NCBI GenBank assembly: GCA_024638475.1
Contig: JAHEKG010000008.1
Coordinates: 1-33,302, forward strand
DNA: 33,302 bases
From: Rhodospirillales bacterium
GTDB lineage: Bacteria > Pseudomonadota > Gammaproteobacteria > Steroidobacterales > JAHEKG01
Direction: 5' to 3'
Under the pieces are notes generated by a model. The model saw only the letters and a list, made by a program, of their open reading frames with translations. It was not told the origin of the DNA and did not search any database. Within the stretch, counting starts at the first letter, position 1, and each line of letters begins with the position of its first letter. Shown piece by piece: positions 1 through 33,302 of this stretch. The position numbers were made by a program, and so were the translations under genes.

Positions 1-696
1 TTCGTCGGCGTCGCCCTCGAACCAACGAAACCCGGCGGACCAGCGACTGTCCAGAGAGAAAAATGGCCGTGTTAAGTTGAGTTCTTTAGTTTTACCGTCG
101 TCGGCATCGACGTAGGCCAGCCCGAGCCCGACTCGGGTGCGGGCAAGGTTGCGGTTGCCATAAATGACACCGATCGAGGTCCGGTCGAAGTTCTTGCGTC
201 GTTGCAGCGTCAGCGCGGCCCCGGTGCCCAGCAGATTGAGCTCCTCGATCTCTAGCCTGGTGCGATTCTCGCCACCCGATCTTTGAACTGAGACACTAGG
301 CGTCAGTGTCCAGAGCTCACGCGTCGTGACGGTGATTTCCACGATGCCGTCCCGGTACGCGGTCGGTATGATAGCGGCTTCGTGTAGATACTTGTTCTGG
401 CGCAGCAGCCGCTCTGTCTCTTCCAGTTTGCGCTGTTCGAAGAGATCGCCGCTACGGAAAGTCAGTTGCGCCGCAATGACGGACTGCTGAGTCGGTATGT
501 GGAAGCGATTGAGTTGACGGTAGAACCAACGGTTTTCCCGTTCATCGTTCGTATCAAAAATCGGCTGGATGTTGTAATGAATCCTGCCGATGATGGCCCC
601 GTCGGCTTCCAGTTGTGCGGGGCTAGGCAAAGTCGCCGCCTGGCCCCAGGCTGGCCATGAAAGAACGGCAAGCATCGCCAATCGACTCAACAACAT
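1..696 (-). CDS. POTRA-domain outer-membrane beta-barrel protein, C-terminus off window
   Basis: This reading frame is open from an ATG at 696 to the window edge and is absent from the ORF track because it has no stop here. The start has GGAG six bases upstream. The 232 visible residues begin with a signal peptide (MLLSRLAMLAVLSWPAWGQA). A region of about residues 35-125 follows that resembles POTRA repeats, with the pattern RSGDLFEQRKLEETERLLRQ and then a short beta segment ending VTTRELWTLTP. From about residue 130, alternating hydrophobic/polar strands (SVSVQRSGGENRTRLEIEE) look like the start of a BamA/TamA/ShlB-type barrel. By family knowledge such proteins insert or export substrates at the outer membrane. 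Which subfamily it belongs to cannot be decided without the rest of the barrel. Confidence 0.68.
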   Translation of the reverse strand, partial: MLLSRLAMLAVLSWPAWGQAATLPSPAQLEADGAIIGRIHYNIQPIFDTNDERENRWFYRQLNRFHIPTQQSVIAAQLTFRSGDLFEQRKLEETERLLRQNKYLHEAAIIPTAYRDGIVEITVTTRELWTLTPSVSVQRSGGENRTRLEIEELNLLGTGAALTLQRRKNFDRTSIGVIYGNRNLARTRVGLGLAYVDADDGKTKELNLTRPFFSLDSRWSAGFRWFEGDADE

Positions 697-750
697 AGGT
701 GCTCCAGGCACTCGGATCTTTACTTAGGGATAGATAGTGGTTGCTACGAT

Positions 751-1377
751 CTAGGCGCCGCCATCATCTTGGTCAAACATCTGGAGAAAAGTAGCCTCAT
801 CTTGTGCACCGGAGAAACCTCGCCGTTGGTCGAAGATGAACGTCGGTACACCGTTGATGCCGTTGACGCGCGCCTGCTCCGATCGCTCGGCAACCGCCGC
901 TTGCAGCGCAGCGTCGTCGATTGCGGCGCTGGCGAGTGCCGTATCTACATGCAGTTCGGCGGCAATCTCGATCAACACGTCGCGGCTGCCTATGTCTCGC
1001 CCTTCCTCGAAGAAAGCCCGTAATACACGCTCCTGAACGGCGTTCTGGGTAGCACCCTCGAAGGCGCTGATCAAACAATGCGAAAGTCGCGTATTCGGTT
1101 GAATTTTTATGGCCTCGAAGTCAAACGCAATATCGAGATCCGCGCCGATCCCCTTGAGTTGTTCCACCATGGCCTGGATTCGTCCGTCGTCACCGAATTT
1201 CTGGGCATAGTAGGTCTTGCGGTCAACGCCCGCGCTGGGCACGTCCGGATTGAGTTGGAATGGGTGCCAATGCACTTCGAAATCCGATTCTGGTCGCAGG
1301 GCCATGGCGCGCTCCAACCGGCGCTTGCCGACGAAACACCAGGGACAAACAGTATCCGAGACAACATCGATGCGCAT
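751..1377 (-). CDS. DsbA family oxidoreductase, FrnE-like
   Basis: The 208-residue protein opens with a beta strand and a CPWC redox motif (C11, C14) followed by FVGKRRLERAM, the hallmark of the FrnE / 2-hydroxychromene-2-carboxylate isomerase branch of the DsbA thioredoxin fold. Near the C-terminus NGINGVPTFIFDQRRGFSGAQ carries the cis-proline (VPTF) and the FSGAQ motif typical of this family. There is no signal peptide, so it is predicted to be cytoplasmic, unlike periplasmic DsbA. AGGAG lies seven bases before the ATG. Family members act as thiol-disulfide oxidoreductases or glutathione-dependent isomerases; the substrate is unknown. It follows the MDR reductase on the same strand after a 28-base gap, so the two are probably co-transcribed. 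Confidence 0.9.
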   Translation of the reverse strand: MRIDVVSDTVCPWCFVGKRRLERAMALRPESDFEVHWHPFQLNPDVPSAGVDRKTYYAQKFGDDGRIQAMVEQLKGIGADLDIAFDFEAIKIQPNTRLSHCLISAFEGATQNAVQERVLRAFFEEGRDIGSRDVLIEIAAELHVDTALASAAIDDAALQAAVAERSEQARVNGINGVPTFIFDQRRGFSGAQDEATFLQMFDQDDGGA

Positions 1378-1405
1378 GTGTTTCTCCTAGAGTTAGCTGC
1401 CGATT

Positions 1406-2389
1406 CTACGCGGCCATCGTTAGGATAACTTTACCTTCGCGTTCTGCGCCACGCCGCCCCGCATGCGCCACGGCATCCTTGACCTGTTCCAATGGATAAC
1501 TCGCCGCGATTCTTGCACGCAGGATCCCGCTTTCGAACAACCGATTGATTTCCGCATAGACCTGGCGGACTTGTTCGGGTGTGCGGTCCGCGAACTGATA
1601 CGCTGTGTAAAAGCCCTTTAAAGTAAGTTTGCGAAACCACATCATCGATGAATGGACCATGCAGGGTTCGCCGGTCAGCATCCCATAGGCCAGGATCGTG
1701 CCACCCTCGGCCAGGCACTCACCTAGCCGTGCAGTCGCCATGCCGTTAACGGCATCGACTCCCAGCAGGATGCTGGCGTCGTCAGTCGCGGCTTTCACGC
1801 GTTGAGCGAGATCGTCGCCATCCAACATGACAACGTCGCCGCCTAGCGCCTCTAGCTCCGGGATCAGTTCCGGTCGGCGCACGACGTTGATTGTCCGAAT
1901 GCCCAGTGAGTGGGCAATCTCGATCAGGTAACGTCCGCAATTGGAGTTGGCGGCGTTTTGAATGATCCAGTCTCCTGGCTGAACTCCAAAATCTTTGACG
2001 ATCAAGTAAGAAGTTGGAGCATTGATCGGGAGTAGTGCAAGTTGGATCGCATCGCCAGCGGGCGCCGGCAGTAAGTCGGCCGCGGGTAGCACGACTTTCT
2101 CCCGCCACGATGGACAACCCATCGGCAGAAACACACGGTCTCCCGGTGCATGGCTCCCGACGTGTTCGCCGAGCGCGGTTACCTTACCAACGCCCTCGAA
2201 TCCGGGGATCGCAGGCAGCGGGACCTGAAAACTTTCCTTGCCTTGCATGCAATACAGGTCGGCCAAGTGAATCGGCGCAGCCTCTATGCTGATCAATACT
2301 TCATTCGGGCCGGGCTCTGGATCCGCTAGATCCACCACGGTAACCACATTCTCTGGATTACCGTGTTTTGCGTATTGTGCGGCGCGCAT
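1406..2389 (-). CDS. MDR-family zinc-type reductase / quinone or 2-enoyl reductase-like
   Basis: This 327-residue protein belongs to the medium-chain dehydrogenase/reductase superfamily. The N-terminal GroES-like domain includes AIPGFEGVGKVTALGEHV. A Rossmann region in the middle contains IIQNAANSNCGRYLIEIAHSLG. The QNAANSNCG version of the nucleotide-binding turn, with no zinc-ligand cysteine cluster, is characteristic of the MECR/ETR branch (trans-2-enoyl reductase or quinone oxidoreductase-like) rather than of zinc alcohol dehydrogenases. It likely uses NADPH to reduce an activated double bond, but the substrate is not evident. A GAGGGC site lies six bases before the ATG. It heads a two-gene unit with the FrnE-like protein. 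Confidence 0.85.
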   Translation of the reverse strand: MRAAQYAKHGNPENVVTVVDLADPEPGPNEVLISIEAAPIHLADLYCMQGKESFQVPLPAIPGFEGVGKVTALGEHVGSHAPGDRVFLPMGCPSWREKVVLPAADLLPAPAGDAIQLALLPINAPTSYLIVKDFGVQPGDWIIQNAANSNCGRYLIEIAHSLGIRTINVVRRPELIPELEALGGDVVMLDGDDLAQRVKAATDDASILLGVDAVNGMATARLGECLAEGGTILAYGMLTGEPCMVHSSMMWFRKLTLKGFYTAYQFADRTPEQVRQVYAEINRLFESGILRARIAASYPLEQVKDAVAHAGRRGAEREGKVILTMAA

Positions 2390-2491
2390 ACAATGCCCTC
2401 GATTGTTCTTTGAGGCTGCCCTCGGCGGAGGATCTTACCGCTCTCATGGTACTATGCCCCACCTTTTTTGGGTAACGGCCGGGGTAGGAAA

Positions 2492-3157
2492 GTGGCGAGC
2501 TATTCTTTGTGGGCCTACGTTCATATTTTGTTGTTCGTGTTCTGGTTGGGGGCGGATGTCGGGGTATTTGTCGCGGCAGCCTACGCTAAGAACGACAAAC
2601 TCAGCTTCGAGACGCGGGCCACCCTGCTGAAATTAGCCGGTTTTGTAGATCTCTTCCCGCGAATCAGTTTTGCGATCATGCTGCCCGTCGGTTTGCATCT
2701 CGTCACCCTCACCGGCATTTACGCCATCACTCCCGCGCTGCAGCTAATCGCCTGGTTGGTGGCGCTGGCGTGGGTAGTGCTCATCCTCGTCTCGTATGTA
2801 CGCGAGGGTAGCGAGCTTGCCGCCAAACTGGGGCAGATCCAAAACGCTTTCTTGACGATCGCGGGATTATTTTTTATTGGCCTCGGCCTGTTGTCGCTGT
2901 TGAACGCCGAGCCTTTTGCGCAAGGTTGGTTTGCTTTGAAAATGCTATTGTTCGGCTGCGTATTTTTCGCCGCCCTGGCAATCGACTACTGCTTCCGGCC
3001 CATGTTTGCGCCGTTCATGGCCATCGGCACCGAAGGGTCCACGCCAGAACGCGAAGCGGCCGTCACGCAGGCCATCAATCGCACCCTCGTTAGCGTGATA
3101 ACCCTGTATGTGCTGATCGCCGTGATTGCCTTTCTCGGCACGACTAAGCCGTTTTAA
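2492..3157 (+). CDS. uncharacterised integral membrane protein
   Basis: The protein has about 221 residues and several hydrophobic segments (YVHILLFVFWLGADVGVFVAA, IMLPVGLHLVTLTGIYAI, LIAWLVALAWVVLILV, LTIAGLFFIGLGLLSLL, MLLFGCVFFAALAIDY, VSVITLYVLIAVIAFLG). It is therefore a polytopic inner-membrane protein of five to six helices. Histidines inside helices (VHILL, GLHLV) are arranged as in small heme-binding membrane proteins such as the CopD/DUF2269 type, but that is only an analogy. The ORF track starts at a TTG at 2468. I prefer the GTG at 2492 because GGGG lies seven bases upstream and the protein then starts directly before the first helix. It is convergent with the molybdenum hydroxylase genes. 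No function is assigned. Confidence 0.75.
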   Translation: MASYSLWAYVHILLFVFWLGADVGVFVAAAYAKNDKLSFETRATLLKLAGFVDLFPRISFAIMLPVGLHLVTLTGIYAITPALQLIAWLVALAWVVLILVSYVREGSELAAKLGQIQNAFLTIAGLFFIGLGLLSLLNAEPFAQGWFALKMLLFGCVFFAALAIDYCFRPMFAPFMAIGTEGSTPEREAAVTQAINRTLVSVITLYVLIAVIAFLGTTKPF

Positions 3158-3187
3158 AGTTCGGCCCCGGGGGCTGCGCAACGCTGG

Positions 3188-5425
3188 CTAAGCCAACCGG
3201 ACGCCGGAACTCAACAGCGGCAATTCCCGAATCCTAATCCCGCTCGCGGCGAAGATGGCGTTGCAGACGGCCGGTGCTACCGGCGGCAGCGCGGGCTCGC
3301 CCAGCCCGCTCGGCGGGTAGTCGCTGTCTATAAAATGCACGTCTACCTGCGGGGCCTGCGGCATGCGCAGCATCGGATACTGGTGAAAATTCGCTTCTTG
3401 GATGCGGCCCTTGCTGACGTTGAGCTTTTGACCGGCCATTGCGCTGATGCCGTCGATCACAGCGCCCTGGCATTGGCTTTCGGCGCCACTGAGGTTGACA
3501 ATCGGCCCGACGTCGGCGGCTACGGTCACCCTATCGATCGTCACCGTTTTTTCGTTGACGGTGACTTCGGCGACTTCGGCGATGTGGCCCGCATGGGAGA
3601 AATGGAAAGCAAGTCCCAGGCCCTTGTTGGCCGGTAGCTCGCGGCCCCAGCCGGCTGCCTGTGCTGCGTGGCGAATGACGCCCGCCGCCCGACCCGTATG
3701 CAACGCGCCCGCGTTCCCCGATTCTAGCCAGCGGGGTTCGCCCATGATCTCCAACAAGAATTCCAAGTGGTCCCGATTCGCCGCCGTCGCCAATTCTTGG
3801 ATAAAGCTTTGTACCGCGAAGGCGATGCCGTTTGACCCCGGTGCTCGCCACGGCCCCGTTGGCACCTTTAGTGGCATGAGCGTTTGGGTGATGCGGGTAT
3901 TGTCGACGAGTGGGGCGGGGAACTCCGTTGCGCGGATGCCGCCGCCGGAAACGGGGCGGTCGCCGTCGCTGGAAAAGCTGATGAGGTGATCCTCCCAGCC
4001 GCTCAGCTTGCCCGCACTATCGACTGCGCCTTTGAGGCTGTGAAATCCTGCCACGCGGTAAAAGTCGTGGGCCATGTCGTCTTCGCGCGTCCATTGTAAC
4101 TTAATGGGCAGCCCGCTGTGCTTCGAAATGGCTGCAGCTTCGCACATCCAATCGTTGATCAATCGACGCCCAAACCCGCCGCCGATGCGGGTTTGATGGA
4201 TCGTCACCTGGCTTTCGTCGAGACCCAACAGTTCCGCGACATTGCTAAGCCCGCGGCCGGGTGTTTGGGTTGGTGCCCATAGCTCGATTTGTCCGTCGCG
4301 ATACCAGGCGGTGCAGTTTTGCGGTTCCAATGGGGCGTGGCTGAGGAACGGATAGCTATAGAATGCTTCGAGTCTTACGGCCGCATTGGCGATTGCTCGT
4401 TGGCTATTGCCTCGGCGCACGATTTCGGTGTCGCCGTGGCGTTGCGACAGCGCCTGCGCTTCGCGTTCGAAACTCTCCGAATCATCGCAACACGCATCAG
4501 TTTCATCCCATTCCACTTCCAGCGCGCGGCGGGCCTTGATGGCCGACCAGGTCGAGTCGGCGACGATGGCGATTCCGGGCATGAGCTGTTGGACGTTGTT
4601 GTTGCCTTCCAGCACGAACGCGTCAATGACCCCGTCAACAGCCTTGACGGCATCCAGGTTAGCCGTTTTGATTCGGCCCCCGGTGGCGGGGCACTTCACG
4701 TAAGTGGCGTAGCGGGCATTGTCGATGGCTTTATCGATGCCGAATAATGGTTGACCGGTCACGAGGGCGTGATTATCAACCCCGGTAATGCGCTCGCCCA
4801 GCAGATGGTATTGGTCCGGTTGCTTTAACGGCACCGACTCGGGTGCGGGGATCGGGAATGTTGCCGCCAGGGCCGCGACGTCGCCATAGGCCAGCTTGCG
4901 GCCGCTATCTGTGTGCACGACAAAGCTCGACTCCGTGTTGCAACTGTTGGCATCGACGCCCCAGCGGTCGGCCGCCGCCGCCACCAGCAGCACTCTCCCC
5001 GTGGCGCCGGCGCGGCGGAGCGTGTCCCAGTTAAGGCGCACCGACATTGAGCCACCGGCAAACTGGCTGCCATAGGTGGCCTCGTCGGTCGCCGCCTGTT
5101 CTACGGTTACAGTCGACCAGTCCGCATCCAATTCTTCGGCGAGGATCATGCCGAAGGCCGTCTTGATACCCTGGCCGATCTCGGGGTTCTTAGACACTAG
5201 CGTGATCTTGTTGTCGGTACCGATGCGCAGATAGGCGTTGGGTGCGAAGGCGTCGGCATTGTTGGCGCTGGCACCGCGCGGTAGCGCGAAGCTCAGCATT
5301 AAGCCGCCGCCTACCGCTGCACTCGCCTGTAAGAACGTGCGTCGGGACAGGTCTGTGGCCGGTTTTTCCGGGCTGGGCAGCTCGTCTAGAAACGCCGCCA
5401 GGGTGTCCGTGTAGTGAGCGCTCAT
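3188..5425 (-). CDS. xanthine-dehydrogenase-family molybdopterin subunit, isoquinoline 1-oxidoreductase beta-like
   Basis: This is the large molybdopterin-binding subunit (745 residues) of an IorB-type hydroxylase. The N-terminus carries a twin-arginine signal, SRRTFLQASAAVGGG followed by a hydrophobic stretch and ASA, so the complex is predicted to be exported folded to the periplasm. The IGGGFGRRL motif is the molybdopterin-contacting loop. GLGEPALPPVAPAVCNAI near the C-terminus contains the conserved glutamate of the active site. Family enzymes hydroxylate N-heterocycles or oxidise aldehydes, passing electrons to a cytochrome or the quinone pool. The ATG overlaps the stop of the 2Fe-2S subunit gene (TAATG), a strong sign of coupled expression. 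The substrate cannot be read from sequence; 'isoquinoline' is a family label. Confidence 0.92.
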   Translation of the reverse strand: MSAHYTDTLAAFLDELPSPEKPATDLSRRTFLQASAAVGGGLMLSFALPRGASANNADAFAPNAYLRIGTDNKITLVSKNPEIGQGIKTAFGMILAEELDADWSTVTVEQAATDEATYGSQFAGGSMSVRLNWDTLRRAGATGRVLLVAAAADRWGVDANSCNTESSFVVHTDSGRKLAYGDVAALAATFPIPAPESVPLKQPDQYHLLGERITGVDNHALVTGQPLFGIDKAIDNARYATYVKCPATGGRIKTANLDAVKAVDGVIDAFVLEGNNNVQQLMPGIAIVADSTWSAIKARRALEVEWDETDACCDDSESFEREAQALSQRHGDTEIVRRGNSQRAIANAAVRLEAFYSYPFLSHAPLEPQNCTAWYRDGQIELWAPTQTPGRGLSNVAELLGLDESQVTIHQTRIGGGFGRRLINDWMCEAAAISKHSGLPIKLQWTREDDMAHDFYRVAGFHSLKGAVDSAGKLSGWEDHLISFSSDGDRPVSGGGIRATEFPAPLVDNTRITQTLMPLKVPTGPWRAPGSNGIAFAVQSFIQELATAANRDHLEFLLEIMGEPRWLESGNAGALHTGRAAGVIRHAAQAAGWGRELPANKGLGLAFHFSHAGHIAEVAEVTVNEKTVTIDRVTVAADVGPIVNLSGAESQCQGAVIDGISAMAGQKLNVSKGRIQEANFHQYPMLRMPQAPQVDVHFIDSDYPPSGLGEPALPPVAPAVCNAIFAASGIRIRELPLLSSGVRLA

Positions 5426-5889
5426 TATGCCTTCCCACTCTTCGCGGCGGTGTGAATCGCCGCTCGAATCCTAAGATAGGTGCCGCAGCGGCAGATGTTG
5501 CCCGACATGGCGCGATCGATATCGGCATCGGTGGGGTTTGGAGTCTCCGCCAAGAGTGCGGCGGCCGACATGATTTGCCCCGACTGACAATAACCGCATT
5601 GCGGGACATCATGGTCGATCCAAGCCTGTTGGAGCGGATGCAACCGTTCCCCATCGGCGAGGCCCTCAATGGTGGTGATTTGGCGGCCTTGTGCCGCGGA
5701 AACAGGAGTGGAGCAGGATCTTATTGCGGTGCCATCCAGATGTACTGTGCAGGCGCCGCATTGTGCGATGCCGCAACCGAATTTGGTGCCGACTAGTCCG
5801 ATTCGGTCGCGCAGTGCCCACAGCAAGGGCATTGTTTCGTCGATATCGCCAAGATCGTGTTGGGTGCCGTTTACCGATATTGTCGTCAT
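5425..5889 (-). CDS. (2Fe-2S)-binding subunit of molybdenum hydroxylase, IorA-like
   Basis: The 154-residue protein has two iron-sulfur cluster sites in order. The plant-ferredoxin-type cluster has C39, C44, C47 and C59 ([15 protein letters not shown]). The helical-bundle cluster has C98, C101, C133 and C135 (CGYCQSG and ICRCGTY). This is the standard architecture of the small subunit of IorAB-type hydroxylases, which relays electrons from the molybdenum centre. It has no signal peptide of its own and would be carried across the membrane by the TAT signal of its partner. AAGGAG sits seven bases before the ATG. No FAD subunit and no XdhC-like maturation gene is adjacent. Confidence 0.94.
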
Positions 5890-5956
5890 TGGGGACTCCT
5901 TGGGTCGTACCTTGGAGTTTACAACGATCCGGCCGCCAGTGGATGCTGGCTAGCGT

Positions 5957-6658
5957 TTAACCGGTGCCTGCTTCCGGTAGCGTGAGCCGCGGCACCCCGC
6001 CGAACCGCCGCTCGCGGCGTTGAAATTCCTCGAGCGCAGCCAGCAATGCGGGTTCGTCGAAGTCTGGCCAATAGGTGTCGGTGAAGAGCAGCTCGGCATA
6101 TGCACTTTCCCATAGCAGGAAATCGCTGAGCCGGCGCTCACCCCCCGTGCGGATCAGCAAGTCCACGGGGGTAATGTCTCCGGAGGAGTGGATGGCCTCC
6201 GCGAGACAAGACGAGAAGGCCTTGTCGGGATGAGCGGCGTGGATGCTGGCGGCGCGCTCGATGGCCTCGCGGCCTGAATAGTCGATGGCGAGCCGCAGCC
6301 GCAGGCTCGAACCCTGCTCGGTTGCCGCCTCCGCATTGGCGATCGTCTGCACTAGGCTGCGGTCCAAGCGGTCACGACGACCGATGATCGATACTTGCAC
6401 GCCGTTGTCGGCGCACTCCGCTGTCTCGCTGATGAGGTGGCGTTTGAGCAGGCGCATCAAGTTGCGCACCTCGTCGGCGGGCCGCGACCAGTTATCAGAG
6501 GAAAACGCGTACAAGGTAAGGATATCGACGGCCTCGCGGGTAGCGGTCCTGACCACCTCACGGACAGCCTGTGCGCCGCGCCGGTGTCCCTGGGCCCGGG
6601 TCAACCCCCGCTGGGTTGCCCAACGGCCATTACCGTCCATGATAATTCCTACATGCAT
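5957..6658 (-). CDS. cis-prenyltransferase (UppS family), probable paralogue
   Basis: The 233-residue protein shows the cis-prenyltransferase motifs in order: HVGIIMDGNGRWA at the N-terminus (catalytic Asp and phosphate-binding loop), LTLYAFSSDNWSRP, a RxxRL region, and DLLIRTGGERRLSDFLLW followed by AYAELLFTDTYWPDFD. Such enzymes condense isopentenyl diphosphate onto an allylic diphosphate to make Z-polyprenyl diphosphates. The start at 6658 (MHVGI) has AGGGGGC five bases upstream and fits the family; the ORF-track start adds 11 unlikely residues. The usual NYGGR segment reads DYSGREAI here. The normal uppS neighbours (frr, cdsA, dxr) are absent. Both points suggest a specialised paralogue rather than the housekeeping enzyme. 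Confidence 0.88.
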   Translation of the reverse strand: MHVGIIMDGNGRWATQRGLTRAQGHRRGAQAVREVVRTATREAVDILTLYAFSSDNWSRPADEVRNLMRLLKRHLISETAECADNGVQVSIIGRRDRLDRSLVQTIANAEAATEQGSSLRLRLAIDYSGREAIERAASIHAAHPDKAFSSCLAEAIHSSGDITPVDLLIRTGGERRLSDFLLWESAYAELLFTDTYWPDFDEPALLAALEEFQRRERRFGGVPRLTLPEAGTG

Positions 6659-6702
6659 GCTAGCCCCCTGTCTCCCAAAACGGCAGCCCAATATACTTGC
6701 GA

Positions 6703-7080
6703 CTAACTATCGCGCGCGGCTTGGATAAGCGCTTCCATGTGCTTTAGATAGCGGGCGAAGGCCCGTCTGCCCTTGGCGGTTAATCGATACTCGGTGCGCG
6801 GTAGTCGGTGCGAGAAACTCTTCCGACAGCCGATGAATCCTGCGTCCTCAAGTTTCCGGGCATGGGTGCTCAGGTTGCCATCGCTGGTCTTGAGTAGCTG
6901 TTTGAGTTCAGCGAAGCTCATCTTGTCCGTGACGCTAAGGCCACTCATGATGCCAAGACGGAGCCGATCGTAGATCAGTCGCTCCTCATGGTTTGCCTCC
7001 GTATTCAAGTGGCCGGCTACCAACCCCAGTCGCTGCGGCTGCGTCGGCTCGTCGCGATCTTTGCGGCGAGGCTTAGCCAC
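6703..7080 (-). CDS. winged-helix transcriptional regulator (HTH_34 type)
   Basis: This is a small DNA-binding protein (about 125 residues). The core RLRLGIMSGLSVTDKMSFAELKQLLKTSDGNLSTHARKLEDAGFI is a winged helix of the MarR/ArsR-like HTH_34 family, with the recognition helix around SDGNLSTHARKLEDAG and a wing ending in TEYRLTAKGRRAF. The track starts it at a TTG (7083); I use the next codon, GTG at 7080. The gene overlaps the end of the upstream membrane-protein gene by 8 bases, so the two form a translationally coupled unit. In other proteobacteria this family is commonly found beside a small membrane protein. The regulated target is not known. Confidence 0.82.
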   Translation of the reverse strand: MAKPRRKDRDEPTQPQRLGLVAGHLNTEANHEERLIYDRLRLGIMSGLSVTDKMSFAELKQLLKTSDGNLSTHARKLEDAGFIGCRKSFSHRLPRTEYRLTAKGRRAFARYLKHMEALIQAARDS

Positions 7081-7690
7081 CAAACCGCTTCACGATAATG
7101 AGACCCAAGCCGAGATGAAAAACTCCGAAGCCTAGCGCAAGCATGGGTAGCGCCCAGCCGGCCGGCATGAATACCGTGATAGCGCCCAGGCCCATGAAGG
7201 CCAAGCCGGCCAGCGTAACTGGCACGATGGAGAAAACACCGCTGGTAGCCAGCGCGGCGCCATAGGACAGCAACCATATGCCGACAATGACTTCCCTAGG
7301 TGTCGTGCCACTTAGCGCGACCGTCAATATCGCGCCCATCATGATGGGCGGTGTCAGCGTCAGGAAAAACCGCCGAGCCACCTGATGCTGCAGGCTAGAG
7401 CCCTGCGCTTTGGCTTTGGCGGACATTAGGGGCATGTTCAAGCCAACGGCGGCTAGCGCGCTAGTGACGCAGATGATCAGCCAAGCATGCGACAGCTGTG
7501 GAATGGCCGCGATGCTCGCTGCTACCAACGCGATTCCACCCATCACGATGCAGCCGCGTCCGGATACGGATGTGAAACCTTGGGCGGTTTCCATGGTATC
7601 GCGGATATAACGCAGCATGGCTACGGCGCTGCCGTCTATGGATGCGGTAGGGCGGTTATTGGAGACTGCGCTGGATGGATCGGACGCCAT
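7073..7690 (-). CDS. uncharacterised membrane protein paired with winged-helix regulator
   Basis: The 205-residue protein begins with a roughly 45-residue polar region and then has about five hydrophobic helices (CIVMGGIALVAASIAAI, AWLIICVTSALAAVGL, FFLTLTPPIMMGAILTVAL, IVGIWLLSYGAALATSGVFSIVPV, LAGLAFMGLGAITVFMPAGWALPMLALGFGVFHLGLG). It is an inner-membrane protein with no catalytic motif I recognise. The ATG at 7690 lies just downstream of a good sigma70-like promoter, and the regulator gene follows with an 8-base overlap. The regulator plus membrane protein arrangement suggests that the membrane partner senses or modulates something for the regulator, but this is inference. Confidence 0.78.
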   Translation of the reverse strand: MASDPSSAVSNNRPTASIDGSAVAMLRYIRDTMETAQGFTSVSGRGCIVMGGIALVAASIAAIPQLSHAWLIICVTSALAAVGLNMPLMSAKAKAQGSSLQHQVARRFFLTLTPPIMMGAILTVALSGTTPREVIVGIWLLSYGAALATSGVFSIVPVTLAGLAFMGLGAITVFMPAGWALPMLALGFGVFHLGLGLIIVKRFGG

Positions 7691-7701
7691 AAGTAGGCGT
7701 C

Positions 7702-7729
7702 ACAATAGCGGCTGCGTCTATCTTGTCAA
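7702..7729 (-). promoter_or_regulatory. sigma70-type promoter for membrane protein/regulator pair
   Basis: Reading the minus strand, a perfect -35 hexamer TTGACA (7729-7724) is followed after 16 bases by TATTGT (7707-7702), which matches four of six positions of the -10 consensus. It lies 11 bases upstream of the ATG at 7690, so the leader would be very short. It marks the two-gene unit as transcribed separately from nadA-nadB. Confidence 0.5.
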
Positions 7730-7786
7730 GTACTTTGCAACATAAAGTCGATGGCAAAAAATGGCAAGCAAGGCATGATCTTGGAT

Positions 7787-9391
7787 TCAGGCCGCCTGCG
7801 TTATCGCAGCCAATTGAGGGGTCAGTATGGAGTCCGTTGGAACCGTCAAGGTTGCCGGCAGATCGCTGTTGAAATGACCGCCGCGGCTTTCCTGGCGCTG
7901 AAGCGCGCATGCGGTCGTGAGCGCGGCGACCAAGCCGACGTTTCTTAGCGCCATCAGCTGTGGATTCGGCTGATGGTGCTCGATCAGCTTGGCGATACGC
8001 CGATTAATAGTCACCAGCTCGGCTTGCGCCTGGACGAGGCCGGTGTTGCTTCGAACGATACCGACGCGATCCCACATGAGCTGGCCAACGCGCTCGCGTA
8101 ATTGACCGACGACGTCGGCGGACGCTTCCGCCGCCGGCTTGATGGGTTCCGCTACAAGAGTGGTTTGGTGAACAGTGCTATGGGTGAGAATCTCCTCGGC
8201 ACAGCGTTGCGCGAACACTAGCCCTTCCAACAACGAATTACTGGCGAGCCGGTTAGCGCCATGTAGGCCGGTGAACGCACACTCCCCAATGGCGTACAGT
8301 CCCTGCACGTCAGTCGCGCCGTACCCATTCGTCACAACACCCCCGCAGGTGTAGTGCGCCGCGGGGGCTACCGGGATAGGTTCTCGCTTGATGTCAATAC
8401 CGCGTAGCAGACATGCCGCGGCAATCGTGGGAAAGTGCTCGTCGATAAACTGACCTGACTTGAAACTAATGTCTAACAACACGTGACTTGTGCCATGGTT
8501 GTTCATTTGCTCGAAAATTGCCCGCGCGACAATATCGCGCGGCGCCAATTCGGCGCGCTTATCGTAGCGATGCATGAAACGTTCGCCGTTCGGGAGTAGC
8601 AGGCGAGCGCCTTCGCCCCGCAACGCTTCCGAGATCAATAATGGTTTCGCCCCCGCGGGATCAAACAGCGCCGTCGGGTGGAATTGGACGAATTCCAGGT
8701 TGGCAACCCTGCATCCGGCGCGCCAAGCCATTGCGATGCCGTCGCCGGTCGAAGTGGCTGGGTTGGTGGTAGCGTTATAAATGCCTGCCGCTCCACCGCT
8801 GGCTAGAATCACTCGCGGGCCGGTTAGCGAGATGAGCTCGCTAGTTTCGGGGTCCAATATTTGCAAGCCGCGGCACTGCGCGGCTTCGCCGCGGACCGGC
8901 CGGCTGGCTAATACGTCGAGCACGACGTGATGTTCGAGCATACGGATATTGGGATGCCGCCTGACGTGTTGTTCCAATGTCGTCATGATCGCTTTGCCGG
9001 TGGCATCGTGTGCGTGGACGATGCGGCGTTCACTATGACCGCCCTCTCGGCCGAGATGGAAATCACCATCGCTTTCGCGGCTAAACGCCACCCCTAAACG
9101 GTCGAGCCAACGAATGAGGTCGGGCGCGGCTTCGGTCACCGCCGCCACCGTTTCCGGCTTGCTCAAACCCGCGCCCGCGTCGGCCGTATCAGCGGCGTGA
9201 AGTTGAGCGGTATCGGCCGCATGCAACGCGGCGGCGACACCGCCCTGGGCCCAATAGCTGGCGCTGCGGCTCAATTCGGTTTTGGTGAGTACGATGACGC
9301 GCCGACCCGCTTGGGCAAGCCGCAAGGCCGCACTCTGGCCTGCTATGCCGGCACCGATGACAACGACATCGCCGTTCAGTGAAGCGCTCAT
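7787..9391 (-). CDS. nadB: L-aspartate oxidase
   Basis: The 534-residue flavoprotein oxidises L-aspartate to iminoaspartate, the first step of de novo NAD synthesis. The N-terminus has the FAD-binding GAGIAG motif (VVVIGAGIAGQSAALRLAQAG) and the SYWAQGGVAAAL segment of the NadB/succinate dehydrogenase flavoprotein family. VQFHPTAL and the HYTCGGV region belong to the active site. EGARLLLPNGERFM and the C-terminal helical domain are also typical. The ORF-track start adds 47 residues of nadA-overlapping sequence. The ATG at 9391 starts MSASLNGDVVVIGAG and lies 5 bases after the nadA stop, so nadA and nadB form an operon. The length matches other NadB proteins. Confidence 0.96.
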   Translation of the reverse strand: MSASLNGDVVVIGAGIAGQSAALRLAQAGRRVIVLTKTELSRSASYWAQGGVAAALHAADTAQLHAADTADAGAGLSKPETVAAVTEAAPDLIRWLDRLGVAFSRESDGDFHLGREGGHSERRIVHAHDATGKAIMTTLEQHVRRHPNIRMLEHHVVLDVLASRPVRGEAAQCRGLQILDPETSELISLTGPRVILASGGAAGIYNATTNPATSTGDGIAMAWRAGCRVANLEFVQFHPTALFDPAGAKPLLISEALRGEGARLLLPNGERFMHRYDKRAELAPRDIVARAIFEQMNNHGTSHVLLDISFKSGQFIDEHFPTIAAACLLRGIDIKREPIPVAPAAHYTCGGVVTNGYGATDVQGLYAIGECAFTGLHGANRLASNSLLEGLVFAQRCAEEILTHSTVHQTTLVAEPIKPAAEASADVVGQLRERVGQLMWDRVGIVRSNTGLVQAQAELVTINRRIAKLIEHHQPNPQLMALRNVGLVAALTTACALQRQESRGGHFNSDLPATLTVPTDSILTPQLAAITQAA

Positions 9392-9396
9392 TGTGA

Positions 9397-10398
9397 CTAC
9401 CCGATCGCCAGCATGGCTTCGACGGAGCGGCGGGCTTGGTCGGCGATGCTGGGGTCTACCTCGACGGGATACTGGTTGAACCGGAGGGCGTCGAGAATCC
9501 TCGGTAAAGTGATGCGTTTCATGTGAGGGCATAAGTTACAAGGCCTAATGAATTCCACGTCGGGGAATTCCACCGCAACGTTATCGCTCATGGAGCATTC
9601 CGTGACCATCACCACCTTTGCGGGGCGGGTTTCCCCGACATGGTTGATCATGCCGGAGGTAGAGCCGACGAAGTCGGCCTCGTCCAGGACATCCGGCGGG
9701 CATTCCGGGTGTGCAATGATATGGATATCGGGGTGGGAGGCCCGATAACCTTTGAGTTCGGCGCCGGTGAAGCGCTCGTGCACCTCGCAGGTGCCGTGCC
9801 ACAAAATCACTTCAACGTCGGTCTGCTGGGCAACGTATTTGCCCAGATAATTATCCGGTAAGAAGATCACTCGATCGGTATTTAACGATTCGACCACTTT
9901 GACGGCGTTCGATGAGGTGCAACACACGTCGGACTCGGCTTTGACGTCGGCGCTGGTATTCACGTAGGTCACGACGGGCACGCCGGGATAACGTTGTTTG
10001 AGCAGGCGGACGTCCTCGCCTGTGATCGATTCGGCAAGCGAACAACCGGCGCGCAGATCGGGGATCAATACGGTCTTGTCCGGATTGAGAATCTTTGCGG
10101 TCTCGGCCATGAAATGCACGCCGCATAACACGATGACGTCGGCATCCACCTCCGCCGCGCGACGGGCGAGGGCTAGCGAGTCGCCGGTAATATCCGCCAC
10201 GCCGTGAAAAATCTCTGGGGTCTGGTAGTTATGCACTAACAAGACCGCGTTGCGCTCTCGCTTGAGCTCGTTGATCGCGGCCACGTAGGGTGCATGCACG
10301 GGCCACTCGATCTCCGGAATCACGGATTTGAGTCGCTCGTAGATCGGCTGGGTGAGCCGCGCTATCTCGGGCGTATATTCTAGGGCTGCTGTCGTCAT
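9397..10398 (-). CDS. nadA: quinolinate synthase
   Basis: NadA (333 residues from the ATG at 10398) condenses iminoaspartate with dihydroxyacetone phosphate to give quinolinate, using a 4Fe-4S cluster. Cluster-ligand cysteines are expected in the segments [25 protein letters not shown] and [12 protein letters not shown], and all three are present, in order. Family motifs [20 protein letters not shown] and STSGMINHV are also seen. The track start at 10470 adds 24 residues that run across the predicted promoter, so I prefer the internal start [15 protein letters not shown]; its ribosome site is weak. It is followed directly by nadB and preceded by nrtR, whose product probably represses it. Confidence 0.95.
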
Positions 10399-10460
10399 AC
10401 ATTTATGCTCAAAGTGAGTATTAGTAGGGTCTAAAAAAAGCCGGATCACACCGACGGACT

Positions 10461-10490
10461 TATAGTACATATGAGTATATCTAATGTCGA
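10461..10490 (-). promoter_or_regulatory. nadAB promoter with overlapping NrtR-like operator
   Basis: On the minus strand TCGACA (10490-10485) and TACTAT (10467-10462) form a -35/-10 pair with 17-base spacing, about 64 bases before the nadA ATG. The -10 box is covered by an imperfect 19-base palindrome at 10461-10479 of the form TATAnT-N7-AnTATA. An operator over the -10 box is what a repressor of nadAB would need, and nrtR lies immediately upstream. Assignment to NrtR is inference from context; I did not compare the site with published NrtR sites. Confidence 0.5.
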
Positions 10491-10521
10491 GGGTGTAAAC
10501 TGCGCTTTGACCGCCAGGAGG

Positions 10522-11508
10522 TTAATCGGCCCTTGGCCCCGCAAGGGCGCCCACGCCCGGGGCCCGGCGTTCCCGCAATACCTCCCTGCGAAAGCGGAAT
10601 AACTCCGCCGGCCGGCCCCCGGTGCGGTTGTCCAAACGGCCTGTGCCTTCCACCAGTCCACTGCGCTCCACGAGCCGGCGGAAGTTTTGCTTGTGGAGCC
10701 TCAGACCCGAGAGCGCTTCGACGACGTGCTGCAGGCCCATGAGGGTGAAATCGCGCTCGATGAGTTCGAAAACGACGGGGCGATAGCGGAGTTTGCCCCG
10801 AATCCGCCCCAGGCCGGTGGCGAGGATCCGCCGATGGTCATAGGCCATGGGTGCGCCAAACACCGGGCCGCGCGGCTTAGGGTCGCCCAGATCCAACCAG
10901 TACTCGCTGACCAGGCCGGCCTCGTAAAGGAGTTCGTACCGCTCCAACACCTGATAACCGTCCCAGCCGGCGTCGCCGAAGCCGAAGCAGATTTCTACGC
11001 GTTCCCGCCGCTGCCTGCGGTTGGCGCGCCCGTCAGCGCCGATCCATCCCTCGAGGGCCGCCGCCAGCTCCTCGATCGCCTCGGGTTTGCCACCACGCCA
11101 GTCCTCCCAGGGCAAGAAGGCGTAACAGTCTTGCCAGCGTGAATGAGCGACGTCCACCGTGCCTTCCTTGATCAGCGCGAGATAGGCGACAGACAAGACT
11201 CTCGGACCCCCCAGTCGCTCCCGGGGGTCACGGCCCTGATCGGCGAATGTATACAGCTGCTCGACGTAGCCTATATCCGTTTTCGTTTGCCACTGCACCC
11301 AGTTGCGGAGGGCCAGTTCGAGGGTGCGATCTTGGGCCGGGTCGAACGGGCCGGAGGGGAGGGCGGCAAGCCCGCTGCCTTTGATGCCGGGACCAAGGGC
11401 GTCGGGGATTTCGGGCAACTGTTCGGGATCGACGGTCAGTACCCTGGGTTGCTGGTCGCTGACGGCAAGAATTACCGCGTTGAGGCCGACTTCTGTTCGC
11501 GCAGTCAC
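10522..11508 (-). CDS. nrtR: NrtR-type Nudix-related transcriptional regulator of NAD biosynthesis
   Basis: The 328-residue protein has an N-terminal Nudix-like domain (VGLNAVILAV at the start; LRNWVQWQTKTDIGYVEQLYTFAD; RVLSVAYLALI). Its C-terminal winged helix includes ELIERDFTLMGLQHVVEAL, LHKQNFRRLVERSGLV and GRPAELFRFR. This is the NrtR family. The Nudix box glutamates (REXXEE) are replaced around ALRNWVQWQ, so hydrolysis is unlikely; known NrtR repressors use the domain to bind ADP-ribose or related NAD metabolites. An inserted region around residues 130-210 makes it longer than short NrtR proteins. The start is GTG with a poor ribosome site. Its position just before nadA-nadB supports the assignment. 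Confidence 0.88.
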   Translation of the reverse strand: MTARTEVGLNAVILAVSDQQPRVLTVDPEQLPEIPDALGPGIKGSGLAALPSGPFDPAQDRTLELALRNWVQWQTKTDIGYVEQLYTFADQGRDPRERLGGPRVLSVAYLALIKEGTVDVAHSRWQDCYAFLPWEDWRGGKPEAIEELAAALEGWIGADGRANRRQRRERVEICFGFGDAGWDGYQVLERYELLYEAGLVSEYWLDLGDPKPRGPVFGAPMAYDHRRILATGLGRIRGKLRYRPVVFELIERDFTLMGLQHVVEALSGLRLHKQNFRRLVERSGLVEGTGRLDNRTGGRPAELFRFRREVLRERRAPGVGALAGPRAD

Positions 11509-11595
11509 GGGGTCTAGTTTGCCAGGGGGGCGGCCGGACTATCTAGGCTTGCCGCATCATGTGCGGGGTCGCGGGTAGCCCGGTGGCGGCACCGG

Positions 11596-12477
11596 TCATT
11601 GTCGAGTGACGCCAGGATCCAAGCGGACGATAAGGCTCGAGGTATCCCAGCGGCCGCCGCCGCGCTCCTGCAGGTCGGCATAATATTGTTGAACGAGTTG
11701 GGTCACGGGAAGTGGAACCTCGTTGCGTTCGGCTTCCTCAAGCACGTAGGTTAGATCCTTACGCATCCAGTCGACCGCAAAGCCAAAATCGAATTCGCCT
11801 CGCAACATCGTTTCGGCGCGATTGTCCATCTGCCAGGATTGGGCCGCCCCTTTGGAGATGACCTTGAGGACTTTGCGCGTATCGAGCCCGGCCGCCGTTG
11901 CGAAGGTCAAGCCCTCGGCTAATGCTTGCAGCAAGCCCGCGATGCAGATCTGATTGACCATTTTCGTGAGCTGACCGCTCCCGGCGGGTCCGATGCGTTC
12001 GGCAACCTGGGCATAGCAGTCGAGTATGGGCCGAATAGTTTCGATCGCTGCCTCATCCCCGCCCAGCATTACTGATAGTTGTCCATTTTCGGCCCCGGCC
12101 TGGCCACCGGAGACCGGCGCGTCAACGAAATGGAAGTGCCGTTGCCCAGCCTCGTTATAGAGGGTTCGGGCGATGCTGGCGGACGTGGTCGTGTGATCGA
12201 CGAAGATGCTTCCCTCACCCATGGCATCGAATGCTCCGTCACTGCCGAGGGTCACTTGCCGCAGGTCGTCGTCATTGCCGACGCAAGCGATGACGATGCT
12301 GGCGCCATGGGCGGCGTCGCGCGGCGTCGCCGCTTGCTTGCCGCCGAACTGCCGCGCGAATTCGGCCGCTTTACTCTGGGTTCGGTTGTAAACTTGGAGG
12401 GGATAGCCGGCGGCCGCGAGATGCCCCGCCATGGGGTAGCCCATGACACCCAGACCCAAGAAAGCAATTTTGGTCAC
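11596..12477 (-). CDS. NAD(P)-dependent beta-hydroxyacid dehydrogenase, 3-hydroxyisobutyrate dehydrogenase family
   Basis: This is a beta-hydroxyacid dehydrogenase. It has an N-terminal Rossmann motif (IAFLGLGVMGYPMAGHLAAAG), the substrate-binding DAPVSGGQAGAENGQLSVMLGG, and the catalytic lysine segment GPAGSGQLTKMVNQICIAG. The C-terminal helical domain contains FDFGFAVDWMRKDL. The ORF track extends it to 12702, across the start of divergent pntA. I place the start at GTG 12477, giving 293 residues, the usual family length, with the Rossmann strand beginning at residue 4. An ATG at 12582 is an alternative. Substrates of the family include 3-hydroxyisobutyrate, tartronate semialdehyde and succinic semialdehyde. 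A valine-catabolism role would fit the BCKDH-like genes elsewhere in the window, but this is inference. Confidence 0.85.
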   Translation of the reverse strand: MTKIAFLGLGVMGYPMAGHLAAAGYPLQVYNRTQSKAAEFARQFGGKQAATPRDAAHGASIVIACVGNDDDLRQVTLGSDGAFDAMGEGSIFVDHTTTSASIARTLYNEAGQRHFHFVDAPVSGGQAGAENGQLSVMLGGDEAAIETIRPILDCYAQVAERIGPAGSGQLTKMVNQICIAGLLQALAEGLTFATAAGLDTRKVLKVISKGAAQSWQMDNRAETMLRGEFDFGFAVDWMRKDLTYVLEEAERNEVPLPVTQLVQQYYADLQERGGGRWDTSSLIVRLDPGVTRQ

Positions 12478-12590
12478 GTCCGCATTCGCCGCTGCCGCCT
12501 TGTTAGGGGTCCACGGTATCGGCTTAGGCGCTCGCAGCGCAACCTCCGATCGGTCAAGCAGATGATTTTTGGGCAGGCACATGACGACGC

Positions 12591-12618
12591 TTCCAGCCCG
12601 CGAAATTTCCGGTACACT
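12591..12618 (+). promoter_or_regulatory. weak candidate promoter for pntAB
   Basis: TTCCAG (12591-12596) and TACACT (12613-12618), separated by 16 bases, give a poor but correctly spaced sigma70-like pair about 65 bases before the pntA ATG. If real, it lies inside the N-terminal extension the ORF track gives the divergent dehydrogenase, which is one more reason to prefer the shorter start for that gene. Confidence 0.25.
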
Positions 12619-12682
12619 TGGCGCCCCATCGGGCCCTGCCCAACCTTGTAGCATCAATAACCAGCGGTAACGGAGTCTCCCT

Positions 12683-14236
12683 ATGCGCATTGGGGTACCC
12701 AAGGAAGTCCATCACGGTGAAAAGAGGGTCGCAACGACCCCGGACGTGGTTGCGGACCTGCAGAAGCTAGGCTTCGACGTAAGCGTGGAGGCCGGCGCTG
12801 GTATCGCCGCGAGCTTCGCCGATAAGGCTTACGAGGAGGCGGGGGCGCAAGTAGTCGCCGCCGTAGATGAGCTTTACGCAGGCGCCGACATCATCCTGAA
12901 GGTTCGCCCACCCGAAGCGCATCCGGCAGCCCGGTGTGACGAGATTGAGTTGCTGCGGGCCGGTCAGGTGCTCATTGCCTTCCTCTGGCCCGCGCAGCAC
13001 CCGGAGATGTTGGAGAAATTGCGGGCGCAGGGGGTCACGGCTTTAGCCGTAGACAGTGTGCCGCGGATCAGTCGCGCGCAAAAAGTGGATGCCTTGAGTT
13101 CCATGGCCAACATCGCGGGTTATCGCGCCGTGGTCGAGGCCGCGCAGCATTTCGGGCGTTTCTTCACCGGGCAGATTACGGCAGCGGGTAAGATTCCGCC
13201 GGCAAAAGTTTTGGTCATCGGTGCAGGCGTGGCGGGATTATCGGCCATCGGCGCTGCCAAGAGTATGGGAGGCATTGTCCGCGCGTTCGATACCCGGCCG
13301 GAAGTCAAAGAGCAGGTCGAGAGCATGGACGCCGAGTTCCTCGAGCTTGATTTCGAGGAGGAAGGCGGCGGCGAGGGCGGCTACGCCAAGGTCATGAGCG
13401 AGGCGTTTATTGCCGCCGAGATGGCCCTGTTTGCGGAGCAGGCCAAGGACGTCGATATCATCATTACAACCGCGCTAATCCCCGGTAAGCCGGCCCCCAA
13501 GCTCATCACGGCGGATATGGTGGCTTCCATGAAACGCGGTAGTGTGGTGGTGGACCTGGCGGCGGAGCAGGGCGGTAATTGCGAGTTGACGCAAGCCGAT
13601 CGAGTGGTGGATGCCGATGGTGTCAGCATCATCGGTTACACGGATTTGCCAAGCCGTTTGGCCGCCCAATCCAGCCAGTTGTATGGCACCAATCTGCGTC
13701 ACTTGCTGAGTGACATGTGTCCTGAAAAGGACGGCATCGTTCACGTTGATATGGACGATGAGGTCGTACGTGGCGCGACCGTCGTAAAGGATAACGAAAT
13801 AACTTGGCCGCCCCCGGCGCCAAAACTTTCTGTTGCGCCCACGCCCGCACCCGCCGAAACGCCTGCCGTACCCGCAGCGGAACTGGAGCGGCCTAGTGTT
13901 TGGGGTCCTGTGCTCGCGCTCGGTGTGGGGGGGCTGGCCTTAGCGGGGCTTGGAGCCGTCGCGCCGCAGTCCTTCATGACCCACCTGACCGTGTTCGTAT
14001 TGGCCTGTTTCGTGGGCTATATGGTGATTTGGAATGTGAAGCCAGCGCTGCATACGCCATTGATGAGCGTTACGAATGCCATCTCGAGCATCATCATTAT
14101 CGGCGCCATATTGCAGATCAGCGCACCCACCGAAATCATCAAGTGGCTAGCGACCCTCGCTGTACTCATTACGAGTGTGAACATCGCCGGCGGTTTTGCC
14201 GTAACCCGGCGCATGCTCGACATGTTTAGAAAGTAA
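12683..14236 (+). CDS. pntA: proton-translocating NAD(P) transhydrogenase subunit alpha
   Basis: The 517-residue alpha subunit has the E. coli-type fused layout. Domain I starts with [20 protein letters not shown] and holds the NAD-binding fold [21 protein letters not shown] at about residue 176. A proline/alanine-rich linker runs around residues 377-400 ([19 protein letters not shown]). Four hydrophobic helices then form part of membrane domain II (ending [17 protein letters not shown]). With PntB it moves hydride from NADH to NADP+ driven by proton influx at the inner membrane, supplying NADPH. GGAG lies seven bases before the ATG. pntB follows after 11 bases. Some organisms split this subunit into PntAA/PntAB; here it is a single chain. 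Confidence 0.97.
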
Positions 14237-14247
14237 GGATCGCGATC

Positions 14248-15639
14248 ATGACCTCTGGCATTGTCACGGCGGCGTATATTGGGGCGACCATTCTTTTCAT
14301 ACTCGCCCTGGGTGGGCTGAGTAATCAAGAAACCGCGCGCCGCGGTAACCTCTACGGCATCATCGGTATGGCACTGGCATTGCTGGTTGCGATGAGCGCG
14401 GCAGTGACGGCCAATTTCACGCTACTGCTAGTTGCCTTGGCGGTCGGTGGTGCCGTGGGCCTGGTGCTGGCCCGCCGAGTGCAGATGACCCAAATGCCGG
14501 AACTGGTCGCTATTTTGCATAGTCTCGTCGGGCTTGCGGCTGTGCTGGTGGGTTTCGCTAATTTCATGGACCCGAACATCCACCATCAGGGTGTCGAGTT
14601 GACGATTCACCATATAGAGACCTACCTAGGGATCTTGATAGGCGCGGTGACGTTTTCAGGGTCGGTCATTGCGTTCGGCAAACTCAGCGGCAAGATTGGC
14701 GGCAAACCGATGTTGTTACCGGCGCGGCACTGGCTAAACTTGAGCCTACTCATCGCGGCGATCGTCGTCGGTGCGCTGTTCGTGGAGGAGTCGGCCGAGG
14801 GCGCGGGCATGACACCGTTACTGATCATGACGGGTATTGCGTTGCTGTTCGGTATTCATATGGTGATGGCGATCGGCGGGGCAGACATGCCGGTGGTCGT
14901 GTCGATGCTCAATAGTTACTCCGGTTGGGCCGCATCCGCTACGGGATTTATGCTCAGTAACGATTTGCTGATTGTCACCGGCGCGTTAGTGGGCTCCAGC
15001 GGCGCAATCCTGAGCTACATTATGTGCCGTGCGATGAATCGCAAGTTCTTGGCTGTTATCGCGGGCGGATTCGGTACCTCCGGAGGAAGCGTTGCGGGTG
15101 GGGAGGGCGAGCAAGGCGAAGTCGTAGCCATCGAACCATTGGAAGTCGCCGAGCTACTGGCGGATGCTAAAGAAGTCATGATCATTCCTGGCTACGGCAT
15201 GGCCGTCGCTCAGGCGCAACACATGGTCTACGAGATTACGAAGACGCTGAAGGATAAAGGCGTCAATGTCCGTTTCGGCATTCATCCGGTAGCCGGCCGC
15301 ATGCCGGGACACATGAATGTCCTATTAGCGGAGGCCAAGGTACCGTACGACATCGTTTTCGAAATGGACGAGATCAACGATGATTTTCCCGAGGTCGACG
15401 TATCCGTCGTCATCGGCGCCAACGACATCGTCAATCCGTCGGCTCAAGAGGAACCGGACAGCCCTATCGCCGGCATGCCGGTGTTGGAAGTTTGGAAAGG
15501 CAATATCACCATTGTTCTGAAACGGAGTATGGCGACCGGATACGCGGGCGTGCAAAATCCTTTGTTCTTCAAGGACAACACGCGCATGTTGTTTGGTGAT
15601 GCCCACGATACTTTGTCTGCGGTACACCAGGCGTTGTAG
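14248..15639 (+). CDS. pntB: proton-translocating NAD(P) transhydrogenase subunit beta
   Basis: PntB has 463 residues, the usual length. The N-terminal two thirds form the remaining transmembrane helices of domain II, including [21 protein letters not shown] and [28 protein letters not shown]. The C-terminal domain III binds NADP(H): [50 protein letters not shown] and [16 protein letters not shown]. The gene follows pntA by 11 bases, with an AAGGATCG site, and is closed by a strong hairpin that includes its own stop codon. NADPH made here could feed reductive biosynthesis or, through an F420:NADPH oxidoreductase if one exists elsewhere, reduce F420. Confidence 0.97.
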
Positions 15640-15671
15640 CGACTAGCCCGGCGTCGCCGGCCTAGTCGCTA
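15637..15671 (+). terminator. hairpin terminator after pntB, convergent
   Basis: A perfect 10-base inverted repeat (TAGCGACTAG / CTAGTCGCTA) encloses a second, near-perfect GC stem (CCGGC-GTC-GCCGG). The left arm begins with the pntB stop codon. TTTAATTTTT follows some 10 bases beyond the stem, so termination on the plus strand is plausible. It also sits just after the end of the minus-strand gene at 15682 and may serve both directions. Confidence 0.75.
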
Positions 15672-15681
15672 TCACGGCGAT

Positions 15682-16023
15682 TTAATTTTTCGCAATTTGC
15701 TCAGAGGTTTCGCGAACCAGCCTGCGCTTGGCCGATTTGTCCCAAGTCCCTTCCGTCGTCACTAAATCCAGCACGGTGCGACCCTTGGCTTTGCAGTAGG
15801 CGCTGATCTTCTGCGTATTGCCGTCCGTATTGACGGTGACGGACAACCAGAAATCGTAGGTGCTGCCGCGGCGTTTCAGGTCCGACAAGCGCACGTCCGC
15901 TTCACCCACCGCTTCCATGGCGGCAGTGCGGCAGGCTTCTAGGGATTTGTCGTGAGGAGCGGCTTGGGCCGAACATACGCCTAGTGCCAGGATCAGGCTG
16001 CTTGCGGCTTTCAAAATCTTCAT
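15682..16023 (-). CDS. small secreted protein of unknown function
   Basis: The 113-residue protein has a clear Sec signal peptide (MKILKAASSLILALGVCSAQAA, cleavage near AQA-AP). A roughly 92-residue mature domain follows, with two cysteines (EACRTAA and AYCKAKGR) that could form a disulfide in the periplasm. The middle is predicted as beta strands (STYDFWLSVTVNTDGNTQKISAYC). I do not recognise a named family. GGAG lies nine bases before the ATG. It is flanked by the pntB terminator and the LLM oxidoreductase gene, which lies about 100 bases away on the same strand. Confidence 0.75.
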   Translation of the reverse strand: MKILKAASSLILALGVCSAQAAPHDKSLEACRTAAMEAVGEADVRLSDLKRRGSTYDFWLSVTVNTDGNTQKISAYCKAKGRTVLDLVTTEGTWDKSAKRRLVRETSEQIAKN

Positions 16024-16123
16024 CTGCAGGTCTCCGTAAGGGTAAGCAAATTGGGTTACCCAATAGCTTTCGTTACCGGCGGAGAATCGGATTCAATTTT
16101 CTTGGCCGCGGGCCCAGGCTCAG

Positions 16124-17152
16124 TTATTTAACATAAGGCATCACGTCCCGCGCGAAGTGCTCCGCCTGGTTCACGGACGCCGTGATCCGCTCACCGTGGG
16201 GGTGGTCCACATCGGATCCGCCGAGAATATAGACGTGATCCAGTCCTAGTTCGATGAGCGCGGAGAGCCTCTCCCGGCACTTGCCCGGGGGGCCGGCGAT
16301 CGTAAACCAGTCGACAAACTCCTCGTCTACCAGGTCCAGGTGGCTGCCCTGGTTCTGCGCGTGCCGCTGCATGTCGTACTCGGTCTTGAGCTTTATGGCG
16401 AGCGGCTTTAACTCGGGCGGCAGGTGATCCACCGGCGCGTGCTTCATGCCGGCGAAGTGGGCGACCAGTCCGGCGATGGTTCGCGCCAGCGTCAGCGCCC
16501 TTTTTTCATCCGGATCGCAAACCAGGTTGATGTAGGCGCCGACCTGGATGGAGTCGCGACGCCGGCCCGTTTCGGCCAAACGTGCATGGAGCGTGTCGAG
16601 TGCCCACTTGACCTGACTCGCCGCGCTGCCTACCGCGAAACTGACCCGGTCGGCCACATCGGCGGCCATGCGAATGGTCTTCGGCCCCGTGCAGGCCACA
16701 TCCACCGGTACGGGTGGGATGACCTCGGGGTCGATCCAACGCATCCGCGAAGGGTAGCCGTCGAGGTCGACGACTTCGCCCCGCACATAGGCCTGAATCG
16801 CGGTGATGCACTCGCGCAGCTCCTTGGTGTTGGCCTGCCGTCGACCGATATGCGCAGCCGCGGAGTCGCCCCGGCCGATGCCGCAAATGGCCCGGCCACC
16901 GGATTCCGCCTGTAGGGTCGCGATTGCGGAAGCCGTCACCGCCGCCACGCGGGTGACCGGGTTGGTGACGCCGGTGCCGAGCTTGAGTGTGCTGGTCGCC
17001 GCGGCCGCTAGGCTGAGCTGCCCGTAGGGGTCGGAACTCAGGTTCTGGGTGTCGGGAGTGACTAAGACGTTGAAGCCCATGTCTTCTACCCGGCGTGCCA
17101 GCTTGGCGGTGTAGCCAGGCGACGGCTCAAAGACCATTCCGAATTCAGTCAT
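16124..17152 (-). CDS. LLM-class, probably F420-dependent oxidoreductase
   Basis: The 342-residue protein is a luciferase-like (LLM) TIM-barrel enzyme. It begins MTEFGMVFEPSPGYTAKLARRVEDMGFNVLVTPDTQ, has the LKLGTGVTNPVTR strand-loop and the GRAICGIGRGDSAAAHIGR motif, and ends with a glycine-rich phosphate site (GLDHVYILGGSD). Family members reduce or oxidise substrates with F420 or FMN. The IGRGDSA pattern and the methylene-H4MPT-reductase-like layout favour F420. The gene is divergent from cofD with only 84 bases between start codons, so shared control with F420 synthesis is likely. The substrate is unknown. That it uses F420 rather than FMN is inferred from family and location. Confidence 0.87.
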   Translation of the reverse strand: MTEFGMVFEPSPGYTAKLARRVEDMGFNVLVTPDTQNLSSDPYGQLSLAAAATSTLKLGTGVTNPVTRVAAVTASAIATLQAESGGRAICGIGRGDSAAAHIGRRQANTKELRECITAIQAYVRGEVVDLDGYPSRMRWIDPEVIPPVPVDVACTGPKTIRMAADVADRVSFAVGSAASQVKWALDTLHARLAETGRRRDSIQVGAYINLVCDPDEKRALTLARTIAGLVAHFAGMKHAPVDHLPPELKPLAIKLKTEYDMQRHAQNQGSHLDLVDEEFVDWFTIAGPPGKCRERLSALIELGLDHVYILGGSDVDHPHGERITASVNQAEHFARDVMPYVK

Positions 17153-17236
17153 GCCGGTGGATATTGCGTAAAGGGGGGTGGATCGCCATGATAAAAGTCA
17201 GCCTATTCGTTGCGACAGCTTGCCGAGTACCGATCC

Positions 17237-18244
17237 ATGATAGACGAGGTTAAAGACGGCGTCGCCCCGTTTGGCAAGCCACCCCGGGTAGTCGCCTTAT
17301 CGGGGGGCGTGGGCGGTGCCAAGCTTGCACTCGGCTTGGCGCGTACGCTACCCGGGCATGAACTCATGGTCGTCGCCAACACGGCCGATGACTTCCATCA
17401 CCTGGGTTTGCGGGTCTCACCGGACATCGACACGCTGCTCTACACCCTAGCCGACTTGAATAACCCGGATACAGGGTGGGGGCAGCGCAATGAGACCTGG
17501 TCTTTCATGGATGCCTTGACGACGCTGCGCCCGGACAGCCGTTGGTTCAACCTCGGCGACCGCGATCTGGCTACCCACCTGGTGCGAACAGCGCAGTTGG
17601 AGCAAGGCGTTGCCTTGAGCAACGTGACCCGATTCCTCGCGGAGGCCTTCGGGATCACTGTTCAGGTGGTACCGATGTGCGACGAGCCCGTCGCGACGCG
17701 GGTCCAAGTCGAGCTGGACGGGGAGCAAGTCTGGTTGCCTTTCCAAGAATATTTCGTGAAGTGGAAGACCGAGCCGCCGGTAGCAAGGGTGGACTATGTC
17801 GGCGCCGAGTACGCAACGGTACCCGCACCGGTGCGTACGGCGTTGGCGGGCGAGCACCTCGACGCGGTGGTGATCTGCCCCTCCAACCCGTACCTCAGCA
17901 TCGACCCGATTCTGGCCGTGAGTGGTATGCGGGAGTTGATCGGCAATGCCCGCGCCCCCGTTGTCGCGGTTTCGCCCCTGGTGGCGGGGCGTGCCATCAA
18001 GGGACCCACGGCCAAAATGATGACCGAAATGGGGTTGAGCCCGGATGCACGGCGCATCGCCGAGCACTATGGGGGTATCATTGACGGATTCGTTCTCGAC
18101 AACGCCGCCGAAGGCGAACGACGCGACATCGAAGCCATGGGTATCAAGGTCATCCTCACCAACACGATCATGAAATCGCTACAAGACCGCATCGCCTTAG
18201 CGGGAACCGTGTTGCGGTTTGCGCGGGCACTGGCCGATGCATAA
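17237..18244 (+). CDS. cofD: 2-phospho-L-lactate (or phosphoenolpyruvate) transferase of F420 synthesis
   Basis: CofD (335 residues) joins the GDP-activated phospho-C3 unit made by CofC to the deazaflavin Fo, giving F420-0 or dehydro-F420-0. Diagnostic motifs are VVALSGGVGGAKLALGLAR near the N-terminus, NTADDFHHLGLRVSPDIDTLLYTL in the Fo-binding region, and ICPSNPYLSIDPIL. The track begins at a TTG at 17210; I use the ATG at 17237. The gene heads the cofDCGH block, with cofC starting 8 bases before its stop. The bacterial homologue in Actinobacteria is called FbiA. Whether the C3 donor is phospholactate, PEP or phosphoglycerate cannot be told from this sequence alone. Confidence 0.95.
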   Translation: MIDEVKDGVAPFGKPPRVVALSGGVGGAKLALGLARTLPGHELMVVANTADDFHHLGLRVSPDIDTLLYTLADLNNPDTGWGQRNETWSFMDALTTLRPDSRWFNLGDRDLATHLVRTAQLEQGVALSNVTRFLAEAFGITVQVVPMCDEPVATRVQVELDGEQVWLPFQEYFVKWKTEPPVARVDYVGAEYATVPAPVRTALAGEHLDAVVICPSNPYLSIDPILAVSGMRELIGNARAPVVAVSPLVAGRAIKGPTAKMMTEMGLSPDARRIAEHYGGIIDGFVLDNAAEGERRDIEAMGIKVILTNTIMKSLQDRIALAGTVLRFARALADA

Positions 18245-18917
18245 CGGGCGGCCCGCTGTGCAGGTACTGGTGCCGGTCAAACCGCTAACGGATTCGAAGC
18301 TGCGCCTAGCAACGCTGCTAACGCCTGCGGAGCGTGCGGAGTTCACCTTGCGGATGCTCGAGGATGTGCTTGCCAATCTCGCCGGGACACCGACCATTGC
18401 GAACGTTGCAGTCGTCAGCAGCGACCCGGATATATTGCATCTCGCGAGCCAGCGCGACGCCCGGGTCATTGTGGAAGCGGCCGCCTCCCCGCCGAGCGAC
18501 GATGCGCTCAATGAGGCGTTGGCGTTCGCCGCGGGCCAGCTGCCCGGCGCGACGCCGCTGATGGTGGTGCCGGGCGATGTGCCGCTGGTCGATTCCACCA
18601 CCTATGCGGCGGCTATCGAGGCCTGGCCGGATGGTATCGGTGCTGTCAGATCCCAGGATGGTGGTACGAACGCCCTATTGAGCCCACAGCCCGGGGCCAT
18701 CCCGTATCGTTTCGGGGCCGACAGTCTCGAATTGCATCGCGCAGCGGCGGAAGCCAGGCAGCTACCCTTCCACATCATGGAATATCCGCTGTGGGCAAGG
18801 GATATCGACTCGCCGGACGACCTCGTTTGGCTCGCTCAACACGGCAGGCGTTGCAGTAGCGCTGAGTTCGCCGAGCAACTGCTGGTTGCCAAGGACATCC
18901 TGAAGCGCAGCGCATGA
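18237..18917 (+). CDS. cofC: phospho-C3 guanylyltransferase of F420 synthesis (CofC/FbiD)
   Basis: This is a 226-residue nucleotidyltransferase with the CofC motifs VLVPVKPLTDSKLRLATLL (nucleotide and phosphate binding), VPGDVPLVDSTTYAAAI (metal-binding Asp region) and DGGTNALLSPQPGAIPYRFG. It uses GTP to activate a three-carbon phosphoacid for CofD. Different lineages use 2-phospholactate, phosphoenolpyruvate or 3-phosphoglycerate, and I cannot assign which. The ATG at 18237 overlaps the end of cofD by 8 bases. The TTG start in the track is unnecessary. Its stop overlaps the cofG start as ATGA, so the genes are translationally coupled. Confidence 0.94.
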   Translation: MHNGRPAVQVLVPVKPLTDSKLRLATLLTPAERAEFTLRMLEDVLANLAGTPTIANVAVVSSDPDILHLASQRDARVIVEAAASPPSDDALNEALAFAAGQLPGATPLMVVPGDVPLVDSTTYAAAIEAWPDGIGAVRSQDGGTNALLSPQPGAIPYRFGADSLELHRAAAEARQLPFHIMEYPLWARDIDSPDDLVWLAQHGRRCSSAEFAEQLLVAKDILKRSA

Positions 18918-20185
18918 ACGACCACGATTGGCTCAAAGCGCCGTTGGCGGAACTCTGCGAGCGTGCCGATACTATCCGCAATGACGGATTCGGCAATTTA
19001 GTGACCTATTCGCGCAAGGTCTTCGTACCGTTGACGATGTTATGCCGCGACGTCTGCCATTACTGTACCTTCGCCCAAACACCGCGGCACCTTGCCGCGG
19101 CGTTTCTGCCGCCGGAGCAGGTGATGGACATCGCCTTACGGGGCAAAGCCGCGGGTTGTAAAGAGGTGTTGTTCACGCTCGGCGACAAGCCGGAGCTGCG
19201 CTATAAAGCAGCGCGGGACGCCTTGGATGAATTGGGTTACGCGACGACCCTTGAATATGTCGCGGCGATGGCCGAACGCGTGGTCGAAGAAACGGGCCTG
19301 TTGCCTCATCTCAACCCTGGGGTTCTGTCGGCAGATGACTACCGTCGCTTGCGCCCCTTTGCGCCGTCGATGGGATTGATGCTGGAGTCCGCGGCCGCTC
19401 GCCTCTGTGAACAGGGTCAACCCCACCACGGGTCGCCCGACAAGGTGCCCGAGGTTCGCCTAAACAGCATCGCCGAGGCCGGACGGGCAGGTGTGCCGTT
19501 GACCACCGGTTTGCTGGTGGGTATTGGTGAGACGCGTGCGGAGCGCATCGAAAGCCTCCAGGCGTTGCACGCCATTCATGCGCAGTACGGGCATATTCAA
19601 GAACTGATCATTCAGAATTTCGTTCCCAAGGCAGCGACCAAAATGCATGCGGCGCCCGCACCCGACTTCGACGAGTTGCGGTGGACCATCGCCGTGGCGC
19701 GGCTGATGTTTGGGCAGCAGATGAGCATTCAAGTACCGCCGAACCTGAATGCTGGTCGGCTGCGTGAGTTAGTGGCCGCGGGGGTCAACGATTGGGGCGG
19801 GGTTTCGCCCATCACGCCGGATCATGTGAATCCGGAAGCGCCGTGGCCGCACCTCGAAGAGCTCGCTGCCGAGACCAAGGCGGCGGGAAAGCATTTGATC
19901 GAACGCCTAACGATCTATCCCGCTTACATTCACGATGCGGAGCGCTGGTTGGATCCCGGCTTGCGTCCGAGGGTGCTGAAGTGGACGGATGCCGATGGTT
20001 TGGCGCGCGACGATCACTGGGCCGCCGGGCAAGCCCAGGGCGAAAAACCTCAACCGCCAAGCCAAGCGTGCAGGTCGCAGAAACAAAGCCTATTGCAAAA
20101 AGCCCGCGAGGGCCTGGGCTTCAGCGAAGCCGAGACGGTGGCGCTGTTCAGGGCCCGCGGTGATGAATTCGACGAGATTTGGTAG
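18914..20185 (+). CDS. cofG: Fo synthase subunit CofG carrying a CofH-type linker helix
   Basis: This radical-SAM enzyme has a CxxxCxxC motif at C44, C48 and C51 (CRDVCHYCTFAQTPRH). Other CofG signatures are EVLFTLGDKPELRY, LLPHLNPGVLSADDY, GLLVGIGETRAERIESL and NDWGGVSPITPDHVNPEAPWP. With CofH it makes the deazaflavin Fo from tyrosine and 5-amino-6-ribitylaminouracil. At 423 residues it is long for a stand-alone CofG. The last ~60 residues are a polar linker followed by KAREGLGFSEAETVALFRARGDEFDEIW. That resembles the helix expected at the N-terminus of CofH and in the linker of fused FbiC. The ATGA overlap with cofC fixes the start. It ends at TAG 20183-20185. Confidence 0.93.
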   Translation: MNDHDWLKAPLAELCERADTIRNDGFGNLVTYSRKVFVPLTMLCRDVCHYCTFAQTPRHLAAAFLPPEQVMDIALRGKAAGCKEVLFTLGDKPELRYKAARDALDELGYATTLEYVAAMAERVVEETGLLPHLNPGVLSADDYRRLRPFAPSMGLMLESAAARLCEQGQPHHGSPDKVPEVRLNSIAEAGRAGVPLTTGLLVGIGETRAERIESLQALHAIHAQYGHIQELIIQNFVPKAATKMHAAPAPDFDELRWTIAVARLMFGQQMSIQVPPNLNAGRLRELVAAGVNDWGGVSPITPDHVNPEAPWPHLEELAAETKAAGKHLIERLTIYPAYIHDAERWLDPGLRPRVLKWTDADGLARDDHWAAGQAQGEKPQPPSQACRSQKQSLLQKAREGLGFSEAETVALFRARGDEFDEIW

Positions 20186-21261
20186 CCGACCAGCTTAGAA
20201 GGGAGGTCAACGGCGAGACGGTGGCGTATGTTGTCAACCGCAACATCAACTACACCAACGTGTGTACTTATAAATGTACGTTTTGCGCTTTCTCCAAAGG
20301 CAAGACGCACGAAGATTTGCGCGGGGCGCCTTACCTCATCGATTTCGATGAAATTATCAGGCGCAGTGAGGAGGCATGGAGTCGGGGCGCTACCGAAGTC
20401 TGTATGCAGGGCGGTATTCACCCGGATTTTACTGGCGAGACCTACGTAGAGATTTGTAGAGCGGTCAAGGCCGCCGTCCCGGACATGCATGTGCACGCGT
20501 TCTCGCCCCTGGAAGTTACCCAAGGCGCAGCCACGTTGGGCATTCCGGTACCGAGGTTCTTGACGAATTTAAAGGCAGCCGGACTGGGTACACTGCCGGG
20601 TACGGCAGCCGAGATTCTCGATGATGAAGTTCGCGCTACCCTGTGCCCCGACAAAATCAATACCCAACAGTGGCTGGATGTGGTGGCCGCCGCGCACGAT
20701 CTCGGTATGCCGACGACCGCCACGATCATGTTTGGTCATATGGAAAGGCCCGAGCATTGGGCCCGACATCTGGCGCGGCTGCGGGCACAGCAACTGGCCA
20801 GCGGCGGCTTTACGGAATTCGTGCCGTTGCCCTTCGTGCATATGGAGGCGCCGCTATACCGCCGAGGCCATGCGCGGCCGGGGCCGACGTACCGAGAGGC
20901 CGTGCTGATGCATGCCGTGGCACGGTTGGTCTTGCATCCGGTGATCACGAACATCCAGGCGTCGTGGACCAAATTGGGGCCGGAGGGGGCAAGTCACGTT
21001 TTGAACTGCGGTGCCAATGATCTCGGCGGCACGCTGATGAACGAATCGATTTCCAAAGCCGCGGGCGCCGGCCACGGACAGGAACTACGACCCGAACGCA
21101 TGGAGGCTTTGATCGCTGCTGCGGGCCGGATTCCGCAGCAGCGGACGACGTTGTATCAACCCGTGCCGGCCGAGCGGCGGCAGGCATCGTTCGGCGCCGA
21201 GCCGGTCCAGCCGGTCGTTAATCGCCCACTGCGGCGCCTGACGGGTCAGCCGAGGTTGTAG
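20179..21261 (+). CDS. cofH: Fo synthase subunit CofH, N-terminally short
   Basis: This radical-SAM partner of CofG joins tyrosine to 5-amino-6-ribitylaminouracil. Motifs are VVNRNINYTNVCTYKCTFCAF with ligands C29, C33 and C36, then CMQGGIHPDFTGETY, HVHAFSPLEV, TATIMFGHMERPEHW, PLPFVHMEAPLY and NIQASWTKLGPEGA. The only start near the beginning is a TTG at 20179, overlapping the cofG stop by 7 bases and lacking a clear ribosome site. A GTG at 20221 is the other option. Typical CofH has roughly 25-30 residues before this point; here that helix lies in the cofG frame. The gene may therefore be the second half of a frameshifted fbiC. Confidence 0.93.
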   Translation: MVADQLRREVNGETVAYVVNRNINYTNVCTYKCTFCAFSKGKTHEDLRGAPYLIDFDEIIRRSEEAWSRGATEVCMQGGIHPDFTGETYVEICRAVKAAVPDMHVHAFSPLEVTQGAATLGIPVPRFLTNLKAAGLGTLPGTAAEILDDEVRATLCPDKINTQQWLDVVAAAHDLGMPTTATIMFGHMERPEHWARHLARLRAQQLASGGFTEFVPLPFVHMEAPLYRRGHARPGPTYREAVLMHAVARLVLHPVITNIQASWTKLGPEGASHVLNCGANDLGGTLMNESISKAAGAGHGQELRPERMEALIAAAGRIPQQRTTLYQPVPAERRQASFGAEPVQPVVNRPLRRLTGQPRL

Positions 21262-21289
21262 CAAGACCTGCGCCGACCGGCACAACGGT

Positions 21290-22992
<1,703 letters not shown>

Positions 22993-22996
<4 letters not shown>

Positions 22997-23544
22997 GAGT
23001 TACCCAGGTCGACCTGCGGAACTGTGGCGGCGGCCTGATCGGCATCGAAGAACTCGGCGATTTCGAATCGGAAAGGCCGTGCCACCAACAAATCAGGAAA
23101 AGATTCGATCCGGGTGTTGAGCAATCTGACTGCGCCGTTGTAAAACCTCCGCGCGTACTGAAGATGGTCCTCGACTTCCGTTAGCTCCGACTGCAATGCC
23201 AGAAAATTCTGGTTGGCTTTGAGATCAGGATAGGCTTCCGCGAGGGCAATGAGTTTCTGCAGGCCCTTCTCCATTGCTGCCTCGAGTTGAGCCTTCCGAC
23301 CGGGCCCTGATGCGGCCTCACTTTGGGCGCGCAACTCGGTGACGGTAGCGAAGGTTGCACGTTCGTGATTCGCATAGCCCCTTACTGCTTCCACGAGCTG
23401 GGGTACCAGATCGTGGCGGCGTTGTAGTTGCACATCGACGTCACTCCAGCCGGCAAGGACCCGGTTACGAGCTCTGACGAGTTGGTTATATATAACGACT
23501 CCCCAAATCGCTATCACACAGAGAATCACAACAACAACCGTCAC
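22993..23544 (-). CDS. lemA: LemA family protein
   Basis: This LemA family member (183 residues) has one N-terminal transmembrane helix (VTVVVVILCVIAIWGVVIYN) followed by a helical bundle. The signature reads RVLAGWSDVDVQLQRRHDLVPQLVEAVRGYANHE, then KLIALAEAYPDLKANQNFLALQSELTEVEDHLQYARRFYNGAVR. The ORF track starts at a TTG (23571). I choose the GTG at 23544 because GGAGG lies about six bases upstream and the start then overlaps the upstream hydrolase stop as GTGA. LemA proteins occur with DUF2207 or TPM-domain membrane proteins, and this pair matches that pattern. The molecular function is not established. Confidence 0.92.
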
Positions 23545-25034
23545 GACCCACCTCCATCGCAGACCTGGCAAAACGCCAGTGCCCGAGTCGCCATATAGTC
23601 AAAGAACGGGTTGTAGCGTAGTCGATTCAGATCTTCGGCTGGGATCACCAGCACCCGACGTTCTCCCTTTGGCGACAGCCGCCCTAGATTGTAGCCTGCG
23701 GGGGCGCCATTCCCGCCCGCCGTTCCGTAAAGTGGATCGGTGGGCGGGAACGGAACCGCGACGTGGGACAGGGAGTAAACACTCTCCGGCCAGCCTTGTC
23801 CCAGGCGCGTTTCTTCCAGGCATCGTGCCCCGGGGCTGCAGCGGCGGCGAGCGACCACGGTGTTGCTTCCTGCCTTGAGGTTCGTGACTAGCGTGATATC
23901 GCGGGCGGCAAGATGGTCGTCTGCGAGTGTCTCCAAGATGTCCTGACCGTCCTGCGCCAGAAAAGGTGCAATGCTGCTAGCGCGATTGACATCGAAGAGA
24001 ATCAGCTGATGGCCGGTTTGTGGATCTAGGGTGGCGTGTAAGTTCAACACCGCCGCGGCGTCGACCGTCTCATCAACGATCGATTGAAAGGTAATTATCG
24101 GGGGTAACCCGGACCAGGCGGTAGTCTTTCGTAGTTGCTCAATCAAGGCCTTGTTGGTTTCGCTAACTTCGTGCACCAGGTGACCGGCTTGTTTGGGGAA
24201 AGACGCGTACTTGAACGGATCGTATTCGGGCCAGACATTTACCCACGCGAATTTTCGAAACAAGGGTAGCCGACTCAGCAGCACGTCCCATTTGGCCAGT
24301 CTGGCAAACCCGGTGATTGCGATTGCCGGTGAGAACAAGAACAAACCGTCGACCGTTCGAGCCTGGTTGCCAGCGGCCCGCAGCGTGTACTGCAAAGACA
24401 AAGCGGCTCCTGTGGAGTAGCCGCCAAGGAACACCGGCCGGCCGCCAACGAGTTCGCGGGCATGGGCGACGGCCATCGTGGCGATAGCCGTCCAATCTTC
24501 GCTTCGCACGCGCAATAACTCGCCCGGTAGCGTGCCGTTGCCCGGCAGGCGCGGGACAATGACGTACAGACCCGCCGCCGAGAAACGTTGGGCCAGCGCC
24601 CTTAGGCTGTACGGTGAGTCGCTCGCGCCATGCAACAACACGATCGCTCCTGCGGGCCTCGGATGCGGCAATTCGAACGACAAGTTCCAATTGCGTTGCC
24701 AGGCAGTCGGGTTTGCAGGGCTGCTCGCGTCATACCGATTGCTAGCGGCTCGATCGGTGGGCTGTAGGCGCTCCGTGATGCGTTCCCGGATTTGCTCGAC
24801 GAGCCGTGCCTCCAGGGCTTGGTAGTCTGGGAAGCTAATGCCATCGTCAAACTCGCGCGCCCGAAACTCGCCCTCCAACTGAGGATAGTGCCAAGGCTTG
24901 AGTGAGGGGAGGTCGCGCGCCAGGTACCCGCGGGCGATCCAGCTGGCAACGAGCAGCGCTCCGACCAGGACGGTGGCGAAGACCAAGCGTGGCAATGGCG
25001 CTCCGGAGACTAGCGGACGGCGCAACCTTAGCAT
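23541..25034 (-). CDS. membrane-anchored alpha/beta hydrolase
   Basis: The protein has about 497 residues, with a single N-terminal anchor helix (LVFATVLVGALLVASWIA, roughly residues 16-33). An alpha/beta hydrolase domain then has an oxyanion loop IVLLHGASDSPYSL near residue 135 and a GxSxG nucleophile elbow GGYSTGAAL (Ser about 207). A DNRASSI-like acid region and a later histidine are expected, but I cannot place them with certainty; SLSHVAVPFPP may hold the histidine. The C-terminal ~100 residues are unusual and may be an accessory segment. The ATG at 25034 is preferred over the TTG at 25064. The stop overlaps lemA as GTGA, so this is the first gene of a three-gene operon. The substrate is unknown; a lipid or envelope ester is plausible. 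Confidence 0.85.
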   Translation of the reverse strand: MLRLRRPLVSGAPLPRLVFATVLVGALLVASWIARGYLARDLPSLKPWHYPQLEGEFRAREFDDGISFPDYQALEARLVEQIRERITERLQPTDRAASNRYDASSPANPTAWQRNWNLSFELPHPRPAGAIVLLHGASDSPYSLRALAQRFSAAGLYVIVPRLPGNGTLPGELLRVRSEDWTAIATMAVAHARELVGGRPVFLGGYSTGAALSLQYTLRAAGNQARTVDGLFLFSPAIAITGFARLAKWDVLLSRLPLFRKFAWVNVWPEYDPFKYASFPKQAGHLVHEVSETNKALIEQLRKTTAWSGLPPIITFQSIVDETVDAAAVLNLHATLDPQTGHQLILFDVNRASSIAPFLAQDGQDILETLADDHLAARDITLVTNLKAGSNTVVARRRCSPGARCLEETRLGQGWPESVYSLSHVAVPFPPTDPLYGTAGGNGAPAGYNLGRLSPKGERRVLVIPAEDLNRLRYNPFFDYMATRALAFCQVCDGGGS

Positions 25035-25135
25035 ACGAAAATCCCAGGGGCGGTGGGTGCCCAACTCGACGAAGAGCTTTAACTTAATCCGGACCGCGGC
25101 CGGCGTAGATCGCTTGGCTCACAGTTCTTGATCGG

Positions 25136-25163
25136 ATTATATTATTTAAAAACAGTATGTTAA
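25136..25163 (-). promoter_or_regulatory. sigma70 promoter for hydrolase-lemA-DUF2207 operon
   Basis: On the minus strand TTAACA (25163-25158), then 16 bases, then a perfect TATAAT (25141-25136). This is the best -35/-10 pair seen in the window. The leader to the ATG at 25034 would be about 95 bases. The spacer is AT-rich, in contrast to the GC-rich surroundings. Confidence 0.65.
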
Positions 25164-25166
25164 ATA
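25143..25166. repeat. inverted repeat covering the divergent promoter
   Basis: A perfect 7-base inverted repeat (TATTTAA / TTAAATA) with a 10-base spacer lies directly over the spacer and -35 box of the hydrolase operon promoter, in the 221-base divergent region before the lipoprotein gene. It has the size of a dimeric repressor site. No regulator gene is adjacent. AT-richness makes a chance repeat possible. Confidence 0.4.
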
Positions 25167-25255
25167 GAATAACTCGAACACGTGAGACCGATCACGAACC
25201 CAGGCTCATTGCCCGGCCAGAATGCGCCCTTCAAATAGGAATCCAGGTGCCGGCA

Positions 25256-25876
25256 ATGAATATTCGATTACTGAGCCTCATGTTGATGTTCGCCTTGAGC
25301 GGCTGCGCCGGCATGAGCCAACAAGAGTGTCAGGTAACCGACTGGCGTACTGTCGGTTATGAAGATGGTGCGAGAGGTGTTAGCCAAACTCATATCGCGA
25401 GCTACCGTAAGAGTTGTGGTAAGCACGGCGTAGCTCCGGATCTCGACGCCTATCGAGCAGGTCACGCGGATGGCGTGGAAGTCTTTTGCCAGCCCGGGAA
25501 CGGTTTCAATGTCGGCGCGTCGGGGCGCAATTACCAAGGCGTGTGCCCAGCCCACATGGAGGACGAGTTCCTCCGCAGCTATACCGCCGGACGTGAGTTA
25601 CACCGCCTGCGGGCAGCCTTGAATCGCACCAACAGTCAAATCACCTACCGCGAGAGAGAACTGGAAGATCTCGGTGAAGAGCTCAAGTTGCTTACGGCCG
25701 AACTCATCGCGGAAGACACGACGGCAGAACGCCGGGTGATCGTGATCGTCGAGACGAAGGAAGTAGCCGAAGATCGAGGCAGGTTAGAGTCCGAAATCCG
25801 TGAACTGGAGCGTGATCGCGCTACCTTGCGGGAGCAGCTTGCTAGCTACGAGGCATCTTTAGCCTACGATTTTTGA
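25256..25876 (+). CDS. DUF2799 lipoprotein with C-terminal coiled coil
   Basis: This lipoprotein has 206 residues. Its signal peptide ends in the lipobox LSGC (MNIRLLSLMLMFALSGCAGMS, lipidated C17). The residue after the cysteine is alanine, which favours outer-membrane sorting. The DUF2799 region shows WRTVGYEDGARGVSQTHIASYRKSCGKHG and YRAGHADGVEVFCQPGNGFNVGASGRNYQGVCP. A charged helical segment of about 80 residues follows (heptad-like, LEDLGEELKLLTAELIAE and LESEIRELERDRATLREQL) and probably forms a coiled coil. The ATG at 25256 has AGGTG six bases upstream; the longer track ORF has no support. It overlaps the end of the convergent E2 gene by 13 bases. The function is unknown. Confidence 0.86.
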   Translation: MNIRLLSLMLMFALSGCAGMSQQECQVTDWRTVGYEDGARGVSQTHIASYRKSCGKHGVAPDLDAYRAGHADGVEVFCQPGNGFNVGASGRNYQGVCPAHMEDEFLRSYTAGRELHRLRAALNRTNSQITYRERELEDLGEELKLLTAELIAEDTTAERRVIVIVETKEVAEDRGRLESEIRELERDRATLREQLASYEASLAYDF

Positions 25877-27135
25877 TTGTCGCCGCTTGGTTTTGCCGCG
25901 TCGGGAAACAGGGCCGTAGGATGCTCCAGTAGCGCCTTCAGATGATGAATCAGCGCCGCTGCCACATAACCGTCCACGAAACGATGATCGAACGAGGATG
26001 AGATATTCATCATCTTTCGAATCACGATCTCGCCGTTGACGACAGCCGGCCTGTCCATCGCGCGATTGATGGCGATGATTGCCAACTCGGGCGGGTTGAC
26101 GATCGGAGTAGCGACGACGGCGCCTAACTTCCCCAGGCTCGTAAGGGTGATCGTCGAACCCTTCAGCTGATCCGGGGTGGCGGTATCGTCCCGCGCCGCT
26201 TGCGCGACGGCCGCCGCTTGCTTGGCCAGTTGCCATAGCGAACGCGTTTGCGCGTCGCGTATCACCGGTACTTTGAGACCGGCTTCGGTATGCGTTGCCA
26301 ACCCAATGTGCACCGCACTATGCTGCAATAATAGATGACGGTCTTTGTCGTACAACGCATTACACTGTGGGTGCTTCTTTAGCGCATGGACAAGCGCGAG
26401 CATGATAAACGGCAAGTAGGTGAGTCTGCCTCGCTCGGCACCGTACTTGTTGTTTAGATGGTTACGTAGCTTGTCCAGATTAGTAATGTCGATCTCTTCA
26501 ACGTAGGCAAAGTGCGGGATCTCCCTGTTGGCCTCCGCCATACGCTGGGCGATACGTCGCCGCACGCCCGTTATCTCGATCTCCGTGACCCCAGCGCGTG
26601 CCGCTGGCGGCGCGGTTTCAGGGGGAGGCGGGCTAGTTTGTTGGTCGCCTTGCCAGGATGGGTCCTGCTGCCGCAAGTGAGGTTCTAGATCTTCGCGCCG
26701 AATCCTTCCGTCCGGGCCGGAGCCGTGAATGCCCGTGAGGTCGATGCCCGCGTCCCGCGCCAGGCGCCGGATCGATGGCGACGTGAGGCTACGCAGGGTT
26801 TCATCGGGGCTCGGGGTCGGCGTGGCGGGCTCAGGTTCGGCCGCAGCCGTCGCTTCGGAAGCCCGTGCGGGTTGCTGCGGCTCGTTGGTCTGCTCAGCCG
26901 TCTCGAAGACGATGATTTCGGTGCCCACGGCGACGGAGTCACCTGCCGATCCCACCAACGAGACGACTCGCCCCGTCACCGGCGCCGGCAGCTCGACCGT
27001 CGCCTTTTCGGTCATGACGTCGGCGATGACCTGGTCTTCGGCAACGTTGTCACCGGGTTTGACATGCCAGGCGACGATTTCCGCTTCCACGGTGCCTTCG
27101 CCCAGATCGGGAAGCTTGAAGCTGTAGGTACTCAA
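25864..27135 (-). CDS. bkdB: 2-oxoacid dehydrogenase E2, branched-chain type dihydrolipoamide acyltransferase
   Basis: E2 has 423 residues in three parts. The lipoyl domain ends around residue 77, with the lipoylated lysine K44 in DVMTEKATVELPAPV. The peripheral-subunit-binding domain is SPSIRRLARDAGIDLTGIHGSGPDGRIRREDL. The C-terminal acyltransferase domain has the HRFVDG active-site motif (SSSFDHRFVDGYVAAAL). The start is TTG at 27135, one base after the E1beta stop, with GGAG seven bases upstream; it yields MSTYSFKLPDLGEG, the expected N-terminus. It would transfer branched-chain acyl groups to CoA together with the two E1 genes upstream. No E3 (lpd) gene is in the window, so E3 must be encoded elsewhere. 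Confidence 0.93.
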   Translation of the reverse strand: MSTYSFKLPDLGEGTVEAEIVAWHVKPGDNVAEDQVIADVMTEKATVELPAPVTGRVVSLVGSAGDSVAVGTEIIVFETAEQTNEPQQPARASEATAAAEPEPATPTPSPDETLRSLTSPSIRRLARDAGIDLTGIHGSGPDGRIRREDLEPHLRQQDPSWQGDQQTSPPPPETAPPAARAGVTEIEITGVRRRIAQRMAEANREIPHFAYVEEIDITNLDKLRNHLNNKYGAERGRLTYLPFIMLALVHALKKHPQCNALYDKDRHLLLQHSAVHIGLATHTEAGLKVPVIRDAQTRSLWQLAKQAAAVAQAARDDTATPDQLKGSTITLTSLGKLGAVVATPIVNPPELAIIAINRAMDRPAVVNGEIVIRKMMNISSSFDHRFVDGYVAAALIHHLKALLEHPTALFPDAAKPSGDNQKS

Positions 27136-27136
27136 G

Positions 27137-28150
27137 CTAGCTCTCCAACGCCACCTTGAGCGCGGCAATGACGCGATTTTGCCCGGGAAAGTAGCTCCAC
27201 TCGAAGGCATGGGGATAGGGTGTGTCCCAACCCGCGACTCGCTGGATCGGCGCGTTCAAATGCCAAAAACATTCCTCCTGTACCGTGGCGGCGAGTTCGG
27301 CGCCGAAGCCGCTAAACCGGGTTGCCTCGTGCGCGATCACACAACGGCCCGTGCGCTGGACCGACTTGGCAATAGTATCCGTATCCAGCGGTGCCATGGT
27401 ACAGACATCGATAATATCTGCGCTAACTCCCAACGCCCGGGCGGCGGCCACGCACACGTGCACCATCGTTCCGTAGGTCAGTATCGTGACGGCATCGCCC
27501 TGAGTGACGGTCTTGGCGATGCCCAATGGCAAACCATAGTGATCCTCGGGGACCTCACCGTGGGGATGCTCGCCCCAGCCGACGGCGGGCTTGTCGGGGT
27601 CGCCGTCGAACGGACCGTTGTAGAGCCGTTTGGGTTCGAGGAACAATACGGGATCATCGTCTTCGATGGCACTGATCAGCAAGCCTTTGGCGTCATAGGG
27701 GTTCGAGGGCATCACAACCTTGATTCCACAAATATGCGTGAACAGGCTCTCGGGACTCTGAGAATGAGTTTGGCCACCCCGTATCCCGCCGCCGCAGGGC
27801 GCGCGGATGGTAACCGGGGCCCAGAAACTCCCCGCGCTGCGGTGGCGAAGGCGGGCCAATTGGCTGACGATCTGATCGATTGCCGGGTAGATGTAATCGG
27901 CGAACTGAATTTCGACCACCGGCCGCAGACCGTTTACGGCCATGCCGATCGCGGTGCCGACCATCCCTCCCTCGGCGATTGGCGTGTCCAAGACCCTGTG
28001 TTCGCCGTATTTGCCTTGCAGGCCCTGGGTGCAGCGAAATACGCCGCCGAAGTAACCGATGTCTTGGCCCATCAGGACCACATTGGGATCGCGCTCCAAC
28101 ATATTGTCCATCGCAGAGTTGAGCGCCTGCACCATGTTCATTTGGGCCAC
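27137..28150 (-). CDS. bkdA2: 2-oxoacid dehydrogenase E1 beta subunit (branched-chain type)
   Basis: E1beta has 337 residues. It shows the transketolase-like pyrimidine domain (MNMVQALNSAMDNMLERDPNVVLMGQDIGYFGGVFRCTQGL) and LDTPIAEGGMVGTAIGMAVNGLRPVVEIQFADYIYPAIDQIV. The C-terminal domain has VCTMAPLDTDTIAKSVQRTGRCVIAHEA. Together with E1alpha it decarboxylates 2-oxoacids with thiamine diphosphate. The GGVFRCTQGLQGKYG sequence is typical of the branched-chain (BCKDH) rather than the pyruvate form. The GTG start is 2 bases after the E1alpha stop, and E2 starts 1 base after its end, so all three are coupled. Confidence 0.94.
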   Translation of the reverse strand: MAQMNMVQALNSAMDNMLERDPNVVLMGQDIGYFGGVFRCTQGLQGKYGEHRVLDTPIAEGGMVGTAIGMAVNGLRPVVEIQFADYIYPAIDQIVSQLARLRHRSAGSFWAPVTIRAPCGGGIRGGQTHSQSPESLFTHICGIKVVMPSNPYDAKGLLISAIEDDDPVLFLEPKRLYNGPFDGDPDKPAVGWGEHPHGEVPEDHYGLPLGIAKTVTQGDAVTILTYGTMVHVCVAAARALGVSADIIDVCTMAPLDTDTIAKSVQRTGRCVIAHEATRFSGFGAELAATVQEECFWHLNAPIQRVAGWDTPYPHAFEWSYFPGQNRVIAALKVALES

Positions 28151-28152
28151 GC

Positions 28153-29388
28153 TCAGGACTCGGTTTTGCGCAGTAGTTGGCGCTGTTTGGCGAGATGGGG
28201 CGGCATTTCCTTGAACACGTCATCGAACATCGAATCCGGCGATAGCTGCGGGCCTTGGGTCAACGTGCCAAAGCCCAGCGCCTCTTGCCAAGCCGTCTTG
28301 AAGTTCTCCTCCAGTTCCGACTGCAGCGCATGATGCTGTCGTTCGCTCCATTCACCCAACGCCAATAGATGTTTTTTGAGGCGTTCGATGGGGTCACCCA
28401 AGGGCCAATCGTCCCATTCGGAATCGGGCCGGTAGCGGGACGGGTCGTCACTCGTCGAATGCGCAGAAGCGCGGTAGGTGACCAACTCGACGAGCGTAGG
28501 CCCCGCGCCGGTTCGCGCCCGTTCCGCGGCCCATTGGGTTACGCCGTGGACCGCTAGGAAGTCGTTGCCGTCAACACGTAAACCGGGAACCCCCAAGCCT
28601 AGGCCGCGGGTACTGAAGGGTCCTCTATCACCACCAGCGAAAGCCTGGAAAGTCGAGATCGCCCATTGATTGTTAGTCACGTTGATCACGACCGGGGCTT
28701 GGTATACGGATGCGAAGAGCAGGGCGTTGTGAAAGTCAGCTTCGGCCGTTGAGCCATCGCCGAGCCAGGTGGCGGCAATATTGTCTTCGTCTTTAATCGC
28801 CGCGGCCATCGCCCAGCCCACCGCGTTAGGTGCCTGGATCGCGAGATTACCCGCGATCGTAAAAATGTTGCCCTCTTTCCAATGGTACAGCACGGGTAAC
28901 TGACGGCCTTTGCACATGTCGCCGGTGTTGGACAGACATTGGCACATGAGCTCGACCGGATTGCAGCCCCGGGCGAAAAACAGCCCCTGATTACGATAGG
29001 AGGGGAACAACATGTCGCTGGGCCGCAATGCCATGGCTTGCGCCACCGATACGGCTTCTTCCCCGGTGCTCTTTAGGTAAAAGGAGATTTTGCCCTGCCG
29101 CTGCATGCGCAACATCCGCTCATCGAATATTCGCGTCATTAGCATGTGACGCAGGCCCGTGCGCAGATCCTCCGGCCCCAGTTGGGGATTCCATGGCCCT
29201 ACGGCCGAGTCGTCGTCGCCGAGTACGCGAATGAGCGCCGCGGAAATGGGCTCGATCTCTTGGCAGGTGGCATCGATGTTCGGCCTGGCCACGGCACCAG
29301 CGGGCGAAGTCTCGAGATAGCTGAAATCGGGTCGATCACCTGGCCGCGCGGGGGCTTGAGGGATATGCAGGCGGGAACGTCTGCCCAT
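28153..29388 (-). CDS. bkdA1: 2-oxoacid dehydrogenase E1 alpha subunit (branched-chain type)
   Basis: E1alpha has 411 residues and carries the thiamine diphosphate motif, GDGSTAEADFHNALLFASVYQAPVVINVTNNQWAIS (GDGS...NN). Also visible are MLMTRIFDERMLRMQRQGKISFYLKSTGEEAVSVAQAMAL and the HSTSDDPSRYR loop that carries the regulatory/active-site serines in the BCKDH family. The first ~60 residues are a low-similarity extension, as in Pseudomonas-type bkdA1. AGGA lies six bases before the ATG. It is the first structural gene of the bkd block and follows the XRE/ImmA-like regulator on the same strand after 80 bases. Confidence 0.94.
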   Translation of the reverse strand: MGRRSRLHIPQAPARPGDRPDFSYLETSPAGAVARPNIDATCQEIEPISAALIRVLGDDDSAVGPWNPQLGPEDLRTGLRHMLMTRIFDERMLRMQRQGKISFYLKSTGEEAVSVAQAMALRPSDMLFPSYRNQGLFFARGCNPVELMCQCLSNTGDMCKGRQLPVLYHWKEGNIFTIAGNLAIQAPNAVGWAMAAAIKDEDNIAATWLGDGSTAEADFHNALLFASVYQAPVVINVTNNQWAISTFQAFAGGDRGPFSTRGLGLGVPGLRVDGNDFLAVHGVTQWAAERARTGAGPTLVELVTYRASAHSTSDDPSRYRPDSEWDDWPLGDPIERLKKHLLALGEWSERQHHALQSELEENFKTAWQEALGFGTLTQGPQLSPDSMFDDVFKEMPPHLAKQRQLLRKTES

Positions 29389-29416
29389 AGGGGTTCCTTT
29401 TGCGAGCGACAGGGTC

Positions 29417-29439
29417 AGAATTTCCTTGCCGGGAATTCT
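29417..29439. repeat. inverted repeat upstream of bkdA1
   Basis: A perfect AGAATT / AATTCT inverted repeat with an 11-base spacer sits in the 80-base gap between the regulator gene and bkdA1. The left arm region reads GAATTTC, a sequence also present in the repeats before isocitrate lyase. It may be an operator for the adjacent regulator. Six-base arms are short, so this is tentative. Confidence 0.35.
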
Positions 29440-29468
29440 AACGTAGTGGCGCGGCCTGTGTAGGAACT

Positions 29469-31001
29469 TTACGGGACGTGGGCTGCCAAGACCTGTTGCC
29501 GCAGGGCCTTGATGCCGTGTTCGCGGGGGACGGCCCGGCGGTTATCGCAGCGGTTGGGCCGTGGGCAATTGGTGCTGCGAGGGCAGATGAGTTTGGCAGG
29601 ATTATCCAGCGAATCGTCCAGCCAATGAATGTTCAATACCCCCGCTGTTTGGCCAATGGCCTGTCGATGCTGGCTACCGATTGCGGTCTGCCCGCCACCG
29701 GAGCGGCAATCTTCGGCGAGTTCGGCAGCCAGGGTCGCGGACTCCCAGCCTTGGGATTCGAGCGCCGGACCCAGGTCGATCCCAACGGATAGCACGTGCG
29801 TATTACCGCCCGCATCGACCTCGCGGAGAGAATGGCAGCAATAAACCAGGCAGCGTTCACCTTCCTGCAGCAACGAAATTCGAGAAACGGGCTGGCCGAT
29901 ATCCGGCCGATGTAATAAATCGAACACGGCCCACTTGGGGCAAGGGTCCGTCACCGCGGTCATGTTGCCCCAGGGGAGCGGTATCCCGTTGCCGCGGTAC
30001 ACGGCCCGCAGATAACCCGGCGGGTAGGCATCGAAGTAGTGCCAGTGCCGGTAGGGGGAAACGGCTGTCATGCGGCGCATGACGACCGCGGGCGTCAGCC
30101 CGAGTTTGTCGCCCAGGGATAGGCTATAGCCTTCCCGCATGAGTTGATGGCGGAACGGCATTTTTGGGCACAACAAAGCGCCGGCGAAAAAGCTGCATTC
30201 GAAATCCCGCCAGGCGAAGAGAATGTCTTGGCTATCCATGCCGCCCAAGGTTTGTTGATCTGCCGAATCCCGATGCCGCCCACCGCTAACATGGGGAGAC
30301 TTAGCACCGTCGCCGTTGTGGAGTAGGCGGTGGCCGAGGTGGGACGCCAAATCGTATTTGAGTCGCGCGGGATTCGCTTGCAGCCCGCGGTTGACGAACA
30401 CCAAGTTGGGGGCCTCATAAAAGGACCGTAGTACGGAGTCGCCCGGCTGGGTTGGCGGCTGATCGAACCAGCGCAGTTGTAAGTCGTGGTGCTTATAAAT
30501 TGCCAACAGGTCGTCAACGCTCAAGGGCAGGCGGCGTTGCCCGACTTCCTCGGCGGCTTTTTCCAGATCCGGAAATTCGTTGCGGTGTTGCTCTTGATAG
30601 GCGCGAATCAGCAATTGGGCGAATTGGCGTCCGCCGGTCCCCGTTTGGGAGAGTAGTTCTGGGATCGCCGTTTGCAATTGTTGTTTGGAGAACAAGAACG
30701 CGGGTTCCAACGGCATGCCCGTGAGGCCCCCGCCACGCGGCTCGGGAATGGGTTGCACCGCGCGGTTCTCATCCAAGAACCAGCGCGGCTCCTTGCGAAA
30801 TACCTGCCCCAACAGGGCGAGCGTGGATTCGGAGGGCGTGCGCTTACCCGTCTCGATCATGCTGAGGTAGGAAACCGAGGGCCCGTGGGCCGGGTCGATT
30901 TGGAGGCAGCGCGTGGATACGTCTTGCAGCGTCAGGCCGTTGCTTTTTCTCAAGGATCGAATCTTGGCCCCGAGAAAGTGGCTTTGGCGCAGCAGGCTCA
31001 T
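29469..31001 (-). CDS. RamB-like XRE/ImmA-IrrE family transcriptional regulator
   Basis: The 510-residue regulator starts with an XRE helix-turn-helix ([51 protein letters not shown]). A middle ImmA/IrrE-type domain follows (residues about 150-320; LDLVFVN-like strand, [14 protein letters not shown]). The usual HExxH metal site is degenerate here (HLGHRL), so protease activity is doubtful. The C-terminal domain ends with cysteines spaced C-x5-C-x5-C ([13 protein letters not shown]). Relatives such as RamB control isocitrate lyase and acetate or short-chain acyl metabolism. It is divergent from isocitrate lyase and upstream of the bkd genes, which suggests control of both. The ligand may be an acyl-CoA (inference). 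Confidence 0.86.
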
Positions 31002-31016
31002 TCGCCAAGTATGCCC

Positions 31017-31053
31017 TGTGAAATTAACGTTGTGAAATTTTTATTGTGGAATT
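31017..31053. promoter_or_regulatory. triple direct repeat TGTGRAATT, 14-base period
   Basis: Three copies of TGTGAAATT, TGTGAAATT and TGTGGAATT start at 31017, 31031 and 31045, exactly 14 bases apart, in the 141-base region between the regulator start (31001) and isocitrate lyase (31143). The last two also form a GAAATT / AATTTC inverted pair. This is a likely binding array for the neighbouring regulator, controlling both divergent genes. A 14-base period is not a whole number of helical turns, so an alternating-face or overlapping palindromic arrangement is possible. Confidence 0.6.
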
Positions 31054-31142
31054 TCGCAAAAATGCCCTCTATGCTTTCCGCTCGTTGGCGTCGAGGCGCC
31101 CGTTTTGGTGGTTGGTCCGCTTACCTCAAGGAACTTCGAAAC

Positions 31143-32426
31143 ATGGATAGAACGAAAGAAATCAAGGCATTAGAGCAATCTTGGCGAGAGCCGCGCTGGC
31201 AGGGCATCCAACGAGGCTATGGCGCTGCCGACGTCGTCAAGTTGCGGGGCTCCGTGATGGTCGAGCATACGCTGGCGCGCCGGGGCGCGGAGCGATTCTG
31301 GCGCATGGTCAACGAAGAAGCGGTCGTCTCGGCCCTGGGCGCCATTACCGGCAACCAAGCCATCCAGGAGGTTCAGGCCGGCCTGAAGGCGATTTATTGC
31401 TCCGGGTGGCAGGTCGCGGGAGACGGCAATTCCGCCGGGGAAATGTACCCCGACCAGAGCCTCTATCCCGTGGACTCGGTACCGCAGATGGTGGAGCGAA
31501 TCAACAACGCGCTGCTGCGCACCGACGAGATCCATCACTTGCAGGGTGATGACAGCATCGATTGGCTTGCCCCGATCATTGCCGATGCGGAAGCCGGTTT
31601 CGGGGGCAACCTCAACGCATTTGAACTCACGAAACATTTGATTCGCGCTGGCGCAGCAGCGGTGCACTTCGAGGACCAACTGTCGTCGGCCAAGAAGTGT
31701 GGGCACATGGGCGGAAAAGTATTGGTGCCGACTCAAGACGCGATTCAAAAGCTCATTGCGGCGCGGTTGGCTGCCGACGTCATGGATGTGCCCACGGTCA
31801 TCATCGCGCGCACGGATGCGAATGCCGCGAATCTGCTGCAGTCCGACGCCGACCCGAGGGACGCCAAATTCCTCACGGGAGAGCGTTCGCCCGAGGGTTT
31901 CCATTACGTGGAACCCGGTATCAACCAGGCCATCGATCGCGGTCTGGCTTATGCGCCCTATGCGGATCTCCTTTGGTGTGAAACGGCCAAACCGAACCTT
32001 GATGAGGCCCGGCAGTTTGCCGAAGCGATTCACGCGCGCTTCCCGGGTAAGCTGCTTGCCTACAACTGCTCGCCGTCCTTCAATTGGAAGGCGAACCTAG
32101 ATGACGCGACGATGCGGCATTTCCGCGAGGAACTCGCCGCCATGGGCTACAAGTACCAATTCATCACCCTGGCGGGCTGGCATTCGCTCAACCTCGGGAT
32201 GTTCGAGCTGGCGAGTGCCTATCGCGAGGAGGGTATGTTTGCCTACTCCCAGTTGCAGGAGCGTGAGTTCGCCCAAGAGGAAAACGGCTTCAGAGCGGCC
32301 AAGCATCAGGCGTTCGTGGGGACGGGCTACTTTGATGCCGTGCAGACGGCTATTAGTGGCGATCAGTCCTCCACGACGGCCCTATCGGGTAGCACCGAAG
32401 AGGAACAGTTTACTGCCGTCGCTTAA
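31143..32426 (+). CDS. aceA: isocitrate lyase
   Basis: The enzyme splits isocitrate into succinate and glyoxylate, the entry to the glyoxylate shunt. The protein has 427 residues from the ATG at 31143, preceded by AAGGAAC. The track ORF starts at 30672, inside the regulator gene, and cannot be right. Signatures are [42 protein letters not shown] and the catalytic KKCGHMGGK (C186). [12 protein letters not shown] and [18 protein letters not shown] are also typical. The length matches the short prokaryotic form. It is divergent from the RamB-like regulator and is followed by a strong terminator, so it is transcribed alone. Confidence 0.97.
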
Positions 32427-32454
32427 CGCGTAGGCCGCTTATCACCACCCCAAC

Positions 32455-32493
32455 GGGGGATCCGGGCAGGCGCTGCCCCGGTCCCCCTTTTTT
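32455..32493 (+). terminator. rho-independent terminator after isocitrate lyase
   Basis: A 15-base stem (GGGGGATCCGGGCAG / CTGCCCCGGTCCCCC, two mismatches) with a GCG loop is followed by six T residues (32488-32493), 29 bases after the aceA stop. It is a classic intrinsic terminator. Confidence 0.88.
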
Positions 32494-32547
32494 GTCGCGC
32501 AAGACTCGGTTAGCCTCTGGGTGAACAGAGTTTAGGACCTGACGCCT

Positions 32548-33302
32548 ATGACTGCCCAGCCGCGTTCCTGGTTATTCGTTCCGGCCGATAGCGACCGTAA
32601 GTTGGCCAAGGCTGCCACGGTCGGCGCCGACGCCTTGATTTTGGATTTGGAGGACGCCGTCGCGCCCGCCGCAAAGCCTCGAGCCCGATTGTTGGCGCTG
32701 GACTACTTGCGTGAATGGGACCATGCCGCCGGTCAATGTTGGGTCAGGTGCAACCCGATTGCCACGGATGCCGCGGTGGAGGATCTGATGGCGGTACTCC
32801 CGGGACGGCCGACGGGCATCGTCTTGCCAAAGGCGTCGGGCACGGCGGATATTCGCCGCCTTGGGCGGCAGCTGGATGAGCTCGAACGCGAGAGCGGTAT
32901 CGAACTGGGCCACACAAGAATCGTTTCGGTGGCCACCGAGACACCGGTGGCGGTACTGAAGCTGGCGGACTTTGGTGAAACGGTAGACCGGCGCCTGAAG
33001 GGTTTGACCTGGGGGGCGGAAGACCTGGCGACCGAATTAGGCGCCACGACGAATCGCGAGGATAGCGATTGGACCGACCCCTATCGTGTCGTCAGGGCCT
33101 TGGTGCTCGTCGCGGCGCGTGCCGCCGGAGTGCAACCTATCGACACGCTATACAGCGATTTCAAAGACGCGGATGGCTTGGCGCTCGCCCTGACGCGTGC
33201 ACGCCGGGACGGCTTTACGGGGATGCTGGCCATCCATCCGGGGCAGGTGGCGGCGATCAATGCGGCTTTTACCCCGAGCGACGAAGAGATCGCGTGGGCG
33301 TC
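32548..33302 (+). CDS. HpcH/HpaI-CitE family CoA-ester lyase, C-terminus off window
   Basis: The frame is open from the ATG at 32548 to the window edge (251 residues) and is missing from the track for lack of a stop. It begins MTAQPRSWLFVPADSDRKLAKAA and continues ADALILDLEDAVAP, the metal-binding segment of citrate lyase beta-type enzymes. GIVLPKASGTADI, VATETPVAVLKL, LKGLTWGAEDLATELGA and GMLAIHPGQVAAIN are all conserved CitE/malyl-CoA lyase motifs. Such enzymes cleave or form malyl-CoA, beta-methylmalyl-CoA or citramalyl-CoA with glyoxylate or pyruvate. No citrate lyase alpha or gamma gene is seen. Its position after isocitrate lyase, a glyoxylate source, fits a glyoxylate/acyl-CoA role, but the exact reaction is not determined. 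Confidence 0.87.
   Translation, partial: MTAQPRSWLFVPADSDRKLAKAATVGADALILDLEDAVAPAAKPRARLLALDYLREWDHAAGQCWVRCNPIATDAAVEDLMAVLPGRPTGIVLPKASGTADIRRLGRQLDELERESGIELGHTRIVSVATETPVAVLKLADFGETVDRRLKGLTWGAEDLATELGATTNREDSDWTDPYRVVRALVLVAARAAGVQPIDTLYSDFKDADGLALALTRARRDGFTGMLAIHPGQVAAINAAFTPSDEEIAWA

Follow-up and report, generated by a model that had tools for sequence, protein, structure and literature searches.

FbiC is the enzyme that builds the core of F420, a redox cofactor. Where it treats these enzymes, a 2021 review (PMC8498797) states that archaea and certain bacteria have functioning CofG and CofH as separate proteins, and assigns the fused FbiC to Proteobacteria; it also relates that the two FbiC domains act independently and that their intermediate diffuses (Philmus et al. 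2015, as reviewed there). Here we compare with these systems a locus in which cofG and cofH are read in two overlapping frames. It lies within a window (the whole stretch of DNA analysed) of 33,302 nucleotides, contig JAHEKG010000008.1, and was described in an earlier note, made from the sequence alone, as looking like a fused FbiC split inside a linker helix. We conclude, with a probability of about 0.8, that the locus is a single fused fbiC gene (FO synthase) broken by a net loss of 4 nt, whether the origin of this loss is real or artefactual.

The cof genes of the window

The features of the locus are collected in Table 1; the coordinates, the frames, the TTG start and the 7-base overlap given in the earlier note were found on re-checking to be as described. 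cofD is the first gene of an operon-like run cofD-cofC-cofG-cofH, and cofE is found elsewhere in the same genome. Regarding the divergently transcribed LLM oxidoreductase, its best NCBIfam matches are F420-dependent LLM families, all below cut-off. The source genome is a draft (384 contigs, 82% complete, 2.4% contaminated), and no second CofH copy able to compensate was detected above the family cut-off in this 82% complete assembly. Rfam and tRNA scans of the window gave no matches. An ORF on the minus strand (21290-22996) probably encodes a membrane protein; a 15-bp imperfect repeat (21296-21329) gives it a C-terminal tail rich in glycine.

Table 1. Position of the cof genes, the junction elements and the divergent oxidoreductase gene in the window
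Feature	Position	Strand	Description
LLM (luciferase-like) oxidoreductase, F420-dependent family type	16124..17152	-	PF00296 176 bits; divergent from cofD
cofD	17210..18244	+	2-phospho-L-lactate transferase; TIGR01819 302 bits, cut-off 257
cofC	18219..18917	+	2-phospho-L-lactate guanylyltransferase; TIGR03552 140 bits, cut-off 105; 4-nt overlap with cofG
cofG ORF	18914..20185	+	N-terminal FbiC half; 7,8-didemethyl-8-hydroxy-5-deazariboflavin synthase domain
cofH ORF	20179..21261	+	C-terminal FbiC half; 5-amino-6-ribitylaminouracil-tyrosine 4-hydroxyphenyl transferase domain
cofG/cofH overlap	20179..20185	+	TTGGTAG, 7 nt; putative cofH TTG start on cofG TAG stop
Break	20180..20181	+	TG in place of the two codons of all fused relatives; net -4 nt
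Shine-Dalgarno-like run AAGGGAGGT	20199..20207	+	inside CofH frame; anti-SD duplex -12.0 kcal/mol

The cofG frame extends from the ATG at 18914 to the TAG at 20183-20185 and its product is a member of the CofG family (TIGR03550, 459 bits for a cut-off of 213), with the radical-SAM cysteines present as CRDVCHYC, a CX3CX2C motif. The cofH frame differs from that of cofG and has its putative start at TTG 20179. Its product is a member of the CofH family (TIGR03551, 499.5 bits for a cut-off of 374) and also carries a CX3CX2C motif (CTYKCTFC), but it matches only positions 22-345 of TIGR03551, about the first 21 model positions being missing, and positions 44-369 of the 374 of NF005609. The complete N-terminal helical bundle that characterises a stand-alone CofH is not present in the window CofH. 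On the bifunctional CofGH model NF006687 (849 positions) the two products are complementary, CofG covering positions 46-431 and CofH positions 514-846; the score required of a single polypeptide (above 1018 bits) is reached by neither half (576.6 and 549.7 bits separately), whereas intact relatives score 1130-1150.

The junction compared with fused relatives

In the same order, nearly every full-length CofH match belongs to a single open frame, about 780-1150 aa long, and corresponds to a fused FbiC, the short CofH-matching frames being mostly at contig edges. The fused state was also observed in named contigs from Acetobacteraceae, other Pseudomonadota, Vicinamibacteria and Dehalococcoidia. 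Among the class genomes, the order genomes and the named contigs, 92 fused loci were counted. All relatives with the G-H junction on the contig have one fused frame, except for a few separately broken FbiCs and true cofG/cofH pairs, and the two-frame overlap of the window was not found in any relative from the order, the class or the named contigs. A tree of 126 CofH domains places the window CofH within the fused clade. Judged from its linker and helix sequence and from this phylogenetic place, the locus belongs to the fused FbiC/CofGH type.

Several side observations concern the fused genes themselves. The genomes G163, G078, G684, G713 and G314 each have a pair of complete or almost complete fbiC copies, located on separate contigs. 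On pSymA of Sinorhizobium meliloti R28, an 807-aa fused FbiC (L256:2353-4776) is annotated just as "cofH", a gene name that hides the fused or split state. Vicinamibacteria/Acidobacteria and Dehalococcoidia FbiC sequences (L051, L055, L056, L061, L068, L072, L073, L077, L099; L062-L065, L075, L078, L083, L091) nest among proteobacterial ones in the CofH tree, which suggests lateral transfer.

The fused junction aligns without gaps in 82 distinct relatives over LFxARGxxFxxV-xx-AADxLRxxV, and in each of the 82 the final Ile column of the CofG frame and the initial Val column of the CofH frame are separated by exactly two residues. In the window, ATT (20177-20179) is followed by two bases and then by GTA (20182-20184). 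It should be noted that two placeholder residues had been set at the break in the window row beforehand; counted without gaps, the Phe codon in LF and the Ala codon in AD are 38 nt apart in the window compared to 42 nt in the relatives, which yields the same net loss of 4 nt without these placeholders. The register of fused FbiC proteins from which the earlier note reasoned, two codons being expected where the bases TG are left, was therefore correct, and the alignment of the relatives bears out the small deletion, such as 4 bases, that it proposed. On either side, the sequence agrees with the fused consensus right up to the break, and the window halves retain all 221 columns that are invariant across 33 fused FbiCs. 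The break is thus either very recent, with no time for decay, or not real.

To place the break within the protein, the fused relative L003 was modelled with AlphaFold2 from a 33-sequence alignment (mean pLDDT 88, pTM 0.89). The model has helices at residues 375-385, 392-399 and 404-421, followed by the CofH barrel, and a poorly ordered interdomain stretch before residue 375, with the lowest confidence at residues 361-370. The window break corresponds to a position after residue 409, six residues into the 18-residue helix 404-421. Since TIGR03551 starts at L003 residue 391, the broken helix belongs to the CofH domain and is not mere linker, and the three modelled helices constitute the predicted N-terminal bundle of CofH itself. 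According to this model, the C end of the window CofG consists of the interdomain linker and, from the start of the CofH domain, about two and a half helices. The fused relatives and the model together support the proposal that a fused FbiC was split within the helix ahead of the CofH core. They also confirm that the cut falls inside one helix; this helix is nevertheless part of the CofH bundle and not a linker helix, the flexible interdomain linker being elsewhere. A search for a solved CofH structure gave MqnE (6xi9) as the only close sequence match. The codons at the break encode the last helix before the CofH barrel, and the break is confined to a single genome, the background being a fused one.

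Separate pairs, disrupted genes and translation signals

True cofG-cofH pairs do occur in Pseudomonadota, despite the description of this group as having the fused FbiC (PMC8498797). They were found at L145 (G900, a closed genome) and L136 (G487), both of the same class as the window, at L144 (G939), of the same phylum, and at L254, a plasmid of Leisingera aquaemixtae with a cofG-H-D-C-E operon whose first two genes share 4 nt. The CofH proteins of these pairs hold the whole helical bundle, as in the Leisingera protein ...RAILEMALEGGEVSEAEGIELFRATGADAEAVYAVADTLRRRANGERVSFVVNRNIN, and L144 and L145 are split from all other CofH domains of the 126-domain tree by a branch of support 100. As the window CofH lies inside the fused clade and the true pairs lie outside, the state of the window is derived from a fused gene. 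The existence of separate pairs in Pseudomonadota would agree with descent of the locus from an ancestral pair of separate genes, but this tree position and the fused-type sequence kept at both ends up to the break leave such a descent with virtually no likelihood. The earlier note had counted relatives with separate genes and complete helices against its reading: such pairs exist, but only distant ones with the bundle whole on CofH, and the derived break proposed here stands.

Disrupted fbiC genes were observed in other drafts of the same order, with a frame break in the middle of CofG at L146 (G672), two frame breaks at L140 (G092) and an in-frame TAA in CofH at L141 (G126). Regarding S. meliloti, the pSymA sequences of R11 (L255) and R28 (L256) differ over 5.9 kb by 7 gapped bases and 0 mismatches; indels alone, as from long-read errors, spread the R11 fbiC over several frames. 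Public records thus seem to contain indel errors in fbiC. To gauge the background rate of frame breaks, 380 kb of the draft genome were aligned to the proteins encoded in 1.2 Mb of the closed relative G069 and to the flanks of 80 other loci. Of the conserved coding sequence, 67.9 kb aligned, and no frame break other than that of FbiC was seen in it. A second apparent break at 14.2 kb was discarded, as it came from an antisense alignment over pntA-pntB. In a large survey of frame transitions, unclustered cases were treated as indel mutations or sequencing errors (PMC3711429).

In agreement with the remark that cofH has no clear ribosome site, TTG 20179 shows an anti-SD pairing of only -3.0 kcal/mol, badly placed, compared to about -6 to -8 kcal/mol for several neighbouring genes. 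The much stronger run AAGGGAGGT sits about 13 nt ahead of an in-frame GTG (20221) and encodes part of the conserved LRREV peptide; its Shine-Dalgarno-like strength is probably a coding coincidence, a by-product of encoding RREV. When 4-nt deletions were simulated at random positions in the junction helix of the 82 relatives, a start codon was found at most 10 nt from the new stop in 68% of cases, overlaps of this kind arising in 66-68%, and the start-stop overlap is consequently no evidence for coupling. A classification as a translationally coupled pair, by a stop-start overlap conserved across several genera, was considered and rejected, the arrangement being a singleton with an overlap such as chance gives.

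Origin and consequences of the break

Three options had been raised at the outset for the split: a recent fission, a programmed or corrected frameshift, and an assembly error. Programmed -1 (or +2) ribosomal frameshifting would yield a full FbiC from the locus, and the two frames do overlap from the CofH-frame TGA at 20164 to the CofG-frame TAG at 20183, so that a -1 slip would join them. However, a slippery heptamer of the type X XXY YYZ was not found in the overlap, and shuffled sequences fold as well as the mRNA surrounding the site does (z = +0.93), which makes this mechanism unlikely; moreover, the site is not conserved, the fused relatives being in one frame, and the -1 joined product would be one residue short within a conserved alpha helix. 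Programmed frameshifting is accordingly unsupported and very little credence can be given to it, whereas a recent real indel and an assembly error are both plausible. If the break is a consensus or assembly error, the real genome has an intact fused fbiC, and we regard this as a serious prospect, at somewhat under even odds. It is favoured by the fragmentation of the source genome, by the integrity of all invariant residues on either side of the break and by the occurrence in public records of fbiC frames broken purely by indels, as in R11 compared to R28. By contrast, the deficit here is of 4 nt and outside any homopolymer, which sets it apart from the usual long-read error; the contig sizes suggest a short-read assembly, the break is 13 kb from the nearer contig end, and its isolation in the conserved coding sequence speaks mildly against a poor assembly, although it is compatible with a single error. 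On balance, we consider a genuine and very recent indel in the sampled strain as somewhat likelier than a consensus or assembly error.

The comparisons demonstrate the fused ancestry, the extent and location of the deficit and the intact residues on either side of it; concerning the consequences of a genuine break, translation and activity of the two halves are what we infer from the arrangement. Ribosomes completing CofG would terminate at TAG 20183-20185, and a fraction of them might start again at the overlapping TTG 20179 or, with lower likelihood, at GTG 20221. CofG would then bear an extra helical tail and CofH would lack its N-terminus, FO synthesis being reduced or lost. A partial FO-synthase function of the broken locus is possible because the two FbiC domains reportedly operate on their own and their intermediate diffuses. 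The lack of decay and the start codon that coincides with the stop would be consistent, too, with a functional fission, in which separate CofG and CofH proteins are produced by termination-reinitiation at TTGGTAG and FO is still made. In the part of its account given to separate proteins and independent domains, the review (PMC8498797) lends some support to such a fission, as do the overlap of coupled type at the upstream cofC-cofG junction, the presence of cofC, cofD and cofE in the genome and the full conservation of the invariant residues. We nevertheless consider it unlikely: the natural pairs (L145, L144, L254) break before the bundle, whereas the window CofG retains roughly two and a half helices of it, the TTG start has no usable Shine-Dalgarno, the start-stop overlap is expected by chance, and the orphan tail is uneroded where an established fission would show erosion. 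A more specific version, a very recent functional fission in which CofH arises by termination-reinitiation and borrows its N-terminal helices in trans from the CofG tail, the two chains forming an interlocked complex, appears improbable to us.

Taken as a broken fused gene, the locus is as it stands one more disrupted FbiC beside several in public drafts, and it serves as a caution, since, in a single draft genome, a fused gene with a broken frame can be mistaken for a separate cofG-cofH pair. Were the break both real and functional, it would mean that FbiC tolerates a cut inside the CofH fold, with a fission caught just after it happened.

With the fused FbiC/CofGH proteins of Pseudomonadota and Actinomycetota (NF006687) the window shares the domain order, the radical-SAM cysteines, the linker sequence on both sides and the 221 invariant residues, and with S. 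meliloti R28 pSymA the gene order cofD-cofC-fbiC; these relatives have one frame, whereas the window has two through the net 4-nt deficit. Genes with programmed -1 frameshifting, such as dnaX, likewise have an overlapping -1 frame, but their hallmarks (slippery heptamer, stimulatory structure, conservation) are all missing at the window site. Like L140, L141, L146 and S. meliloti R11, the window contains a fused FbiC broken by an indel or stop in one genome, although those breaks are at other sites, also within catalytic domains. Two adjacent ORFs are found in the window as in the separate pairs of Leisingera (Roseobacteraceae) and of the related genomes L144, L145 and L136, and in L145 and Leisingera the two ORFs likewise overlap. 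However, the separate pairs break before the CofH helical bundle and keep a full CofH N-terminus, whereas the break of the window lies inside the bundle, and L144 and L145 form a distant clade, whereas the window CofH lies among fused sequences. Separate and fused CofG/CofH are both already known, and the disrupted fused gene of the window is an ordinary occurrence and not a new gene arrangement.

Follow-up and report, generated by a model that had tools for sequence, protein, structure and literature searches.

A conserved array of three 14-bp-spaced repeats upstream of isocitrate lyase, a probable operator of a DUF3612 regulator

Within the stretch of DNA that we analyzed (33,302 nucleotides in full; hereafter the window), a regulator gene and an isocitrate lyase gene diverge from a gap of 141 bp. 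The regulator combines an XRE-type helix-turn-helix (HTH) with a domain of unassigned function, DUF3612. A first-pass annotation of the window had pointed to three copies of TGTGRAATT in this gap, upstream of isocitrate lyase, at an exact 14-base period; exact matching confirmed all three copies, their spacing and their location between the two divergent genes (Table 1). Unit 1 is followed by AACG in the window and by WACA in relatives, where it forms a near-palindrome, TGTGAAATTnACA. Exact TGTGRAATT occurs in the window only as these three copies, which also form its sole triple of near-identical 9-mers at equal spacing (period 10-30). The search for further arrays that the annotation had suggested, which we ran for unit pairs at the 14-bp spacing, allowing at most two mismatches, returned this array alone in the genome (3.46 Mb, 82% complete); in relatives, extra arrays precede glyoxylate-shunt genes. 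With one site in a genome that is 82% complete, the array is ruled out as a general genome repeat.

Several other genes in the window deserve mention. Behind the regulator gene, on its strand, come the three genes of a 2-oxoacid dehydrogenase set (E1 alpha, E1 beta, E2). Such a set also lies beside a DUF3612 gene at another locus (L034), in the opposite orientation, and because it is common to both places its pairing with the DUF3612 gene may be functional. Farther away are genes for CofD, a CofH-like radical SAM protein, a second radical SAM protein resembling CofG, and a luciferase-like oxidoreductase, apparently a coenzyme F420 cluster, which is unusual in a gammaproteobacterium. A strong intrinsic terminator, identified by eye, follows isocitrate lyase, so the citrate-lyase-like HpcH/HpaI gene beyond it is probably transcribed separately.

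Table 1. Features of the window discussed in the text, with positions counted from its first letter
Feature	Position	Strand	Remarks
Putative coenzyme F420 cluster	16124-21261		
2-oxoacid dehydrogenase set	25864-29388	-	
XRE-HTH + DUF3612 regulator	29469-31001	-	510 aa; divergent from isocitrate lyase; remote ScfR/PrpR homologue
Candidate promoter of the regulator gene	31008-31036	-	TTCACA (31036-31031, inside unit 2), 17 bp, CATACT (31013-31008); consensus scan only
Whole conserved element	31017-31054	+	about 37-38 bp; ungapped alignment of 89 loci
Probable operator unit 1	31017-31025	+	TGTGAAATT; exact match
Probable operator unit 2	31031-31039	+	TGTGAAATT; exact match
Probable operator unit 3	31045-31053	+	TGTGGAATT; exact match; consensus WGTSAAATT; over the -35 region of the isocitrate lyase promoter
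Predicted -10 hexamer, isocitrate lyase promoter	31070-31075	+	TATGCT; 53 bp from the array's first base
Isocitrate lyase AceA	31143-32426	+	427 aa; Pfam PF00463, NCBIfam NF011645 (739 bits, cut-off 562)
Intrinsic terminator	32453-32492		
HpcH/HpaI gene	32548		

The annotation had taken the regulator to be RamB-like. In its N-terminal part, two HTH families match above cut-off, HTH_3 (E 1.5e-7) and HTH_31, and DUF3612 (PF12268) scores 206 bits against a gathering cut-off of 25. The ScfRs domain, PF09856, by which Pfam identifies RamB and PrpR, does not match the protein even at E 10 and is absent from the window's own genome; the IrrE/M78-like domain (PF06114) expected in ScfR proteins between HTH and C-terminal domain matches weakly, below its cut-off (E 0.023). 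Among PDB entries, the AF2 model of the regulator (pLDDT 77.5, pTM 0.80) strongly matches only the structures 6CZ6, 6CYY, 6CYJ and 6D2S of the Mycobacterium tuberculosis protein MtPrpR (E 2e-9 to 2e-8). A profile comparison with two ScfR proteins of the same class by hhalign gives a probability of 96.2% and E 2e-9 over 349 columns, and aligns the invariant DPC-x-x-W of DUF3612 with the ACPLW motif of ScfR. Because fold and profile both match in spite of the absent PF09856, we regard the regulator as remotely homologous to ScfR proteins, with a C-terminal family of its own. "RamB-like" is thus apt as to remote homology and resemblance to RamB-type control, but the protein is not a Pfam-defined RamB/ScfR, having HTH and DUF3612 instead. 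Four cysteines are invariant in the regulator's family (C354, C473, C479 and C485), at places comparable to the Fe-S ligands of PrpR, with a different C-terminal spacing.

We collected homologues of the regulator from relatives and a public genome collection, giving 96 loci, of which 93 are distinct, the window included. Three units at a 14-bp period are present in 89/93 distinct loci, from beta- and gammaproteobacteria, a proportion that holds for DUF3612 loci and does not sample isocitrate lyase promoters without bias, since the loci were gathered by way of the regulator. In three of the other four the best fit is 15 bp, and one has a weak array. The ungapped alignment of the 89 loci gives the consensus TGTGAAATTWACAnTGTGAARTTTCYANWGTSAAATTY. 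Information per column reaches 1.95 bits within this element and is near zero on both flanks, and neither -14 nor +42 holds a fourth unit. Between the array and the start codon of the regulator gene there are anywhere from 0 to 100 bp, which indicates that the element is conserved in its own right and not by way of a conserved leader. The three repeats are therefore a real, strongly conserved DNA element.

The array also tracks the regulator from genome to genome. Its absence from close relatives had been named by the annotation as evidence against it; among 59 relatives, it occurs in 17 of the 18 genomes with the regulator versus 2 of the 41 without (Fisher p ~1e-11). In the sole exception among the 18, the regulator gene is truncated at a contig end. 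Of the two regulator-less genomes with an array, one has it 11 bases from a contig end, so that the regulator may lie off the contig, and in the other the match has three mismatches and falls within an open frame. When the class was sampled more widely, the array was present in all 5 genomes with PF12268, versus 13/269 others, and those 13 are lone matches with three mismatches. Across the order, 79/195 genomes contain the triple array, at one to three sites each, and a reversed control pattern occurs in 0/195. Elsewhere in one genome (L146; G026 C1, near 169005), the 5' end of the regulator gene seems to be present in partial copy, together with a degenerate array, apparently as a duplicated fragment.

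The genes next to the array point to a common pathway. Among the 96 loci, the gene divergent from the regulator encodes isocitrate lyase in 30, malate synthase A in 46 and another protein in 20; at one of these last (L009), it is malate synthase G. More telling are arrays away from the regulator. All 11 that we examined precede either isocitrate lyase or a gene like that of malate synthase G, and all 11 have TAnnnT at +53. Four lie before an isocitrate lyase of the 531-aa type, about 28% identical to that of the window (L145, L200, L202, L206), and seven before a small malate-synthase-G-like protein (L143, L144, L199, L203, L205, L209, L210). Records from Vibrio and Pseudoalteromonas (named plasmid collection) have the array between a DUF3612 gene and a small gene annotated "malate synthase". 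The case for a glyoxylate-shunt regulon defined by this element rests most strongly on its presence before genes that belong to the same pathway but differ in ancestry.

It is important to consider the observations that count against this reading. Around 19 loci, mostly from Burkholderiales, have the DUF3612 gene divergent from a gene for an NAD-binding-like protein of ~370 aa instead of a shunt gene, and nearly all of them retain the array (L027, L028, L031-L033, L035, L036, L040, L041, L050, L051, L056, L064, L065, L073, L078, L090, L093, L094). This protein is uncharacterised, with a weak ketopantoate-reductase-type N-terminus. Furthermore, the malate synthase G gene of the window's genome has no array within ~1.4 kb upstream and is thereby ruled out as a second target.

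Among the targets of the array, one that recurs is a small stand-alone relative of malate synthase G (PRK08951; L143, L144, L199, L203, L205, L210, L141). In Vibrio this protein is annotated as malate synthase, yet it appears too small for the enzyme and may act as a partner in regulation or assembly.

The position of the array relative to the predicted promoter is also constrained. TANNNT occurs at +52 to +55 from the array's first base in 81/89 loci, compared with a mean of 0.75 and a maximum of 4 at other offsets. This places a -10 hexamer ~15 bp downstream of the element in those 81/89 loci, and the array at about -65 to -28 relative to the predicted transcription start, which in the window would fall near 31082. 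The best -35 sequence at a spacing of 16-18 bp matches 2-4 of 6 positions and never 5 or 6, which is barely above random sequence. A -10 that is fixed relative to an operator over the -35 region, combined with the lack of a good -35, gives the promoter the look of one that depends on an activator.

On the opposite strand, two arrangements might drive the regulator gene. The pair listed in Table 1, which in the window outscores the other, would begin the transcript at the ATG, i.e., leaderless; in the alignment of relatives, CATACT does not keep its position. The other arrangement is a possible promoter embedded in the array, with TTSACA in unit 3, 17 bp, and TTAATT over unit 1. Its -35 scores 5-6 of 6 in 71/89 loci, and its -10 is poor, mostly 3 of 6 among the 89. 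The asymmetry of unit 1 (ACA at bp 10-12) might have been attributed to the regulator's own -10, an explanation weakened by arrays away from the regulator, which retain ACA.

Our preferred interpretation, to which we assign a probability of roughly 0.68, is that the array is a three-unit operator bound by a DUF3612 regulator dedicated to the glyoxylate shunt, and that this regulator is activating, acyl-CoA-responsive and self-limiting. We infer binding, stoichiometry, activation, ligand and autoregulation. The HTH modules of the regulator would bind the three TGTGAAATT units, probably as three dimers, or as a PrpR-like tetramer with further subunits. The first-pass annotation had called the geometry unusual. 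The 14-bp spacing, 1.33 helical turns, is real but not clearly exceptional, in that related regulators also use tandem boxes, at other spacings. Successive units at this spacing would be turned 120 degrees round the helix, so the complex would have to wrap the DNA and not align on one face. The bound regulator is predicted to cover positions from about -65 to -28 of the promoter, whose -10 is fixed and whose -35 is poor. Its PrpR-like domain would sense an acyl-CoA produced during growth on acetate or fatty acids, a signal proposed by analogy with PrpR and Paracoccus RamB (PMC6765138, PMC10370305). With acyl-CoA present, the bound regulator, probably an activator, would most likely recruit RNA polymerase to the isocitrate lyase gene or, in other places, to that of malate synthase. 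In addition, it would cover its own promoter region and limit its own synthesis, given that the array lies within or adjoins the regulator's core promoter.

An origin by chance, by low complexity, or by slippage in an AT-rich promoter, leaving a tandem repeat with no function, has in its favor that the intergenic stretch is AT-rich inside a GC-rich genome. We consider it practically negligible, and in effect ruled out: none of 60 dinucleotide-preserving shuffles contained such a triple, which bears out the annotation's claim that the repeats exceed chance, and the number, period and sequence of the units are alike in 89/93 loci while the flanks are unconserved. It might instead be supposed that another global regulator, e.g., one like CRP or FadR, binds the array, and that the link to DUF3612 is mere synteny. 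TGTGA does recall a CRP half-site. However, these are direct repeats at 14 bp, unlike the CRP palindrome TGTGA-N6-TCACA; they number one to three sites per genome and not dozens, and they follow the DUF3612 gene genome by genome. We therefore think this alternative very improbable.

A more serious alternative accepts the same operator and regulator and reverses the sign: the array-bound form would be a repressor that blocks access to the -35, and acyl-CoA would release it. This would suit an array that overlies the -35 region of the isocitrate lyase promoter. A repressor acting on a weak promoter is conceivable, since unit 3 can provide a -35 match of 3-4 of 6, and M. tuberculosis RamB represses icl1 (PMC6765138). 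However, the promoter's -35 matches of only 2-4 of 6 are what one expects where transcription depends on an activator, the gap between array and -10 varies by no more than ~1 bp, a constraint that matters more for activation than for repression, and Paracoccus RamB, likewise divergent from glyoxylate-cycle genes, activates them (PMC10370305). On balance we judge repression unlikely, though well worth keeping in mind.

If the array is the operator of the DUF3612 regulator, DUF3612, a domain that occurs in many beta- and gammaproteobacteria, including marine Vibrio and Pseudoalteromonas, gains a specific and testable role, and its probable operator is defined at base resolution. The genes that the array precedes enable many beta- and gammaproteobacteria to live on acetate or fats. 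The switch would govern the retention of carbon from acetate and fat for growth, and so bears on how uncultured bacteria in soils and the sea use acetate and fatty acids. Its architecture, three units at a fixed 14 bp, offers a clean model for how a regulator assembles on DNA without same-face phasing. A wider proposal, which we advance tentatively and at somewhat less than even odds, is that DUF3612 proteins form a branch of acyl-CoA/Fe-S-sensing activators, with a three-unit operator in 120-degree steps on which the complex replaces the -35, and that this operator was recruited independently before isocitrate lyase and malate synthase genes that are related only distantly or not at all.

Among known regulators of the ScfR family, PccR of Rhodobacter sphaeroides is acyl-CoA-responsive, controls propionyl-CoA assimilation and uses tandem, palindromic TTTGCAAA boxes. 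In M. tuberculosis, PrpR boxes have the form TTTGCAAA-N1-TTTGCgAA, and the 4Fe-4S cluster of MtPrpR is held by one cysteine in a GAF-like domain and three C-terminal cysteines (PMC6765138). Our regulator resembles M. tuberculosis PrpR/RamB in the best fold match of its model, in having candidate counterparts of the 4Fe-4S cysteine ligands and in the short repeated boxes that it probably recognises, RamB acting at icl1. It differs in sequence (~17% identity) and in the spacing of the C-terminal cysteines (C-X5-C-X5-C, versus C-X2-C-X4-C in MtPrpR).

We found no account of DUF3612, PF12268 or the unit-1 sequence in the open-licence literature that we searched, and a prior description elsewhere, in subscription papers or motif databases, is possible. 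TGTGAAATT and isocitrate lyase do occur together there in a single paper, on E. coli engineering.

The closest parallel is RamB of Paracoccus denitrificans (class 2, ScfR family), an activator that is divergent from glyoxylate-cycle genes and needs both of its near-identical boxes (PMC10370305). As in that system, an HTH regulator gene diverges from glyoxylate-cycle genes that have near-identical repeated boxes upstream, and CoA-ester sensing may be shared as well; repeated boxes before icl/ms genes, with a divergent regulator gene, are the RamB-type operator trait that the array has. However, P. denitrificans RamB uses a pair of 14-bp boxes separated by 18 bp (TGACAAACCTTACA and TGACAATACTGACT, from the paper's oligonucleotides, PMC10370305), in contrast to three direct units at 14 bp in the window, and it is an ScfR-family member, whereas the window's regulator carries DUF3612. 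The array, TGTGAAATT three times at 14 bp, matches neither the known TTTGCAAA box nor the Paracoccus class 2 boxes, in sequence or in spacing. By analogy, we suggest that the system works like Paracoccus RamB and differs from it in the sequence, number and spacing of its boxes and in its protein family.
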